From Methanofollis formosanus (GTDB lineage Archaea > Halobacteriota > Methanomicrobia > Methanomicrobiales > Methanofollaceae), in assembly GCF_019633745.1 (NCBI RefSeq), contig NZ_CP037968.1, positions 2,734,789-2,798,788 on the forward strand: a DNA stretch of 64,000 bases. The letters are read 5' to 3'. Below, piece after piece: positions 1 through 64,000 of this stretch. The notes under the pieces were generated by a model. It did not search any database. It was not told the DNA's origin and saw only the letters and a list, made by a program, of their open reading frames with translations. The position numbers and the translations under genes were made by a program. Within the stretch, counting starts at the first letter, position 1, and each line of letters opens with the position of its first letter.

Positions 1-183
1 ACTGAAGAGTTTTGGGATGACCTCGTTGTTAATCAATTCAGGTGGGTGGTGTGGGTACAACCTGAATGTTGTGTGAAATTTAACGTCACGATGAAATTAG
101 TAGAAACGTACGTTGAGGGGGAGAGTCTTGAAACAAGTAAAGATATCCAGATAACAGCCGGGGAGAATCCTGTTGTACTTTGA
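1..183 (+). CDS. C-terminal end of an unidentified protein, cut by the window edge
   Basis: An open frame runs from the first base to a TGA at 181-183 and ends in the residues TAGENPVVL. The 60 visible residues include FWDDLVVNQ and alternating hydrophobic/polar segments that suggest a beta-sandwich, as in the extracellular proteins common elsewhere in this window. The 5' part lies outside, so no family can be named. A degraded stretch encoding a similar FWDDL-containing peptide occurs near 50590, so this tail may belong to a protein type present more than once in the genome. Confidence 0.45.
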   Translation, partial: TEEFWDDLVVNQFRWVVWVQPECCVKFNVTMKLVETYVEGESLETSKDIQITAGENPVVL

Positions 184-206
184 TAAAATTGTGGGAGGGT
201 ATGATT

Positions 207-454
207 ATGAAAGAAGAAACTGATGCTACATCAAAAGGATTCGCCGCACCGGGAAATAGAGGGTCGCCTGATTACCTGCACCTGATCTACCTCTTCTACC
301 GGCACCCGTCGCAGGCGTTCGAGATTGTAAACAGCGGAAAAAAAGTGCATGGTGTTGTGTTCTTCGCTGTATTTGTCTAGCGGTTGTTGTCCACTATCTT
401 CTGTTTGAACCCGAGATGCTTTTCATTACGAATGTTTTAAATGGAATTTTTTGA
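207..454 (+). pseudogene. Remnant of a small membrane protein, frameshifted
   Basis: A start at ATG 207 has a GGGAGG ribosome site about 8 bases upstream. It encodes MKEETDATSK and then a segment ending in VHGVVFFAVFV before TAG at 378-380. Reading on in the -1 frame from about 374 gives CLAVVVHYLLFEPEMLF and more hydrophobic residues before TGA at 452-454. The membrane-like sequence therefore continues across a frame change. The FYRHPSQAFEIV stretch before the hydrophobic part recalls the N-terminus of Yip1-type membrane proteins, but this is a weak resemblance. The frame-spanning hydrophobic segment and the lack of any further membrane helices indicate a broken gene. Confidence 0.4.
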
Positions 455-616
455 TTCGTATGGCCGCCAAGAGCCGTAATCGTTGCAGGTATCCGGAATC
501 CAGTGCGGAGAACAAAACCCCGATGCCCGGGGATCGACATGCGAATAGACCTCACGGTTCGCCATACGACAGCCGATAATAGGAGAAATCGAAGCTTCAA
601 ACGACCCGGTAATCCT

Positions 617-1779
617 ATGAGAGAAAAAAAGCAATCGCTGCAATAGCCCTGATAGTTCTTGCGTCTGCCCTCGCATATCCCTTTGGTGTGGATGTGATCG
701 CCGGTGAAAAATTCGCGACCGAACCTATCCAGCCGGTGGAGAACGAACATTGTCGGGTTATTGACCTTTCGGGCGATCGGATGCTCTATCAAACCGGGAA
801 CAATATCTATCTCTCCGATCTTAGCGGCCTGAATTGTGAGAAAGTCTACTATTCCGTCTCGTTCTATCCTGTATTAAATAATGAAGGGGATAAATTTGCG
901 GCGTTTGAAAGTGTATCGTCAAAGTTGAGAATCTACGGCATGGCATCGGAGCCCCACAAATACGTCGTCGCGGACGAGATGCTGAACGACTCGAAGATTC
1001 GGTATCTCTCCTGGAGTCCGGACAGCACGCAGCTTGCATTGGTGCTCTCCAACAGGTCGGTGCCGTATGCCCTTTTCATCTATGATCTCGAAACCAGTGA
1101 ATCCATACACATTTTCAATTCGTCTGAAAAGATTTATGAGCCATCATGGGATCCCGATGGGAAATAAATCTCATTTATGGCTCCAGATGGCCGCCAGAGC
1201 CCCACAAACGGCCTTTATATTGCGAACCTGCATGACTCCACCGTATCCATTGCGGTCACTGATGCCGGGGATGCGAGGAGGGATTGGCCCGAACGATCAG
1301 ACTGGAATCCCTCCGGCGACAGGATTGCCTGCTCATCATTCGGGGATATTATCCTCTGCGATCCGGACGGTGGAAACCCATTCAGGATCGCGTGCTGCGA
1401 GAATGGCAGGTGCAGTCATCTTGAATGGAGTCCGGACGGAAGAGACATCCTTTACGATTTCATATCGTCTGAAAGCCCACGATTAGCCCATGTCGGGATA
1501 CTCCATGCGAGTGATGGAGCGCTCGATGAAATTTTTGCTGCCTCCTTCCAGAACAGTTACCTGCTGTCCTGGGCGGGTGAGGGTACCAGGGTCGCATACC
1601 TCATAGAAAATAGAGGCTATGACAATGGATTCGTTGTCGACCTCGAGAGGCCATCGAGAAGCAGGCCTTCGATCATGATCTCGTATATCCTGTTCTTCGT
1701 CCTGCCGGCAGGCTGTATTGCCTGGTGGCATATGAGGTCTGAAAACGATCAGGAGACCGCAAAAGAGGAGGTGAGATGA
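617..1779 (+). pseudogene. TolB-like beta-propeller surface protein, inactivated by a frameshift and a stop codon
   Basis: Repeated blade motifs such as LSWSPDSTQLAL, PSWDPDGK, DWNPSGDRIAC and LEWSPDGRDILYD mark a TolB/WD40-type propeller. The C-terminus has one membrane helix (ISYILFFVLPAGCIAWW) that would anchor it outside the cell. There are two lesions. First, ATG 617 opens MREKK, but the signal peptide that should follow (AIAAIALIVLASALA) is one base out of frame; the A7 run at 624-630 needs eight A's. Second, TAA at 1165-1167 interrupts the frame between DGK and ISFMAPDGR, where a lysine codon AAA would fit the blade motif exactly. An internal start at 688 could still give a signal-less fragment. 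The gene is convergent with cobN, 12 bases away. Confidence 0.65.
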
Positions 1780-1791
1780 GGGCCCGCGCCC

Positions 1792-4700
1792 TCAGATCCG
1801 CTCTTCGATATCCCCTTCGAGATCCAGGTAGGCGCTCCGCATCTTCGCCATCTCCTCCTCGGTCGCGTCCCAGTAGCCCCGGCTCTCGGCCTCGAAGAGC
1901 CGTTCCATCAGGCCGGCGGTGGCATACCGGTTGTTTTCCTCGAGCCGCTTTCGCATCTCCTCGTCGAAGACGAAACGTTCGGCGATGGAGGACCAGACCC
2001 AGTTGTCGACGGCGTTCGTGGTGGCGGCGAGGCCGAGGGTGTTGTAGACCCGCTCCTCGATCACCTGCGCCCCGTGGAAGTCGTGCTCGAGCATGGCGTC
2101 GATCCACTTCGGGTTGAGGAGACGCGTCCTCGTCGCCCGCCTGATCACGTCGCCGATCCCCTCGGTCTGGATCACCTCCTTCGTGGTGTCCGAGATCATC
2201 ATCATCGGTTCCCGGCCCGACTCCGACCTGACGGCCCGGTTGAGCCCGCCGAAGAACTCGAAGTAGTGGTCGAGGTCGGTGACCTCGTAGTCGTGGGAGT
2301 CGCGGACCTGCGAGACCATCTCGACCCTGGAGAGGTTGGAGCGGTAGGCGTCGTCGGCCCGCACCCCGTGCATGTTCTCGATATAGAGGTGGTTCATGGA
2401 GTCGATGAAGACGTCGGCGAGGTCCTGCTCCTCCTTCCAGATCGAGTCCTCGGTGAGCTGGAGGAGGCGGGTGCCGTACTCCCCGGCACGCGGCCCGTAG
2501 ATCCTGGCGCAGGCGATCCGCCTCGCCGTCGTCGGGTCGGTCGTCCCCGAGGCGGTCAACTTCTCCAGGTTCTCGCGCGAGTGCTTCTTCACGAAGTTCA
2601 TCTCCTCGGGCTCGTCCAGGTCCGAGACGAGGGCGAAGGCCCTGGAGAGGAGGGCGATGAGGTTGGGGAACATATCGCGGAAGAACCCGCAGATGGTGAG
2701 GAGACAGTCGATGCGGGGACGGCCCAGGTCTTGGAGGGGGACCACCTCGAGCTGCGGGTGCCATGCCCCGGCGGTGCGGACGACCCGCACCCCGAGATAC
2801 TCCAGCACCTGCCCGATGCTCTCCCCGCCGGTCTTCGTGGTCTCGAACCCCCAGAGGACGATCCCGACGCTTTCGGGGTATTTCCCGCCCTCCGCACGGT
2901 AGGCGTCCAGGGTGTTGGCGGCGATCTCGGCCCCCCGCTCGGCCGCCGTCCGGGTCGGGATCTTCGTCGGGTCGAACTGGTTCATGTTCGTCCCGGTCGG
3001 CAGGACGTCCGGGGTGCGGACGACGTCGCCGCCGAGACGGGGCTCGATGTACCGGGTGGAGAGCCCGCGCAGGCAACTCGTGATCTCGTTGCCGTTGTCG
3101 GCATAGTTTTCGGCGAGTGCCAGCCCGAAGGCGAGCGTCCGTTCGAGTTCCTCGCGCAGGGGGCCGGTAAGCCCGCTCGTCTCGCCCGCGGCGGCGACCG
3201 AGTCGCGGATGCACCGTTCCACGATCGGCCTGCAGGCCCGGTCCACCCTGTCGAGGGCGGCGGCATAGGTCTCGCGGTCGCGGAGCGCCGCGTCGTAGTC
3301 CAGGCCGCCGGCGTCGGCGAGGATCCGGTTGAGGGAGCGCATCCCGTCGCGGTCGTACCGCAGCACGAACTCGACGAACGAGATGAGTTCGTCCATCCCG
3401 TAGACCTCGCCGAGGGTGTGGAGCCCCTGCGGGATGATGCTCCGCTTCATCTCGTAGAGTTCGACGTGCATCTCCGGGATGCTCGTCGCCGTCATGTGCA
3501 GGTCTTCGGCGAGGGTGCGGATCTTCTCCTCGACGCGCTCTGCCCGCAACGCCTGCTCGCGGGCCGTCGCCTCCTCGTACTCGTCGATGAGTTCTTCCAG
3601 TTCTGCGTAGCGCTCGTAGAGGTCGGAGGTCGAGTACGGCGGCGAGTTGTAGCTGACCATCGTCCCGTAGAGGCGGCGTTTGGCGATCGTCGACTCCGAG
3701 GTGTTGAGGATGTGGTAGATGTAAAGGTGGGGCATCTCCCCGATGAGGATGTCGGGGAAGCACCGGCCGCTCATCCCGATCTCCTTGCCCTTCATGAACT
3801 CGGCGAGGCCGTGGGTGCCGACGTGGAAGACGAGGTCGGCCTTCCAGACCTCCCTGAGCCAGTAGTAGTAGGCGATGTACTGGTGGTGCGGGGGCTTGGT
3901 CTTGTCGTGGGTCGCCTTCGCAAGGTCGCTCTCGTCGAGAGGGGGGCGTGCGGGCTGGATGCCCACGAAGACGTTCCCGAACTCAAGGCCCGGGACGAGG
4001 AGGGCGTTGCCCGCGGTCATCACCCGGCCCGGCGGCGGGCCCCACGCCTCGACGACGTCGGCCTGCACCTCGGCCGGGAACCCGGAGAAGTAGTCCTGGT
4101 ACTCCGGGGCGGGGAGGCCGGCGTTGTGTGCCAGGGTCTCGGCGGTCCCGTGCCATTTCCCTGAGTTGACGACGCAGTTCTTCTCGAAGAGTTCGTGCAG
4201 GGGCTCGTCGGGCACCTCCAGGGTGTAGCCCTCCTCGCGGAGGTGCTCCATGAGTCTCTTCACGCTGACGAAGACGTCGAGGTAGGCGGCCCCGCCGATG
4301 TTCCCCTCGCCGGGTGGGTAGTCGTAGACCAGGACCGCCACCCGCTTCTCGGCGTTCGGCGTCCTCTTCAGCCTGAGCCAGTTCTTCAGCCGCCCGCAGA
4401 TCCGGTCGATCCGGTCGGGGATCGGGGCGACCTCCTTCACCTCGCAGCCGTCGATCTCGGTCGTCTGTAGGGCGCAGCAGGGGATGGGCTCGATGCATCC
4501 GTCGAGTTCGGGCCAGATCACCGCCATGATCGTCATCACCGGCGAGAGCCCCGCCGTATCCTCTTCCCAGGCCTCGATCTCCTGGGAGAACATGGAGGCC
4601 GGGGCGAAGACCGGGACGTCCAGGCTCTTGAGGAGCCGGAGCGTCTCGTCGGGATCGCCGCCCAGCGGGCCGCCGTTGATCCTGAACCACATCAGGTTGA

Positions 4701-5589
4701 TGACGGCGTCGACGGCCGCCCGTCCCTCCTCGAAGAAGTAGGTCCTGATCGCCTCCAGGTTCTCCGCACCGCTCGTGTAGACCGGGACGAAGGTGAACTC
4801 CGGGCATGCCCTGATGAAGGCCTCGATCTGGGGGATGTTCTGGTCCAGGTGCATCCCGCCGTGGAAGATGATCCCGACGGCCGGGCGGTCCGGGGTGTGG
4901 CCGCAGGCGGCGAGGTAGTCGGGCTTCGCGGTGAAGTAGCCGAGTTCGGGGTGAAAGATCCCGAAGTCCGGGTACTCGACCGGGTCGGCGGCGTCAGGGA
5001 GGTCGGGGAGGCCGAGGTAGTTTTTGAGCAGGAAGAGGAAGAGGTTGTAATAGTTCTCCTCGCCGCCGTGGCGCCAGTATTTCGTCGCCCTGACATAGGC
5101 GGCGGCGTCGCGGAGCGCCGGGATCTTTGAGTTCCTCCCCGCGGACTCGACGGAGTTCTGGATGTTTCTCACGTTCTCGTTGAGTTTTTTCCGGTCGGCC
5201 TCGGAGACGAGGTCTCCCCCGCGCCTGCGTCCCTCGCCGCCGCTCCGCTCTTCGAAGCGTTTCATGAACTCCCGGCCCGAGAAGGCGCCCAGCCGGGTGA
5301 TCTCCATCATCCTGCCGATCGGGGCCATCATGTTGACGACGGTCTGCGTCCCGCCCGCGAGGACGGCGTACGCGATCTCGTCGGCCCGGCCCTGGCCGCG
5401 GATGTCGAGGAGGACGGCGTCGGCCGATGCGAGGTCGTCGCGGAGTTGTTCTTCGTCGCACTCCTCGTTGTTGATCTGGTGGGGATAGTAGATCCGCAGC
5501 TCGACGGCGGTGCCGAAGGTCTCGTTCAGCCGCCGCACCGCGTCGTAAAACCGTCTCGAGGAGACCGTGGAAATGGCGGTGATCTTCAT
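1792..5589 (-). CDS. cobN: Cobaltochelatase CobN / magnesium-chelatase H-type subunit
   Basis: This is the large subunit of the ATP-dependent metal chelatases that insert a divalent metal into a tetrapyrrole; for CobN the reaction is cobalt insertion into a corrinoid precursor. The 1265-residue length fits the family. Characteristic stretches are HVGTHG near residue 587, then HLYIYH and SESTIAKRR, with a long conserved C-terminal half. ATG 5589 is chosen because AGGAGG lies 8 bases upstream and MKITAIS begins the conserved fold. An in-frame start at 5796 would add 69 unlikely residues. No ChlI/ChlD-type ATPase partner lies in the window, and methanogens often carry several CobN paralogues, so cobalt specificity is inferred. 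AT-rich sequence upstream (5650-5710) probably holds its promoter. Confidence 0.9.
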   Translation of the reverse strand: MKITAISTVSSRRFYDAVRRLNETFGTAVELRIYYPHQINNEECDEEQLRDDLASADAVLLDIRGQGRADEIAYAVLAGGTQTVVNMMAPIGRMMEITRLGAFSGREFMKRFEERSGGEGRRRGGDLVSEADRKKLNENVRNIQNSVESAGRNSKIPALRDAAAYVRATKYWRHGGEENYYNLFLFLLKNYLGLPDLPDAADPVEYPDFGIFHPELGYFTAKPDYLAACGHTPDRPAVGIIFHGGMHLDQNIPQIEAFIRACPEFTFVPVYTSGAENLEAIRTYFFEEGRAAVDAVINLMWFRINGGPLGGDPDETLRLLKSLDVPVFAPASMFSQEIEAWEEDTAGLSPVMTIMAVIWPELDGCIEPIPCCALQTTEIDGCEVKEVAPIPDRIDRICGRLKNWLRLKRTPNAEKRVAVLVYDYPPGEGNIGGAAYLDVFVSVKRLMEHLREEGYTLEVPDEPLHELFEKNCVVNSGKWHGTAETLAHNAGLPAPEYQDYFSGFPAEVQADVVEAWGPPPGRVMTAGNALLVPGLEFGNVFVGIQPARPPLDESDLAKATHDKTKPPHHQYIAYYYWLREVWKADLVFHVGTHGLAEFMKGKEIGMSGRCFPDILIGEMPHLYIYHILNTSESTIAKRRLYGTMVSYNSPPYSTSDLYERYAELEELIDEYEEATAREQALRAERVEEKIRTLAEDLHMTATSIPEMHVELYEMKRSIIPQGLHTLGEVYGMDELISFVEFVLRYDRDGMRSLNRILADAGGLDYDAALRDRETYAAALDRVDRACRPIVERCIRDSVAAAGETSGLTGPLREELERTLAFGLALAENYADNGNEITSCLRGLSTRYIEPRLGGDVVRTPDVLPTGTNMNQFDPTKIPTRTAAERGAEIAANTLDAYRAEGGKYPESVGIVLWGFETTKTGGESIGQVLEYLGVRVVRTAGAWHPQLEVVPLQDLGRPRIDCLLTICGFFRDMFPNLIALLSRAFALVSDLDEPEEMNFVKKHSRENLEKLTASGTTDPTTARRIACARIYGPRAGEYGTRLLQLTEDSIWKEEQDLADVFIDSMNHLYIENMHGVRADDAYRSNLSRVEMVSQVRDSHDYEVTDLDHYFEFFGGLNRAVRSESGREPMMMISDTTKEVIQTEGIGDVIRRATRTRLLNPKWIDAMLEHDFHGAQVIEERVYNTLGLAATTNAVDNWVWSSIAERFVFDEEMRKRLEENNRYATAGLMERLFEAESRGYWDATEEEMAKMRSAYLDLEGDIEERI

Positions 5590-5805
5590 CCCGGCCGCCT
5601 CCTGTCGGGGGGTCTGTTCATGAGGTCTTTCACAGAAAGAGATGGGGGACCAACATAATAAATATGATTCGTTTTTTCTGAGAAAGTCAACATATTTTAT
5701 ACATAAGTATGAAATGGCCGGGCAGCCCCTCCGGAGCGAGGCCGAAATGCCCGGCACGACGAAAAATGGAAGGTGTATCCTCCTGGATTCCTGCAACAGA
5801 ACGAT

Positions 5806-6375
5806 CTACGCCCGGACCGGCACCTCCACCTTTGCGATCATCTTCCCGTCCAGGGTCACCATTTCAAGGAAGAAGGACGACCCGATGTATTTGGAGTTGT
5901 TGATGCCGTAGTTGATGTATGGGGCACGAGGGCTGGGTTTGTAGCCCAGGTCAGGCGTCAGTTTCTCGGTCGAACAGTTCTCGACGCTGATGTATGCGAT
6001 ATCGCCGGGTCCGAACCTGGAGATCTGCCTGCCGCCACTGTCCCTGTACCACATCTCTCCCTGGCCGTTCTCGATGAGGAAGGGATCGATCTCGTCCACA
6101 TAGGTCTGCTCTTCGATGCTCCCGTAGTTGGACGACGGGTGGAGGAGCAGTTTGAACTCGCCGATGCCGAGCGTGTCGCCGCCCTCGTGGTAGAGAGTCA
6201 ACCCTTCGGACTGGGCGTATTTGGCGTTCAGTGTCACCTGCGGTGTCTTCGACTGCGTCTCGGCCATCCCACCGGCGAAGGCGCTGACCACCGCGGCGAT
6301 GATCACGGTCACCACCAGCATCAGCATCACGCCCACGACCGGCGAGACCGCGCTCTCATCCTTTGCCATCATCAT
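5806..6375 (-). CDS. Archaeal type IV pilin (DUF1628-type N-terminus)
   Basis: The N-terminus DESAVSPVVGVMLMLVVTVI is the class III-like leader and hydrophobic alpha helix of archaeal adhesion pilins; cleavage by a prepilin peptidase just before the helix would be expected. The remaining ~150 residues form a beta-rich globular head ending in KVEVPVRA. The preferred start is ATG 6375, which overlaps the upstream pilin's stop by one base (TGATG). Two further ATGs and a GTG lie alongside, giving a run of methionines. The pair is therefore translationally coupled. The role is a surface filament subunit or a pseudopilin. No pilus ATPase lies beside it, but the operon at 11-15.8 kb could assemble it. 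Confidence 0.85.
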   Translation of the reverse strand: MMMAKDESAVSPVVGVMLMLVVTVIIAAVVSAFAGGMAETQSKTPQVTLNAKYAQSEGLTLYHEGGDTLGIGEFKLLLHPSSNYGSIEEQTYVDEIDPFLIENGQGEMWYRDSGGRQISRFGPGDIAYISVENCSTEKLTPDLGYKPSPRAPYINYGINNSKYIGSSFFLEMVTLDGKMIAKVEVPVRA

Positions 6376-7076
6376 CACATCCCCCTCACTTTCACTTCTT
6401 CGTTGTAGATCACTTTCCCGGACGGAGTGTGGACCAGGCGTACGTTCACCACGTCCCCTTCCCTGAGGTTGTTCCAGTTCTTCCCGAGCACGGCCTGGAT
6501 GAAGTCGATGTCGGTGCTGTTGTCATAGCCGAAGCCGTCTTTGTACTCGTACGTGGGTCTGGTCACGCCGTATCCCCCGAAGTCCTCGCCTGATCCGGGC
6601 CCCCATGCCCCCGTGGGGTAGGCGCGCATCAGGGTGCCGGCCGTCAGGGTGTAGTTCCCGAAGTACTGTCCGGGATTTTTCACGTTGTTGAGGCCGAAGG
6701 ACTCCACGCCGCTGCCGGTGGCGAAGGGCGAGGTGAAGTTGTAGCTGCCGTAATTGACGTTCGGGATGTTCGGCAGGACGGTGACCGAATTTCTCTCGCC
6801 GTTCTTTGCCACCCAGTCGGTGACGATCTTGAGGTCGCCGGTGGCTATCGGTTCGCTGACCGAGATGACCCGCATCGTGATCCCGCTCCCGTAATAATAG
6901 CCGGTGTTCACGATCTCGGTCGTCATCGTAATGGTGGGGGTCTTCTTCTGGCTCGAGGCGAGGTCGCCTGCAAACCCGCTCACGACCGCGGCGATGATGA
7001 GCGTGACGACCAGCATCAGCATCACGCCCACGACCGGGGAGACCGCCTCTTCACGGCACTCTGGTGTAAATCTCAT
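6375..7076 (-). CDS. Archaeal type IV pilin (DUF1628-type N-terminus)
   Basis: First gene of the two-pilin unit. The N-terminus is EEAVSPVVGVMLMLVVTLI, nearly identical to its partner's leader and helix, so the two are processed alike. The head is larger (about 190 residues), rich in Gly, Tyr and Asn and with several potential N-glycosylation sites (NFTS, NYT, NST). ATG 7076 is chosen over GTG 7082 because GAGGAG sits 7 bases upstream of it. The AT-rich DNA between this gene and the ECF operon (7080-7200) is the likely promoter. Product location is the cell surface. Filament type (adhesion pilus or pseudopilus) cannot be decided from sequence. Confidence 0.85.
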   Translation of the reverse strand: MRFTPECREEAVSPVVGVMLMLVVTLIIAAVVSGFAGDLASSQKKTPTITMTTEIVNTGYYYGSGITMRVISVSEPIATGDLKIVTDWVAKNGERNSVTVLPNIPNVNYGSYNFTSPFATGSGVESFGLNNVKNPGQYFGNYTLTAGTLMRAYPTGAWGPGSGEDFGGYGVTRPTYEYKDGFGYDNSTDIDFIQAVLGKNWNNLREGDVVNVRLVHTPSGKVIYNEEVKVRGM

Positions 7077-7310
7077 GCGCACTCTCCTCTCCGATGGCTT
7101 TGAGTATTATGGATGAAAACCATGGTATGATCTGGTAGCATAAAATGTAATATAAAACTTATTAATTTGTATCAACAAATACATAATTTAATCATAAATC
7201 ACACGGCTTTCCGGTTCCATCGGATCCATGCCCGCCGGCGGGCCGGGGTGCCGCAGGGGCGGAGGAGAGAGAAGGGATCCGGTTTCAGCAAAAGGATCAC
7301 AAAAGGTGTG

Positions 7311-7320
7311 ATATTTATAG
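7311..7320 (+). promoter_or_regulatory. TATA box of the ECF transporter operon
   Basis: ATATTTATAG lies about 40 bases upstream of ATG 7357. This leaves a short leader that contains the GGAGG ribosome site. The spacing and composition match archaeal promoters. Confidence 0.45.
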
Positions 7321-7356
7321 TATTTTGTAAAATCTATGCCCGACACGGAGGAAAGC

Positions 7357-7965
7357 ATGGGAGCAGACAGCGTTCACGTTCAGGCCCAGTATATGGGCGA
7401 AGATAGACGATCCGGGCATGACCCGGCCGTCTCGAAACGGTTTACGACGACCGACATCATCGTCATCTCGATGTTCGGGGCGCTCGGCATCATGGTGGGG
7501 ATGCTCGGCAATATTCTCCACGGTGCCTCGATGATCGTGCCCTTTTTCGGGCCCTTTATCCTCCATACCCTCCTGCCCGGGATCGTGCTCTTCGCCTGCA
7601 TCGCCACCGTGCGCAAGGTCGGCACCGCGACCCTCCTCTGCCTGATCACCGCCCTCGTCGCGATGCCGCTCGCCGGCGCTCCCCTCTTCATCCTCTCCTA
7701 CATCGCATACGGCCTCGTCCTGGACGGGGCGACGCTCGTCCTCGGCCGGAGGATCTGGACGCGCCCGGGCATGGTCTTTGCCGCGGTCCTCTGGGGCGCC
7801 GTCGGGCTGTACATGCTCTACTATGTCGTGATGCGCCTCCAGGGGATCGAGTTCCCGGTCTGGGTCTTTCTTGCCAGTCTTCCGGTGAACATCGCGTTTG
7901 CGGTCCCGGCCGCCCTGTACGGGCTCACGCTCGGAAACCGCGCGCAGGCCGCGCTCGTGGGGTGA
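7357..7965 (+). CDS. ECF transporter substrate-binding S component
   Basis: Integral membrane protein of about 202 residues with five to six hydrophobic segments after an N-terminal tail, beginning FTTTDIIVISMFGALG. That opening and the genes that follow (EcfT, then fused EcfA) identify it as the membrane-embedded binding subunit of an energy-coupling factor importer for a vitamin or metal. ATG 7357 is preferred to ATG 7336 because GGAGG ends six bases before it. Gene order S, A and T with a fused double ATPase recalls the YkoE-YkoD-YkoC thiamine-related systems, but the substrate cannot be read from the sequence. The nearby cobN gene is on the other strand and is weak evidence for a cobamide link. 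Confidence 0.75.
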   Translation: MGADSVHVQAQYMGEDRRSGHDPAVSKRFTTTDIIVISMFGALGIMVGMLGNILHGASMIVPFFGPFILHTLLPGIVLFACIATVRKVGTATLLCLITALVAMPLAGAPLFILSYIAYGLVLDGATLVLGRRIWTRPGMVFAAVLWGAVGLYMLYYVVMRLQGIEFPVWVFLASLPVNIAFAVPAALYGLTLGNRAQAALVG

Positions 7966-8761
7966 TCCTATCTTCGAGTATGCTGCACGCGATACCCCGG
8001 TCCACCGCCTCGACCCCAGGACGAAGATCCTCTGGCTGACGACGGTGACCGTCCTTGCGGTCGTCCTGCACGATCCCGTCCTGCTCGTCTGCCTCTTTGG
8101 CGTCTCGCTCGTCCCGTTTGTCGCGGCCCGGCCCTCCGGCGGGGTGGGGGCAAAGGTGGCGGCCTTCTATCTCTTCGTCGCCGTCGGCACCACCCTCTCC
8201 CAGGGTTTCTTCTCGACCCAGACCGGAGGCGCCGAGCCCCTCTTCTGGCTGATCGCCCCGGACGCTCCCTATCTCGGGGCCTTCACCGGGGGCGTCGCCT
8301 TCACCCTGGCGGGTGCGGCGTACGGTTTTGTCCAGGCCTTTCGCGTCCTTGCGATCCTGAACGCCTCGCTCACCCTCGTCCTGACCACGCCCCTCAACCG
8401 GGTGGTCCTCGGCCTCTCGAAGCTCGGCCTCCCCCCGCTCCTCGCCTTCATGGTCACGACGGCGGTGAGGTTCGTCCCGACGGTCTTTGAGGAGTGGAAG
8501 ATGATCCTGACGGCGCAGCGGGCGCGGGGGATCCCGCTCACCGGCCGGCGGATGATCGAGTACTCCCTCTCCCCCCTGGTCCTCGCCTCGATCCGGCGGT
8601 GCAACCAGCTCGCCCTTGCCGCCGAGTCGCGCGCCTTCGGGGCCGGCGTCGGGCGGAGCGCCTATGTAGAGATCGCCTTCGGGCCGGCCGACCGTTCCTG
8701 CATGGTCGCCATCGCGGTCGTTGCAGTGCTGCTGCTCGGCGCGGCACTGGCGGGGGTGTGA
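7898..8761 (+). CDS. ecfT: ECF transporter transmembrane component EcfT
   Basis: Scaffold subunit that couples the ATPases to the S component. The EcfT opening FEYAARDTPVHRLDPRTK is followed by several membrane helices. The coupling-helix region includes AQRARGIPLTGRR, the ARG-type motif of the family, and LAAESRAFGAG follows. The start is unclear: no ATG, GTG or TTG lies near the conserved N-terminus at 7970. The nearest is TTG 7898, which would overlap the S gene by 68 bases and add a low-complexity extension. A strong Shine-Dalgarno-like GGTGATCC at 7961-7968 points instead to initiation around ATC 7970. The long form is given here. The stop at 8759-8761 lies five bases before the ATPase start. 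Confidence 0.85.
   Translation: MRSRPPCTGSRSETARRPRSWGDPIFEYAARDTPVHRLDPRTKILWLTTVTVLAVVLHDPVLLVCLFGVSLVPFVAARPSGGVGAKVAAFYLFVAVGTTLSQGFFSTQTGGAEPLFWLIAPDAPYLGAFTGGVAFTLAGAAYGFVQAFRVLAILNASLTLVLTTPLNRVVLGLSKLGLPPLLAFMVTTAVRFVPTVFEEWKMILTAQRARGIPLTGRRMIEYSLSPLVLASIRRCNQLALAAESRAFGAGVGRSAYVEIAFGPADRSCMVAIAVVAVLLLGAALAGV
7961..7968 (+). promoter_or_regulatory. Shine-Dalgarno-like site before ecfT
   Basis: GGTGATCC matches the extended complement of the 16S rRNA 3' end and overlaps the stop of the S gene. It implies that ecfT translation starts just downstream, where only non-standard start codons exist in frame. Confidence 0.4.
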
Positions 8762-8766
8762 GTGCC

Positions 8767-10182
8767 ATGATCGAGATCGACCGGTTCTCCTTCACCTACC
8801 GGAACGCCCTGCGCCCCTCCCTGCAGGAGGTCGACCTCGCGATCGAGGACGGCGAGTTCGTCCTCCTCGCCGGGCCGTCGGGATGCGGGAAGTCCACCCT
8901 CTGCCTCGGCCTCAACGGCATCGTCCCCCACCTCGTCGACGGGGAGATGACAGGGTCGGTGAGGATCGACGGGAAGGAGACGCGGAATTTTCCGGTCCAC
9001 GAACTCGCCGCCGACGTGGGACTGGTCTTCCAGAACCCGGACAATCAACTCTTCTCCCTGACGGTGGAGGAGGACGTCGCCTTCGGCCTCGAGAACCAGA
9101 GCGTCCCGCCGGGCGAGATGGCGCGAAGGGTCGATGCCGCCCTCTCCCTGACCGGGATGGAGGCGTGCCGGGGACGTGAGGTCGCCTGCCTCTCCGGCGG
9201 GCAGAAGCAGCGGACGGCGATCGCCGGGGTCCTGGCGATGAACCCCCGCACCCTCGTCTTCGACGAACCGACCGCCGACCTCGATCCGGAGGGTGCCGCC
9301 GGGGTGCTCGCGACGATCCGGGCCCTGAACAAGGACGAAGGGAGGACCGTCGTCGTCGTCGAGCACCGGGTGCGGGAGGTGCTGCCCCATGCCGACCGGG
9401 TGGTCTGCATGAAAGACGGGCGGGTGACGCGGGACGTCGACGCCTCGTCGGTCACCCCCCAGGACCTCGGGTGGGGCTACCGGCCGCGGCGCCGGCACCC
9501 GCCCCCGCCGGTGCGCCGGGAGGCGGTCAGGTTCTCGGGCGTCCACTACCGCTATCCCGACGGCACCGGCGCCCTGCGGGGGGTCGACCTGACCGTCGGC
9601 GCGGGGGAGTTCGTCGCGGTCGTCGGGGAGAACGGGTCGGGAAAGTCCACGCTTGCGATGCACATCAACGGGCTGCTGCGGGCGTCCGCGGGGAGCGTGG
9701 CCGTCCTCGGGAGGGACGTCGGGGCGATGAAGCCGCGCGAGGTCGCGCCCGGCGTCGGGTTCCTCTTCCAGAACCCGAACCACCAGATCTTCTCTGACTG
9801 CGTCTCGCGGGAGGTCGCCCTCGGGCTGGAGGGGCGGCGGTATTCGCCGGACGAACGGGACCACCGGGTGCGCGAGGCCCTCGCGGCCGGTGACCTGACC
9901 GACTTCGAGGACCGCGACCCCAACACCCTCAGCCGCGGCGAGCGCCAGCGCCTCGCGGCCGCCTCGGTCCTCGCGACCGACCCGGCGGTCTATGTCCTCG
10001 ACGAACCGACCACCGGGCAGGACCACGAGCATATCATGCAGATGATGGACTTCATCGAGGGCCTCAACCGGGAGGGGAGGACGGTCGTCCTGATCACCCA
10101 CGACCACGACCTCGCCCGTGCCTACGCCGACCGTATCGTCGTGATGGAGGGGGGAAGGGTGGCCGACGAGGTCGTGCCCTGA
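8767..10182 (+). CDS. ECF transporter fused double ATPase (EcfA1-EcfA2)
   Basis: Two complete ABC ATPase domains in one 471-residue chain, which power the ECF importer from the cytoplasmic face. Domain 1 has Walker A GPSGCGKST near residue 36, signature LSGGQKQR near 141 and Walker B LVFDEPTADLD. Domain 2 has GENGSGKST near 287, signature LSRGERQR near 387 and YVLDEPTTGQD. The Q-loop segments FQNPDNQLF and FQNPNHQIF are typical of ECF ATPases. ATG 8767 follows the ecfT stop by five bases and begins the first strand MIEIDRFSFTY. This completes the S-T-A operon, which needs no other ATPase gene. Confidence 0.92.
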   Translation: MIEIDRFSFTYRNALRPSLQEVDLAIEDGEFVLLAGPSGCGKSTLCLGLNGIVPHLVDGEMTGSVRIDGKETRNFPVHELAADVGLVFQNPDNQLFSLTVEEDVAFGLENQSVPPGEMARRVDAALSLTGMEACRGREVACLSGGQKQRTAIAGVLAMNPRTLVFDEPTADLDPEGAAGVLATIRALNKDEGRTVVVVEHRVREVLPHADRVVCMKDGRVTRDVDASSVTPQDLGWGYRPRRRHPPPPVRREAVRFSGVHYRYPDGTGALRGVDLTVGAGEFVAVVGENGSGKSTLAMHINGLLRASAGSVAVLGRDVGAMKPREVAPGVGFLFQNPNHQIFSDCVSREVALGLEGRRYSPDERDHRVREALAAGDLTDFEDRDPNTLSRGERQRLAAASVLATDPAVYVLDEPTTGQDHEHIMQMMDFIEGLNREGRTVVLITHDHDLARAYADRIVVMEGGRVADEVVP

Positions 10183-10237
10183 GGCCGGATGCGAAATGAT
10201 TAATATGGGAGCAAATATAGGAAAAATTGTGAACTCA

Positions 10238-10900
10238 ATGGCGAAAAGATACAATTTATTCATAATTTCTATGATTTTTGTAATCATCCTGGCGCTGCCG
10301 GCGATCGCCGGGTGCATCACCGTCTCCAAGAGCGCGGAGACCGGGGCGGTCGAGACGCCGTCCGGGGACCTGCAGACATCGCCGCTCCCGGACCCCCCGC
10401 TCCGGAGCGCGGTCGCCCTGGGGGAGACAAAAAGCACCGTCCGACCGGCCGAACCGATTGCGGCCGGGGAGGGCGAGAGGTTCGCGCTGCGCCCTCTGCC
10501 GGTGCCGGAAACCAACGGCTCCGGGGTGCTCGGCACCCTCTTTCACGAGAGAAAATCCATCTACAATCAGACCTCGTACGCCTACGCCGTCGAGGTGGCC
10601 GCGCCCCCCTGCGTGATCGCCTTCAACGTAACCCCCCGGTCCGACGATCCGAGAGAGAGTTACTTCGTTGTCAGCGTGAGGGACGGTACCGGTCAGGAAC
10701 GGGTGAAGGAGGGGTACGGCCGGATCTATTCAGGCAACCGGGAGCAGGAGATCGTCATATACGGGGCCGGTGCCTACCACCTCAATATCGAAGGGAGGCG
10801 GATCGCCGTCGACTTCAGGATCCTGACCGCCGACGCCCCGCCGGAAGAGACCCCGGCGCCGCCCGACGAGGACGCGTTCGAGTTCTGGGAATACTTCTGA
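10238..10900 (+). CDS. Secreted lipoprotein of unknown function
   Basis: MAKRYNLFIISMIFVIILAL is a signal peptide, and LPAIAGC is a lipobox-like cleavage site, so the mature protein would be lipid-anchored outside the cell. The rest (about 195 residues) has a Pro/Ser/Thr-rich linker and then a beta-rich domain containing YAVEVAAPPCVIAFNV and a tail rich in Pro, Glu and Asp. ATG 10238 gives the most normal signal peptide; in-frame ATGs at 10196 and 10205 are possible. It follows the ECF ATPase by about 55 bases on the same strand and could share its transcript. No family was recognised. Confidence 0.6.
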   Translation: MAKRYNLFIISMIFVIILALPAIAGCITVSKSAETGAVETPSGDLQTSPLPDPPLRSAVALGETKSTVRPAEPIAAGEGERFALRPLPVPETNGSGVLGTLFHERKSIYNQTSYAYAVEVAAPPCVIAFNVTPRSDDPRESYFVVSVRDGTGQERVKEGYGRIYSGNREQEIVIYGAGAYHLNIEGRRIAVDFRILTADAPPEETPAPPDEDAFEFWEYF

Positions 10901-10922
10901 AGCGATATCGTCCGAAACCCTC

Positions 10923-10930
10923 TTTTTTTT
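10923..10930 (+). terminator. Oligo-T terminator
   Basis: A run of eight T's 23 bases after the lipoprotein stop, the usual form of an archaeal intrinsic terminator. It separates the ECF/lipoprotein unit from the secretion operon. Confidence 0.4.
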
Positions 10931-11002
10931 ATCTTCGCCCGTGCGGGGGTGTGAAATCCACTCGCACCGCCCTGCAGGCTTCGCATATCAATTCTTTAAG
11001 GT

Positions 11003-11010
11003 ATAATATT
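11003..11010 (+). promoter_or_regulatory. TATA box of the secretion operon
   Basis: TATAATAT lies 26-33 bases before ATG 11036, which fits a leaderless transcript. A second candidate, TTATATG at 11032-11038, would instead serve ATG 11057 or 11063. Confidence 0.4.
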
Positions 11011-11035
11011 TCGTAACAAAAATCGCCACACTTAT

Positions 11036-12682
11036 ATGCGACATTGTCGCAGAGTAATGCATATGGGTGGCAGATATAGCGGAAGCGGAGTGGCCGACAT
11101 GTTCAGATCCCTCCGCTCCTCGATCCCGTGGCAGATGGGGAGAGGGTGGCGGAAATCCGACGAAATGCCGGTCGCCTCCGACGACCGGGGCGGGAACGGG
11201 TCCGACCTCCCGGCCTTCCCCGAACTCTCGTGCGACAACGGACAGACCTGCATCGACCGCTACTGGCTCAGACCTCCCTACTCGTACGCGGCGATCCTCA
11301 GGGACGCCGCCGACGTCCTCACCTACCGCCTCGTCGAACCCCCATTGACCTCCAGGGAACTGATCCTCCTTGAAGAGACGCACGAATATCTCAGGGACAC
11401 CGTCGTGCTGGACGATCCGAAGACAAAAAGCCGGACAAACCTGCAGCTCTCCGACGTCGCCAGGATCATCCGCCACTTCGACCCGGGCATCGCGGATGAG
11501 CGCATCGGCGTCCTGCACTACTACCTCGGGCGCAACTTCCTGGGATACGGCAAGATCGACGGGATGATGCACGACGAACAGATCGAGGACATCAGTTGCA
11601 ACGGCGACGGCGTCCCGGTCTATGTCTACCACCGCGTCCATTCGAGTCTCCCGACGACGATCCGGTTCACCGGCGACGAACTGAACCTCTTCATCATGAA
11701 ACTCGCGCAGAAGGCCGACAAACAGATCTCCCTCACCACCCCCCTCGTCGACGCCGCCCTCCCGGACGGCTCGCGCACGCAACTCACCTTCTCCAACGTC
11801 GTCTCGACCCGCGGCAGTTCGTTTACGATCCGGAAGTTCAAGAGCGAACCGATGACCCCCCTCGACCTCATCGCATACGACACCTATTCGCCCGAGGTGC
11901 TCGCTCTCATCTGGCTTGCGGTCGAGAACCGCAAGAGCATGCTCGTCGTCGGCGGGACGGCCAGCGGCAAGACCTCGACGATGAACGCCGTCTCCTTCTT
12001 CATCCCCTCCAACGCGAAGATCGTCTCCCTCGAGGACACCCGGGAGATCCAGCTCCCGCACGAGAACTGGCTCCCCACCCAGACCAGGGAGACGAACATC
12101 ATCTCGACGAAGGCGGACATCGACCTCTTCTCCCTGCTGCGCTCGGCACTCCGTCAGCGCCCGGAGTACATCATCGTCGGCGAGGTGCGGGGGATGGAGG
12201 CGCAGACCCTCTTCCAGGCGATGAACTCCGGCCACACCACCTACTCCACCCTCCACGCCGGCACGATCGAGGAGGCGATCAACCGCCTCACCCACGACCC
12301 GATCAATGTCCCGCGGGCGATGTTCGGCGCCCTCGACCTCATCGTGATCCAGTCTCTCCATTACGAGAACGGGATGATCCGTCGACGCTGCGATTCTCTC
12401 CACGAGATCTCGGTGACCCCGGCCGGGGAGGTGAAGTGGTCGACGCTGTACGAGTGGGATCCGCGTGCAGGACGGTTCCGGCGGGTTGCATTCGGATCGC
12501 AGATCCTCGACGAGATCGCCGCGATGCATGGATGGGACGACGAAGAGGTCGGCCGGCACCTTGCGATGCGCGAGTTGTTCCTCGCCTCCGCCGCGAAGGA
12601 CAAGTATCAGACGGCCGCCGACCTCCTGGCGGCGATCAGAAACCTGGAGAAGTCCAATGGCGTACCGGTCCCTGCGGCATAA
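11036..12682 (+). CDS. Type II/IV secretion ATPase (GspE/TadA/FlaI-like)
   Basis: Hexameric motor ATPase that drives assembly of a pilus-like filament at the membrane. Walker A is GGTASGKTST near residue 305. The Asp-box region carries SLEDTREIQL, Walker B is IIVGEVRGMEA, and the His-box segment is SGHTTYSTLHAG. The N-terminal domain includes EDISCNGDGVPVYVYHR, typical of archaeal family members. The length of 548 residues is normal. Start choice is uncertain among ATG 11036, 11057 and 11063; none has a ribosome site, so leaderless translation is likely. The gene overlaps the next by 26 bases, and the operon continues to 15823. Confidence 0.92.
   Translation: MRHCRRVMHMGGRYSGSGVADMFRSLRSSIPWQMGRGWRKSDEMPVASDDRGGNGSDLPAFPELSCDNGQTCIDRYWLRPPYSYAAILRDAADVLTYRLVEPPLTSRELILLEETHEYLRDTVVLDDPKTKSRTNLQLSDVARIIRHFDPGIADERIGVLHYYLGRNFLGYGKIDGMMHDEQIEDISCNGDGVPVYVYHRVHSSLPTTIRFTGDELNLFIMKLAQKADKQISLTTPLVDAALPDGSRTQLTFSNVVSTRGSSFTIRKFKSEPMTPLDLIAYDTYSPEVLALIWLAVENRKSMLVVGGTASGKTSTMNAVSFFIPSNAKIVSLEDTREIQLPHENWLPTQTRETNIISTKADIDLFSLLRSALRQRPEYIIVGEVRGMEAQTLFQAMNSGHTTYSTLHAGTIEEAINRLTHDPINVPRAMFGALDLIVIQSLHYENGMIRRRCDSLHEISVTPAGEVKWSTLYEWDPRAGRFRRVAFGSQILDEIAAMHGWDDEEVGRHLAMRELFLASAAKDKYQTAADLLAAIRNLEKSNGVPVPAA
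11037..11051. promoter_or_regulatory. Perfect inverted repeat at the secretion-operon start
   Basis: TGCGAC and GTCGCA are separated by ATT. The palindrome lies directly downstream of one TATA candidate and before ATG 11057. It could be a repressor operator if translation starts at 11057 or 11063; otherwise it lies in the first codons. Confidence 0.3.
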
Positions 12683-14474
12683 ATTCCTCCATCTCCACGA
12701 GGCGACCGATCTGCGGCGGACCCTGAGGGCCGCCCACATCCCGATCGCCGCGGACCGGTATTGCACCCTCATGATCGCCGGGACGATCGTATCTCTGCTC
12801 TGTTATCTCGGCATCATCGCGTATCTCTCGACGAACCAACTGGAGATCTCGTTTTTTTCGGTCGTCCCTGACGTCGCCTCGAGGGTGTTCCTCTTCCTGC
12901 TGATGGTGCCGGGGGTCTTTTTCGCCCTGTACGCCTACCCCTCCATCGTCGCCGCCGGGAGAAAGACCAGGATCGAACTGGACCTCCCCCATGCGATCAC
13001 CTACATGCAGGCGCTTTCGACCACCCTCACGCTCTACGAGGTGATCAGGAAGGTCGGGGAAGAGTCGAATCTCTTCGGCGAGGTCTCGCGGGAGTTTGGC
13101 ATGATCGTCAGGGACGTCGAGATCTTCGGCGACGACCTTCACACGGCGATGCGGTCCCTCATCTCGGTCACGCCCTCGGAAAAGTTCGGCGAATTTCTCA
13201 ACGACCTCATCTCTCTCTCCGATTCCGGCGGGAGCATCTCCACCTTTCTTGCGGCCCGTTCCGACCATTTCAGAGAGAACGCCAGGATGGAGATGGCGAT
13301 GACCCTCAAGACGATCGAGATCATGGCCGAGGTCTACGTCACCGCCTTCGTGGCCGGGCCGATCGCGTTGATCATCATGCTCGTCTCCCAGGACCTGGCC
13401 GGGACCGGCACCCTCACCGACCTCATGCCCCTCCTCTATGTCGGCCTGCCTGGCGGCGCCGCCGTGATGATCGCGCTCCTCTATCTCCTGATCCCCGGCG
13501 ATTCGCTCACGATCTCCCGCCAGGAGGTAAAGGAGTTCGAATACGCGGCCGAAGCGACCGCACTCGCGGACCCGTCGGCGGACGACACGTTCGCCAGACG
13601 TGTCCGGTCGAAGAAAAGTTATCTGCGGGCCCTTGACGTCCTCCGCCACCCTCTCAGGTATTATGTTGCCGATTACACCTATTCGGTCTTCTTCGGCTTC
13701 GTTGCGGCCGGGACGAGCGCCTATCTCCTCCTGAACGGCCCGTACGGGGACGTCTTCGAGCCCTACCGGTTCGAGGTCTCGGTCTCGCTCGTCATCATCG
13801 CCTTCATGCTCCCGGTGCTCGTCGCCTACGAGGGGCGGCGGTGGTACGTCTCCAGGGTCGAGGCCCAGATCCCGGAGTTCCTCCGCGGGCTCTCCGACAT
13901 GAAGGACATCGGGATGACGCTCCAGGGCGCGATCCACCGGATCTCGGGGGCGAAGATGGGGGTGCTCACCACCGAACTCCGCGTCGTCTCCTCCGACATC
14001 AAGCGCGGCTCCAGCCTCAACACCGCCCTCGTCAGGATGGAAGAGCGGATCGGGCTGGTGTCGGTGAAACGGGTCGTCTCCCTCGTCATGAGGGCGAGCC
14101 AGGTCACCGACAACCTCAGGGAGATCCTGATGATCGCGATCGGCGACTTCGAGCATTACCTCAGGATGAAGAAGGAGCGGTTCAACACGGCGTTCACCTA
14201 TGTGATGATCGTGTACCTCTCCTTCGGGATCTTCCTGTACACGGCATATCAACTCAACGGAGCCTTTATCGTAAGTTTCATCGGGATGGGCGGAGCGAGC
14301 CCGGATATCTCAGGCAGCCTGACCGATATGTTCAGGATCTCGATCATCCTCGGGACGATCTCGGGGATCATGGCCGGACAGTTCAGCACGAGCAGCATTC
14401 TGGCCGGGTTCAAGCATGTGGTCGTCTTTCTGCTCGCGGCGATCTGGCTCTTTGTATATTTTATCGGAGTATGA
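12657..14474 (+). CDS. Type II secretion membrane protein (GspF/TadC/FlaJ-like)
   Basis: Polytopic membrane platform partner of the preceding ATPase, 605 residues. Two T2SF domains can be seen, one around residues 110-260 (ALSTTLTLYEVIRKVGEES) and one around 410-540 (LSDMKDIGMTLQGAIHR), each followed by membrane helices. The duplicated organisation is typical of archaeal homologues. ATG 12657 begins MAYRSLRHK inside the end of the ATPase gene and has GGAGA upstream; the 26-base overlap implies coupled translation. The C-terminus LFVYFIGV ends at a TGA that overlaps the next gene region. Confidence 0.92.
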   Translation: MAYRSLRHKFLHLHEATDLRRTLRAAHIPIAADRYCTLMIAGTIVSLLCYLGIIAYLSTNQLEISFFSVVPDVASRVFLFLLMVPGVFFALYAYPSIVAAGRKTRIELDLPHAITYMQALSTTLTLYEVIRKVGEESNLFGEVSREFGMIVRDVEIFGDDLHTAMRSLISVTPSEKFGEFLNDLISLSDSGGSISTFLAARSDHFRENARMEMAMTLKTIEIMAEVYVTAFVAGPIALIIMLVSQDLAGTGTLTDLMPLLYVGLPGGAAVMIALLYLLIPGDSLTISRQEVKEFEYAAEATALADPSADDTFARRVRSKKSYLRALDVLRHPLRYYVADYTYSVFFGFVAAGTSAYLLLNGPYGDVFEPYRFEVSVSLVIIAFMLPVLVAYEGRRWYVSRVEAQIPEFLRGLSDMKDIGMTLQGAIHRISGAKMGVLTTELRVVSSDIKRGSSLNTALVRMEERIGLVSVKRVVSLVMRASQVTDNLREILMIAIGDFEHYLRMKKERFNTAFTYVMIVYLSFGIFLYTAYQLNGAFIVSFIGMGGASPDISGSLTDMFRISIILGTISGIMAGQFSTSSILAGFKHVVVFLLAAIWLFVYFIGV

Positions 14475-14476
14475 GA

Positions 14477-14869
14477 ATGCGAGACAATTCTGAGGGGGTA
14501 TCGGAGGTCGTCGGCGAGATGCTGATGATCGCCCTTGTCCTGATCCTGGTGGCGGTCTTCGGGTGTTCGGTCTCTTCGTTCATCCCTGACGACCGCGACC
14601 CGTCGGTCACCTTTCTGGTCACGAACACGAGCGACAACTTCACCCTCTGGCATAAAGGGGGCGACTGGGTCAGGGTCTCTGAGATCACAGTGACGGTGAG
14701 CAACGGGACGGCGATGGAGCGGTTCGATCACACCTCGTTCGACTGCACGCCCGACGCGACGACGGTCGACCTCGGCGGGGCGATCACGGTCCCCCACCGG
14801 CCGGCGGGCGGGGAGGAGTTCAGGGTGTTCACGCCGCGGATCGTGCTGATGACCGGGAGGCTCGGGTAA
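14477..14869 (+). CDS. Pilin-like secreted protein
   Basis: The 130-residue product starts MRDNSEGVSEVVGEMLMIAL. This is an archaeal pilin leader followed by a hydrophobic helix (GEMLMIALVLILVAVFG), so it is a substrate for prepilin peptidase and for the ATPase/platform pair upstream. ATG 14477 has GGAG 7 bases before it; ATG 14471, which overlaps the previous stop, is too close to that site. The head contains NTSDNFTLWHKGGDWV, a pattern also seen in DUF1628-type pilins. The stop is directly followed by the next start. Confidence 0.8.
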   Translation: MRDNSEGVSEVVGEMLMIALVLILVAVFGCSVSSFIPDDRDPSVTFLVTNTSDNFTLWHKGGDWVRVSEITVTVSNGTAMERFDHTSFDCTPDATTVDLGGAITVPHRPAGGEEFRVFTPRIVLMTGRLG

Positions 14870-15823
14870 ATGGACGACTCGGCGGTTTCCCCGGTGATCG
14901 CGGTGATGCTCATCCTCGCCGTGCTGGTGACCTTCGTCTCGGTGGTGCATGTGGTCGTGGTCCCGTCGATGAAGGCGCAGGACGAGATCGAGCACCTCGA
15001 GGCTGTCGAGGAGGCGTTCCTGAGGTTCTCCTCCGACCTCGAACTCGCTGCGTCCCTCAAGCAGGACCTCAGGCTGAGCGAGCGGGTCCGGCTCGGCGGC
15101 GGGAGCATCGTCATCAATCCGGCCAGGTCGTCGGGGACGCTGCGGGTCGGGCAGGAGCCGGCGTGGCTGATGAATGTCACGCTCTCGAACGCGACTGCGT
15201 CGACGACGGTCACGTCGATGCTCGTCACCTGCTCGTACACGCCGTCCGGGAATTACTGGCAGGACCAGGGCTACCGGTGGCGGTACGGGTATGTGAACAT
15301 CTCGAAGGCGGGCCTCGAGACGCCCCTGGAGTTTGCCACGATGGCCGAGGTCGCGGAGCATGTGAACGGCTCGGGGTTCGGGGCGACCCTCTTCGACCTC
15401 GACGCCCGCGTCCACTCCTTCCCGGTGTACAATGAGACCGGCGCCGTGACCGGTTCTACGACGAACTGCACCGCGGTCGAGATCGAGGTCGTGAACTTCA
15501 CCGCAGGCGAGCGCCACTTTGCCAGCGGGAACGGTTTCGGGACCCTCGCTCTGGACTGCACCGTCTCGGAGGTCGAGACGGTGGAAGAGCCGGATGTGAT
15601 CACAATCCGGGTGAACCGCGACCTGCCGGTGCCCCTCACCGCCATGCTCCTGGAGAAGTGCAACGCGACGGCCTCCGCACTCGCCGGGAGATGCGGGAAT
15701 CTCGGCAACCTGACGGTCACGGCAGGCCCGGACTGCGACGAGGTCTCGGTCGAGATCGACCGGACGGCGACGCCGGTGGAGGTGGGGGTCAGGGTGGCCG
15801 GGGTCACGGTCATGGCGTACTGA
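14870..15823 (+). CDS. Large pilin-like secreted protein
   Basis: The N-terminus MDDSAVSPVIAVMLILAVLV is the same class of pilin leader and helix, but the head is about 280 residues. That length suggests a tip or minor subunit rather than the main filament protein. It has many N-glycosylation sequons (NVT, NAT, NGS, NET, NCT, NFT). Several cysteine residues could form disulfides. ATG 14870 follows the previous TAA with no gap, so it is the last gene of the four-gene operon. No terminator other than repeat DNA is apparent downstream. Confidence 0.8.
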   Translation: MDDSAVSPVIAVMLILAVLVTFVSVVHVVVVPSMKAQDEIEHLEAVEEAFLRFSSDLELAASLKQDLRLSERVRLGGGSIVINPARSSGTLRVGQEPAWLMNVTLSNATASTTVTSMLVTCSYTPSGNYWQDQGYRWRYGYVNISKAGLETPLEFATMAEVAEHVNGSGFGATLFDLDARVHSFPVYNETGAVTGSTTNCTAVEIEVVNFTAGERHFASGNGFGTLALDCTVSEVETVEEPDVITIRVNRDLPVPLTAMLLEKCNATASALAGRCGNLGNLTVTAGPDCDEVSVEIDRTATPVEVGVRVAGVTVMAY

Positions 15824-15880
15824 TCCACGGTGCCGTCCGGTCGGCGCCCGAGAGATCTGCATAAAAAATAACGAAAAAAA

Positions 15881-15960
15881 GGGCTTTGTAGAAATGCTCT
15901 TGATGGTTATCTCTGCGGGGGGCTGGCCGCCCCCCGGTCCCCCCGCATCACGATAGGGAG
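15881..15960 (+). repeat. GGGCTTTGTAGAA repeat, copy 1
   Basis: Begins GGGCTTTGTAGAAATGCTC, continues GATGGTTATCTCTGCGGGG and ends in the strong hairpin GGGGGGCTGGCCGCCCCCC. Related copies lie at 37961, 38630 and, reversed, 50731-50780. All are intergenic. Confidence 0.6.
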
Positions 15961-16001
15961 GTGGACTGCACCTCCCTCTCTGCGGTCATCTCTCCGCCTT
16001 C

Positions 16002-16056
16002 CTACCCCTATCGCAATCCCGGGGGTCCGGGGGCGGAGCCCCCGGCGTGAGTACGA
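16002..16056 (-). repeat. Hairpin repeat, reverse copy
   Basis: Contains CCCGGGGGTCCGGGGGC, then GAGCCCCCGGCGTGAG. This is the reverse of the GC-rich hairpin found in the long-core palindromic elements. The DNA between 15824 and 16491 has no other gene-like content. Confidence 0.55.
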
Positions 16057-16216
16057 AGGAAGGCGATGGATTCAGTTCATAGGGGGTTGAGGTGATGAAA
16101 AAAGGATGGTTTACCATGAAAATGATCCTGACGATCCTCTCTTCAGGTTTGCATGAGAGTTTGAACTCGTCATATCACATTGAAGCCGATACGCAGAGGA
16201 TAAAAAAATTCCTCTG

Positions 16217-16410
16217 ATGGATCTGCCGCCCCCGTCGTCGAGATTTCCCGCAATCTCGCGCCGGGGGAAACCCCCGGACCCCCACGACGAAGATAGGTGG
16301 GGGCGGCGATGGGACAAGACCCCCCCAGATTCTCCGGTCTTGAATAGAGAGAGAGCAAACGACGAGAAATTTTCATCCCGTATGCTTGAGCCAGGGGTTC
16401 ATGCCTGATT
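16217..16410 (+). repeat. Long-core palindromic element with downstream flank
   Basis: Left arm CTGCCGCCCCC is followed by TCTCGCGCCGGGGG, the hairpin, ACGACGAAGATAGG, and then right arm GGGGGCGGC. After it comes a stretch with CTTGAATAGAGAGAG and ACGAGAAATTTTCATCCCG, which also follows the element at 22.98 kb and occurs reversed at 34.3 kb. Confidence 0.65.
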
Positions 16411-16491
16411 CTACAGAGCCGAAAAAAGAGAGGACGTTGCTTCCGCCGGCATCGCCCGGGCCGGCACCGATGAATGTCGGGCCCTTTCAGA

Positions 16492-16605
16492 TTACCTTTT
16501 TCCCTCGCGTTTTTCGAGCGCCTGGATGATGATGTCGCTCATCTGCGGTTCTTTCGACGATCGACTCTCCGACCTTTTTGTCTGTGGGGGGATCTGTCCG
16601 GTCAT
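16492..16605 (-). CDS. Small protein of 37 residues, unknown
   Basis: A short open frame reads MTGQIPPQTKRSE at its N-terminus and IIIQALEKREGKR at its C-terminus. It is charged, lacks a membrane helix and ends in an amphipathic helix. Support comes from an AGGA-type site a few bases before ATG 16605 and a clear TATA box (16641-16650) about 36 bases upstream, in DNA otherwise free of genes. The C-terminal half resembles a short conserved helix rather than random translation. No family is recognised. It could regulate or bind a partner, but nothing in the sequence shows this. Confidence 0.45.
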   Translation of the reverse strand: MTGQIPPQTKRSESRSSKEPQMSDIIIQALEKREGKR

Positions 16606-16640
16606 AGGTCTTCCTGGATTTGTGAGAATATATATTTGAG

Positions 16641-16650
16641 ATTTATATAA
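16641..16650 (-). promoter_or_regulatory. TATA box for the 37-residue gene
   Basis: Reading the minus strand, TTATATAAAT lies about 36 bases before ATG 16605, in an AT-rich patch within GC-rich DNA. Confidence 0.45.
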
Positions 16651-16761
16651 ATAGTTCGGTTTTGTCCGGGTGCCGGGGGATCGGGGGCGCGGGTGGGGAC
16701 TGCCTGCACAGTGATCGTTTGCCCGGAGAGATCAAGAATGAGATGAGGTGTCGGTGGCCTC

Positions 16762-16878
16762 TCAGGCCGCCGTCTCTCCGTTCACTGCGGCAAGCACTTC
16801 TTCCGGCTCTTCGGGTTGTGCCGACGGGAGCATGGCAGAGATCTTCAGAACCACCCGCATGTCCGGGTATCTGTTCAT
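16762..16878 (-). CDS. Small protein of 38 residues, unknown
   Basis: The frame encodes MNRYPDMRVVLKISAMLP, then an acidic stretch AQPEEPEEVLAAV and ends in ETAA. ATG 16878 has a GGGAGTGGATC segment just upstream that can pair with the 16S 3' end. It is about 150 bases upstream of the 37-residue gene on the same strand, so the two may form a pair. A longer frame starting at 17106 is possible, but its first 76 residues look non-coding. The product has no known domain; coding status is only moderately supported. Confidence 0.35.
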   Translation of the reverse strand: MNRYPDMRVVLKISAMLPSAQPEEPEEVLAAVNGETAA

Positions 16879-17200
16879 ATGATCCACTCCCCTTTCAGGG
16901 GTCCACCCGGTCGGGGCCGGGTGCGTGAGGGGACACACCGATCGAATTTGCCCTTGAAAGAGGGGGATCTGTCCCCCACACCCTGTCATGACTTTGCTCT
17001 CTATTCGTATGGGGATCTGGAGTGATGCTTCGGAAGAGGCGATCGGGATCGTGGGTGTCGGGAGAAGGGGGTGTCTGTGGTGGGTCTGAACAACCGCCAC
17101 CCCCAACCATCATATATCATTGAATCCATCAATTAATTGAAACTTCAAGTCGGAGAATATCGGTCGGGTTCAAAGATCAGATGGTGTGGAGGGGTTTGAT

Positions 17201-17530
17201 ATGGAAGGGAATCTTCTGGATGTTGTCGATTGGGCTGAAAATTTAAACTCGAATCTGTTTTCACTGAACAGGATCAAAATTCTCTGGGCCCTGTCAGACC
17301 TTGGCGACGAGGGCGCCACGGCACGGCAGATCAAGAACAGTCTGAAGATCGGCAATGACGGCTCGACCTATTCGAATTTGAACGCGCTTGTCGATATGGG
17401 ATATCTCCGCATGGAAAAGGTGACGTTCGAATCAAAAAATCTTGAACTCTATTCGATCACTCCCGTAGGCCTTGAAGAGTGGAAAAAAATCAAAAAATGG
17501 TTTGGTCTGCTGATCGGAGGTGATGAATAG
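17201..17530 (+). CDS. Winged-helix DNA-binding protein
   Basis: Protein of 109 residues with a winged helix-turn-helix fold. NRIKILWALSDLGDEGATARQIKNSL supplies the first helices, YSNLNALVDMGYLRME the recognition helix and wing, and LYSITPVGLEEW the closing strand and helix. It is of the MarR/ArsR-like transcription-regulator type common in archaea. ATG 17201 is preferred to GTG 17186 because GGAGG lies 8 bases upstream. It is followed with no gap by the YwgA-like gene, so it probably regulates this two-gene unit. Base composition is less GC-rich than the metabolic genes. Confidence 0.7.
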   Translation: MEGNLLDVVDWAENLNSNLFSLNRIKILWALSDLGDEGATARQIKNSLKIGNDGSTYSNLNALVDMGYLRMEKVTFESKNLELYSITPVGLEEWKKIKKWFGLLIGGDE

Positions 17531-18061
17531 ATGGGAGACTGGAAGAGGGCGATTGCCGCATTTCATGAGATCGGCTTTTCCCTGGATCGAGACGAGTTCG
17601 AGAGTAAACTCATCGGACAGAAAACCGTCTGTCTACTCCAGATCAAGGGGGTGGACTTTCGGTATCCTTTCGATCTGTATATCAGAGGTCCCTATTCGCC
17701 TGAGTTCACCGGAGATTATTATGCTCATTCTCAGGAATTTCGAGACCTGGAAACCGCCGTCTCCCTTTCCAGCGAAGAGATCGAGACGGTAAAATTTCTG
17801 GACGAACTCTTTCAGAAATCTCCGTCTCTTCTTGAGATCGGTGCAACCTATGCCCTGCTCGTAAGCCAGATGGGGAAGTCGCCTGTCGAAGCACTTCGGA
17901 TCGTGAAGCAGGAGAAAGGGTTTTATCGCGACACCCAGATCGCAAAAGGCGTCTCAAAAGTCAAGGAGTTTCTCTTCGAACCGGCGCAAAAAGACCTGGA
18001 ATGGCTGAAAGACGAGGTCGGGCCGATGCAGAAGGCGTCGATCCGGTCACTGAGGTACTGA
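17531..18061 (+). CDS. YwgA-like protein of unknown function
   Basis: Protein of 176 residues, soluble and mainly helical. The motif YIRGPYSPEF around residue 50 resembles the GPYSxEL signature of YwgA-like proteins, which are often encoded beside regulators or in defence-type neighbourhoods. ATG 17531 follows the previous TAG directly and has a near-perfect ribosome site (GGAGGTGAT, 17518-17526), so the two genes are co-translated. The middle and C-terminal regions (SLLEIGATYALLVSQ, FLFEPAQKDLEWLK) look like helical bundles. Function is unknown. Its position next to RloA-RloB may mean that this stretch is a small accessory island. Confidence 0.55.
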   Translation: MGDWKRAIAAFHEIGFSLDRDEFESKLIGQKTVCLLQIKGVDFRYPFDLYIRGPYSPEFTGDYYAHSQEFRDLETAVSLSSEEIETVKFLDELFQKSPSLLEIGATYALLVSQMGKSPVEALRIVKQEKGFYRDTQIAKGVSKVKEFLFEPAQKDLEWLKDEVGPMQKASIRSLRY

Positions 18062-18240
18062 GGGGGCCCCCCACCCTCCTGTCATTCCCCTCTTGAGGTG
18101 GCGGTTCGGTGGGAGAGTGACGTGTCGTCGTGTTTTCATCATCCCATAACTTTCCCATCTAAGGGATCTGAAATGGTGATGAACGAAACGGAAAAAAGAG
18201 GATGAAGATCTCTACTTTTTGTGATCAATGAAATCTGATT

Positions 18241-18855
18241 TCAGGTCTGACAGTGATTATTAATGAACGAGATTGCTTCATCCACATTGGTAAATGGATT
18301 TGCGGCAGTGGAATAGAGATCATGGCCGATTCTGGTATGATAAAAACTGAGTCGTTGTGCATTTTGTATTGCAAATGCTTCCTTTTCCTTTAATGAAGAG
18401 TAGATCTCTATCACGTTTGGCTTTTCATACGCTCTCTCGTGTTTCCTTAATTTCTCTATCGGTTCTCTGTTTGCAAGTCTCTCCTGATAATATTCATAAT
18501 GGAGTAAAAACCAGAACTCAAAATCTGGATTTGAAATAATAAGATGCATATAACCCGGCATTTTTGTTATTGCTCTTCTGAGATCCTCATTATCAGCAGT
18601 ATCCATATCAAAAACACAAAAAACTCTATCATTTTGATTCAGACCATAGTCATTTCGAGAGAAGTAACGCTTGATATAATTGACTGATTTTACCGCACTT
18701 TTTATGTTTGTGGGGATCAGTTCGACTGATAAATTCCTATTCCTGGGAAGGTCTTTCTTTTTCAGATCGAAGTAATTGATTTCTGTTTTTCCATCGGAAA
18801 AAATAAAAATTCGGATCCTTTTTGAAAGCCCTCGGGATGTTCGGTATCTCGCCAT
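18241..18855 (-). CDS. rloB: RloB-like protein (AbiL-type abortive-infection partner)
   Basis: Protein of 204 residues with the RloB pattern: an N-terminal SDGKTEINYF, where the Glu is the expected first acidic residue of a Toprim-like fold; then VFDMDTADNE, supplying the Asp-x-Asp pair; and NPDFEFWFLLHYEYY. RloB is the second subunit of the RloA-RloB (AbiL) phage-resistance pairs, where it is thought to be a nuclease-like effector. It starts two bases after the RloA stop. The gene is clearly AT-richer than its surroundings and uses AT-ending codons, which fits recent transfer. Confidence 0.8.
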   Translation of the reverse strand: MARYRTSRGLSKRIRIFIFSDGKTEINYFDLKKKDLPRNRNLSVELIPTNIKSAVKSVNYIKRYFSRNDYGLNQNDRVFCVFDMDTADNEDLRRAITKMPGYMHLIISNPDFEFWFLLHYEYYQERLANREPIEKLRKHERAYEKPNVIEIYSSLKEKEAFAIQNAQRLSFYHTRIGHDLYSTAANPFTNVDEAISFINNHCQT

Positions 18856-18857
18856 CC

Positions 18858-20117
18858 TTAAAATCCCCTGTCAACAATGTCAGGCAATCCCCCATAACGC
18901 CCTGTGAAATACGCTTTTTCAAGGGACCGATCAACTCGCCCCTCAAAGTCGTACAGTGAGTACAGATCGGTATTTTTTGTGTCTTTCTTCTTCTCAGTGA
19001 ACCAGATCTGCTCTCTTCTGAAGAAATCAGATGAAAGAATCCTGGTGTTGTGCGTCGTGACGATCAACTGCGAATTGGCTTTATTGTACTCTTCATCATG
19101 AAAGATCTTCAGGAGATACATGATCAGATCAGGATGCAGACTGGTGTCGAATTCATCAAATACCAGCACCCTCTGATGATTCTCAAACGAGTCCAGAAGA
19201 ATGCCAAGGATCTTGAAGAACAGATTGGTTCCTGCAGATTCAAACTTTGAAAAGTCATTGATTATTTCCAGACCGTCGTCTCTTATGTGAATACTTTTTA
19301 ATTCATTTTTTATGATGTCACCATCATTTATTTTTCTATTTTCACTTTTTTCGATTACATTTAGAATATATTCGGGAATCTCAGACCGGTTCACTTTTAT
19401 TTTATTGCTGGATAGATCAGAAATATCGAAATCAGCATATTTCAGAATCTTTAAGATTTTTTCTTTATTTTCTTTGGATTTATCCATATAATCAATGGCA
19501 ATATCTGCAGGAATCCTTGAAAGATGTTCGAAATAATTTAGGTTAATATTAAACCACTCAAATGCCGGCCCAAACGGTTTATACTCGTTGTTAGCCTTTG
19601 AGAGAAACAGAACATTACTTCCGGTATGTTTGAAGAGTCCCTTCAGTTCATCTTCATCATCAAATGCTTCCAGCGTATCTCTATTTCGTTGAAAGACACA
19701 GTGTTCATGTTTTCCTTGAAAGTAACTGAGTTCTTCAGAAATGATCTCTTCTGCATTGTATGAAAAAGAATATTTATACTCGGTATTATTGTTTATAAAA
19801 TCAAGTTCAAATCTCGTAGGTTTCCCTTCATAGTCGGCACTCAGTACAAACGGGAAATAGGGTAATTTATCTCCTTTGTTTAGTCGATTGGATTCGACGA
19901 CAATGTATTTGATCAAGTCGAGGGCACGGATCTGATTGGTCTTGCCTGATGCGTTTGCACCGTAAATTATGCAACTTTTCAGCAGTTTTGTAACGTTTGG
20001 ATTATCCTCTACTTTTATCAGATTATAGTTTTTTTTCCTCTCTTTGGAGGTTAACATACTGAGTGTCGTTTTTTCGGAGATGGACCGAAAATTTTCGACA
20101 CTATATTCGATCAGCAT
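18858..20117 (-). CDS. rloA: RloA-like AAA ATPase (AbiL-type abortive infection)
   Basis: ATPase of 419 residues of the ABC/SMC-like RloA family. The N-terminal strand is MLIEYSVENFRSI, Walker A is YGANASGKTNQ near residue 53, and Walker B with the following D-loop region is LVFDEFDTSLHPDL near residue 320. THNTRILSS is the H-loop. With RloB it forms a two-gene antiphage unit in which the ATPase is the likely sensor. It is strongly AT-rich compared with both sides. A perfect 12-base-arm palindrome lies 36 bases upstream of its start, in its probable promoter. Confidence 0.85.
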   Translation of the reverse strand: MLIEYSVENFRSISEKTTLSMLTSKERKKNYNLIKVEDNPNVTKLLKSCIIYGANASGKTNQIRALDLIKYIVVESNRLNKGDKLPYFPFVLSADYEGKPTRFELDFINNNTEYKYSFSYNAEEIISEELSYFQGKHEHCVFQRNRDTLEAFDDEDELKGLFKHTGSNVLFLSKANNEYKPFGPAFEWFNINLNYFEHLSRIPADIAIDYMDKSKENKEKILKILKYADFDISDLSSNKIKVNRSEIPEYILNVIEKSENRKINDGDIIKNELKSIHIRDDGLEIINDFSKFESAGTNLFFKILGILLDSFENHQRVLVFDEFDTSLHPDLIMYLLKIFHDEEYNKANSQLIVTTHNTRILSSDFFRREQIWFTEKKKDTKNTDLYSLYDFEGRVDRSLEKAYFTGRYGGLPDIVDRGF

Positions 20118-20152
20118 ATTGTGTACTATCCAGTGATGCTTGATAAAAGTAT

Positions 20153-20179
20153 CGATTCTACGAAAACTTCGTAGAATCG
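20153..20179. promoter_or_regulatory. Perfect 12-base-arm palindrome upstream of rloA
   Basis: CGATTCTACGAA and TTCGTAGAATCG are separated by AAC. It lies just upstream of the rloA start on the opposite side from any other gene. It is a candidate operator or an island boundary. It lacks a T-run, so a terminator is less likely. Confidence 0.5.
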
Positions 20180-20310
20180 TGTGTGTATGCGCTGTCGGTT
20201 TCCCATATACAAACCGGTTGAGATCACCATCTAGAGTGGTTGATTGCCTCCCTTGCAGCGCTTCAAAGCCTACATTTTTGAGTTATGTCTGGATCCGGTG
20301 GGGCTCTCCA

Positions 20311-20751
20311 TCACCCCTCAGAAAAGATCCCCTCAAGAATCCCCGGCGGATACCGCCTGATCCCGATCCTGAACACTCCCTCGTCCAGGGGTTTGACATG
20401 TACCATATAGGTGCCGTCCTCCCTCACCCTGAACTCCGGTTTGTACGGGAGGTAGTCGTGTTCGGGACGCATCAGGTCGAAAGTATCGTCGAAGACGACA
20501 TACGGGCCTTTGTGGACCAGGACGCTGATCCTTTCCGGGCCGCCATAGCACTCGACAACCCAGATCTCGTATCTCGCGTTGGTGACGAGGTCCACCTCAT
20601 ACCCGGACTCGTATCTGACCTCCGCCCCCAGGACAAACTCTCCGCCGTCGATCGACGGGAGGACGCCGTAGATGAACGCGGTCAGCAGCAGCAGGAGGAG
20701 AAGAGAACCTATGGTGTCGTCCTTCGATCCGTCGGAGGTACCCAGATGCCA
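20311..20751 (-). pseudogene. Secreted or membrane-anchored small protein lacking a usable start
   Basis: An open frame encodes a hydrophobic segment (TIGSLLLLLLLTAFIYGVL) and then a beta-rich domain with RYEIWVVECYGG, HKGPYVVFDDTFDL and GTYMVHVKPLDEG. This is the pattern of a short exported protein. No ATG, GTG or TTG precedes the hydrophobic segment in this frame. TGA at 20752-20754 closes it, and the only ATG (ATG TGG GCG) lies three codons further upstream across that stop. Either a mutation has broken the start region or an unusual start such as CTG is used. A GTG at 20595 would yield only a truncated domain. No family recognised. Confidence 0.45.
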
Positions 20752-20845
20752 TCACGCCCACATGGGCGATCGGAGGAACTCGAAATAAAAATTCCCGACA
20801 TAAAATATAGAAACTATGGGTGCCTGAAAAAACGGGAGGGCGCCC

Positions 20846-21322
20846 TCACCTCCCGTACAGCACGTAGGTGTCCCCGTACTGGACGACGTGCCCCTCCATC
20901 GCGTCCAGAAGCGCCTTCTTCTTCGCTCCGGCCGGCAGGTCGAGGTCGGCGTCCAGGCCGAAGACCCGGAACTGGTAGCGGTGCTGCTCGCCCCGCGGCG
21001 GGCACGGGCCGCTGTACCCGACCTTGCCGAAGGAGTTCTCCCCCTGCCGTGCGGAGAAGGGGAAGGCGATCTCGGCGTCCTTCGCGATCGCCTCAGGAAT
21101 GATCCGCACCGGCTCGATGTTCCACATCAGCCAGTGGGTGAACCCCCCGCCGCCCGGCGAGTCCGGGTCGTCGGCGATGAGGGCAAGCGATTTGGTCCGG
21201 TCGATGTCCACGCCTCCCAGACCGATCGCCGGCGAGACGTCCTCGCCGTCGCAGGTGTAGTTGGGCGGGAGTTTCAGGACGGCGATCTTGACACTCAGTT
21301 TTGTGACCGTTTTTCCGATCAT
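20846..21322 (-). CDS. YbhB/YbcL family protein (Raf kinase inhibitor-like, PEBP fold)
   Basis: Protein of 158 residues with the bacterial/archaeal PEBP signature: YTCDGEDVSPAIGL, SLALIADDPDSPGGGGFTHW, MWNIEP, GYSGPCPPRGEQHRYQFRVF and a C-terminal VLYGR. The fold binds small anionic ligands through the conserved Asp-Pro-Asp and His. Its cellular role in archaea is not established. ATG 21322 with a G-rich site just before it gives the normal family start. An upstream in-frame start would overlap the divergent MFS gene. It is divergently oriented to that gene, with about 115 bases between starts. Confidence 0.92.
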   Translation of the reverse strand: MIGKTVTKLSVKIAVLKLPPNYTCDGEDVSPAIGLGGVDIDRTKSLALIADDPDSPGGGGFTHWLMWNIEPVRIIPEAIAKDAEIAFPFSARQGENSFGKVGYSGPCPPRGEQHRYQFRVFGLDADLDLPAGAKKKALLDAMEGHVVQYGDTYVLYGR

Positions 21323-21438
21323 GTTCGGTCCCCCGCACTCCCATCCGTACCGGCGATTAATATACCTTCTGCACCCATGGCGAAGGATGATGAGGTCGGA
21401 GAACATATGAACTATGGAATTTTGTTCCGGTCGATAAC

Positions 21439-22851
21439 GTGAAACCACCCTTCTCTCTCAACGACCCGCGGTACCATCTCGCCGCCCTCTTCATCCTCTG
21501 CATCACCGTCGCCGCCACGATGTTCACCGAGGCGATGATCACCCCGGCGCTCCCGGTGATCCAGGACGAGTTCGGGGTCTCGGGCGTCTGGACCTCGTGG
21601 GTGCTGATGATCGTCCTCCTCGTCGGGGCGATCGTCACCCCGGTCATCGGCAAGTGCGGCGACCTCTACGGGAAGAAACGGATGATGCTCCTCTGCCTCG
21701 GGGTCTACCTCGTCGGCGTCTTTGCGAGCGGATGGGCTCCAGACATCTGGTCGCTCATCTTTTTCCGGGCGCTGCAGGGTGCGGGCCTGGGGCTCTTCCC
21801 GCTGGGCTACGCCCTGATCAGGGAGCAGTTCCCCGAAGAGAAGGTGCCGGTCGCGATCGGGACCATCGCCGCGATGTTTGGCGCAGGTGCGTTTGTCGGG
21901 ATGTTCGTCGGTTCCTGGATCATCGAGCATGTCGGGTGGCGGATGACCTTCCATGTGGTCACGCCGGTGGTGGTGCTCCTCTTCCTGGCGATGGCCATCG
22001 TCATCCTCCCCTCGCCCGTGGCCGGGAGGGCCGCGATCGACCGGAAGGGCCTGGCCACCCTCACCGGCGGGCTCCTCACCCTGGTCCTCGCCCTCACGAT
22101 GGGCGGGCAGGTCGGGTGGGCCTCGCCCGAGGTGCTTCTCTGCGTCGTGCTCACCGTCGGCTTCGGTGCGGTCTTCGTGCGGACCGAGCAGGTGGTCCCC
22201 GACCCGGTGGTCGACCTCGGGATGATCAGGAACCCGCCGGTGCTCATCGCCCTGGCGGTCGGGTTCTTCGTCTGCATGATCTCGTTCATCATCATCCAGA
22301 CACTCCCCTACCTCATCGAGAGCCCGACCGGCCTCGGGCTCTCCAGGCTGACCGTGGGGCTCGTGATGATGCCGGGGGCGATCGCCGACATGATCTGCGG
22401 GCCGCTCACCGGGATGCTGATCAGGCGGCGGGGCATGCGGGCCGCCATGATCCTCGGCACCTCGGTCGTGGCGGCGGGAGCGGCCTGTTACCTCTTCCTC
22501 CCGCTCTCGGTCGCCTCGCTCGTCGTCGCCGGGCTCGTGTACAATGCCGGGATGTCGGTCGCCCTCACCGCGAACACCATCATCGTCGTCGATTCGGTGC
22601 GGCCCGAGGAGACCGGGGTGGGGACCGCGGTCTACCACACCGTCCAGAACCTCGGCGGGATGATCGGCCCGATCATCGCCGGGATCTTCCTCACCCTCCA
22701 CACCACCGCGGTGCCGGGGTGGAGCGTGGAGGTGCCGACCGGGGATGCCTTCCTCGGGATCTTCGTCACGGTCATCTGCATCGCGGCCGTCGTCCTCCTC
22801 ATCGGCGGGCGGCTGCAGGACCCCAAACGCGACGGCGCCGGCCGGAGGTGA
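21439..22851 (+). CDS. MFS drug/solute transporter (DHA2, EmrB/QacA-like)
   Basis: Multi-helix membrane protein of 470 residues. The first helix TMFTEAMITPALPVIQDEF corresponds to the DHA2 motif. Motif A is GKCGDLYGKKRMM, and motif C-like glycines occur in FGAGAFVGMFVGSWII. The likely role is proton-coupled export of small toxic compounds. GTG 21439 begins the family's natural N-terminus; the ATGs slightly upstream are in closed frames. The gene stands alone, and the downstream gap to 23376 contains only repeat DNA. Confidence 0.9.
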   Translation: MKPPFSLNDPRYHLAALFILCITVAATMFTEAMITPALPVIQDEFGVSGVWTSWVLMIVLLVGAIVTPVIGKCGDLYGKKRMMLLCLGVYLVGVFASGWAPDIWSLIFFRALQGAGLGLFPLGYALIREQFPEEKVPVAIGTIAAMFGAGAFVGMFVGSWIIEHVGWRMTFHVVTPVVVLLFLAMAIVILPSPVAGRAAIDRKGLATLTGGLLTLVLALTMGGQVGWASPEVLLCVVLTVGFGAVFVRTEQVVPDPVVDLGMIRNPPVLIALAVGFFVCMISFIIIQTLPYLIESPTGLGLSRLTVGLVMMPGAIADMICGPLTGMLIRRRGMRAAMILGTSVVAAGAACYLFLPLSVASLVVAGLVYNAGMSVALTANTIIVVDSVRPEETGVGTAVYHTVQNLGGMIGPIIAGIFLTLHTTAVPGWSVEVPTGDAFLGIFVTVICIAAVVLLIGGRLQDPKRDGAGRR

Positions 22852-22879
22852 ACGCCGAAGGGCGGCACCACCCTCTTCG

Positions 22880-23133
22880 GGATCGTCCCTCGCCTTCCCT
22901 GCACTATCTTCATCCCGGGGGTTCCGGGGGCAGCGCCCCCGGCGCGAGGGTATGGGAAGGCGTGATGATCCGACATGCCGCCCTCATCGCACGATCTTTC
23001 CTGCCGTCTCGCGAGAAGATAGCCGAGGGGCGGCGATGGAACAAGGCCTCCATCGATTCTTCAGTCTTGAAAAGAGAGCGATCAAGCGACGAGAAATTTT
23101 CATCCCGCATGCCTGAGCGTAGCGCTCATGCCG
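22880..23133 (+). repeat. Palindromic element pair with conserved flank
   Basis: A reverse hairpin part (CCCGGGGGTTCCGGGGGC, then GCGCCCCCGGCGCGAG) is followed by a short-core element: CATGCCGCCCTC, TCTCGCGAGAAGATAG (core at 23007-23016), GGGGCGGCGATGG. Then comes the flank with CTTGAAAAGAGAGCG and GACGAGAAATTTTCATCCCG. The flank matches the one after the element at 16.2 kb. Confidence 0.65.
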
Positions 23134-23376
23134 AATTCAATACACTCCTTTTTCCCAACCCCGAAACCCCGCCGGCCACCCCGCCGTTCGGTTTCGACCG
23201 CCGTCCCGAAATTTCCTTGAAAACCCCCCTCTTCCCGAAAAGAGTTCGGCGCTCCTTGATTGCCGCCGAACCGCAGAATTTTTAGGAGTAAATGCGTCAT
23301 GCCCCCCGTCTCGTTGCAGCATCGACGAAACCGGCCGGGTATCAATCGCATCTGAACAAATCAAGAGGGAATTCTT

Positions 23377-25164
23377 GTGAAAAACAGCGATAAAAAAGGG
23401 ATTCCATGGCTCTTTGAACTTGCAGGCAGGCACCGCGTCCTGATCGTGACGGCATGCATCCTGTCTGCGATCAGTGCCGTGCTCTCCCTGGCCCCGTATA
23501 TCTGTATCTGGTATGTGGTCAGGGACGTCTTTGCTGCATGGCCCGACCTCTCCGCCGCCGCCGGCGTCACCTGGTACGGCTGGCTGGCGGTCGGGTTTGC
23601 CCTGCTCAGCGTTGTGCTCTACTTCGCCGCGTTGATGTGCTCCCACCTGGCGGCGTTCCGCGTCGAGAAGAACATGAGAAAAGAGGCGATGCACACGATC
23701 GTCACCCTGCCCCTGGGCTTCTTCGACCAGCACACCAGCGGCCGCATGAGAAAGATCATCGACGACAACGCCTCGATCACGCACACCTTCATGGCACACC
23801 TCCTGCCCGACCTTGCCGGTGCGGTGGTGATGCCGTTCGCCATCCTGGCCCTGCTCTTTGTCTTCGACTGGAGACTGGGTCTCGTGAGCCTCATCCCGCT
23901 TGTCGTGAGCGTCTACTATCTCAAGCAGATGATGGGGGGCGATCGGAGTTCGATCCAGAAATACATGGACGCCCTGGAAGAGATGAACACCGAGGCCGTC
24001 GAATATGTGCGCGGCGTCCCGGTGGTCAAAGTCTTCCAGCAGACGGTGTACTCGTTCAAAAATTTCCATCAGTCCATTCGGAACTACAAAGAGTGGGTGC
24101 TGGATTATGCGATCCGGTGCCGCTCGCCGATGACGAAATACACCATCGCCCTCAACGGAACCTTCGTCCTGCTGGTCCCGGCCGGGTTGCTGCTCATCGC
24201 GCACGCCCCCGACTACCAGGCCTTCCTCCTGAACCTGATCTTCTACATCCTCTTCACGCCGGTCTGTGCGGTGATGATGAACAAGGTCATGCGTCTGGCA
24301 GAAGGGTATTTTGTCGCGATGGAAGCGGTAAACCGTGTCGGCGGACTCCTGGACGACGACCCTCTCCCCGAACCCGCCCGCCCCCGGCAACCGAAAGGCC
24401 GTTCGGTCGCCTTCAAGAACGTCTCGTTCGCCTATCCGGGGAGCGAGAAGAAGGCGGTCGGGAACGTCAGTTTCGAGATCCCCGAAGGGAAGACCTATGC
24501 GCTGGTCGGGCCATCGGGCGGAGGGAAAACCACCATTGCAAGTCTCATCCCCCGCTTCTGGGACGTGCAGGAGGGCGCGGTCGAGGTGGGCGGCGCGGAC
24601 GTCAGGCAGATGGCGTCCGACCACCTGATGGACCAGGTTGCGTTCGTGTTCCAGAACGCCCGCCTCTTCAAGACGAGCATCCTGGAGAATATCCGGTTTG
24701 CCAGACCTGGTGCCGACCGCGAGGAAGTACTCCGGGCGGCAGAACTGGCCCGGTGCACCGAGATCCTCGACAAATTCCCGCAGGGCCTCGACACCGTCGT
24801 CGGGACAGACGGGGTGTATCTCTCCGGCGGCGAACAGCAGCGTATCGCCCTGGCCCGTGCGATCCTCAAGGACGCCCCTATCATCGTCCTGGACGAGGCA
24901 ACGGCATTTGCGGATCCCGAGAACGAGTACCAGATCCAGCGCGCCTTTGAGAAACTGACCGAAAACAAGACCGTGCTGATGATCGCCCACCGGCTCTCGT
25001 CGGTGCGCAACGCGGACCGCATCCTGGTCGTCAAGGACGGCGAGGTGAAAGAAGAGGGAATCCACGCCGAACTCCTTGCACAGAACGGTTTGTATGCAGA
25101 GATGTGGCGCGAATACCGGCACTCCGTAGAATGGAGAGTGGGAAAGGAGGAAAGTCATGCGTAA
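23377..25164 (+). CDS. ABC exporter half-transporter, first subunit
   Basis: Type I exporter of 595 residues: six membrane helices (about residues 20-300), then an ATPase. Walker A is GPSGGGKTT near residue 377, the signature LSGGEQQR near 480, and Walker B IIVLDEATAFADPENE. The ATAFADPENE form is characteristic of the IrtA/YbtP-like exporters often tied to siderophores or peptides, though the substrate cannot be inferred here. It starts at GTG 23377 and overlaps the next gene by 8 bases, so the two subunits are made together and form a heterodimer. No iron-box or maturation gene is adjacent. Confidence 0.9.
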   Translation: MKNSDKKGIPWLFELAGRHRVLIVTACILSAISAVLSLAPYICIWYVVRDVFAAWPDLSAAAGVTWYGWLAVGFALLSVVLYFAALMCSHLAAFRVEKNMRKEAMHTIVTLPLGFFDQHTSGRMRKIIDDNASITHTFMAHLLPDLAGAVVMPFAILALLFVFDWRLGLVSLIPLVVSVYYLKQMMGGDRSSIQKYMDALEEMNTEAVEYVRGVPVVKVFQQTVYSFKNFHQSIRNYKEWVLDYAIRCRSPMTKYTIALNGTFVLLVPAGLLLIAHAPDYQAFLLNLIFYILFTPVCAVMMNKVMRLAEGYFVAMEAVNRVGGLLDDDPLPEPARPRQPKGRSVAFKNVSFAYPGSEKKAVGNVSFEIPEGKTYALVGPSGGGKTTIASLIPRFWDVQEGAVEVGGADVRQMASDHLMDQVAFVFQNARLFKTSILENIRFARPGADREEVLRAAELARCTEILDKFPQGLDTVVGTDGVYLSGGEQQRIALARAILKDAPIIVLDEATAFADPENEYQIQRAFEKLTENKTVLMIAHRLSSVRNADRILVVKDGEVKEEGIHAELLAQNGLYAEMWREYRHSVEWRVGKEESHA

Positions 25165-26902
25165 ATATCTACAGAATCGGTTCGCGCTCAGCGAACAGGG
25201 CGCAAAGGACCTCATCAAAGGGAGTCTGTACTGTGCCCTTGCCGACATCAGTCTGATGGCGCCCCTGGGTCTTCTGGTCCTCCTCCTGGATGCCCTCCTG
25301 AAACCGATCTTCGGGGCGCCGGCGAGTCAGCCGCCCGACATCGTGCTCTACACGGTGCTGGGCGTGCTCATCCTGGGATTAATGTACGTCTGCCACTGGT
25401 ACCAGTATACCAGCGTCTTCGTCGCCACCTATGCCGAGAGTGCGACGCGCCGGATCTCGCTGGCAGAGAAACTGCGGCACCTGCCGCTGTCGTACTTCGG
25501 GAAGAAAGACCTCTCTGACCTGACCAACACCGTCATGGGCGACTGTGCCGAGCTGGAGCATGCGTTCTCGCATGCGATCCCGCAGCTGATCGGCGCGAGC
25601 ATCTCGACGCTCCTGGTCGGGATCGGGCTGCTGGTCTTTGACTGGCAGATGGGCCTGGCCCTGCTCTGGGTGATACCGGTCGCCCTGATGATCATCCTCG
25701 GTTCGAAGAGAGTACACAAGAGTGGGGTCGAGAAGCATTACCGCGCAAAGCGTGCCTGTGCGGACGGGATCCAGGAGTGCCTGGAGACGGTGCAGGAGAT
25801 CAAGGCCTACAACCGGGAAGAGGCCTATCTTGCCGGTCTGGACCGGAAACTGGACGAGGCCGAGAGGGCACAGATCTCGTCGGAGTTCACCGCGGGGGTG
25901 TTTGTCAAGAGTGCGGAGATGGTCCTGAAACTGGGACTGGCGACCGTGGTCCTGGTCGGGAGCAGTCTGCTGATCGCCGGCCAGACCGATCTGCTGACCT
26001 TCCTGATCTTCATGATCGCGGCGTCCAGGATCTATGATCCCCTCTCCGGGGTCATCGCGAATATCGCGGAGATCATCCATGTCGATGTCCGCATCGATCG
26101 GATGAACGAGATCATGCGTCACCCGGTGCAGGAGGGTGTCGAGGAGTATTCGACGAAGGGCTACGATATCGTCTTCGATCATGTGGGCTTCTCCTATAAC
26201 GAGGGCGAGAAGGTGCTAAACGACGTCTCGTTCACCGCGAGACAGGGCGAGGTGACGGCGCTGGTCGGGCCCTCGGGCGGCGGGAAGAGCACGGCGACGA
26301 AACTCGCGGCCAGGTTCTGGGATGTCGACCGCGGGACGATCACGCTCGGGGGCGTGGATATCTCGACGGTCGATCCCGAAGCGCTGCTGAGAAACTATGC
26401 CATCGTCTTCCAGGACGTCGTGCTCTTCAACGGCACGGTGATGGAGAATATCAGGCTCGGGAGAAGGGACGCGACCGACGAAGAAGTGATGGCGGCGGCG
26501 AAGGCGGCGATGTGCGATGAGTTCGTCTCCCGCCTGCCGCAGGGGTACCGGACGGTCATCGGGGAGAACGGGTCGACGTTGTCCGGCGGTGAACGCCAGC
26601 GGATCTCCATCGCACGGGCGTTGCTCAAGGACGCACCGGTCGTCCTGCTGGACGAGGCGACGGCGTCGCTGGATGTCGAGAATGAGACGAAGATCCAGAC
26701 CGCCCTCTCGCGGTTGATCGAAGATAAGACCGTGCTGGTCATCGCCCATCGGATGCGGACGGTCGCGAATGCCGACAGGATCGTCGTGCTGGACGGCGGG
26801 TATGTGGCACAGCAGGGCACGTCGGACGAGTTGCTCAAGCAGGGAGGGCTGTATAAGCATATGGTCGGTCTGCAGCGCCAGAGTATGGAGTGGTCGATCT
26901 GA
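25157..26902 (+). CDS. ABC exporter half-transporter, second subunit
   Basis: Partner of the preceding subunit, 581 residues, with the same layout: membrane domain to about residue 330, Walker A GPSGGGKST near 370, signature LSGGERQR and Walker B VVLLDEATASLDVENE. A strong ribosome site, AAAGGAGGAAA, precedes ATG 25157 inside the end of the first gene. Both ATP sites look catalytically complete, so either could hydrolyse ATP. Downstream DNA is the inverted repeat array. Confidence 0.9.
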   Translation: MRKYLQNRFALSEQGAKDLIKGSLYCALADISLMAPLGLLVLLLDALLKPIFGAPASQPPDIVLYTVLGVLILGLMYVCHWYQYTSVFVATYAESATRRISLAEKLRHLPLSYFGKKDLSDLTNTVMGDCAELEHAFSHAIPQLIGASISTLLVGIGLLVFDWQMGLALLWVIPVALMIILGSKRVHKSGVEKHYRAKRACADGIQECLETVQEIKAYNREEAYLAGLDRKLDEAERAQISSEFTAGVFVKSAEMVLKLGLATVVLVGSSLLIAGQTDLLTFLIFMIAASRIYDPLSGVIANIAEIIHVDVRIDRMNEIMRHPVQEGVEEYSTKGYDIVFDHVGFSYNEGEKVLNDVSFTARQGEVTALVGPSGGGKSTATKLAARFWDVDRGTITLGGVDISTVDPEALLRNYAIVFQDVVLFNGTVMENIRLGRRDATDEEVMAAAKAAMCDEFVSRLPQGYRTVIGENGSTLSGGERQRISIARALLKDAPVVLLDEATASLDVENETKIQTALSRLIEDKTVLVIAHRMRTVANADRIVVLDGGYVAQQGTSDELLKQGGLYKHMVGLQRQSMEWSI

Positions 26903-26934
26903 CCGGGAAGGTCATGTCGAGATCCCGGGCGCGC

Positions 26935-27925
26935 TCTTCACCCAGGTAGGGCAGAGATGAACATCACTCGCCGCTGTCCTCGCCCTCTCCTCTCGCGAGA
27001 GGGTGGGAAAGATTCGGCGATGGAGGGACGGGATGATCTGATCGTCGCGCCGTCCCGCTGTCGTGACCCCGAAGATTGACTCCGGGACGGGAAATGGCCG
27101 ATCATTACTCGGCGGGATCACGCGTGGTGCCGTCCCCTGTCCTATCCTTTCGCGAAACGGCAGAACAGATCGATGACGAGGGGACGGCATGTTTGGATCA
27201 TGACGCCGTTCTGTTTTCATGCCCCAAAAGATTGGGGTGGGACGGTAAGAGGCGATCATCATTCAACAGGATCAGGCGTGGTGCCGTCCCCCGTCTTATC
27301 TTTTCGCGAGATGACAGAACAGATCCGGAGATCAGGGGACGGCACGGTCTGATCACCATACCGTCCCGCCGTCATGACCCTGGAGATAGAACCCAGACGG
27401 GAGAGGGCCGATATTTTTTCAGAGGAGCACACCACTCCATGCCGTTCCCCACCCTATCTTCTCGCGAGACGGTGGAAAAATTTCGGCGATGGGGGACGGC
27501 ATGATCTGATCGTCACCCCTTTCTCGTCGTCATGACCCTGAAGATAGGAACAGGACGGGAGAGGGCCGATCATTTCTCAGCGGCGTCACGCGTGGTGCCG
27601 CCCGCCCCTATCCTCTCGCGAGACGACGGGGAAGATTCTACAAAAAAGTGCGGCACGTTCTGATCATCATGCCGTCCTCGTCGTCATGACCCCGGGGATA
27701 GAACCGTGAAGGGAGAAGGCTGATCTTTTCTCAGCAGGAACACCGCCCCGTGCCGTCCTCTCGCGAGATGACAGAACAGATTCAGTGATGGGGGACGGCC
27801 CGTTCTGATCATCACGCCGTCCTCGTCGTCATGATCCCGAGGATAGAACCGGGAAGGTAAAGGGCCGATCATTATTCAGAGGGATCATGTGCCCCATGCC
27901 GTCCCCCATCTTCTCGCCCCCGGGC
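26935..27925 (-). repeat. Tandem array A of palindromic units (reverse orientation)
   Basis: Six clear units and a degenerate seventh, with central palindromes at 26991, 27148, 27302, 27460, 27614 and 27759 (TCTCGCGAGA or TTTCGCGAAA forms), spaced 145-158 bases apart. Each is flanked by GTGCCGTCCCC-type and GGGGACGGCA-type arms. It is the reverse of array B, and 27080-27275 is nearly identical to 39150-39345 read on the other strand. No conserved open frame runs through the units. Confidence 0.85.
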
Positions 27926-27995
27926 AGATCCGTGGTATCAGGATTTTCTCCGGGGTCGGGATTTCTTTTATCTCCTCCCCCTCCGATCCCCCGGC

Positions 27996-29327
27996 ATGCT
28001 CAGGAGGCTCAACCGCCGCCCGCCGGCACGAGGCGAGCATGTGCTGTACTGGATGCAGGCCTCCCAGCGGGCCGAGGGGAACCCGGCCCTCGAGCACGCG
28101 GTCGCGGAGGCAAACCGCCTCGAAAAACCCCTGCTCGTCTGTTTCTGCCTCGACCCGCGGGGCGAGGGGCGGCAGGCCCGGCACCTCGGGTTCATGCTCG
28201 AGGGGCTTGCCGAGACGGGAAAATGTCTGGCCGACCGCGGGATCGCCTTCCTGCTCAGGGCCGGGCCGCCGGCCGAGGTGGTGGCCGGCCTCGCGGACGA
28301 CGCGGCGCTGGTGGTCGCGGACCGAGGCTACCTGCACGGGCAGGTGGAGGACCGCACCCGCCTTGCCGACCGCCTCGCCGTGCCGCTCGTCGAGGTGGAG
28401 GGCGAGGTCGTCGTGCCGGTGGAGACGGCCTCCGCGAAGGAGGAGTGGTCGGCGGCGACCTTCAGGCGGCGTATCGCCCGGCACCTCGAACCCTTCCCGA
28501 CCTCGCCTGCACAGAGAGCGGTGCGGGTGCGCTCGGCAGACGATGAGAACCACGAGACCCTCGGGCTCGACCGTCCCGCCGACCTGCTCAGGACCATCGG
28601 GGCCGCGGAGGACGCCGGGCCTGCGGCCTTCACCGGCGGACTCGCTGCAGCCCGCCGTCTCCTCGACCGCTTTCTCCGCGAGGGGCTCGGGCGGTACGCG
28701 ACCGAACGCAACGACCCGAACGCCGCCGTCCTCTCCTGCATGAGCCCGTACCTGCACTTCGGGCAGATCGCACCCCTCGAGGTCGCCCGCAGGGTCAGGG
28801 CGGTCGGAGGGGCGTCCGCCGCCGCGTACCTCGAAGAACTGGTCGTGCGCCGCGAACTCTCGATGAACTTCGTCCGCTACAACCCCGCCTACGCCTCGCC
28901 GGCCTGCCTCCCCGCCTGGGCGGCAAAGACCCTTGCCGAGCACGCCGGCGACCCGCGGGAGTACGAGTACGCCCTCGTCGACCTCGAGGCGGCACAGACC
29001 CACGATCCCTACTGGAACGCCGCCCAGCGCGAACTCCTCGTTACCGGGAAGATGCACGGCTACATGCGGATGTACTGGGGCAAAAAAGTGCTCGAATGGT
29101 CTTCGACCCCGGAGGAGGCCTATCATACGCTCCTCACCCTCAACAACCGCTACGAACTGGACGGCCGGGACCCGAACGGGTATGCCGGGGTGGCCTGGTG
29201 CTTCGGGAAGCACGACCGGGCCTGGAAAGAGCGGCCGGTCTTCGGGAAAGTGCGATACATGAACGCCCGGGGGCTGAGGCGCAAGTTCGACGCCGACCGA
29301 TATGCGGCGCGGTTCGGCGAAGAGTAG
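27996..29327 (+). CDS. phrB: Class II CPD photolyase
   Basis: Deoxyribodipyrimidine photolyase of 443 residues; it repairs UV-induced cyclobutane dimers using light and FAD. Class II features include VLYWMQASQRAEGNPAL in the N-terminal antenna-type domain and RRELSMNFVRYNP in the FAD domain. HDPYWNAAQREL, GYMRMYWGKKVLEW and LNNRYELDGRDPNGYAG follow. This is the class found in methanogens such as Methanosarcina. ATG 27996 has no ribosome site and may be leaderless. The gene begins right after array A and ends 16 bases from the convergent ferritin-like gene. Confidence 0.95.
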   Translation: MLRRLNRRPPARGEHVLYWMQASQRAEGNPALEHAVAEANRLEKPLLVCFCLDPRGEGRQARHLGFMLEGLAETGKCLADRGIAFLLRAGPPAEVVAGLADDAALVVADRGYLHGQVEDRTRLADRLAVPLVEVEGEVVVPVETASAKEEWSAATFRRRIARHLEPFPTSPAQRAVRVRSADDENHETLGLDRPADLLRTIGAAEDAGPAAFTGGLAAARRLLDRFLREGLGRYATERNDPNAAVLSCMSPYLHFGQIAPLEVARRVRAVGGASAAAYLEELVVRRELSMNFVRYNPAYASPACLPAWAAKTLAEHAGDPREYEYALVDLEAAQTHDPYWNAAQRELLVTGKMHGYMRMYWGKKVLEWSSTPEEAYHTLLTLNNRYELDGRDPNGYAGVAWCFGKHDRAWKERPVFGKVRYMNARGLRRKFDADRYAARFGEE

Positions 29328-29343
29328 GAGGGATTTTTCCCCT

Positions 29344-29799
29344 CTACCAGACCTCCGGGAAGGCCACCTCGGTGTACAGGTCCTCGAGCCGCGCCTTGTG
29401 CCCGAGTTCCATCCTGGCCAGTTCCTCGAAGATCTTTTTCTGGTCGGCGTCGGTGCTCAGTTCGGCGAACTGCCGGTACATCTCCACGGCGTCCTCCTCC
29501 CGTTTGATGGCCAGTTTGATCCCCTCCACCGGTTTCATCTCGGCCGTCGGCGCCGGCCGGTCGAAGGTCTCGGAGATCTTGTAGTCCCTCGACTCGTCGA
29601 AGTGGAGTTCCGCCGGCCTCGCCGCCAGGAAGTTTTCCAGGAGTTTGCGGTGCTGCCGCTCCTCGGAGGCGAGTTCCCGGAAGAGCGTCTGGAGCGCCGG
29701 GTCGTTCACCCGGTCCCGGATCTCCTCGTAGAAGACATAGGCCTCCACCTCCTTGTCGATGGCACTCGCAATGATCTGTCGATAATCCTCGGTCCTCAT
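29344..29799 (-). CDS. Ferritin-like di-iron protein (rubrerythrin-type domain)
   Basis: Four-helix-bundle protein of 151 residues with repeated ExxH-type metal ligands: DKEVEAYVFYEEIRDR, ASEERQHRKLLENF, KREEDAVEMYRQFAE and ELARMELGHKARLEDL. This is the erythrin/rubrerythrin di-iron site without the rubredoxin tail. Members handle peroxide or store iron in anaerobes. The start at 29799 has a GAGGGGG site, and a strong TATA box (29837-29845) lies about 40 bases upstream, so it is independently transcribed. Confidence 0.88.
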   Translation of the reverse strand: MRTEDYRQIIASAIDKEVEAYVFYEEIRDRVNDPALQTLFRELASEERQHRKLLENFLAARPAELHFDESRDYKISETFDRPAPTAEMKPVEGIKLAIKREEDAVEMYRQFAELSTDADQKKIFEELARMELGHKARLEDLYTEVAFPEVW

Positions 29800-29836
29800 A
29801 CCTGTCCCCCTCTGGTGGGAGAGAGGGCCGGTCTCG

Positions 29837-29845
29837 ATATATATA
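29837..29845 (-). promoter_or_regulatory. TATA box of the ferritin-like gene
   Basis: ATATATATA about 40 bases before ATG 29799, within GC-rich DNA. Confidence 0.5.
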
Positions 29846-29924
29846 GGTATCCGCGAGGCCGGGGGCTGGCCGCCCGGAGCTTTCTGGGATCCTGGCGGAT
29901 CGCTCTGGCGGGGATGGGATCTCG

Positions 29925-30160
29925 GACGGGCCGCCCCTATCGGAGAATGTTCATCGCCATCTCGCGTGAGGATAGGGCGGGGGCGGCAATCGCCCCCGGC
30001 GCGAGGGTGTGGGACGGCGCACGTTCGAAAGTTTTGAGGTGGAAGGTCTATCGATCAGCCGTGCCGCCTCTATGGGAGAATCTTCACCGATATCTCGCGC
30101 CGGGGGTTTCACCCCCGGACCCCCACGCCGACGATAGCCGAGGGCGGCAGTGGTGGGTGT
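29925..30160 (+). repeat. Two adjacent palindromic elements
   Basis: The first is a short-core copy with the core variant TCTCGCGTGA (29960-29969) and arms GGCCGCCCC and GGGGGCGGC. The second is a long-core copy: GTGCCGCCTC, TCTCGCGCCGGGGG from 30093, the hairpin, then GACGATAGCCGAGGGCGGC. They fill most of the gap between the ferritin-like gene and the MutY-like gene. Confidence 0.65.
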
Positions 30161-30409
30161 TCCCCTCTGTTGCACTCTCATGACGGGAGAGATCGAGGAT
30201 TCCGCCAGATGTCCTCATCAGGATCTCGAGCGTGGCCTCCCCGCATCTATCGCCATCCCGGGAGCGGCATCGCTCTCGTCAGGATGGTTATCTCCGCCTC
30301 TCTCCCAATCTTCATGCCGGGGACTAAGGGGTACCATCCCCTTCAGGATCTCTTCCCGGCAACGCCCCTCACCTCAACCTTTTTTGTCCCTCTTCCCCTG
30401 ATCCTATCG

Positions 30410-31303
30410 GTGTCAGGCAGCGAGACGACCTCTGTCGACGAGCACGCCCGGTTGGTCCGGGCGTTTGAAGCGGCCCTGCGAGAGGAGGGGCCGGGCGTCG
30501 AGGCATGCGCACGATTCAGGCAGGTGATCTGCCACTATTTCCGCCATCATGCCCGGCAGATGCCCTGGCGGGAGACCGACGACCCGTACCGGATCTTCGT
30601 CTCAGAAGTGATGCTCCAGCAGACGCAGGTGGAGCGGGTGCGCAAAAAGTATCCCGAATTTATCGAGCGCTTCTCGGACTTCGCCGCCCTCGCCGCCGCC
30701 GAGCAGCGGGAGGTGCTGGAGGCCTGGCAGGGGCTCGGGTACAACCGGCGGGCGCTTGCCCTCAGGCAGGCGGCGCAGACGATCGTGCGGGACTTCGGCG
30801 GAAAGGTGCCCGACGACCCGGCGGTCCTGGAGCGCCTTCCGGGGATCGGGAAGGCGACAGCGGCTTCAGTCGCCGCCTTCGTCCACAACCGCCCGACGGT
30901 CTTTATCGAGACCAATGTCCGCCGGCTCTTCATCCACTTCTTCTTCAGGGGCCGCGAGGAGGTGCGGGACGCCGAGATCCTCCCGCTGGTGGCGATGACC
31001 CTGGACCCGGCGCACCCGCGGGAGTTCTACTGGGCGGTGATGGACTACGGCACCATGCTCAAGAAACGCTACCCCAACCCGAACCGCCGAAGTGCGTCGT
31101 ACACCAGACAGGCGCCCTTCGAGGGGTCGGACCGGCAGGTGCGGGGCCGGATGCTGAAGGCCCTCCTGGAGCACGGGACGCTCTCGACTGAAGGACTGCT
31201 CGCAAAAGGAGGGGTCGACGAGAAAAGAGGGACGCGGGTCCTCAAAAAACTCCTGGCCGAAGGGTTCGTGGCCGAGGAGGAAGGGGAGTACCGGGTCCCT
31301 TAG
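30410..31303 (+). CDS. MutY-like adenine DNA glycosylase (HhH-GPD), without iron-sulfur cysteines
   Basis: Base-excision repair glycosylase of about 297 residues. SEVMLQQTQVERV holds the catalytic Glu of MutY, WQGLGYNRRAL follows, and LPGIGKATAASVAAF is the helix-hairpin-helix. In FIETNVRRLF, the position that is Asp in E. coli MutY (LDGNV) is Glu here. The usual four C-terminal cysteines for the 4Fe-4S cluster are missing, and the C-terminal A/G-recognition domain is replaced by a short winged-helix-like tail (KALLEHGTLSTEGLL). GTG 30410 is chosen because translation further upstream is low-complexity and runs into repeat DNA. The 3' end overlaps the convergent propeller gene by 4 bases. Confidence 0.8.
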   Translation: MSGSETTSVDEHARLVRAFEAALREEGPGVEACARFRQVICHYFRHHARQMPWRETDDPYRIFVSEVMLQQTQVERVRKKYPEFIERFSDFAALAAAEQREVLEAWQGLGYNRRALALRQAAQTIVRDFGGKVPDDPAVLERLPGIGKATAASVAAFVHNRPTVFIETNVRRLFIHFFFRGREEVRDAEILPLVAMTLDPAHPREFYWAVMDYGTMLKKRYPNPNRRSASYTRQAPFEGSDRQVRGRMLKALLEHGTLSTEGLLAKGGVDEKRGTRVLKKLLAEGFVAEEEGEYRVP

Positions 31304-32691
31304 GCGCCGCCCGGTGGGACGGCGAGGGTGGGGATGGCCGGGAAGGCGCCCATCGGGGCGGGGTTCCCGGCGACGGCGACGATCCCGTACGCCGTGAGCG
31401 AGTACGGCGACTTCCCCTCGAAGATGAGGCGGTCCTCCGGGTCGTAGCCGACGAACCGGGTGGGCACCGCCTCGGCCTCCGTCGTCGCCTCACCGTTCTC
31501 GTCAGGGAGGCAGGCGGCGATCTTCACCCGGTCGGGCCCGCCGTGGGCGGCGACCCAGGCGGCGTCCACCGTCATCCTGACCGTCACCTTGGCGTCGGCG
31601 TCGGCGGTGCGGCGGAGCACGTCGGTGACCGCGGCGCCCTCCGCGGATTCGGTCTCCTCGCCTGCGAGGACGAAGGAGTCGGCGAGGTACGTGCTCCCGT
31701 TCTCCCCGCCTCTGTTACCTGAGACGACCGGGGTGGTCACCGGGCCCCGGTCCGCGCCGGCGTCCCTGATCTTCTCTCCTTCGAGGGCGACGAGGCGGTT
31801 GTCGTTCCCGCCGGTGCCGTAGACGATCATCCCGGCGTCCGGGGTGATCGCGACGGAGAAGACCGTGGTCCCGGCGTCGTAGGTCCAGAGTTCCTCGCCC
31901 TCACGGTCCAGGAGGGTGACGGTGTGCCCGGCGGCCACGGCGACGCGTTCGCCGTCCCGCGCGACCGCGACGCCGAAGACGTGCTCGCCCGGCTCATAAG
32001 TCCACAGGAGGGTGCCGTCCCGGTCGAAGAAGTAGACCTGGCGGTCCATCGACCCGGCGGCGACGTATCCGCCGTCAGGGGAGAGGGCGACGCTGCCGAC
32101 GGTCTTGCCGGTCTCGTAACTCCAGAGGAGGGTGCCCTGCTCGCCGAAGAAGGAGACGGTGTCGTCCTTGCTGCCTGCGACGAGGTACCGGCCGTCCCTG
32201 GAGAGGGCGAGGCTGGCGGCGTCGTCGCCGAGGGTTCCCATCCACTCGGCAAACCCGCCGGACGAGTAGACGCCGAAGACGTGGTTGTCGAAGCCCGCGG
32301 CGACGTGTTTGCCGTCTGGGGAGATGGCCGCACTGTAGGCGAAGTAACCATCGTCGTCGATCCTGGCCGTCACCTTGCCGTTCTGGTCGACGACCCTGAC
32401 CCGGTCGGAGGCGCCGGCGACGTACTTCCCGTCTTCGCTGATGGAGACCTGGAAGACCGGCGACCCGGTCGGCACCTCCCAGACCTGGTTGCCCTCGCCG
32501 TCGAAGAGGCGCATCGCCCCGTTGGCGTCGGTCCCGGCGGCGACGTAGGCGCCGTTCGGTGAGACCGCCGTCGAAAGAACTTTGCTTCCCAGGGCGACGT
32601 CCCAGAGAGGTTCGGGCCGCTCGTCGGCGGCGACGCCCCAGGGGACGAGCAGGAGTGCCAGGCAGAGCGCGATGTGCAGAAAGGGTCGCAC
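31300..32691 (-). CDS. Secreted WD40/PQQ-like beta-propeller protein
   Basis: Signal peptide MRPFLHIALCLALLLVPWG is followed by about seven blades with repeats such as VLSTAVSPNGAYVAAGT, FQVSISEDGKYVAGAS, SAAISPDGKHVAAG, SLALSRDGRYLVAG and SVALSPDGGYVAAGS. Alternating blades read LWSYETG or LWTYEPG, as in PQQ-type propellers. A C-terminal domain of ~150 residues follows (DRVKIAACLPDENGEA, SLTAYGIVAVAG). The start at 32691 gives the signal peptide directly. The protein should be secreted or loosely attached to the S-layer; function unknown. Confidence 0.85.
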   Translation of the reverse strand: MRPFLHIALCLALLLVPWGVAADERPEPLWDVALGSKVLSTAVSPNGAYVAAGTDANGAMRLFDGEGNQVWEVPTGSPVFQVSISEDGKYVAGASDRVRVVDQNGKVTARIDDDGYFAYSAAISPDGKHVAAGFDNHVFGVYSSGGFAEWMGTLGDDAASLALSRDGRYLVAGSKDDTVSFFGEQGTLLWSYETGKTVGSVALSPDGGYVAAGSMDRQVYFFDRDGTLLWTYEPGEHVFGVAVARDGERVAVAAGHTVTLLDREGEELWTYDAGTTVFSVAITPDAGMIVYGTGGNDNRLVALEGEKIRDAGADRGPVTTPVVSGNRGGENGSTYLADSFVLAGEETESAEGAAVTDVLRRTADADAKVTVRMTVDAAWVAAHGGPDRVKIAACLPDENGEATTEAEAVPTRFVGYDPEDRLIFEGKSPYSLTAYGIVAVAGNPAPMGAFPAIPTLAVPPGGA

Positions 32692-33157
32692 CTTACCGCC
32701 TCCGGCCCGCGCCCGGATTGATAGTCGATACTGCCATTATTTTCACAGCTCTCCTCTCTGAAGGTATAATCGTTCCCATCGATACAACTCGAATTATGGG
32801 GGATTTCTCCGGGATCGAAGGGGTCGCCGGGGGTGAGCGAGGGGAGGAGGCCGGGGTATTAGGCGCAGGGTTCCGGGATCCGGCCGGCTCATCGCGGGGT
32901 GAAGGGGAATGGTCTGTTTCTGCTCAGGCCCTCGTTTCCGGGCGGGCCGCCCGCCGCCGCGCCCGGGGGTTCTTCCCCGGAGGGGCGCCGGGTCCGCGGG
33001 GCGGTGACGGGAAGGCGCCGGTTTTCCCCGGGGTGCGCGTCCATCGCACCGTTGTTGCCGGCCCGAACCCGGCGGTGTGGGCGCGGAACGGTCAGGCCCT
33101 GGCGGGCCGGGAAAGTCTTATCCCTCGCGCGCTCCAGGTAGGGAGCGGGGGGTGACG
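32692..33157. other. 466-base gap with no recognisable gene
   Basis: GC-rich DNA with short open frames that have coding-unlike residue content. AAGGTATAATC at 32761-32771 could be a promoter element. The palindromic repeat cores found in most other long gaps are not seen here. Confidence 0.4.
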
Positions 33158-33442
33158 ATGCCGAAGGCCGAATGGAAAGGAACGGTGCTCGCGGAGAGCG
33201 AGGACGTCATGCTGGTCGAGGGCAATGTCTATTTTCCGCCGGAGTCCGTCCGTTTCGAGTATCTGAAGGAATCACCGACGAAGACGGTCTGCACCTGGAA
33301 GGGGGAGGCCCGGTATTATACGGTCGTGGTGGAAGGCGAGGTGAACAGGGACGCCGCGTGGTATTATCCTGATCCGAAACCTGCGGCCGAACAGATCCGC
33401 AATTATGTTTCGTTCTGGAAGGGAGTGAAGGTTCGTGACTGA
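33158..33442 (+). CDS. DUF427 family protein
   Basis: Protein of 94 residues with the DUF427 pattern: VLAESEDVMLVEGNVYFPPE, then TVCTWKGEARYYTV and AAWYYPDPKPAAEQIRNYVSF. The family adopts a small beta-fold of unknown biochemical role. ATG 33158 has a GGGGGGTGA site just upstream; longer frames from 33077 add Gly/Pro/Arg-rich sequence typical of non-coding DNA. It lies immediately before the flavin split-barrel gene and is probably co-transcribed with it. Confidence 0.9.
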   Translation: MPKAEWKGTVLAESEDVMLVEGNVYFPPESVRFEYLKESPTKTVCTWKGEARYYTVVVEGEVNRDAAWYYPDPKPAAEQIRNYVSFWKGVKVRD

Positions 33443-33500
33443 AAATGCGAATGAAAATCTATTTACCGGGGTGCAGGAGAAACGCACTGAGGAAGCACCC

Positions 33501-33977
33501 ATGGAGATTGTAAAGATCCCGAAGATGGAGAAGAAGGAGTACGACGCCCTCATCACCGACGGCTATGTCGCCCGCATCGCCTTCCAGGGCAACAAGTACC
33601 CGTACATCGCCCCGTTCCTGTACGTCTTCGACGGCAAGTTTCTGTACTTCCTCTCCACGAAGTACGGGCGCAAGAACGACCTCTTCAGGAAGAGCCCCTA
33701 TGTCTCGGTGGAGATCGAGAAGTACACCCAGGACCTCTCGTGCTACACCTTCGTGACGATGCAGGGCTACCTGGTCCAGGAGGAGGACGCGATCCAGAAG
33801 AAGATCGTGCGCAAGAAGTTCGTGGAGATGATCGATGAACGGGCCCTCTCCCCCAACATCCTGGCGGCCCTCGGCCACAAACCCGGCGAACCGATCGAGG
33901 CGATCGCCTCGGAGGAGCGCTCCAATATCTGGAAGTTGACCGGCGTCGTCGATATCGTGGCGTTGAAAAATCTCTGA
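33501..33977 (+). CDS. Pyridoxamine 5'-phosphate oxidase-like FMN-binding split-barrel protein
   Basis: Flavin-binding protein of 158 residues. Typical strands are YVARIAFQGNKYPYIAPF, KFLYFLSTKYGRKNDLFR and YVSVEIEKYTQDLSCYTFV, with MQGYLVQEED and a C-terminal WKLTGVVDIVALKNL. Relatives bind FMN or F420 and act as small-molecule oxidoreductases or storage proteins. ATG 33501 is preferred because GAGGAA lies 8 bases upstream and a TATA-like CTATTTAC about 40 bases upstream. GTG 33435, overlapping the DUF427 gene, would add 22 residues. Confidence 0.85.
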   Translation: MEIVKIPKMEKKEYDALITDGYVARIAFQGNKYPYIAPFLYVFDGKFLYFLSTKYGRKNDLFRKSPYVSVEIEKYTQDLSCYTFVTMQGYLVQEEDAIQKKIVRKKFVEMIDERALSPNILAALGHKPGEPIEAIASEERSNIWKLTGVVDIVALKNL

Positions 33978-33979
33978 AC

Positions 33980-33988
33980 TTTTTTTTT
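33980..33988 (+). terminator. Oligo-T terminator
   Basis: Nine T's starting three bases after the stop of the split-barrel gene, the usual archaeal termination signal. Confidence 0.5.
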
Positions 33989-34014
33989 GTGGGGGGAGGA
34001 GGAGAGTCCTCGCG

Positions 34015-34115
34015 GGATCGGTTGATCAGCCGTGCCGCTCTATCGCCGTCCGGCGGGGGTTCGGGTTCCCCGAACCCCCTTATCACAAAGATTGGAGCGG
34101 GACGGCAATTTTCTC
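34015..34115 (+). repeat. Diverged palindromic element
   Basis: Contains CAGCCGTGCCGCTCTATCG, a different GC-rich hairpin (GGGGGTTCGGGTTCCCC followed by GAACCCCC) and GGAGCGGGACGGCA. It has the overall arm-hairpin-arm layout of the family but lacks the TCTCGCG core. Confidence 0.45.
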
Positions 34116-34280
34116 TTCAGTATTTTCTTTTCTGCCGCTGCGACTCGATCGCGCAATGGGAGGCCGACGTGAAGCCCGCACCGATTATAGAGGGGAGACC
34201 GGTTGTGAGACACCTATGTCTCACAAAAGATCTTGTGCGACATGAAATGCAGAATATGTCTCACAAGATTGTGTAGAATG

Positions 34281-34490
34281 TGCCATGAATCCCGGGCTCA
34301 AGCATACGTGATGAAAATGTCTCGTCGTTTGATCGCTCTTTTTCAAGACAGGAGAATCAATGGGGGTCTTGTTCCATCGCCGCCCCTCGGCTATCTTTGT
34401 CGTGGGGGTTCCGGGGGGCAACGCCCCCCGGCGCGAGACGGCGGTACAGATCCTGCAATGAGGGCGGCACGCTTGATCATCCTGAAGGGC
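34281..34490 (-). repeat. Long-core palindromic element with flank, reverse copy
   Basis: On the plus strand it reads from the flank (GATGAAAATGTCTCGTCG, TTTCAAGACAGGAGAATC) into GCCGCCCCTCGG. Then follow CTATCTTTGTCGTGGGGG, the hairpin, CGGCGCGAGACGGCGG and GAGGGCGGCACG. This is the same composite found forward at 16.2 and 22.9 kb. Confidence 0.7.
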
Positions 34491-34598
34491 AGTTTTGTTC
34501 TCCGCATATCAGGTATGAGGGAAATTTATGTGTTCGAATTCTCATCCATAAATCCAGAATTGAACGTCTGGATCATTTTGCATGAAAACACCCGCCCC

Positions 34599-35207
34599 TC
34601 ACGCCCCCTCGTACACCACCCGCCGCTCCAGCGCCGCCAGTCCGGCGTCGACGAGGACGGCGATGAGGATCGCCGGCAGGGCGCCGGCGAGAAGGGTCTG
34701 GGTGTTGGTGCCGGCGATCCCCTCGAAGATGAGGTTGCCAAGCCCGCCGCTCCCGATGAGTGCGGTGAGCACGGCGACGCTGTTGGTGAGGATCGCGGCG
34801 AAGCGCACGCCCGCGAAGAAGGCCGGGTAGGCGAGCGGGAACCTGACCCGCCAGGTGATCTCGCGGTTCGTAAGCCCGATGCCGACGGCGGCGTCGATGA
34901 TACCGGGGTCGACGTTCGAGAGCCCGATCCAGGTGTTCTTGACGACCGGGAGGAGGGCCCGGAGCACCAGGACGATGAGCGCCGGATAAAACCCGATCCC
35001 GAGGAGCGGGACGACGAAGGCGACGATGGCAAGGCTCGGCACCGCCTGCGCCAGGTTGGCGCCGGTCATCACCACCGAGGCGAGCGTGCGGGAGGAGAGG
35101 GAGAGGACGGCGAGGGGGACCGAGAGGGCGACGGCGACGAGGAGGGCCGAGTAGGCGAGGGCGACGTGCTGGAGCGAGGCGGCGAGGACGGTGGCGATGG
35201 CTACCAT
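34599..35207 (-). CDS. opuCD: OpuC-type osmoprotectant ABC permease, second subunit
   Basis: Permease of 202 residues, with about five helices and the loop PVVKNTWIGLSNVDPGIIDA containing the EAA-like contact to the ATPase (GLTNREITWRVRFPLAYPAF). It belongs to the glycine betaine/carnitine/choline (OpuC/ProW) importer family. It overlaps the first permease by 7 bases and is the last gene of the operon. With its partner it forms the membrane pore; the transported osmolyte is not determined by sequence. Confidence 0.9.
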   Translation of the reverse strand: MVAIATVLAASLQHVALAYSALLVAVALSVPLAVLSLSSRTLASVVMTGANLAQAVPSLAIVAFVVPLLGIGFYPALIVLVLRALLPVVKNTWIGLSNVDPGIIDAAVGIGLTNREITWRVRFPLAYPAFFAGVRFAAILTNSVAVLTALIGSGGLGNLIFEGIAGTNTQTLLAGALPAILIAVLVDAGLAALERRVVYEGA

Positions 35208-35836
35208 GACCCGTACCTCCGGTTCAGGCGGTGCTCGACGGCGGCGGCGACGCCGTCGAAGAGGACGGCGAGGAGCCCGACCCAGGCGCCGGAGAGGAGG
35301 ATCAGGCCGGGGATGTTGTTGAAGATCCCGGTCTGCAGCGGGACGCCGAGTCCGCCGGCACCGACGAGGCCGCCGAGGGTGACGATGCCCATCGTGAAGA
35401 CGACGGCGATCCGCACGCCCCCGGCGAGCATCGGGAGGGCGAGGGGGACGCGGATATGGACGAGCACCTCGCGTTCGGTGAGCCCGATGCTCTCGGCGGC
35501 GTTGACGTGCCCGGCGCTCACGCTCGTCAGCCCGGTGTAGGTGTTGCGGGCGATGGGCAGGATGGAGTAGAGAACGCAGGCGGCGACGGTCGGGACCGCC
35601 CCGATCCCGAGGAGCGGGATGAGGATGGCGAGGAGGGCGAGGTCGGGGAAGGTCTCCAGGGTATTGAGGGCGGCGAAGGAGACCCCGGCGTAGCGCCGCC
35701 GCCTGGAGAGGAGGACGCCGACGGCAAACCCGATGATCACCGAGAGGAGGAGGGCGACCGAGAACATCGCCAGGTGCTCGAAGGTCCTGGCCGTGAGGTT
35801 GTAGTCCTGCCAGAGTTCCAGCATCCCGCCGTCCAT
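35201..35836 (-). CDS. opuCB: OpuC-type osmoprotectant ABC permease, first subunit
   Basis: Permease of 211 residues in the same family as its neighbour: TEHLAMFSVALL-like membrane start, then RNTYTGLTSVSAGHVNAAES and IGLTEREVLVHIRVPLALPM, the coupling loop. It starts at ATG 35836, overlapping the ATPase stop by one base (TGATG), so translation is coupled. The two permeases probably arose by duplication. Confidence 0.9.
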   Translation of the reverse strand: MDGGMLELWQDYNLTARTFEHLAMFSVALLLSVIIGFAVGVLLSRRRRYAGVSFAALNTLETFPDLALLAILIPLLGIGAVPTVAACVLYSILPIARNTYTGLTSVSAGHVNAAESIGLTEREVLVHIRVPLALPMLAGGVRIAVVFTMGIVTLGGLVGAGGLGVPLQTGIFNNIPGLILLSGAWVGLLAVLFDGVAAAVEHRLNRRYGSW

Positions 35837-36960
35837 CAGACCAGCCTCATCAGCACCTCGTCGGCGAGGAGGAGGCCGACCGGCCGCTCGTCGTCGTCGG
35901 TCACCAGGGCGAAGGAGGCCCCGGCCTTCTTCAGGTCGGCGAGGGCGGTCGGGAGCGGGTCGGCAGGGGCGAAGACGAGGGGCGGGGCGGCGATCGCCGC
36001 CATCGTCGACTCGTCGCGGCGACGGGTGTAGGCCTCCCGGCGCCGCACCGTCCCGACCACCCGGTCGCCCTCGGTGACGACCGCGACGCCGACGTCGCCT
36101 TCCATCATCGCCTCGAAGCCCGGCCCGACCGCCGTCTCGCCGGGCACCAGGTACGACCTGAGGAGCGGGAGCATCAGGTCCTGCACCCGGAGACTCTCCA
36201 GGTGCCTGAACTTCCGGTCGGCGTCGACCATCCTGGCGACGACATCCGAGGCCGGGTCCAGGATGAGTTCTTCGGGCCGCCCGACCTGGACGAGGCGGGC
36301 GTCGTGCATCACCCCCACCCGGTCGCCGAGTTTGAAGGCCTCGTCGATGTCGTGGGTGACGAAGACGATGGTCCGGCCGAGCGCCGCCTTGATCTCCTCG
36401 AACTCGTCCTGCAACTGCCGCCGCAGGATCGGGTCGAGGGCGCCGAAGGGCTCGTCCATCAGCACGAGCGGCGGGTCGGTGGCGATGGCGCGGGCGAGGC
36501 CGACGCGTTGCTGCTGCCCACCGGAGAGTTCTCTGGGGTAGCGGGCGGCATAGGTCTCGGGCGGGAGGTCGACGAGGTCGAGGAGGTCGTCGACCCGCCC
36601 CCGCACCCGCGCCGCGTCCCAGCCTTCGAGGGTGGGGAGGAGGCCGACGTTCTCCCCGACGGTCATGTGCGGGAAGAGCCCGACCTCCTGGATCACGTAG
36701 CCGATGCTCCGCCTGAGGGCGACCACTTCGAGGTCTCTCGTGTCGGTGCCGTTGATCCGCACCGTCCCGTCGTCCGGCTCGACGAGGCGGTTGATCATCC
36801 GTAGCGTGGTGGTCTTCCCCGATCCGCTCGCCCCGATGAGGACCAGGAGTTCGCCGCCCTCGATCCCGAGGTCCAGGTCTTCGACGGCGGAGCGCCCGCC
36901 GTAACGTTTGGTGAGCCCGGCGAGGTCGACGGCGTCGACCCGCTCGAAGAGGCGCGTCAT
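35836..36960 (-). CDS. opuCA: OpuC-type osmoprotectant ABC ATPase with CBS domains
   Basis: ATPase of 374 residues: Walker A GASGSGKTT near residue 40, Q-loop VIQEVGLFPHMTV, signature LSGGQQQR and Walker B LVLMDEPFGALDP. The C-terminal ~110 residues form two CBS-type modules (YLVPGETAVGPGFEAMM and PPLVFAPADPLPTALADL). In OpuA/OpuC relatives these modules sense ionic strength or nucleotides and gate transport. The gene lies 16 bases after the binding-protein gene and overlaps the permease start by one base. Confidence 0.92.
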   Translation of the reverse strand: MTRLFERVDAVDLAGLTKRYGGRSAVEDLDLGIEGGELLVLIGASGSGKTTTLRMINRLVEPDDGTVRINGTDTRDLEVVALRRSIGYVIQEVGLFPHMTVGENVGLLPTLEGWDAARVRGRVDDLLDLVDLPPETYAARYPRELSGGQQQRVGLARAIATDPPLVLMDEPFGALDPILRRQLQDEFEEIKAALGRTIVFVTHDIDEAFKLGDRVGVMHDARLVQVGRPEELILDPASDVVARMVDADRKFRHLESLRVQDLMLPLLRSYLVPGETAVGPGFEAMMEGDVGVAVVTEGDRVVGTVRRREAYTRRRDESTMAAIAAPPLVFAPADPLPTALADLKKAGASFALVTDDDERPVGLLLADEVLMRLV

Positions 36961-36976
36961 GAGGGGTGGGTGGGGT

Positions 36977-37873
36977 TCACCCCTGGATCAGCCCTTCCGC
37001 GACGAGATAGTCGCGGGCGATCGCCCGTGCCTCCCGCTTCTCGACATCGAACTCATGGTTGAGCCGCCGCATCGTGTCGGCATCGATGCGGTCTGCGAGC
37101 ACGCTGAGCGCTTCGACCGCCTTCTCGTCGCCGGCGATCTTCTCGTTTGCGAGCAGGATCGCGTGGTACGGCGGGAAGGCCGCCCGGTCGTCCTCCAGGA
37201 CCCGGAGGTCGTAGAGGTCCACCCTGGTGTCGGTGGTGTACGGGGTGATTGCGTCGGCCTCGCCGCTCTTGATCACGTCGTACATCAACGTCGGCGACAT
37301 CGGCTTCGCCTCCTTGAAAGTGAAGTTGTAGACCTTCGCCACCTGCGGCAGGCCGTCCTCGCGTTCGGCAAAGACGTAGTCGGTCACCAGCACCATCTCG
37401 CCGGCATGGGGCGCGAGGTCGGAGACCTTCGTGACGCCCTGCTCCTCGGCCCAGGCCTCGGGCACGGCGATGGTGTAGTCGTCCCTGAACCCGAGGCGCG
37501 AGAGGACGGTGATGTTCTCGGCCTCCAGGCCCTTCACCACGTCGGCGTAGACGACCTCGGGCTCCCAGGTTTCCATGGGCGGGAGTTTGAGGAGTTGTGA
37601 GTAGGCCGTCCCGGTGTACTCGACATAGACGTCCACCTGGTCTTTCTTGATCCCTTCGAAGAGGGAGAGGTCGTTGAGGTTTGCCTTCATCTCGGTCGTG
37701 TACCCGGCGTCCTCCAGGAGGAGGGCGACCATCTCGGCCAGGATGTACTGTTCGTTGAAGGTCTTGGCCCCGACCACCACCGTCTCGCCGCCCATGCCGG
37801 GGATCTCGGTGCACCCGGCGATGCAGAGGGCGGCGACCACGAGGACCGCACCTGCGGTCATCAATCTTTTCAT
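36977..37873 (-). CDS. opuCC: OpuC-type osmoprotectant-binding lipoprotein
   Basis: Binding protein of 298 residues. Signal peptide and lipobox are MKRLMTAGAVLVVAALCIAG followed by Cys21. The ligand domain is of the QAT/OpuAC type: VVVGAKTFNEQYILAEM at the start, VDVYVEYTGTAY and GEADAITPYTTDTR later. It captures a quaternary amine such as glycine betaine or a related solute outside the membrane. First gene of the four-gene operon, with a G-rich ribosome site before ATG 37873. Proposed regulation by osmotic stress follows from the family and the CBS domains of the ATPase, not from a visible operator. Confidence 0.92.
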   Translation of the reverse strand: MKRLMTAGAVLVVAALCIAGCTEIPGMGGETVVVGAKTFNEQYILAEMVALLLEDAGYTTEMKANLNDLSLFEGIKKDQVDVYVEYTGTAYSQLLKLPPMETWEPEVVYADVVKGLEAENITVLSRLGFRDDYTIAVPEAWAEEQGVTKVSDLAPHAGEMVLVTDYVFAEREDGLPQVAKVYNFTFKEAKPMSPTLMYDVIKSGEADAITPYTTDTRVDLYDLRVLEDDRAAFPPYHAILLANEKIAGDEKAVEALSVLADRIDADTMRRLNHEFDVEKREARAIARDYLVAEGLIQG

Positions 37874-37960
37874 TCTCGTCCCCCGGAAGGGAGGTGCCGT
37901 TCATAGATTTTAAATGTTGCCCGGAGGCGGCGGTGGCCGGGGTATGAAAAGAGGATTTCC

Positions 37961-38070
37961 GGGCTTTGTAGAATTTTTCTGGATGGCTATTTCTGCGGGG
38001 GGTTGGCCGCTCCCCGGTCCCCCGCGAAGCACGGTTTTTCCCCCACCGTATTCTCGCGAGGGGTACGACC
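37961..38070 (+). repeat. GGGCTTTGTAGAA repeat, copy 2, with a short core
   Basis: Begins GGGCTTTGTAGAATTTTTCT, then GGGGGGTTGGCCGCTCCCC. It ends near a TCTCGCGAGG at 38052-38061, a variant of the palindromic core. Lies between the OpuC operon and the small ferritin-like gene. Confidence 0.55.
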
Positions 38071-38152
38071 AGGGGTTTCTGCACAGCCCGGTCCCGGGGT
38101 CGTTTGATCGGATCAGACCGGCAATCGGCGGGCGCCGGGCGAAAAAGATTAG

Positions 38153-38160
38153 ATATATAA
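38153..38160 (+). promoter_or_regulatory. TATA box of the small ferritin-like gene
   Basis: ATATATAA, preceded by the purine-rich GAAAAAG, about 37-44 bases before ATG 38197 and followed by a GAGG ribosome site. Confidence 0.55.
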
Positions 38161-38196
38161 GCAACCGCGCCGTCTGGAAGATATGAGGAAAGAAGA

Positions 38197-38505
38197 ATGC
38201 CTGAGTTTGCCAACCCCTTTGCAGGGACTGCGTATGGGAGAAAGTTGACTGACATGGAACTCGTCAGGGCGATCAGGTATATGGTCGCCGCCGAGTACGA
38301 GGCCGTGCAGCTTTACCAGCAACTTGCCGAGTCGGTCGAGAACGACCTGGCCAAAGCGGTCCTCCTGGACATCGCCGAGGAGGAGATCGTGCACGCCGGC
38401 GAGTTCCTCCGTCTGCTCAAGGAACTCTATCCCGAGGAGGAGGCCTTCTATCGGGAGGGCGCCGACGAGGTCGAAGAGTTGATCGAGGGGATGAAGAAGA
38501 AGTAG
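38197..38505 (+). CDS. Small ferritin-like protein (encapsulated-ferritin type)
   Basis: Protein of 102 residues with one two-helix hairpin carrying ligands in AAEYEAVQLYQQLAESV and DIAEEEIVHAGEFLRLL. The half-bundle length and the C-terminal DEVEELIEGMKKK fit the encapsulated ferritin family, which forms dimers to complete a di-iron ferroxidase site. These are often encoded beside encapsulin; no encapsulin gene is in this window. GAGGAAAG lies before ATG 38197 and a strong TATA box upstream. Likely role: iron or oxidative-stress handling. Confidence 0.8.
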   Translation: MPEFANPFAGTAYGRKLTDMELVRAIRYMVAAEYEAVQLYQQLAESVENDLAKAVLLDIAEEEIVHAGEFLRLLKELYPEEEAFYREGADEVEELIEGMKKK

Positions 38506-38629
38506 GGGTCCTGGAGAGAATCTTCTGAACATCTTGAGAGAGCAGGGACAGACCACTCTTTTTCTCCCTGGTTCTCTTTTGTATCGGGATGGTTGAGCGG
38601 GAACACTTTTGAGATGATTTTTGGGTTTT

Positions 38630-38700
38630 GGGCTTTGTAGAATTCCTCTGGTTGGTTCTCTCTGTGGGGGACTGGCCGTCCCCCGCCGCATGATCGTTCC
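38630..38700 (+). repeat. GGGCTTTGTAGAA repeat, copy 3
   Basis: GGGCTTTGTAGAATTCCTCT, then TCTCTCTGTGGGGGACTGGC and CGTCCCCC. It runs directly into the first unit of array B, so the two repeat families meet here. Confidence 0.6.
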
Positions 38701-40092
38701 CGTCATCTCGCGAGAGGACGGGCGGGGAGCGACACGCCGGTGATCCCGCTCCCGTCCTGGTTCTATCTTCGGGGTCATGACGGCGGGACGGCATGACGAT
38801 CAGAACGTGCCGCCCCCTCGTCATCGATCTGTTCTGCCGTCTCGCGAGAGGATGGGCGGAGGACGGCACGCCGGTGATCCCGTTCCCATCCTGGTTCTAT
38901 CTTCGGGGTCGTGCTGACAGGACGGTATGGTGATTAGAATGTGCCGCCCCCTCGTCACCGGATCTGTTCTGCTGTCTCGCGAGAGGATAGGGCGGAGGAC
39001 GGCACGCCGGTGATCCCGCTCCCGTCCTGGTTCTATCTTCGGGGTCATGACGGCGGGACGGCATGACGATCAGAACGTGCCGCCCCCTCGTCATCGATCT
39101 GTTCTGCCGTTTCGCGAAAAGATAAGACGGGGGGCGGCACCACGCGTGATCCTGTTGAATGATGATCGCCTCTTACCGTCCCACTCCAATCTTCGGGGGC
39201 ATGAAAACAGAACGGCGTCATGATCCAAACATGCCGTCCCCTCGTCATCGATCGGTTCTGCCGTTTCGCGAAAGGATAGGGCGGGGACGGCACCACGCGT
39301 GATCCCGCCGAGTAATGATCGGCCGTTTCCCGTCCCGGAGTCAATCTTCGGGGTCATGAAAACAGGACGGCGTGATGATCAAAACGTGCCGCCCCCCGAT
39401 AACCGGATCTGTTCTGTCATCTCGCGAAAAGATAAGACGGGGGACGGCACCACGCGTGATCCTGTTGAATGATGATCGCCTCTTACCGTCCCACCCCAAT
39501 CTTCGTGGGCATGAAAACAGAACGGCGTCATGATCAAACATGCCGCCCCCTGATAACCCGATCTGTTCTGTCATCTCGCGAGAAGATAGGGGGGGCGGCG
39601 AAGAGTGGCGTGCTCCCGCTGAATAGAGATCGGCACTCTCCCGTCCGGGTTCTATCTTCGGGGTCACGGGGACGGGACGGTATGGTGATCAAAACGTGCC
39701 GTCCCCTGATAGCCGGATCTGTTCTGCCTTCTCGCGAAAAGATAGGGCGGGGGCGGCACCATGCGTGATCCCGTTGAATGATGATCGCCTCTTACCGTCC
39801 CACTCCAATCTTCGGGGTCATGAAAACAGAACGGCGTCATGATCCAAACATGCCGCCCCCCGATAACCGGATCTGTTCTGTCGTCTCGCGAGAAGATAGG
39901 GCGGGGAACGGCACGGCGGTGATCCCGCTCCCATGCGGGGTCAATCTTCGGGGTCATGACGGGGGGACGGTATGGTGATCAAAACGTGCCGCCCTCTATC
40001 GCACGATCTGTCCCGCCATCTCGCGAGAGGATAGGCGGGGGGCGGCGATGGAACACGGCCTCCATCGGCTCGCCGGTCTTGAAAAGAGGGAG
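38690..40092 (+). repeat. Tandem array B of palindromic units (forward orientation)
   Basis: Ten units whose centres (TCTCGCGAGA or TTTCGCGAAA) lie at 38706, 38840, 38975, 39110, 39264, 39420, 39574, 39730, 39884 and 40020. Spacings fall in two classes, 134-136 and 154-156 bases. Each unit has module I (GTGCCGCCCCC arm, GATCTGTTCTG, core, GGGGGCGGCAC arm) and module II (ACCGTCCCAC, ATCTTCGGGGTCATGA, GGACGG). The last unit grades into the GATGGAACACGGCCTCC flank. Frames open across units are not kept in register. Confidence 0.88.
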
Positions 40093-40126
40093 AACCGCCG
40101 GCGTCGCCGACGATGCCGTGGTGCGC

Positions 40127-41650
40127 TCAGCCCTGGTGGGTGTAGTGCTCCACTTCGCCGACGGCCTCCAGCCTCCCGTTCTCGTCGAGGACCGAGACCG
40201 CCCCGTGCCCGCCGCAGACATAGCAGCGCCGCCCCTTCTCCGCGAGGGCCTGATCGGTTTCGGCCGCGATCTCCATGAGGGCGTGGCGCTCGCGCCTGGC
40301 CGTTGCGGAGTCGACGTTCACCGAGGTGACCAGGAAGTCGGCGAGCGAACTGTAGGTCTTGCGCTTCTCGGTGAGGCTGCCGAAGTTGATGACGGTGTCG
40401 CTGGTGAAGAGGAGGCCGCAGCTCGGGCAGAAGACGTAGACCAGTCCCTGCACGTGGCCGCCGAACCCTTCCAGCACCTCGAACTCGAGCCCGCCGAAGG
40501 TGAAGCGGTGGAGGACCGGGAAGATCCCGCGAGTCTCGCCGGTCGGGCCGCCGAAGAGGGTGTAGTTCTCCGGCGGGTTGAACCGCGAGAAGAGGTTGAT
40601 GATGGTGGTGTAGACCATTTCAAGGACCGAGCCCTCGACCGGCGAGGCGAAGGCGCGGTTCGAGGTCTCGATGATCGCCGCGGAGGTGGGGTGCATCATG
40701 GCCGGGGCCTCGTAGAACCCGGCGGCGCCGCAGTGGTCGGCGTCGGCGTGGGTGAGCAGGACCCTCCTGAGCCTGGTGCCGTTGCCCAGGCCGTAGTGGT
40801 TGAGCATCCTGATGACGTCTGGGTAGTAGATGCCGTAGCCGGTGTCGATCATCATGCTCTCCTCGGGGGTGTTGAGGAGGTAGACGCTCCCGCCGCCCGG
40901 CAACTGGAAGCAGTAGAGGTCCATTTCGGGGGTGACCGCCACCTGCTGGACGTCGGCGTAGAAGCCGTCGCCGCAGGTCCGCTGCAGGCTTTCGCCGGTC
41001 TGCAGGACGCTGGCAAAGACGGCCCGCGGGTCTTCGCCCCGCGCCCCGAGTTCCTGGACGACGTGGTTGATGTCGTGGAGGAGGCGGAGGAGGAAGCCGT
41101 CGCCGGCCGGGCCGATGATCTCCCTGACCCGCTGCGCGAAGCAGAGGTAGAAGACGGTCTCGTCGAGGGAGCTGCCCGTGGTGTCGTACTCCAGGATCTC
41201 GAGGGGGTAGCGCGACTTGAGGGCGTCGAGGAGGGTTTCGGCCTGCCCGCTCTCCTCCAGGCTGACCGAGACGGTGACGCGGTCCGGGTGGGGGCCGGCG
41301 TCGTCGAAGTCGATGAGGGCGATGTTGGCCCGTGCCTTCGTCGTCAGGTCGAGGAAGGCGGCGAGGGCGCCGGAGGTGTGAGGGAGATGGACGTGGAAAC
41401 GGAGGATGCCGGGGCCGGGGAGGGCGGTCTGGAGGTAGCCGATGGCGGCGAGGCGGTGCCTGATCGCGGCGTGGGCCTCGTTCGGTGCGGTCACCTCGAA
41501 GAATACCGTTCTCGGGTCGATGCGTCGGCTGTACTGGATCCGGTTGATGTTCCCGCCGTGCTCGGTGACGATCGCGGCCGCCTGCTGGAGGGCGCCGGGG
41601 CGGTCGGGCATGCGGGCGATGAAGGAGAACTTCTCTTCCCTGGTCTCCAT
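40127..41650 (-). CDS. ACT-domain / metallo-beta-lactamase fusion protein
   Basis: Protein of 507 residues. Two ACT-type ligand-binding domains come first: FIARMPDRPGALQQAAAIV near residue 10 and RFHVHLPHTSGALAAFLDL near 85. A metallo-beta-lactamase domain follows with LLTHADADHCGAAG near residue 295, the HxDxDH-like metal motif with Asp in place of the first internal His (H-A-D-A-D-H). Conserved acidic and His residues continue in GGHVQGLVYV and SCGLLFTSDT. A C-terminal CYVCGGHG could bind zinc. The layout suggests a hydrolase or oxygen/NO-reductase-like enzyme regulated by an amino acid. The exact substrate is unknown. Confidence 0.8.
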   Translation of the reverse strand: METREEKFSFIARMPDRPGALQQAAAIVTEHGGNINRIQYSRRIDPRTVFFEVTAPNEAHAAIRHRLAAIGYLQTALPGPGILRFHVHLPHTSGALAAFLDLTTKARANIALIDFDDAGPHPDRVTVSVSLEESGQAETLLDALKSRYPLEILEYDTTGSSLDETVFYLCFAQRVREIIGPAGDGFLLRLLHDINHVVQELGARGEDPRAVFASVLQTGESLQRTCGDGFYADVQQVAVTPEMDLYCFQLPGGGSVYLLNTPEESMMIDTGYGIYYPDVIRMLNHYGLGNGTRLRRVLLTHADADHCGAAGFYEAPAMMHPTSAAIIETSNRAFASPVEGSVLEMVYTTIINLFSRFNPPENYTLFGGPTGETRGIFPVLHRFTFGGLEFEVLEGFGGHVQGLVYVFCPSCGLLFTSDTVINFGSLTEKRKTYSSLADFLVTSVNVDSATARRERHALMEIAAETDQALAEKGRRCYVCGGHGAVSVLDENGRLEAVGEVEHYTHQG

Positions 41651-41696
41651 AGTCGGGTATAACTTTTCCGTGAGCGGTATTAAACCTCGTCACGCT

Positions 41697-42434
41697 TCAT
41701 ACCGGCACGAGCACGTAGAGCCCGAATCCCATATATTCGCGCCCGTACCCCGCGAATTCGTCCTGGATCCGGTGGAGGTATTCGCGCACCTCGGCCGCCT
41801 CCTCGTCGTCGGCGTCCGGGTGCTCCTCGAGCCACCCGAGGAGTCCGCCCCAGTTGCCTGACTCGTAGGCGTCCCAGTCGTCGGCGGTGGCGTGGAGGAC
41901 GCCCCGCACCTCGTAGCCAGCGTCCCTCGCGCACCCGAAGATCTCGTACTCGGTGAGGACGTCGGGCCAGGCCCTGGCGAAGTCGGGCGGGACGGCGGCG
42001 TGCTGCCAGCAGCGTTCGCCGACGATGAGGCGTCCCTCCGGTTTGAGCCAGGCGGCCATCGCCTCGAGGGCCGGGGCGAGGCCGCCCCAGATGTGGGTGG
42101 AGCCGATGCAGGCGGCGAGGTCGTAGGCGCGGTCGGGCGTCGCGTCGAGGACGTCGGCGCAGGTGACGGTGAGGCGGTCGGCGTACCCTTCCGCCGCGAT
42201 CTGCTCGACTGCTCGCCGGCAGGCGTATTCCCGCAGGTCGATCCCCCGTCCCCGGATCCCGAAGGCGTCGGCCAGGGTGGTGAGCACCGTGCCGTAGCCG
42301 CACCCGAACTCGATCACCTCCTCGCCCGCCGCGAGGCCCGCCATCGCCCCGGCCCGCCTGAGTTTCTCAGGGGTCGTGGGGTTCATGATGGCCATGTCGC
42401 GGGTGGAGATGGAGATGAGGTCGTAGTAGTCCAT
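41697..42434 (-). CDS. SAM-dependent methyltransferase
   Basis: Class I methyltransferase of 245 residues: motif I is VIEFGCGYGTVLTTLADAFG, a ligand acid follows in GRGIDLREYAC, and motif IV-like YDLAACIGSTHIWGG then LKPEGRLIVGE come next. The C-terminal part (LHATADDWDAYESGNWGG) is shared with uncharacterised family members that act on small molecules. Start at ATG 42434: a TATA-like CTATATCC about 25 bases upstream suggests a leaderless mRNA. The in-frame start at 42491 would lie upstream of that promoter. Confidence 0.82.
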   Translation of the reverse strand: MDYYDLISISTRDMAIMNPTTPEKLRRAGAMAGLAAGEEVIEFGCGYGTVLTTLADAFGIRGRGIDLREYACRRAVEQIAAEGYADRLTVTCADVLDATPDRAYDLAACIGSTHIWGGLAPALEAMAAWLKPEGRLIVGERCWQHAAVPPDFARAWPDVLTEYEIFGCARDAGYEVRGVLHATADDWDAYESGNWGGLLGWLEEHPDADDEEAAEVREYLHRIQDEFAGYGREYMGFGLYVLVPV

Positions 42435-42520
42435 TGGAGAAGAGTGGAGGGCGGTGGGATATAGGGGCATCGGCGTGAGGAGGTGCATCATGAGTGGTGT
42501 GACCTGTCATGAGGGAGGCA

Positions 42521-42556
42521 GATATATATGGACAAATTGTAAATTGGATTTACAAT
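42521..42556 (+). promoter_or_regulatory. TATA box and palindromic operator of the DUF4143 gene
   Basis: GATATATATG at 42521-42530 is the TATA box. ATTGTAAAT and ATTTACAAT separated by TGG form a perfect inverted repeat at 42536-42556 that ends at the base before ATG 42557. Transcription would begin within or at the palindrome, so a bound protein would block initiation. Confidence 0.6.
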
Positions 42557-43765
42557 ATGTCCAACCCCGTGCAGGGGAAGACCCCCATCATCAGGCGGGA
42601 CGCTGAGGAGAAACTCCGGGCCCTTGCCTGTGGATTTCCAGCGGTGTCGGTGATCGGCCCCCGCCAGTCTGGAAAGACGACACTTGTTCGATCGGTATTC
42701 CCGGATCTGCCCTATGTATTACTGGAAGATCCCGACACCCGCGCCTTCGCAGAAGAAGACCCGCGCAGTTTTCTTGCACACTATGAAAAGACCGGCGCAA
42801 TTTTTGATGAGATCCAGCGGGTTCCTGAACTTTTTTCCTATCTCCAGGGCGTTTTAGATTGGCACCAGAGGCCAGGACAGTTCATCCTCACCGGTTCCCA
42901 GAACTTTTTGATGATGGAGCGGATCTCCCAGTCACTTGCCGGTCGGGTCGGGATCATCAAACTCCTCCCGCTCTCAATGAGAGAACTTGCCCATGCCGGA
43001 GTTGAGGTCGAACGGTATGAAGACCTCCTCTATGCCGGCCTCTTTCCCCGCCCCTACAGCAGCGGCATTCACCCGGCAGATTTCTATTCGTCATATATCC
43101 AGACGTACCTTGAACGTGATCTCCGTCTTCTCAGGCAGGTACAGGACCTCTCGGCCTTCCAGAGGTTCATGAAGATGTGTGCCCATCGGTCCGGCCAGGT
43201 GGTAAACTACTCGTCCCTTGCCAACGATTGCGGCATCACCCATAACACGGCGAAAGCGTGGCTATCTCTCCTTGAGACGTCATTGTTGATCACCCTGATC
43301 AGGCCTCACCACAAAAACTTCAACAAGCGGCTTGTGAAAATGCCAAAACTCTACTTTACCGATCCCGGTCTTGCCGCACACCTGGCCGGGATACAGAGTG
43401 CCGACGATCTTTGTTTCCATCCATTAAAGGGGGGGCTCTTTGAATCGCTTGTTATATCCGAGTTCCTGAAGGTCCGGTTTAATCGTGGCAAAGAGTCCAA
43501 TCTCTACTTCTGGCGGGATAAGTCGGGGCATGAGATCGACTGCGTCATCGAATATGGAGGACGGGATCTCGTCCCGGTCGAGATCAAGTCGAGTCGAACG
43601 GCAAGTCCTGACTTCTTCAAAGAGATCACACACTGGAATCGACTCTCCGGCAACACGCCGGACCGATCGTTTGTGGTCTATGGGGGTGACCAGTCCCAGC
43701 GTCGAACGGCAGGGCAGCTGGTCGGGTATCGGGAGATGGACCCGATCGTTTCGTATCTGGTGTGA
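42557..43765 (+). CDS. AAA ATPase with DUF4143 nuclease-like C-terminus
   Basis: ATPase of 402 residues: Walker A GPRQSGKTTLV near residue 36, Walker B AIFDEIQRVPELF, sensor-like ILTGSQNFLM, then a winged-helix part (LANDCGITHNTAKAWLSLLE). The C-terminal DUF4143 has FESLVISEFLK, GHEIDCVIEYGGRDLVPVEIK, the restriction-like E-x-D-x-E-x-K core. Such proteins are widespread in archaea and of uncertain role, perhaps in DNA defence or signalling. ATG 42557 has no ribosome site; translation is probably leaderless. The short mRNA start coincides with the palindrome, which suggests autoregulation. Confidence 0.85.
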   Translation: MSNPVQGKTPIIRRDAEEKLRALACGFPAVSVIGPRQSGKTTLVRSVFPDLPYVLLEDPDTRAFAEEDPRSFLAHYEKTGAIFDEIQRVPELFSYLQGVLDWHQRPGQFILTGSQNFLMMERISQSLAGRVGIIKLLPLSMRELAHAGVEVERYEDLLYAGLFPRPYSSGIHPADFYSSYIQTYLERDLRLLRQVQDLSAFQRFMKMCAHRSGQVVNYSSLANDCGITHNTAKAWLSLLETSLLITLIRPHHKNFNKRLVKMPKLYFTDPGLAAHLAGIQSADDLCFHPLKGGLFESLVISEFLKVRFNRGKESNLYFWRDKSGHEIDCVIEYGGRDLVPVEIKSSRTASPDFFKEITHWNRLSGNTPDRSFVVYGGDQSQRRTAGQLVGYREMDPIVSYLV

Positions 43766-43839
43766 TATATAGCCGGATCGGCACGATAGAAGAAAGAATT
43801 CTGTAAAATCACGAGCCAAAAAAGAGGGAGAGGTCTGAA

Positions 43840-44940
43840 TTATTTCTTCTTCAGGTAGATCGCGGCACCGGCGATGCCGACGATGAGGAGGACGCCCGCG
43901 ACGATGGGGAGAGTCCGGTCTGTCGTCTCGCCGCCGGTGGCGTCGACGCTGGTCGCGTCGGTGACCTGTGCTGCCGGGCGGTCGGCGTCTCCGGCGGAGG
44001 GCGGTTGTGCGGCGGTGAAGAGTGCGAAGGTGCTGAAGTGTGATACTTCGGCGGTGACGGTCATGGTCTCATAGTCGATGGTCGTCGGGATCTCTTCCCA
44101 TCGTCCTGCTTCGGCGTTGTACCACCTGACCGTGAGGTCACCCTCTTTGAGGTCTTTCCATTTCTCCGCCGGGATCTCGAAGGTGAGGGTGATGGCGGGG
44201 TCGAAGGTTGCGCCGGCGGGTCCGCAGAGATAGGTGTATCCTGCTGCGACGAACCCGGTCTCTTCTCCGGCGGCGTCGGGCACCTCGCCGGGCGCCGCGG
44301 GCCTGATGGTGATCTCGTCGAGGGGCGTGCCTTCGGAGTTGTGGGCCGCGGTTCCTTCAGGTACTGAGAGGGTTGCGATCCGGTCGGATGAGACGACGGC
44401 TGCGGGCTCGTCCACCGTTCCGGTAGCGGAGGTGGCGAGCGTTGTGCTGCCGACGACCGGTGCTGCCGGTGCCTCGAGGGAGGGTGCGACGGTCTTCACC
44501 GGTGCGGGGTTCGAGGGGCTGCCGCCTCCGCCGCCCCCGCCGCTGCCGGTGTTGCCGCCAGGCGTGCCCCCGGTCTTCACCGCGAGGGCGAGGTTTCCGA
44601 GTTCGCCGGGTTCGAATACTGCGGTCTGTGCGGCTTTGTTACCGTTGACGGTGAAGGTGATCGTCCTGCCGACGACGTCGCCGCCGCCTTTGACGACCAA
44701 CCGGTCGTCGTCCTTCTCAACGCCGCCGAAGACCCCTTTGGTGTCGGTGGTGAGGGTGCCGTACGCTGTGCCGTCGATCGATGCTTCGATGACGGTCCCT
44801 GCCGGTGCCGGGTTGCCGTCGATGGTCACGGTCCCGCTGAACTCCTGCGGGACGACGGGTGTCTCGTCGGCCGCGGCGGCGCTGCCGACCAGGGCCGCCA
44901 TCACGACGATGAGCACGATGATTGCTGTTCTGCCTTTCAT
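43840..44940 (-). CDS. Secreted protein with Ig-like domains and C-terminal membrane anchor
   Basis: Signal peptide MKGRTAIIVLIVVMAALVGS; then a PEGA/Ig-like domain (SGTVTIDGNPAPAGTVIEAS), a Gly-rich linker, a second beta domain around YTYLCGPAGATFDPAITLTF and WKDLKEGDLTVRWYNAEAGR, and a Thr/Pro stalk. A final helix, TLPIVAGVLLIVGIAGAAIY, is followed by LKKK. The protein is thus displayed outside, tethered by the C-terminus. GAGGAG 4 bases before ATG 44940 fixes the start. It is the last gene of the minus-strand surface-protein run, beginning 17 bases after the preceding stop. Confidence 0.8.
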   Translation of the reverse strand: MKGRTAIIVLIVVMAALVGSAAAADETPVVPQEFSGTVTIDGNPAPAGTVIEASIDGTAYGTLTTDTKGVFGGVEKDDDRLVVKGGGDVVGRTITFTVNGNKAAQTAVFEPGELGNLALAVKTGGTPGGNTGSGGGGGGGSPSNPAPVKTVAPSLEAPAAPVVGSTTLATSATGTVDEPAAVVSSDRIATLSVPEGTAAHNSEGTPLDEITIRPAAPGEVPDAAGEETGFVAAGYTYLCGPAGATFDPAITLTFEIPAEKWKDLKEGDLTVRWYNAEAGRWEEIPTTIDYETMTVTAEVSHFSTFALFTAAQPPSAGDADRPAAQVTDATSVDATGGETTDRTLPIVAGVLLIVGIAGAAIYLKKK

Positions 44941-44957
44941 TCTACTCCTCAAAAAAT

Positions 44958-47900
44958 TTAGATGCTGATGGCGGCAAGGGTGCCGCCGGTCCGCATGAAG
45001 ACCCAGTAGCCCTCGCCGGGGTTGAGGTCTCTCTCGTCAGAGTGCGACCCGCTCCCGCTGTTGATGATCGAGGGTGCGTAGGCCTGTTCTTCGGCGTCGA
45101 GGCCGATGAGGATGGCCCATGCATCTTTGACCGATGCGAGTGCGTCCTTTGCCGGTGCCGGACTGACGTCGGAGAACCCGACGGCGTTCCATCCGGGCAC
45201 GAGGGCCTTTGTGGGTGCGGTGGTTGGCTTGAGCGAGTCGAAGGTGAGGGCGACGGTCGCGGTGGTGTTGGAGTAGATCCAGACGCCGTCGAGCGGTTTG
45301 ACCGGAGCATCGCTCTTGAGGACTTCCCAGCCGTCCGTGCCGTCGTAGCCGAAGATCGAGTGGCCGGCACAGTCGACGTTCTCAAAGAGGGCGACGGTGT
45401 CGTTGCCTGGTGCGAGGGTCCGCGGGACCGAGACGAAGTTCCATCCCTTGCGGAGGATGAGGGTCATGTCGCCGTCGCTCCCGGGCAGGCCGAGGAGTCT
45501 GACCGCGTCGATGCTGCCGAGACGCTTCTCGGCGGGCACGTCGTCGCCGACGAGCCTGAGCGGCCAGTCGCTCTCGGCGAGGGGCATGCCGTCGATCTCG
45601 TTGGCGAGGATGATGTTGTTGTTCCTCTTGACGTCTGCGCTGGCGAACTCGACGGTGCGGTCGTCGCCGGTGCCGGCGATACCGTCGGGTCCGTAGTCGA
45701 CGAGGAGGACGGTGTATCCCGCGTCGGCGAGGTCGTCACGGTACGCCCCGGCGCCGTGCGACTGGCCGTCGTCGACCCATCCGCAGAGGAGCCAGAGTGC
45801 CAGGCCCGACCAGGTCTGTCCGCCGTCGGTCCATTCGACACGGTGGATGCTGCCGCTGCACTCGACGCCGTGCTCGTAGTAGGTGCGGCCGATCTCTTCG
45901 TTGATCGCGCCGTTCAGGGTGAGGCTCCAGTCCTGTCTGGGTGCGGGCATGATCTCGATGGTGTCGACCTTTGCGACCGATATGCCGGCGACCGCGGGCA
46001 TCTTGTCGTAGTAGTGCCAGCACCATTCAGGGAGGCACTCGTGCATGTCCCAGTTGCCGAAGATGCCGTCAGGGGCCATGAAGAAGAGGCGGGGACCGTC
46101 ACGGTATGCCGGGACGTCGCCCTTCTCCTCGGTCCACCATGCGATGATGGCCTCGCCCTGTCTGGCCGCCGGTTCGTAGACCGAGGCGTACGGGAGCGAC
46201 CCGGCGTATCCGTCTCTGGCGGTGAGTTTGATCTCGTTGCCCTCTTCTGCGCCGCCGACGAGGTTGCAGAGGTCGCGCAGGGAGGTGCCTTTCACGACTT
46301 CGTTGATCTTGCCGGGGTTGGCGTTGACGGTCTCTTCAGGGTCCCAGAAGTTGTAGGGTTCGCCCGGATGCGTCTCGTTCCACTCGTCACTGAAGACCGG
46401 GCCCTGGAAGTGGAGTTCGACGCCGTTATCCCCGCCGTAGACGTCGAGGTTCTTCTTCATCCACCGCACGGTGACGGTGGTCTCGTCGACGACGGTCCTG
46501 CCGTCTTCGGCGTACTTGACGATCCTGATCTTCGGGAGGTCGGCGAGGGCGAGGACGGTGATGCTCGCGGTGCCCTGCACCCCGTCGCTCTCCGCGGTGA
46601 CGGTCGTGGTGCCTCCGGCGAGGGCTTCGAAGTAGCCGGTGGCGTTCACGCTCCCGACGGTGGTGTTGCTGCTCGTCCAGGTGAAGACGAGGTCTTCCAT
46701 TCCCGCGCCGGTGTCGTCATACCCTGCGGCCGTGAACTGGAAGGTCTCGTGCTCTTCGAGTTCGGCGTCGGCCGGGGTGACGGCGACGGTGGCGAGCATC
46801 GGGACCGTCGGGATGATCTCGCCGGTCTGCCACTCGCCCATCATCGGGTACTCGTCCTTGTAGGTGCCGAAGGACATCGGGGTGTCGCCGATGCCATTCT
46901 TGTCGGCGTCGGTGCCGGGGTATCCGGTGTAGTGGTTGCCGACGCAGCCCGTGTACTCGCCGCCGCGGTAGGTGTAGGTCACCTCTTCGGGCGAGTGGTA
47001 GGTGTTGGCGGTCTTGATCTCGACGGGGCCGAGGAAGGCGTTGGCCCAGACGGTGTTGCCCTTTGCCGCGTCCTTGATACAGATCTCGGCTTCAGCGTTG
47101 TTCTCGCAGGTGTTGTTGAAGACGAGGTTGCCGGCGACGGTGTCGCGGAGGCTGAGGCCGCGTTTGGTGTTCTCGTGACAAGAGTTCTCTTCGACGGTGT
47201 TGCCGGTGGCGTCGCCGCCGAGGTGGACGCCGTTGTAGCACCCGGCGCAGTCGTTCTTCCTGACGATGCAGTCGTCGAACCCGACGATCTCGATGCCCGC
47301 GACGTGCTCGTCGGTCGGGCCGCGGACCGCAAAGCCTTCGACGGTCACGCCGTCGGCGTCGACGTCGAAGACCGGTTTGTCGGTTGATGCGGCGGTGACG
47401 GTCACGGCGCCGGCGCCGTTCTCGGTGCGGATGACGAGCAGTTTGTCCACCAGCACGTTCTCGGTGTAGACGCCGTCCTTCACGACGACGGTGTCGCCGG
47501 GGTTCGAGGCCGCGACCGCATCAGAGATGGTGGTGTAGACTCCTTCGCCGCCGTCGGCGTCGACGTACCGCGTCTGCGGTTCAGGTGATGCGTAGGCGTC
47601 GTGCGTCGCTTTCAGCGGGGCGTGGTCGGTGCCGAGGCTGTCGGGGAGGATGTACGGGGCGTCGATGACGCCGTCGTTGTTCTCGTCGTCGCCGGTGTAG
47701 TCGGACCAGAAGTTGCCGAGGTAGTTGGTGTGAATGGCGTCGTTGTAGGTGTAGGTGAGGGGGGCGGTGGAGTTCCAGATCTGGGCCGGTGATGTGGTTG
47801 AAATCACGTCAGCGGCGTTGTCGATGAACTCGTTGAGATAGATTATGTTGTCGCCACCGGACTTGTAAAATTCAAGCCCTGCTGTGGAAGAGGAACTGAA

Positions 47901-48512
47901 TGTATTATTGACGATGGTGTTGTTTGAAGATGAACCCTTCCCCTGGAGTGTCAATCCGGATCCTGTACTGTTTATGAAGAGATTGTCTGAGACAACACAG
48001 TCTACTTTGTCGACCGTAACTGCAGAATATTTTGCAGTGGAATTTCTGACGATGTTGTGAGAAAATGTGGTTTTATTTCCTCTAATATGAACTGATTCCG
48101 TCATCCCGTCAAAAACGCAACGTGTAAATGTTGAACCACATACGGGATTGGTGGAAGAAAAAGTAATACCAAATGTGCTGTTGGTCACCAATAATCCTTC
48201 AATCCATGTTCTGGTTGTATCTGCATCATAGTGCTCAGTTCCCAAACCAATATATTTACCTCCCCTGCAGTCGATCATCACCAGATCGGCGCCCTCGCCG
48301 ATGATGGAGAGATGTGGTTTCTGTACGTCAAAATGAGAGTAGGTGCCGTTGTACAGGAAGATGGCGTCTCCTGGTTTTGTCTCTACTGATCCTGAAATAC
48401 GTGTGTAATCATTGATGTCGTCACCGTCATGGAGGTACCATGTCGTCGCCGTTGCGGGTGCGATGAGGAGAGCAAGTAGAATAAGGCAGAAAATTCCAAT
48501 CGTTTTTTTCAT
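44958..48512 (-). CDS. Secreted multi-domain protein: two beta-helices, Ig domain, two SUOX-like domains
   Basis: Signal peptide MKKTIGIFCLILLALLIAPA. Domains in order: right-handed beta-helix (about 30-260; GDAIFLYNGTYSHFDV), a second NosD-type helix (about 310-540; GDTVVVKDGVYTENV), and an Ig-like Big_2 domain (565-650). Next are two domains resembling the sulfite-oxidase molybdopterin-binding fold. The first is 650-860, with GTSLRDLCNLVGG, ARDGYAGSLPY and GNWDMHECLPEWCWHYY; the second is 860-1010, with ILANEIDGMPLAESDWPLRL. The C-terminal GWNFVSVP module is 1020-1184. No cofactor Cys is apparent. GGTGAT before ATG 48512 sets the start. Most likely an S-layer-associated ligand-binding protein. 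Confidence 0.8.
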   Translation of the reverse strand: MKKTIGIFCLILLALLIAPATATTWYLHDGDDINDYTRISGSVETKPGDAIFLYNGTYSHFDVQKPHLSIIGEGADLVMIDCRGGKYIGLGTEHYDADTTRTWIEGLLVTNSTFGITFSSTNPVCGSTFTRCVFDGMTESVHIRGNKTTFSHNIVRNSTAKYSAVTVDKVDCVVSDNLFINSTGSGLTLQGKGSSSNNTIVNNTFSSSSTAGLEFYKSGGDNIIYLNEFIDNAADVISTTSPAQIWNSTAPLTYTYNDAIHTNYLGNFWSDYTGDDENNDGVIDAPYILPDSLGTDHAPLKATHDAYASPEPQTRYVDADGGEGVYTTISDAVAASNPGDTVVVKDGVYTENVLVDKLLVIRTENGAGAVTVTAASTDKPVFDVDADGVTVEGFAVRGPTDEHVAGIEIVGFDDCIVRKNDCAGCYNGVHLGGDATGNTVEENSCHENTKRGLSLRDTVAGNLVFNNTCENNAEAEICIKDAAKGNTVWANAFLGPVEIKTANTYHSPEEVTYTYRGGEYTGCVGNHYTGYPGTDADKNGIGDTPMSFGTYKDEYPMMGEWQTGEIIPTVPMLATVAVTPADAELEEHETFQFTAAGYDDTGAGMEDLVFTWTSSNTTVGSVNATGYFEALAGGTTTVTAESDGVQGTASITVLALADLPKIRIVKYAEDGRTVVDETTVTVRWMKKNLDVYGGDNGVELHFQGPVFSDEWNETHPGEPYNFWDPEETVNANPGKINEVVKGTSLRDLCNLVGGAEEGNEIKLTARDGYAGSLPYASVYEPAARQGEAIIAWWTEEKGDVPAYRDGPRLFFMAPDGIFGNWDMHECLPEWCWHYYDKMPAVAGISVAKVDTIEIMPAPRQDWSLTLNGAINEEIGRTYYEHGVECSGSIHRVEWTDGGQTWSGLALWLLCGWVDDGQSHGAGAYRDDLADAGYTVLLVDYGPDGIAGTGDDRTVEFASADVKRNNNIILANEIDGMPLAESDWPLRLVGDDVPAEKRLGSIDAVRLLGLPGSDGDMTLILRKGWNFVSVPRTLAPGNDTVALFENVDCAGHSIFGYDGTDGWEVLKSDAPVKPLDGVWIYSNTTATVALTFDSLKPTTAPTKALVPGWNAVGFSDVSPAPAKDALASVKDAWAILIGLDAEEQAYAPSIINSGSGSHSDERDLNPGEGYWVFMRTGGTLAAISI

Positions 48513-48541
48513 GAAAATCACCATAGAAAAGAAAAAAAGGG

Positions 48542-49762
48542 TTAGTTGGTGTGGTGATGGGTCACCACGAGCTTTACGTAGTCAGTCGAGAGGGTTGATG
48601 ATGTGTCTCTGTCGGTAGCGCCCTTCTGCTTCGCGAGCACGGTGACGTTGCCGTTGACGACGTAGTTGCTGATGCTTGAGGTCTCCTCACCGGTGAGCGT
48701 GACCTCGCTGCCGCTGGTGCTGCCCTGGAGGAGTTCGTAACTGCTGCTGTTCCAGATGTAGAGGTCGGCGCCGGGGGTGCTGGCATGGGTGCCGGTGCCG
48801 TTCCAGGTGACAGCGAGCTTCTCGATGTTGCTCGCACTCTCGGTGACGTTGAAGACGAAGCGCTGGGCAGCATACTGATCAGTGGGGGCTGAGATAGAAA
48901 CAACCTGGTTGTCATCGGAGGCAATGTTTGCGGTGCTGGCGAACGGGGTGTTCGGCACATTGCTGGCGCTCGGCACGCCGGTCACGCCGCCCTCGTACGC
49001 ATACTCGACGGTGTCGCCGCCGGTGGCGAAGTCATAGCGGTGCGGGGGGTAGATGTCGATGGTGTTGACCTGCTTCACCGAGAGACCCTTTGCGGAGGGG
49101 TATGCGCTGTTGTCGGTCTTGTTGACCCAGTATTTCCAGTACCAGGAGGGCAGCGCTTCGTGCATGTCCCAGTTGGTGAAGTTGTTGTCGGTTGTGTTGT
49201 AGAAGTAGAGACGCATGCCGTCGCCCCAGGTCGGAACGTCGCCATAGACGGAGTCCCACCAGGTCAGCACCAGGTCGCCGAGCCTTGAGTTCTGGCTGTT
49301 GACATGGGTGGCGTTGAACCACATGGTGTAGGTCTTGGAACCGACGCTCCTGATCGCGATCTCGTCGCCGGTGGTCATGCCGCCGACCTCACTGACGATG
49401 TTTTTCAGGGAGGTGCCGTTGTGGCCGCCGTAGCTGACGAGGTTGACTCCTTCCTCGGTCTGGTCCCAGTTGTTGTAGTCGTTCTCGTTGAGACCGGCGT
49501 CGATCCACTCGTCAAGGAAGACCGGGCCCTGCATGTAGATGTCGCCGTTGCTCACGACATCGCCGTCCAGACTCTTAAGATAGGTGTAACTAAGGTTCTC
49601 CGACCGGTCAACGGTGGAGTAGTTGTTGTCTGCGTACTTCGTGACCTCTACGTACGTTGTTCCTGCTGCACTTGCCGGTGCTGCCATCAGGGCGATGGCA
49701 ATGCACAGGCAGAGCAGTGCCATGGGGGTTCTTTTTTCCAATACAATGCTACGTAAACTCAT
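48542..49762 (-). CDS. Secreted protein with SUOX-like domain
   Basis: Signal peptide-like N-terminus (TPMALLCLCIAIALMAAPA), then one domain homologous to those in the flanking large proteins (about residues 40-240). Key points are GTSLKNIVSEVGG, VLTWWDSVYGDVPTWGDGMR, NWDMHEALPSWYWKYW and VKQVNTIDIYPP. The C-terminal ~140 residues form a separate beta domain ending TDYVKLVVTHHHTN. It lies 29 bases upstream of the 1184-residue gene on the same strand and may share its transcript. The WDMHE motif is common to three proteins here. Function unknown; extracellular. Confidence 0.8.
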   Translation of the reverse strand: MSLRSIVLEKRTPMALLCLCIAIALMAAPASAAGTTYVEVTKYADNNYSTVDRSENLSYTYLKSLDGDVVSNGDIYMQGPVFLDEWIDAGLNENDYNNWDQTEEGVNLVSYGGHNGTSLKNIVSEVGGMTTGDEIAIRSVGSKTYTMWFNATHVNSQNSRLGDLVLTWWDSVYGDVPTWGDGMRLYFYNTTDNNFTNWDMHEALPSWYWKYWVNKTDNSAYPSAKGLSVKQVNTIDIYPPHRYDFATGGDTVEYAYEGGVTGVPSASNVPNTPFASTANIASDDNQVVSISAPTDQYAAQRFVFNVTESASNIEKLAVTWNGTGTHASTPGADLYIWNSSSYELLQGSTSGSEVTLTGEETSSISNYVVNGNVTVLAKQKGATDRDTSSTLSTDYVKLVVTHHHTN

Positions 49763-50369
49763 TTTTTCACTAACCCTTTTTTCTTTGACAATTGATCTTC
49801 AATCAGACGATCTATAAATCTCTTTTCATGATTTAGTAAAATATATTAAGTATATCACATTAACGTATTTGACCAGAACCGGCCGGTTTGAGGGCCTTAA
49901 ATCTTGAAATTTCTTGCTTCATGCCGGTTAATCTCTCCAAAGTGTTGACATTATTGAAAATGTGGCAATTTCATCTGGATTTAGGATCCATTTTGGCGAT
50001 TTGGTCGCCATGTGCGGAAAAAAGAAAAAAATAAACCATTTTGTATTCTGCGCACCTGATCATGACGGATATGCTCAGACCGTCGTCCCCACGAGAGTGC
50101 TATTCCCACCGGTCCCCCCGCGTCAGGATAGGAGTGGGAAAGACAACCCCCTCTTCATGTTCATCGATTGTGCCCTCCCGGCCCAGCATTCAGAAGGTGT
50201 TTCTGTCCGCCGCATATCGGTCATGAGAGGGCCTGGTATGATCAAATCATCATGAAAACCTGGAGGGCCGATCTTCGAGATCATTTTCATGGACCATATC
50301 CCAAAAGTATCCCGGGCTTGAACAATCTCTGGATCAACACCTCTTCATGGCCATTTCTCTGCCTTCCCG

Positions 50370-50540
50370 GTCCAATCGCCATCCCGGGGGTCAGGGGGCA
50401 GGGCCCCCGGCACCGGGCTTCGAAGGCGTGATGGAATGATCAGACCTGCCGCCCGCATCGCAGAATCTTTATCGCCGTCTCGCGCCGGGGGTTTCACCCC
50501 CGGACCCCCACGATGAAGATAGGGGCGGGGCGGCAGCAAT
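50370..50540 (+). repeat. Hairpin and long-core palindromic element
   Basis: A reverse hairpin (CCCGGGGGTCAGGGGGC, GGGCCCCCGGC) is followed by a forward long-core copy: CTGCCGCCCGC, TCTCGCGCCGGGGG from about 50478, hairpin, CGATGAAGATAGG and GGGCGGGGCGGCAG. The remaining gap 49763-50369 is AT-rich near the 49.8 kb promoter and otherwise featureless. Confidence 0.65.
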
Positions 50541-50584
50541 CTGTTGAACGACGCCGTGTTTCATAAATGTCTTCCGGTCGCAGA

Positions 50585-50660
50585 TCCTGACAGAGGGTTT
50601 TGGGATGACCTCATGGTAAAACCTCACTTTTATTTGGTTCAAGAGGATACTGCCGTCTGC
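50585..50660 (+). pseudogene. Fragment similar to the protein tail at the window start
   Basis: The plus frame reads RGFWDDLMVKPHFYLVQED, matching the FWDDLVVNQ region of the C-terminal fragment at bases 1-60, with TTTTGGGATGACCTC shared at the DNA level. There is no start or continuation, so it is at most a relic. Confidence 0.3.
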
Positions 50661-50730
50661 CACCTATCTTCGCGGGGGGGACCGGCGGGACCGAGCGTCA
50701 GCGAGTTCGAGAAGACTCGCACGTCTTCGA

Positions 50731-50780
50731 GCGGCCAGCCCTCCACAGAGATGGTTATCCAGAGGAATTCTGCAGGGCTA
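50731..50780 (-). repeat. GGGCTTTGTAGAA repeat, reverse copy 4
   Basis: Plus-strand CGGCCAGCCCTCCACAGAG, GATGGTTATCCAGAGG and AATTCTGCAGGGCT are the reverse of copies 1-3. Confidence 0.5.
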
Positions 50781-50822
50781 AAAAATATTTTCTCGGTATT
50801 TCAAAAATTTGGGTGCCCTTTT

Positions 50823-53800
50823 TCAGGCGCCTATCGCCGCAAGATCTCCCTTCTCGCTCATGAAGATCCAGTAGCCCTCCTTTGGCCCCATATGCTGAAC
50901 CAGGTTGCTCCCGGCGGTGACGGCCGGCCTGTACTCCTGTCTGATCCTGTCGAACCCGACAAGAGAAGACCATGCCCCGTCCACCGACTGGAGCGTCTCC
51001 TCCACCGGTGCGGGGACGGTGTCCGAGAACCCGATCGCGTTCCATCCGGGCGCGAGGTGCTTCATCGGCGGCACCTGTCGCAGGTCGGGGTTGTACGTCA
51101 GCCCGACGGCGGTGCTCTCGTTTGCATAGATCCAGATCCCGTCCAGCACCCCGAGCCGGTTGTCAGACTTGAGCACCCGCCAGCCGTCGGGCTGGACGTA
51201 CCCAAAGATCGAGTGGCCCGCACAGTCCACCGCCTCGAAGACCGCCATCGTGTCGGCGCCGGGCGCCAGCCGTTTCGGCACCGAGACGAAGTTCCAGCCG
51301 GGGATGAGGGTGAGCGTATCGTAATCGTCGCCGCCCGCGCCCACGACGACGACACGCCTGAAGACGTTGTTCTCCTCGTCCGCCTCCTCGACGGCGCCGT
51401 CGGGGTCGGCGATGACGGAGAGTTCGTAGACCCCTTCGGCCGCCGGTCTCCAGACGAAGGAGACATCCGCATGGTCCCCGGCCGCAAGCCGGGCCACCGT
51501 TTCGGTCCCGGCCTTCGCACCGTCCACCGCGAACACCACGGCGAAGGCGTCGGCGTCTTTGCCTCCACGGTTCTCGACCCTCGCCGTGACCGTCGCATTG
51601 ACGCCCGGATCGAGATCCGGCACCTCGATCCCGGTGACGAGAAGATCAGGCACCCCGCTCCGGTCGATCACCACCCGGTCGAAGACCTCGCCGGGCGGGC
51701 GGATGCCGAGGACTTCCTTGTTGTCCTCGGAGACGTTGGCCACCGGCACGAACTCCATCGTCGCCGTCTCGTTCGCCGGGTCCACCGTCACCCGCGTATA
51801 GCCGAGCGTAAACTCCAGGCTGTTCTGGTATCCGGCCTCCTTCTCCTCGGTGAGAGTGTACAGCGGGCCGCCGCCGGTCGCCGCGACGACGTACTGCGTG
51901 CCGTTCACCAGGTACCGCTGGTACGAATGGACATGCCCGTTGAAGACGACATCGACATCGTTCGCCTCGAAGGTCGGCCCCCAGAGCGTACGGAAGTTCT
52001 TCCATCCGCCCGGATGGCGGGTACCCGAACTGTACGGCGGGTGGTGGAAGGCGACGAACGTCCAGGACGCGGTGCTCTCCGCCAGATCCTCTCCGAGCCA
52101 CGCCGTCTGTTCATCCATCCTCGGCCCCACATCGTCGTTGGAGTCGAGCATGGCGACATGCACGTCCCCGCAGTCGAAGGAGTACCAGTGGGGGACCGCG
52201 AAGACCGCCATGAACGCTTCGGCATCGTCCCAGTACTCGTGGTTCCCGCGCGTCGGGTACAGCGTCGTGTTCGCATACAGCGCCCGCCCGGACGCAAAGA
52301 ACCGGTCCCACTCCTCAGGGTTGTTCGGGTCGCAGACCGTGTCGCCGACATGGACCACGAAGGCGGCGTCCTGCTCCTCCGCGGCGATCCGGTCCGCGAC
52401 GAGTTTGTGCCGCTCCAGCTGCGTGAAGTCGGAGATCTGCTCCTGCGTATCACCGTAGACGATGAAGGTGCACGGCCCGGTCGCAGGGAAGGTCCTGAAG
52501 GTCAGGTCCGCGGAGACATTCCTGCCCGCGTGGACGCGGTAATGATAGCGGGTATCGGGCGCAAGATCGGTGAGGTTCACGTGCCTGAGCACCCCCTCGC
52601 CGGAGGCGGAGACATTGCGGTCGTACTCCCCGTGCTCGGTGAAGTACGCTTCAGCGGCGTACTCGACCATCCCGGCCGCCGGGATATCGGTCTTCCAGTT
52701 GACCGTCGTCCCGCTCGTCGTCGTCCCGGTCAGGTACGGCCCCCACTGCACCTCCGGCACCGGCGGGAGAACCTCGTAGTGGTCGGCCGGTTCCATCAGA
52801 GGATAGAGATCGTGATCCGTCGCCGAGGCGATATAGGGAGTGTCGCCGATACCGTCACCGTCCGCATCGGTCCCATCGTAGTTGTAGTAGTAGTTGCCCA
52901 GATAACCCTGGTAGAGGGTGCCGTTGTACCAGTAATCGCATGGTTCTGGAGTGTTGACCATATTCGAGGAGCCTTCACTGATCCAGCTGGTCTTGCCGCT
53001 GCTGGTTCCATCTTTGGTCTTGGCCCAGGTATTCAGGTAGATCTGGTTTTCGTTCGCACTCTTGAGGTAAAGGTCTGTTTTCCCGCATCTGGAGCATGTA
53101 TTGTTGACGATGACGTTTCGTTTCGATTGACCCAGATATAATCCATTATAACTCCCGACAATCGAGTTGTCGCAGATCAGGCTGTCGCTGGAAGATGTTA
53201 TAATCCCACAATATCCGCCTGAGACAGTATTCCCGGATACCGTGGCGTTTGCGATGCTCCCGAGGTTCATCCCTCTGGAAATGATATTATTATCAATGGT
53301 GAGATTCTCGAACCGGCCTTCCCCCTTGATGCCGTCACTGCTCATGGGTACGCTCCCGGTGAAGGTGTTCCCCTCCAGTACGAGATCAGATGATGTACCC
53401 AGCACGATCTCAAATAATGCACTCTCCGTGATGGCGCTGTTCAGCACCGACGACCCGTCCGATCCGGTTATGCGCAACCCGGACTTCTTGCTTGAGGTCA
53501 TGGAACAGTTTTCAATCGTCGTATCCGGCGAATAGGTCACGTCAATATGATATACGCCGTTCCAGGATCCTGTACAGTCTTGGATCGTTGTCCTGTCCGC
53601 CTTCTGGAGACAGATACCGTTGAATGTATTCTCGGAGATCGTGCATCCGGTGATTGCTGAATTTCTCGTGGCATTGAGGGACATCCCGTTTTGTGCGTTT
53701 TTATTTGCCGAAGAATTGCGGATAGTGACGTTCTCTGCATCCTTCAGGACGATCCCCTGATAGTTGGAGGACGCGGCGACATCTGCGGCGCAGCAGTCCC

Positions 53801-55373
53801 GCACCCCGTCCAGGAGAAGCCCGGCCCCCTCGTTCGTCGCCCCGGTCAGCGCAAACCCTTCGATGGTGACGTTATCAGCGTTCACGGCGATCACGTCGTC
53901 GCGAGTATTCACTGCTTTCACCGTCGTGGCTGCAGCGCCGTGCTCTGAGACGAGGGTCAGGCGTTTGCCGACATCGACGTTCTCGGTGTACGTCCCGTCC
54001 CTGACAAGAACGGTATCTCCGGGATTGGCAGAGAGCACCGCCTCACGGATGGTGGTGTAATCCCCGCCCCCGTCGAGATCGACGACGATCGTCTTCGCCG
54101 CAGGCGGCGCCTGGGCCACCGTCACGGTCGCTGACCCCGAGACCTCGCCTGCCGTCGCCGTCACCGTCGCCGTCCCCTCTGCCAGCGCCGTGAAGAGCCC
54201 GGTGGCCGGGTCCACCGTCCCGACCGTCTCGTTGTCGCACGACCAGGAGACCGCGACGTCCTCCATCGGTTCGCCGTTCTGGTCCCTCGGGACGGCCAAA
54301 AACTGTTTCGTCTTCCCGACCACCGCCGTCGCATCCGCAGGATAGACCGAGACGGCGGTCAGCACCGGCCGCTCGCTCACCCTGATATAACGCTTCTTAG
54401 TCCAGACAACCGTACCCTCCGCGGCCGTCACCGTGAGCGTGACATTGTACGTGCCCGGTTCGGTGTACTCATGCACCGGCTGTTCATCCGGCGAGGGGTC
54501 GGTCTCGTCGCCGAAGTCCCAGTGCCATTCGGTCGGTGCCGTCCCCGAGGTCTCGGGCGTGAAGGCGACGGCGAGAGGGGCATATCCTGAAGTCCGGTTC
54601 GCGGCGAAGTTGACCCTGAAGGGGGGCGCCGGGTCCTGCGAACGGATGATGACCCGGTCGATGTACTTTACCGCCATTCCGGTGGTCGCCGGATAATCCA
54701 CCCCGCCGGAGACGTAATAGTGCCAGTACTTCTCGTCCATGCACTCGTGCATGTCCCAGTTCCCGAAGACATGCCACCCCCACGGGTTGGTGGAGTCGTC
54801 GGCAAAGAAGATCAGGCGCATCCCGTCGAAATAGTTCGGGACATACCCCGTGTCAGGCCGCCACCAGGTGACGACCATCGGCCCCTGCCTGGGGTCGGGG
54901 TTGTAGACGTTCCGGTACTCGAAATTTTTGCCCATTCCGTCATTGGCCTTGATCGTGACGGTGTCGTTCGGGCTCATCCCGCCGACCAGTTCGCAGAGAT
55001 CTCTGACGTCGGTCCCCTTGACGGCATGATAGTCCTTTTCCGGGATGTTCCCGTCCTCTTGAGGGTTCCATAGCCGTTCTTCGTCCTCCTCCCCGAGTTC
55101 TGGCCCCTGGTGATAGTAATGCGTCACGCCGTCTCCCTGTATCGGGAGATTCTCCTCCATCCACCGATAGTCGACCGTCTCCTGTGCGATCAACGTCCCG
55201 TCCTTTGCCAGTTTGGAGACCGTCAACTCGGTCGTCGCCGTCCCGGCCGAGACCGGCGTCGCCAGGAGGAGGCCGGCAAGGAGGAGGACAAGGAGGAACA
55301 CTCCCGGTTTTATCCACGCTTCGAGATGAGAATGGTTGGATAATTTGTATGACCGATCGGTTTTCGATTTCAT
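50823..55373 (-). CDS. Giant secreted protein: SUOX-like, PKD, Ig, beta-helix, phosphoesterase, CARDB domains
   Basis: About 1516 residues. A leader with helix PGVFLLVLLLAGLLLATPVS opens the protein. Domains: SUOX-like (65-240; GTDVRDLCELVGG, FGNWDMHECMDEKYWHYY), PKD (245-330; WHWDFGDETDPSPDEQPVHE), Big_2 Ig (335-420), NosD-type beta-helix (428-858), fibronectin-like (868-965) and a purple-acid-phosphatase-type metallophosphoesterase (965-1180). The phosphoesterase has YGDTQ, GDTVCDPN, GNHEYWD, HHPP and GHVHSYQ. CARDB (1240-1345) and the GWNFVSVP C-terminal module (1350-1516) follow. ATG 55373 fits the signal peptide; an upstream start at 55439 is unlikely. Probably a surface phosphatase with binding domains. 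Confidence 0.82.
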   Translation of the reverse strand: MKSKTDRSYKLSNHSHLEAWIKPGVFLLVLLLAGLLLATPVSAGTATTELTVSKLAKDGTLIAQETVDYRWMEENLPIQGDGVTHYYHQGPELGEEDEERLWNPQEDGNIPEKDYHAVKGTDVRDLCELVGGMSPNDTVTIKANDGMGKNFEYRNVYNPDPRQGPMVVTWWRPDTGYVPNYFDGMRLIFFADDSTNPWGWHVFGNWDMHECMDEKYWHYYVSGGVDYPATTGMAVKYIDRVIIRSQDPAPPFRVNFAANRTSGYAPLAVAFTPETSGTAPTEWHWDFGDETDPSPDEQPVHEYTEPGTYNVTLTVTAAEGTVVWTKKRYIRVSERPVLTAVSVYPADATAVVGKTKQFLAVPRDQNGEPMEDVAVSWSCDNETVGTVDPATGLFTALAEGTATVTATAGEVSGSATVTVAQAPPAAKTIVVDLDGGGDYTTIREAVLSANPGDTVLVRDGTYTENVDVGKRLTLVSEHGAAATTVKAVNTRDDVIAVNADNVTIEGFALTGATNEGAGLLLDGVRDCCAADVAASSNYQGIVLKDAENVTIRNSSANKNAQNGMSLNATRNSAITGCTISENTFNGICLQKADRTTIQDCTGSWNGVYHIDVTYSPDTTIENCSMTSSKKSGLRITGSDGSSVLNSAITESALFEIVLGTSSDLVLEGNTFTGSVPMSSDGIKGEGRFENLTIDNNIISRGMNLGSIANATVSGNTVSGGYCGIITSSSDSLICDNSIVGSYNGLYLGQSKRNVIVNNTCSRCGKTDLYLKSANENQIYLNTWAKTKDGTSSGKTSWISEGSSNMVNTPEPCDYWYNGTLYQGYLGNYYYNYDGTDADGDGIGDTPYIASATDHDLYPLMEPADHYEVLPPVPEVQWGPYLTGTTTSGTTVNWKTDIPAAGMVEYAAEAYFTEHGEYDRNVSASGEGVLRHVNLTDLAPDTRYHYRVHAGRNVSADLTFRTFPATGPCTFIVYGDTQEQISDFTQLERHKLVADRIAAEEQDAAFVVHVGDTVCDPNNPEEWDRFFASGRALYANTTLYPTRGNHEYWDDAEAFMAVFAVPHWYSFDCGDVHVAMLDSNDDVGPRMDEQTAWLGEDLAESTASWTFVAFHHPPYSSGTRHPGGWKNFRTLWGPTFEANDVDVVFNGHVHSYQRYLVNGTQYVVAATGGGPLYTLTEEKEAGYQNSLEFTLGYTRVTVDPANETATMEFVPVANVSEDNKEVLGIRPPGEVFDRVVIDRSGVPDLLVTGIEVPDLDPGVNATVTARVENRGGKDADAFAVVFAVDGAKAGTETVARLAAGDHADVSFVWRPAAEGVYELSVIADPDGAVEEADEENNVFRRVVVVGAGGDDYDTLTLIPGWNFVSVPKRLAPGADTMAVFEAVDCAGHSIFGYVQPDGWRVLKSDNRLGVLDGIWIYANESTAVGLTYNPDLRQVPPMKHLAPGWNAIGFSDTVPAPVEETLQSVDGAWSSLVGFDRIRQEYRPAVTAGSNLVQHMGPKEGYWIFMSEKGDLAAIGA

Positions 55374-55868
55374 GTGATATAGTCCTGTAAATTGTAGATC
55401 GATATCATCTCTGGGCATACAATATAAATGGATTTTCATGTTTCTGTTAATTATGTTAAACAGACCTTGTGAATTTCCCGCCGTCGCTGCGGGGGACGAT
55501 CCAGGAAAGAATGAGCGTTTGAACAGGGAAAAAACGTCATATGAAGAATATGGTCACGATCGTGGCGCTGTATGGAGAAAAAATCCGTGATATCCATCCC
55601 TTGTCCCGGAACCCGGCTTGATCCGGCAGCATGGGGGGCGATCCGGGATGCGCCCGCCTCCAGGCCGGAAGGGAGCGGACGCCCGGAGATGCACCCGCCC
55701 CGTGAAGGGGGCGACGGAGGGTCGGCGGCCGACTGTTCTTCAGGGGGGCGTGCCGATCAGACGGGCCGCCCTTCGCCGCCCTTCGCCGCACCTTCACCGT
55801 CGTCTCGCACCGGGGGAATCCTCCCGCCGGCAAGTTCAACAAAAAGGATCGGGTCCGCACCCCGCACC
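55374..55868. other. Gap with AT-rich promoter and a degenerate repeat
   Basis: AT-rich DNA at 55380-55470 (for example TATATT-type boxes) probably holds the promoter of the giant protein. At 55760-55835 there is a degenerate palindromic element (GGGCCGCCCTTCG, GTCTCGCACCGGGGG) lacking a right arm. No gene seen. Confidence 0.4.
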
Positions 55869-56237
55869 TCAACAGTCCACGCCGCGTGCCCGCAGTTCCT
55901 CGGTCTTCTTCTCCGAGCAGGCCTCGCACCGAAACTCAGGGGCGTGGTCGTCGGTCTTGTCGTAGTTGGTGGTCTTCACCAGCCGGTAACCGCGGCAGAC
56001 CTTCCCGCAGTCCACGCACTTGATGTTCTCCTTCACCTCCCACTGGGCGGCGAGCACCTTCGAGGTGAAGATGAACCGGTCGACCCAGAAGAAGATGAGC
56101 CCGCCGATGAGGTTGGCGATGACCGTCGCGGTGAGCGGGTCCATCGTGGCGAGGAGGATGAGCACGCCGGCGAGAAGAGGGGTAGAGAGCTGCCACCTGA
56201 CCAGGTACAGCCCGTAACGCTTGAAATTGACGTCCAT
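55869..56237 (-). CDS. GtrA-like membrane protein with C-terminal zinc ribbon
   Basis: Protein of 122 residues. Two helices (TPLLAGVLILLATMDPLTA and IANLIGGLIFFWVDRFIFT) match part of the GtrA family of small membrane proteins linked to glycan transfer. Then come CVDCGKVCRGYRL and FRCEACSEKK, four Cys in CxxC pairs that could bind zinc. The combination is a recurring archaeal architecture without assigned function. ATG 56237 begins MDVNFKRYGLYLVRW. It is about 95 bases downstream of the cyclophilin stop on the same strand. Confidence 0.7.
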   Translation of the reverse strand: MDVNFKRYGLYLVRWQLSTPLLAGVLILLATMDPLTATVIANLIGGLIFFWVDRFIFTSKVLAAQWEVKENIKCVDCGKVCRGYRLVKTTNYDKTDDHAPEFRCEACSEKKTEELRARGVDC

Positions 56238-56331
56238 GTGCGTACAAAAGTACGAATCTACGGGGATAAATCTGCGGATGGGGGTAGGAGAGAGCCCGCG
56301 AAGAAACGGGAAAAAATGGGAGAAAAAAGGT

Positions 56332-56802
56332 TCAGAGCACCTCGGCCTTCGTGATCCTGACCTCGGTGCGCGGCCGGTCCTGCCGGTCGGTCTGGGTCGT
56401 GCCGATGGCGTCGACGACCTCCATCCCCTCGACCACCCTGCCGAAGACCGGGTGCATCGGGTTGAGGTGGACGTTGTTCACCAGGTTGAGGAAGAATTGG
56501 CTTCCCCCGGTGTTCGGCCCGGCGTTCGCCATCGAGATGGTGCCGCGGTCGTTCCTGTTCGAGGCCGTGAACTCGTCGGGGATCGCATACCCCGGCCCGC
56601 CCATCCCGGTCCCGGTCGGGTCGCCGCCCTGGATCATGAAGTTCGGGATGACGCGGTGGAAGATGACGCCGTCGTAAAAGCCTTCCTTCACCAGTTTCTC
56701 GAAGTTGCCGGCGGTGATCGGCATGTCGGCGTAGAGCTGGATGGTGATGTCGCCCATCGTCGTGTGCAGGACGACCTTTGATCCTTCCGGATGTTCTGCC
56801 AT
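56332..56802 (-). CDS. ppiB: Cyclophilin-type peptidyl-prolyl isomerase
   Basis: Cyclophilin of 156 residues that catalyses cis-trans isomerisation of proline bonds. Catalytic elements are FHRVIPNFMIQGGDPTGTG, then GTISMANAGPNTGGSQFFL with the Arg, Phe, Met, Gln and Phe of the active site, and LNPMHPVFGRVVEGMEV. No signal peptide, so cytoplasmic. GGAGTTATC precedes ATG 56802, which favours this over the start 21 bases upstream. Confidence 0.95.
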   Translation of the reverse strand: MAEHPEGSKVVLHTTMGDITIQLYADMPITAGNFEKLVKEGFYDGVIFHRVIPNFMIQGGDPTGTGMGGPGYAIPDEFTASNRNDRGTISMANAGPNTGGSQFFLNLVNNVHLNPMHPVFGRVVEGMEVVDAIGTTQTDRQDRPRTEVRITKAEVL

Positions 56803-56899
56803 GATAACTCCTCCCTGTTTCATGGGGGTGACACTTTATAGACCTTGCCGGCGGGCGACCCCGGGGAATAATGATCATCCTCCGGCTCTGTTGAATCAG

Positions 56900-57215
56900 A
56901 CATGAACCACTGGCTCAAACGTACGCGATGAAAATGATTGTGAGTCTCCAGGGTATCTGGATCCGTGCTCGCCCCTTCAGAGCGGGACACTTTGTGAGAC
57001 CATCATCTCATTGCCGCCCCCGCCTATCTTCTGTCCGGGGGGGGCCGGGGGTGCAACCCCCGGCGCGAGACGGCGGGGAAGATGCTGCGAGAGGGGCGGC
57101 ACATCGATCATCACGCCTTCCCGCACACTCTCGCCGGGGGCGCTGCCCCCGGAACCCCCGGGAAGGCAGGTCGATCAGACCGGCCGCCCCCTCAATCGCA
57201 GCATCTTCACGCAGC
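56900..57215 (-). repeat. Cluster of palindromic element pieces, mostly reversed
   Basis: At 56900-56936 a fragment of the conserved flank (GGCTCAAACGTACGCGATG). At 57015-57100 a reverse long-core copy (GCCGCCCCCGCCTATCTTC, hairpin, CGGCGCGAGACGGCGGGG, GAGGGGCGGCACA). At 57115-57215 a further hairpin copy (CTCGCCGGGGGCGCTGCCCC) and GGCCGCCCCCTC. Confidence 0.6.
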
Positions 57216-57288
57216 ACCCCCTCGCCCCGCGCCCGCTCCCCCGGAACCCTTTAGGCAGGTTTTTCATCGGCCGTGCCTATGGGGGTGC

Positions 57289-57609
57289 ATGCACGAGGAA
57301 GAGCGGGAACTGGTGGTGCAGGAATTTCTCAGAAACCTCAACCACGAGAGGCCCGAGTTCAGGTGGGGGGCGGCGGAGGCGCTCGGCCGTATCGGTGACT
57401 CCAGAGCGGTTGCACCGCTGATCAAGGCGCTGGAGGGCGACCCCGACCCGCGGGTGCGCACGAAGGCGGCGTGGGCCCTCGGCCGGCTCGGCGATCCGCG
57501 GGCACAGCGCCCCCTCCTCCGGGCCCTCGGCGACCGGGACGACGACGTGCAGGAGATCGCCGGAGAGGCGCTCGAGGTCCTGAAACGGAAACTCTCTCTC
57601 CGGGTCTGA
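57289..57609 (+). CDS. HEAT-repeat protein
   Basis: Protein of 106 residues with about three PBS-lyase-type HEAT repeats: EFRWGAAEALGRIGDSRAVA, PLIKALEGDPDPRVRTKAAW and ALGRLGDPRAQRPLLRALGD. These form a helical scaffold for protein-protein contact. ATG 57289 follows a G-rich stretch; longer frames from 57082 run through repeat DNA and are unlikely. The gene is 71 bases upstream of mutS and on the same strand, so it may be co-transcribed. Confidence 0.85.
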   Translation: MHEEERELVVQEFLRNLNHERPEFRWGAAEALGRIGDSRAVAPLIKALEGDPDPRVRTKAAWALGRLGDPRAQRPLLRALGDRDDDVQEIAGEALEVLKRKLSLRV

Positions 57610-57680
57610 AACCGGGGTCTGGCCGGGGTGTGGTGCCCCCTGAAAAACTACCTTAAGGTTGGGAGCCGACCTCATACACG

Positions 57681-60335
57681 ATGAGCGGCAAGATGACCCC
57701 GGCCATGCAGCAGTTCTACGCGATGAAAGAGGAACACCCGGACTGCATCATTTTTTTCCGCATGGGCGACTTTTACGAGACCTTCGGTCCTGACGCCGAG
57801 GTGGTCGCCCGCGAGCTCGATATCGTGCTCACCTCGCGGGGCAAGGACAAGGACGGCGAGAAGATGCCCCTCGCCGGCGTCCCGTACCACGCGGCCGAGA
57901 CCTATGTCTCCCGCCTTGTCGCGAAGGGCCACCGGGTCGCGATCTGCGAGCAGCTCGAGGACCCGAAGAAGGCGAAGGGGATCGTCAAGCGCGGCGTGGT
58001 CCGGGTGGTCACGCCGGGCACGGTCATCGACGCCTCGATGATCGCCTCGCCCGGCGCCCGGTACCTCATGGCCCTCTCCCCGGACGGCAAGAGCGGGCGG
58101 TGGGGCCTCGCCTTCCTTGAAGTCTCGACCGGCGAGTTCTTCGTCGAGGCGGTCGGGGAAGACGGCGATATCGCCCCGGTCCTCTCCGAGGTGGAACGCT
58201 ACCACCCGCACGAGTGCATCACCGGCACCCCCCTCCCCGACGCCCTCTCGACCCGCCTCTCCCAGGCCGGCGTGCTCCTCACCCCGTACCGCCCCGAGAC
58301 TTTCGCCCCGGCGCGGGCCCGTTCAATCCTGTTGGAACACTTCCGGACCCCTTCGCTCGACGGCTTCGGGTGCGGCGGCGATGAGATGAAGGCCGCGGTC
58401 GGGGCCGCGGGGGCGGCGCTCAGTTACGCCACCGAGACCCAGTACAAACCCCTCACTCACATCACCGGCCTCTCGGTCAGGGCCCCGGCCGATCGGATGG
58501 CCCTGGACGCGATCACGCTGAGGAACCTGGAGATCACCGAGACGATGCAGGGCGAGGGGAAGGAGGGGACGCTCCTCCATCTTCTCGACCGGACGGCGAC
58601 CTCGATGGGGAGCAGGACGATGCGCAAGTTCCTGGTCAACCCCCTCATCTCGCCGGCGGCGATCGACGCCCGCCTCGACGCCGTGGCGTTCTTCCACCGC
58701 GACGCCGGGCTCAGGAGCGACCTCCGCGACGCCCTCCGGGGATGCGCCGACATCGAGCGGATCGCCGGCCGGATCGCCTACGGCAACGCGACGCCCCGCG
58801 ACCTCGTCACTCTCAGGGCCTCGGTCGAGACTCTCCCGACGGTCCGCGCCCTCCTCGGCGGCGACCTGCCCGAACGGATCGCCGACGCCCTCGCCGGGGT
58901 CTCCGACTTCTCGGCGGTGAGCGCCCTCATCGCCCGGGCCGTCGTCGACGATCCCCCGGCCAACCTCAAGAACGGCGGGTTCATCAGGGACGGGTACGCG
59001 AAAGAACTCGACGACCTCAGGGAGGTCTCGGGCTCCGGGAAAAACTGGATCGCCGAGTTCCAGCAGCAGGAGCGGGAGCGGACCGGGATCAAGTCGCTGA
59101 AGGTGAAGTACAACCGGGTCTTCGGCTACTCCATCGAGGTGACCAAGCCCAACCTCCACCTCGTGCCGCCCGAATACGAGCGCCGGCAGACGACGGCGAA
59201 CGGCGAGCGCTTCATCACCCCCGAACTCAAGGAGAAGGAGGCGATGATCACCCACGCCGACGAGCGCCTCCTCGGCCTGGAGGCCGAACTCTTCGCCGAC
59301 CTGCTCACGACGCTCGCCGCCGACGTCCCGGCCTTCCAGGAGACGGCGCGGGCGGTCGGGCTCCTCGACGTCTATGCGGCCCTCGCCGAGGTGGCGGTGA
59401 GGAACAACTATGTGCGCCCGAGCCTGGACGACTCGGTGGACACCGAGATCAGGGACGGGCGCCACCCGGTGGTCGAGGAGATGGTGCCCGGCACCTTCGT
59501 GCCCAACGACACCCGCCTCGACGGCGCCGGCGACCAGATCCTCATCATCACCGGGGCGAACATGGCCGGCAAGTCCACCTATATGCGGGCGGTCGCCCTG
59601 ATCACCGTGATGGCCCAGGTCGGGAGTTTTGTCCCGGCCGCCGCCGCCTCGGTCGGGATCGTCGACCGCGTCTTCACCAGGGTGGGGGCCTCAGACGACC
59701 TGGCGAGCGGGCGGAGTACCTTTATGGTCGAGATGCAGGAACTCGCGAATATCCTGAACAACACCACCGCCCGCAGCCTCGTCGTCCTCGACGAGATCGG
59801 GCGGGGCACGAGCACGGTCGACGGCTACTCCATCGCGAAGGCGGTGCTCGAGTACCTCCACGGCACCGGGGCGAAGGGGCCGCGGACCCTCTTCGCCACC
59901 CACTTCCACCGCCTCATCGAGGTGGAGAAGGAACTGGAGCGGGTGAAGAACTACCATTTCGCGGTGAAGGAGACCGGGTCTGAGGTGGTCTTCCTCAGGA
60001 AGATCGTGCCGGGCGCGACCGACCGGAGTTACGGGATCCATGTCGCCCGCCTGGCCGGGGTGCCGCGGGCCGTCACCGAGCGGGCCGGGAAGGTGCTCGA
60101 GGAGACGGAACAGGAGGCGAGGAACGGGGGGAAGACGGGCCGGAAGCACTCGGCGCAGATGTTTCTCTTCTCAAACCCCCCGCAGGACGACCCGGCGCCC
60201 GCTCCCGCGCCGGTCGAAGAGAGTCCTGTCCTCAAAGCGCTCCGCGACCTCGACCCGGACGCGATGACGCCGCGGGTCGCTCTCGAAAAACTCTATGAAC
60301 TGAGAGATATGGCACGTAAGGAGGGATCGGCATGA
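57681..60335 (+). CDS. mutS: DNA mismatch repair protein MutS
   Basis: Full-length MutS1 of 884 residues that recognises mispairs. The mismatch-reading motif is in FFRMGDFYETFG near residue 35 (Phe-x-Glu). The core, clamp and ATPase domains follow: Walker A ITGANMAGKSTYM near residue 624, then DDLASGRSTFMVEM and LVVLDEIGRGTSTVDGYS (Walker B and signature), and FATHFHRL. The C-terminal tail MTPRVALEKLYELRDMA is the dimer/tetramer helix. ATG 57681 gives the normal N-terminus. The end overlaps mutL by 4 bases (ATGA), so mutSL is one operon, a bacterial-type system found in some methanogens. Confidence 0.97.
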   Translation: MSGKMTPAMQQFYAMKEEHPDCIIFFRMGDFYETFGPDAEVVARELDIVLTSRGKDKDGEKMPLAGVPYHAAETYVSRLVAKGHRVAICEQLEDPKKAKGIVKRGVVRVVTPGTVIDASMIASPGARYLMALSPDGKSGRWGLAFLEVSTGEFFVEAVGEDGDIAPVLSEVERYHPHECITGTPLPDALSTRLSQAGVLLTPYRPETFAPARARSILLEHFRTPSLDGFGCGGDEMKAAVGAAGAALSYATETQYKPLTHITGLSVRAPADRMALDAITLRNLEITETMQGEGKEGTLLHLLDRTATSMGSRTMRKFLVNPLISPAAIDARLDAVAFFHRDAGLRSDLRDALRGCADIERIAGRIAYGNATPRDLVTLRASVETLPTVRALLGGDLPERIADALAGVSDFSAVSALIARAVVDDPPANLKNGGFIRDGYAKELDDLREVSGSGKNWIAEFQQQERERTGIKSLKVKYNRVFGYSIEVTKPNLHLVPPEYERRQTTANGERFITPELKEKEAMITHADERLLGLEAELFADLLTTLAADVPAFQETARAVGLLDVYAALAEVAVRNNYVRPSLDDSVDTEIRDGRHPVVEEMVPGTFVPNDTRLDGAGDQILIITGANMAGKSTYMRAVALITVMAQVGSFVPAAAASVGIVDRVFTRVGASDDLASGRSTFMVEMQELANILNNTTARSLVVLDEIGRGTSTVDGYSIAKAVLEYLHGTGAKGPRTLFATHFHRLIEVEKELERVKNYHFAVKETGSEVVFLRKIVPGATDRSYGIHVARLAGVPRAVTERAGKVLEETEQEARNGGKTGRKHSAQMFLFSNPPQDDPAPAPAPVEESPVLKALRDLDPDAMTPRVALEKLYELRDMARKEGSA

Positions 60336-62116
60336 GTATGCAGGACGCCACCATCCGGGTGCTCCCGACCGGCACGGTGAACCAGATCGCCGCCGGCGAG
60401 GTGGTGGAACGCCCGGCCTCGGTGGTGAAGGAACTGGTGGAGAACGCCGTCGACGCCGGCGCCGGTCTGGTGCGGGTGGAGGTGACCTCAGACCGCCGGC
60501 AAGTCACCGGCGTGCGGGTCGTCGACGACGGGATCGGGATGGGCCGGGCCGATGCGGTGCTCGCGTTCAAAGAACATGCGACCAGCAAGATCCGGGAGAT
60601 CGAGGACCTCGACCGCCTCCACACCCTTGGGTTCAGGGGGGAGGCGCTCGCGAGCATCGCCTCGGTCGCGGAGGTGACCATCGTCACGAAGCCGCGGGAC
60701 CGCGGGGTCATCGCCGGGATAAGGGTGCGGGTCCGCGGCGGGGGCGAACCCGAGGTCGCCGAGGTCGGGGCGCCCGACGGGACGAGCGTGGAGGTGAGAG
60801 ACCTCTTCTTCAACACCCCGGCCCGCCGGAAATTCCTCAAGTCCCTCCACACCGAACTGGCGCACATCCACGGGGTCGTCGAGAAGACCGCCCTCGCCCA
60901 CCCGGAGGTCGCCTTCCGCCTCCTCCACAACGGCCGGGAACGGATCGCCACCCATGCCGCCGACGACCTGCGGGAGACCGCGGGCGCCCTCTTCGGGACC
61001 GACCTCACCCGCGCCCTCGTGCCGGCGGGCGGCGGGAACCGGTTTGTGCGGGTCGGGGGCTTTGTCGCCCGCCCGTCCCATACGCGGGCCGACCAGTACC
61101 AGATCTTCCTCTCGGTCAACGGCCGTCCGGTCTACTCCGCCGGGATCGTGCGGGCGATCAAGGAGGGGTACGGGACGCTGCTTCCCGCGAACCGTTTCCC
61201 GGTGGCCTTCCTCGCCCTCACGACCGACCAGGGCCTGGTGGACGCCAATGTCCACCCGACCAAGCGGCAGGTGCGCTTCACCCATGAGCGCGAGGTATAC
61301 GAGGCGGTGACCGACGCGGTGCGGACGGCGCTCCATGGCGAGGACCTCCTCGTCGGGGAGCGGGAGGCGGAGGTCTTCGTCCCGGCGCCGGTGCCGCGTC
61401 GTCCGGCCCGCCCGGTCGCTCCCGCCCCCTCAACCCCCGCCCCCCGTCATGGCGTCGCCGAGAGCCCGGCGCAGTATGCGAAGTCTGACCGCCGCCTCCG
61501 CCAGACCGAACTCCCGCTCGCGGGCGCGGAGCGCAACCGCCTCCCGGAGGTGACGGTCCTCGGCCAGGTGGACGCCACCTATATCATCGGCTCGACCGGC
61601 GGGCGCTCGCTGGTGCTCATCGACCAGCACGCCGCCCACGAGCGGATCCTGTACGAGCAGGTGCAGGCAAAGCAGGAAGGCGGGCCGAAAACCCAGGAAC
61701 TGATCGTCCCGGTGCTCGTCACTTTCTCCCCCACCGAGGTCGAACTCGTCCGCGAGGCCCTCCCCCTCCTCGCGGAGGAGGGTTTCGTCGTCGAGGAGTT
61801 CGGGCCCTCGACCTTCGCGGTGAACGCCATCCCGGTGGTCCTGGGCAAACTCGAGGAGCCCGAGGTGATCCGCGACCTCGTCTCCGCCCTGGTGCGTGAA
61901 GGCCCCTCCGACCCGGTGGGGAGGCGGGAGGCGATCACCAGACGGGTGGCCTGCCGGGGTGCGATCAAGGCCGGCGATCCCCTCACCACCGAGCAGATGC
62001 AGCGGCTCGTCGAGCAACTGGCGCATACCGAGAACCCGTACACCTGCCCGCACGGGCGGCCGACGGTGATTCTTTTTTCGCCGGACGAGATGGCGGCGAT
62101 GTTTCGGCGGACGTGA
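60332..62116 (+). CDS. mutL: DNA mismatch repair protein MutL (endonuclease-type)
   Basis: Protein of 594 residues. N-terminal GHKL ATPase: ASVVKELVENAVDAGA (Asn-box), VRVVDDGIGMGRADA and LGFRGEALASIASV. The linker is Pro-rich. The C-terminal endonuclease domain has LIDQHAAHERILYE near residue 429, which fits the DQHA-x2-E-x4-E metal site that makes MutL a nicking enzyme. ACRGAIKAGDPL and CPHGRPT provide the rest of the zinc-binding site. It thus resembles Bacillus or human-type MutL rather than E. coli MutL, which fits the absence of a mutH gene here. ATG 60332 overlaps the mutS stop. Confidence 0.97.
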   Translation: MSMQDATIRVLPTGTVNQIAAGEVVERPASVVKELVENAVDAGAGLVRVEVTSDRRQVTGVRVVDDGIGMGRADAVLAFKEHATSKIREIEDLDRLHTLGFRGEALASIASVAEVTIVTKPRDRGVIAGIRVRVRGGGEPEVAEVGAPDGTSVEVRDLFFNTPARRKFLKSLHTELAHIHGVVEKTALAHPEVAFRLLHNGRERIATHAADDLRETAGALFGTDLTRALVPAGGGNRFVRVGGFVARPSHTRADQYQIFLSVNGRPVYSAGIVRAIKEGYGTLLPANRFPVAFLALTTDQGLVDANVHPTKRQVRFTHEREVYEAVTDAVRTALHGEDLLVGEREAEVFVPAPVPRRPARPVAPAPSTPAPRHGVAESPAQYAKSDRRLRQTELPLAGAERNRLPEVTVLGQVDATYIIGSTGGRSLVLIDQHAAHERILYEQVQAKQEGGPKTQELIVPVLVTFSPTEVELVREALPLLAEEGFVVEEFGPSTFAVNAIPVVLGKLEEPEVIRDLVSALVREGPSDPVGRREAITRRVACRGAIKAGDPLTTEQMQRLVEQLAHTENPYTCPHGRPTVILFSPDEMAAMFRRT

Positions 62117-62139
62117 GGGGGGAGAGGGCGCCTCCGTCC

Positions 62140-62225
62140 GAACGATTTGAACTGTTGTCTCGCGCCGGGGGTTTCACCCCCGGACCCCCACGACGAAGAT
62201 AGGCAGGGGACGGCACGATGCTCTT
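62140..62225 (+). repeat. Long-core palindromic element without a clear left arm
   Basis: TCTCGCGCCGGGGG, hairpin, CCCCCACGACGAAGATAGG, then GGGGACGGCACG. It follows mutL; the usual left arm is replaced by CCGAACGATTTGAACTG. Confidence 0.55.
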
Positions 62226-62363
62226 CACGATCATGGATGTTGCCTTCTCAGCCTCATTGCCATCCCGAGGGTTCAGGGGAGTATTGGGATGACCTCCATG
62301 AAAACGACAGAAAGTTCGGCGACGACCGCACGATTAATGGCATTCAAAATATAATTCCTCTCC

Positions 62364-62792
62364 ATGACCCCTCGCTCCCTCCCCATCGCCCTCTGCATGA
62401 TCTTCGCCCTCCTCCTCCTGAGCGCCGGGTGTCTTGCCGGTACCGGCGGCCCGGATCTCGAAAGTCTGTCCCAGGTCAGAGAATCCCTGAACCGGACCCA
62501 GGAAGAGTATGACGCACAGGTGGCGTCGGAGCCTGAGAATGCCACGGCGTGGTGCGTCCGGGCCCTGGTCTACCTCAACAACAACGGTCAGAACGAGGAG
62601 GCGATGAAGAGTTGCGACCAGGCGCTTGCACTGGACCCGGAATACGGCATGGCCTGGTATGTGAAGGGCGTCGCGCTGGTGAACCTGCAACGATACGATG
62701 AGGCGGAGGCGTGTTTCCTGAACGCGTCGAGGTGCGATCCCGAACTGGCGGACAATGCGGCCGGGATGATCCGCCGATATTGTGGGGATTGA
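62364..62792 (+). CDS. TPR-repeat lipoprotein
   Basis: Signal peptide ALCMIFALLLLSAG and Cys at the lipobox (LSAGC), then about 115 residues with two tetratricopeptide-type repeats: ATAWCVRALVYLNNNGQNEE, then AMKSCDQALALDPEYGMAWY and VKGVALVNLQRYDEAEACFL. TPR units usually hold partner proteins, so this may scaffold an envelope complex. ATG 62364 has no strong ribosome site. A separate single gene. Confidence 0.8.
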   Translation: MTPRSLPIALCMIFALLLLSAGCLAGTGGPDLESLSQVRESLNRTQEEYDAQVASEPENATAWCVRALVYLNNNGQNEEAMKSCDQALALDPEYGMAWYVKGVALVNLQRYDEAEACFLNASRCDPELADNAAGMIRRYCGD

Positions 62793-62830
62793 GATGGGGG
62801 GAGAGCCGGGTATGGAGCCGCCGTGATCTT

Positions 62831-62860
62831 ATGCGTGATGATGCGTGATGATGCGTGATG
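62831..62860. repeat. Three tandem copies of ATGCGTGATG
   Basis: A perfect 10-base unit repeated three times, 38 bases after the TPR gene stop. It may vary in copy number between strains. Confidence 0.7.
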
Positions 62861-62945
62861 CGGGTGAGACAATGAGGTAACTACCCCTCTCTCCCCCTCC
62901 ACAACCTTCATATCCCCATGATCCCATCCCGCCCCGGTGGAACCA

Positions 62946-63674
62946 ATGAAAATCGTGGCATTCAACGGGAGCCCCAGGGCCGAGGAGAGCGGCACCCACG
63001 TCATGGTCGACGCCTTTCTCGAAGGGGCGGCACAGGCGGGCGCCGAGGTGGAGAACGTCTTCCTCGCACGCAAAAAGATCGAACACTGCCTCGGGTGTTT
63101 TCAGTGCTGGGCGTCGCCGGCGGGGCGGTGCGTCCTGAAAGACGATATGGAAGACCTCATCGGGCGCTACTCCGCCGCCGACATCGTCGTCTTTGCAACG
63201 CCGCTTCACAACGACAACATCTCCAGTCACCTGAAGGTCTTCATCGACCGCCTCCTGCCGACCGGAGATCCCCATTTTGAGGTGGACGAAGGGGGAGAGA
63301 CGGTACATCCCACCCGCGGTGGGAAGGTCCCGAAGTTCGTGATGATCTCGAATTGCGGTTTCCCTGAACAGAGCCACTTTCAGGTGCTCAGGCTGCTGAC
63401 GAAGCGGATGGCACGCAACTACAAGACCGAGTTCGTCGCCGAGATCTATCGCGGCGGCGGGCCCTGGCTGACCGAACCGGCCGCTGCGGAGGCGGTCGAG
63501 GGGTACCGGGAACTGGTGCGGGCGGCCGGGGAAGAGGTGGTGACGGCCGGCCGGCTCTCCGAAGAGACGAGAGAGCGCCTCGAACAACCCCTCATCCCGT
63601 CGCCGGATTTTCTCGATTTCTACCGGCAGGGGGTCAACCAGTACTGGGACGACCTGTGGGCCAGGAAGGGCTAG
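62946..63674 (+). CDS. Iron-sulfur flavoprotein (Isf-like, flavodoxin fold)
   Basis: Protein of 242 residues with an FMN-binding flavodoxin-like fold: MKIVAFNGSPRAEESG at the phosphate loop and ATPLHNDNISSHLKVFIDR later. HCLGCFQCWASPAGRC holds the compact C-x2-C-x2-C-x7-C cluster motif of archaeal iron-sulfur flavoproteins, which carry a 4Fe-4S cluster and shuttle electrons from ferredoxin to oxygen or peroxide-type acceptors. The C-terminal extension (FYRQGVNQYWDDLWARKG) is family-specific. ATG 62946 has GGTGG 5 bases before it and is preferred to GTG 62937. Confidence 0.85.
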   Translation: MKIVAFNGSPRAEESGTHVMVDAFLEGAAQAGAEVENVFLARKKIEHCLGCFQCWASPAGRCVLKDDMEDLIGRYSAADIVVFATPLHNDNISSHLKVFIDRLLPTGDPHFEVDEGGETVHPTRGGKVPKFVMISNCGFPEQSHFQVLRLLTKRMARNYKTEFVAEIYRGGGPWLTEPAAAEAVEGYRELVRAAGEEVVTAGRLSEETRERLEQPLIPSPDFLDFYRQGVNQYWDDLWARKG

Positions 63675-63965
63675 GGTCGGTGCTCTGGCCCCCTGATCTC
63701 TCCATTCTGGGCTCTATTATTGATTTCAGGCCCCCCAAATCTGACAGAATGGGCCGCGTTCGGGAAAACAGCATTTTTGAGGTTTTAGGCCGTTCTGCCG
63801 CCGGAAACCGCCCCCATATCCGGCCGAGGGCGGGTTTTCCGGTGGGGTCTGATGTTTGGGTCGGATCGATGCCGTTGAGGGGACGAGAGAGGGCGATAAA
63901 ACGGGCGGAAATCGGCGCGAACCGGGGGCCCGTGGTCTGTCGGAAAAAGGGGTGGCGGTCTCTTC
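63675..63965. other. Intergenic DNA with no recognisable gene
   Basis: GC-rich 291-base stretch. No repeat core, TATA box or convincing frame is visible. Confidence 0.4.
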
Positions 63966-64000
63966 TCAGTACACCCCTTCCCCGGTGATCAGCACGCCTC
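63966..64000 (-). CDS. C-terminal end of an unidentified protein at the window edge
   Basis: On the minus strand the last bases read GVLITGEGVY then TGA (63966-63968). The residues and lack of other stops are consistent with the tail of a gene lying mainly beyond the window. Only about 11 residues are visible, so the family cannot be named. Confidence 0.35.
   Translation of the reverse strand, partial: GVLITGEGVY

Follow-up and report, generated by a model that had tools for sequence, protein, structure and literature searches.

Why should an archaeal chromosome carry, in a long intergenic region, a tandem array of palindromes, and from what did such an array arise? The window (the whole 64,000-nucleotide stretch of Methanofollis formosanus DNA analysed here) contains one in which palindromic modules of two kinds, I and II (about 54 and 69 bp in size), alternate without exception, ten of the former with nine of the latter. 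The preliminary description reported ten units with periods of 134–136 or 154–156 bp. The tandem arrangement and both periods are as stated there: ten TYTCGCGA cores (38706–40019) alternate with nine ATCTTCGGGG cores (38766–39945), and Tandem Repeats Finder scores the array at 671 to 1288. The count of ten holds for module I; module II is present only nine times, making nine full I–II units and a terminal module I. The limits originally given were right to within 50 bp (38673–40046 by HMM), with a terminal repeat to the left at 38631. The components are as follows.

38673–40046, plus strand: window array, ten module I and nine module II (HMM limits, core positions)
38631–38642, plus strand: left terminal inverted repeat GGCTTTGTAGAA of a MITE family, at the left edge of the array (exact match)
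38706–38715, plus strand: first module-I core, TCTCGCGAGA (TYTCGCGA core)
38840, 38975, 39110, 39264, 39420, 39574, 39730, 39884 and 40019, plus strand: starts of the other module-I cores
38766–38788, plus strand: first module-II core, ATCTTCGGGGTCATGA and following (ATCTTCGGGG core)
38900, 39036, 39190, 39345, 39500, 39655, 39809 and 39945, plus strand: starts of the other module-II cores
26974–27857, minus strand: second array of the same I/II unit; a partial unit runs on to about 27910

The second array, the terminal repeat at the left edge and the dispersal across the genome were absent from the preliminary description. The genome of M. formosanus DSM 15483T comprises 2,965,921 bp (PMC9119062), here a single contig. 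Profile searches of fetched stretches revealed at least 61 arrays with 346 copies of module I and 325 of module II, spanning about 52 kb; the number of arrays is a lower bound, resting on selected stretches of the genome, and the genus-wide model scored at least 150 candidates in this genome. The largest arrays hold 11 units. Of 606 pairs of neighboring modules, 592 alternate and 14 are of the same type; just four modules lie on the opposite strand. Two units from the window gave more than 150 BLAST matches in this genome, and units common to separate loci are up to 94% identical. Among the matches listed no array falls between about 2.87 and 0.42 Mb; a more sensitive model put arrays at 2.86 and 2.87 Mb, which weakened the idea that they shun one fifth of the chromosome. 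The Cdc6/Orc1 C-terminal domain has four matches in this genome, one strong (E 6e-31) and three weak, at 899.5, 1773.6, 2426.7 and 2715.7 kb (G000:C1).

Searching other Methanomicrobiales, as the preliminary description had proposed, gave no BLAST match to the unit in 49 genomes of the same order, nor was there a match among PLSDB plasmids; as far as tested, the repeat family appears limited to the genus Methanofollis. Within the genus the unit also occurs in three sister species (G005, G003 and G001; 92–97% identity of the one flanking protein compared), where the loci read hold arrays of 1 to 2.5 units or solo modules. More distant species have mainly a solo form interrupted by a hairpin, or nothing. 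Several Methanofollis genomes returned no unit at all in the genus-wide model search; the unit is therefore dispensable for the genus.

On gene calls made with a simple codon-usage predictor written for this analysis, all 40 mapped arrays are intergenic (one doubtfully so). Flanking genes are convergent in 15 cases, tandem in 22 and divergent in three: divergent (promoter–promoter) regions are avoided (p = 0.002) and convergent regions favoured (p = 0.003). The orientation of arrays relative to the flanking genes shows no preference (10 ++ versus 12 --).

A first indication of origin comes from the terminal repeat at the array's left edge, which matches at five places in the window against 0.29 expected, and from copies of module I that stand alone.

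15882–16420, no strand assigned: intact 539-bp MITE, GGCTTTGTAGAA ... TTCTACAGAGCC, with a solo module I inside; near-perfect 8-bp target duplication AAAAAAAG/GAAAAAAG
16222–16307, plus strand: solo module I, centre split by a CCGGGGG...CCCCCGGACCCCC hairpin
22973–23034, plus strand: solo module I, no hairpin
29926–29988, plus strand: solo module I, no hairpin
34379–34471, minus strand: solo module I, hairpin present
50445–50535, plus strand: solo module I, hairpin present
57012–57104, minus strand: solo module I, hairpin present
62139–62217, plus strand: solo module I (partial), hairpin present

The G/C-rich CCGGGGG...CCCCCGGACCCCC hairpin thus often interrupts the centre of the palindrome in the solo modules of the window; a similar G/C-rich hairpin lies in the other half of the MITE. 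Several solo modules sit in elements bounded by GGCTYTGTAGAA ... TTCTACAGAGCC. These belong to a MITE family with the terminal repeat GGCTYTGTAGAA and 8-bp target duplications, perfect examples of which are GGAATAAT, GATTTCTG, CTCCTCTG and AAAAGAGC. Sites with the end motif number 140 in M. formosanus, 363 in G003 and 509 in G001; the reversed pattern gives 0–2. Some related elements were noted in passing. A short element with terminal inverted repeats (TIRs), GGCTTTGTAGAA ... TTCTGCACAGCC, occupies 37962–38088 of the window, between the start of an OpuAC-type binding-protein gene and a rubrerythrin-like gene, and could affect the promoters of either. In Methanofollis sp. STE_20, TIR elements are nested in a 1,189-bp composite (L114, 1501–2689), which lacks an intact transposase. 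A 2.2-Mb Methanofollis genome (G004) has 48 matches to DDE_Tnp_1, far above any other genome of the genus, and GGCTYTGTAGAA MITEs are nearly absent from it (five sites).

The probable means of MITE movement is present in the same genome. A 1008-bp IS5-family element of M. formosanus (L117, 1444–2451) encodes a 305-amino-acid transposase (NF033579, E 2.5e-70), shares its ends with the MITEs and is flanked by a perfect 8-bp duplication, GAACAATC. The terminal repeats of the solo MITEs (15882–16420 and others) match these ends, and on this sequence match the IS5-family element is the likely source of transposase. A second element, of 1,488 bp (L135, 1398–2885; about 1.048 Mb in M. formosanus), has a different subterminal sequence, GGCTCTGTAGAATCAGGCATGAACC, a perfect 8-bp duplication, GATAATAT, and an open reading frame for a 164-amino-acid DDE transposase; it is the probable partner of a second MITE subfamily. 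RAYT, ISL3, IS6 and IS1595 transposases were considered as mobilisers and none was found in the M. formosanus genome; the Y1 transposase (RAYT, PF01797), with no match there, has matches in 6 of 12 Methanofollis genomes.

Are the arrays themselves connected to this family? Of 122 array edges, 15 have a terminal repeat in the correct orientation within 250 bp, compared to one of 122 control stretches (p = 0.0003), and usually just one edge of an array has a recognisable repeat. At the one orthologous site compared, that of the window array, the left terminal repeat is shared by G005, where a remnant of roughly 150 bp takes the place of an array, and G003 and G001 have TIR-bounded elements, likewise with no array. 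None of the arrays examined for both termini is enclosed by a full TIR pair with matching target duplication, which implies that the arrays are old or have been rebuilt. For this reason we infer MITE origin from flanks and the single site comparison, and describe the arrays as MITE-derived rather than filing them as MITEs. The opposite order of events is also seen: at L046 (4892–5433; duplication GATRAATG) a MITE has inserted into an existing array. The preliminary description matched the unit to no known repeat class and held that a match to a transposon end would count against its account. The array ends carry the terminal repeats of an IS5-type MITE family and the solo modules lie within its members, which comes close to such a match; the statement that no known class applies needs qualifying accordingly.

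Changes per column, counted on a tree of 200 units, have a variance-to-mean ratio of 10.8; in the T and C columns of ATCTTCGGGG there are none, where the mean is 21.7. Among the conserved blocks are GCCGTCCC, TCGCGAGA, GGGACGGC, ATCTTCGGGGTCATGA and GATC, and units from the sister species match the conserved columns at 93% and the variable columns at 76%. Such concentration of change in certain columns, together with the match across species, is not expected of neutral copies. The sequence comparison thus supports selection on the unit, as had been suggested initially.

Spacing between the modules is also regular. The distance from II to I is 52–54 bp in 284 of 301 cases; that from I to II is 81–86 bp (58 cases) or 99–109 bp (218 cases), with rarer values of 63 and 126–127 bp and almost nothing between the classes. 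The short I-to-II spacers fall into several sequence classes, some possibly related. Steps in I-to-II spacing are close to 21 bp, equivalent to two helical turns. A Rayleigh test on 14 spacer classes gives p = 0.06 at 10.5 bp and p = 0.007 at 21 bp, the latter period picked post hoc; helical phasing, by which the sites would lie on one face of the helix, is only suggestive. The tight spacing adds weight to the possibility that the modules are protein sites.

Taken together, the data lead us to favour, tentatively, the following account: the arrays may be MITE-derived, BIME-like clusters of putative DNA–protein sites that were amplified and kept. The inside of a small non-autonomous MITE, moved by an IS5-family transposase, would have been amplified in tandem, and in the lineage of M. 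formosanus the resulting arrays would have reached at least 61 sites at gene ends. Every unit would hold two conserved palindromic sites at near-fixed spacing, and selection would have acted on these two DNA sites after, or along with, amplification. The arrays would now be retained as clustered sites for a protein that binds or wraps DNA, by analogy with bacterial interspersed mosaic elements (BIMEs); a topoisomerase or nucleoid protein acting at the ends of transcription units is an example of what might bind, and the role would be topological or architectural.

Less probable, but a serious rival, is that the arrays are a satellite without function: the interior of a MITE, tandemly amplified and homogenised by gene conversion, would have persisted where intergenic sites at gene ends tolerate extra copies. 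The rival is serious since only one species shows the expansion, with 1 to 2.5 units or none at the sister loci read, and since the protein reading is putative; newer MITEs inside arrays, as at L046, and the decayed array termini are also in keeping with it. A functionless satellite does not, however, account for change being concentrated in particular columns, some with none, and for those same columns being conserved across species. Nor would neutral copying alone yield spacing classes that stay tight despite differing spacer sequences.

A further possibility is that the units act as transcribed hairpins, with a role in 3'-end processing, termination, RNA stability or as a small-RNA cluster. 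The gene-end location of the arrays and a fold of −10.2 kcal/mol for the module-I consensus would be consistent with this. RNAalifold detected almost no structure in an automatic 200-unit alignment, probably in part owing to indels, and pairs were therefore tallied directly on the 200 units. The preliminary description held that the cores change together, suggesting selection either on pairing or on a symmetric protein site. This holds only in part: across the genome, TYTC..GARA pair by Watson–Crick rules in 130 of 200 units, against 118 expected by chance. Paired change is in excess at three module-I pairs, with seven double events against 1.5 expected at 9/61, eight against 2.7 at 38/45 and two against 0.3 at 10/60. 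A scan of all column pairs revealed similar excesses at other, structurally meaningless pairs, so the module-I covariation is modest evidence. Module II shows none across the 200 units (864 Watson–Crick pairs observed, 866 expected), and pairing therefore cannot be the general rule; in a 37-unit alignment 0 of 20 predicted pairs have a double change. Departures from pairing are divided about equally between G-U (71) and A-C (65) in the module-I arms, and in module II A-C (132) exceeds G-U (84). Since G-U is not above A-C, the counts do not favour the plus strand as RNA. With covariation at just three pairs of module I, none in module II and no G-U bias, selection is unlikely to have acted on an RNA hairpin. 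The indifference of arrays to gene orientation also speaks against hairpins, and so does the result of searching the array with Rfam models, where no known structured RNA family matched at the gathering score. We consider transcribed hairpins improbable. Of the two alternatives originally raised, the data agree better with a symmetric protein site than with base pairing.

Least probable of all is that the palindromes serve a transposase or recombinase which amplifies and moves the arrays and so maintains the constraint on them: the constraint itself, the units of up to 94% identity at separate loci and the terminal repeats shared with the resident IS5-family element are compatible with this, but IS5-type transposases act on terminal repeats, which the array units lack, the genome has no Y1 (RAYT), ISL3, IS6 or IS1595 transposase, and the array termini look inactive.

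Returning to arrays kept as binding sites, a stronger version would have the transposon interior domesticated to give two-site arrays across the genome, helically phased, that through a putative archaeal protein manage chromosome organisation or supercoils at gene ends, having evolved independently of BIMEs. We regard this stronger version as rather unlikely. If the arrays are binding sites in the general sense, then a small archaeal chromosome has gained at least 61 new sites by amplifying the interior of a transposon, and the sister species that lack the expansion offer a natural before-and-after experiment on extragenic repeat clusters. Why prokaryotes keep such clusters is a question still debated in the case of bacterial REPs and BIMEs. 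If the arrays are functionless, they show clearly how a MITE can give rise to a satellite in a prokaryote.

Comparison to known systems places the arrays among several classes. Like CRISPRs they consist of tandem, partly palindromic repeats in intergenic space; however, the spacer parts are conserved across 200 units, the period is 135–157 bp and copies are spread over at least 61 loci, and the view that this is not a CRISPR stands. The solo elements share with the IS-derived MITEs of archaea, for example those of Sulfolobus, the terminal repeats and 8-bp duplications of an autonomous IS, short non-coding interiors and many copies (PMC3718332). The Methanofollis arrays differ in that the interior is amplified, to 11 units at most, and the termini have decayed. 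We are aware of no published prokaryotic MITE whose interior forms such arrays, and searches of the open-access literature surfaced none. Eukaryotic MITE-derived satellites are tandemly amplified transposon interiors, and the arrays resemble them in this respect; here, though, the setting is a 3-Mb archaeal chromosome, the copies lie at gene ends and constraint on the sites is strong.

BIMEs, which gyrase, IHF or Pol I can bind, and clusters of REPs have much in common with the arrays: alternating palindromic modules at regular spacing, an intergenic location mostly outside promoter regions, hundreds of copies and a history tied to transposable elements (PMC6379681, PMC2817692). They differ in that the archaeal modules are about 54 and 69 bp, whereas REPs, of which BIMEs are built in alternating orientation, are palindromes of 20–40 bp; spacing in the archaeon is longer and more rigid; and the associated transposase is an IS5-family DDE enzyme rather than Y1/RAYT. 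Homology between module II and reversed module I is suggestive only (p = 0.06), so that I and II cannot clearly be called a single sequence in opposite orientations. For want of a RAYT, and with larger modules of this kind, the arrays are not BIMEs by membership. The closest functional analogue would nevertheless be BIME-2 of Escherichia coli, whose intergenic, alternating palindromes are bound and cut by gyrase (PMC6379681), and by this analogy the arrays look like an archaeal counterpart of the bacterial repeat clusters whose function is debated.
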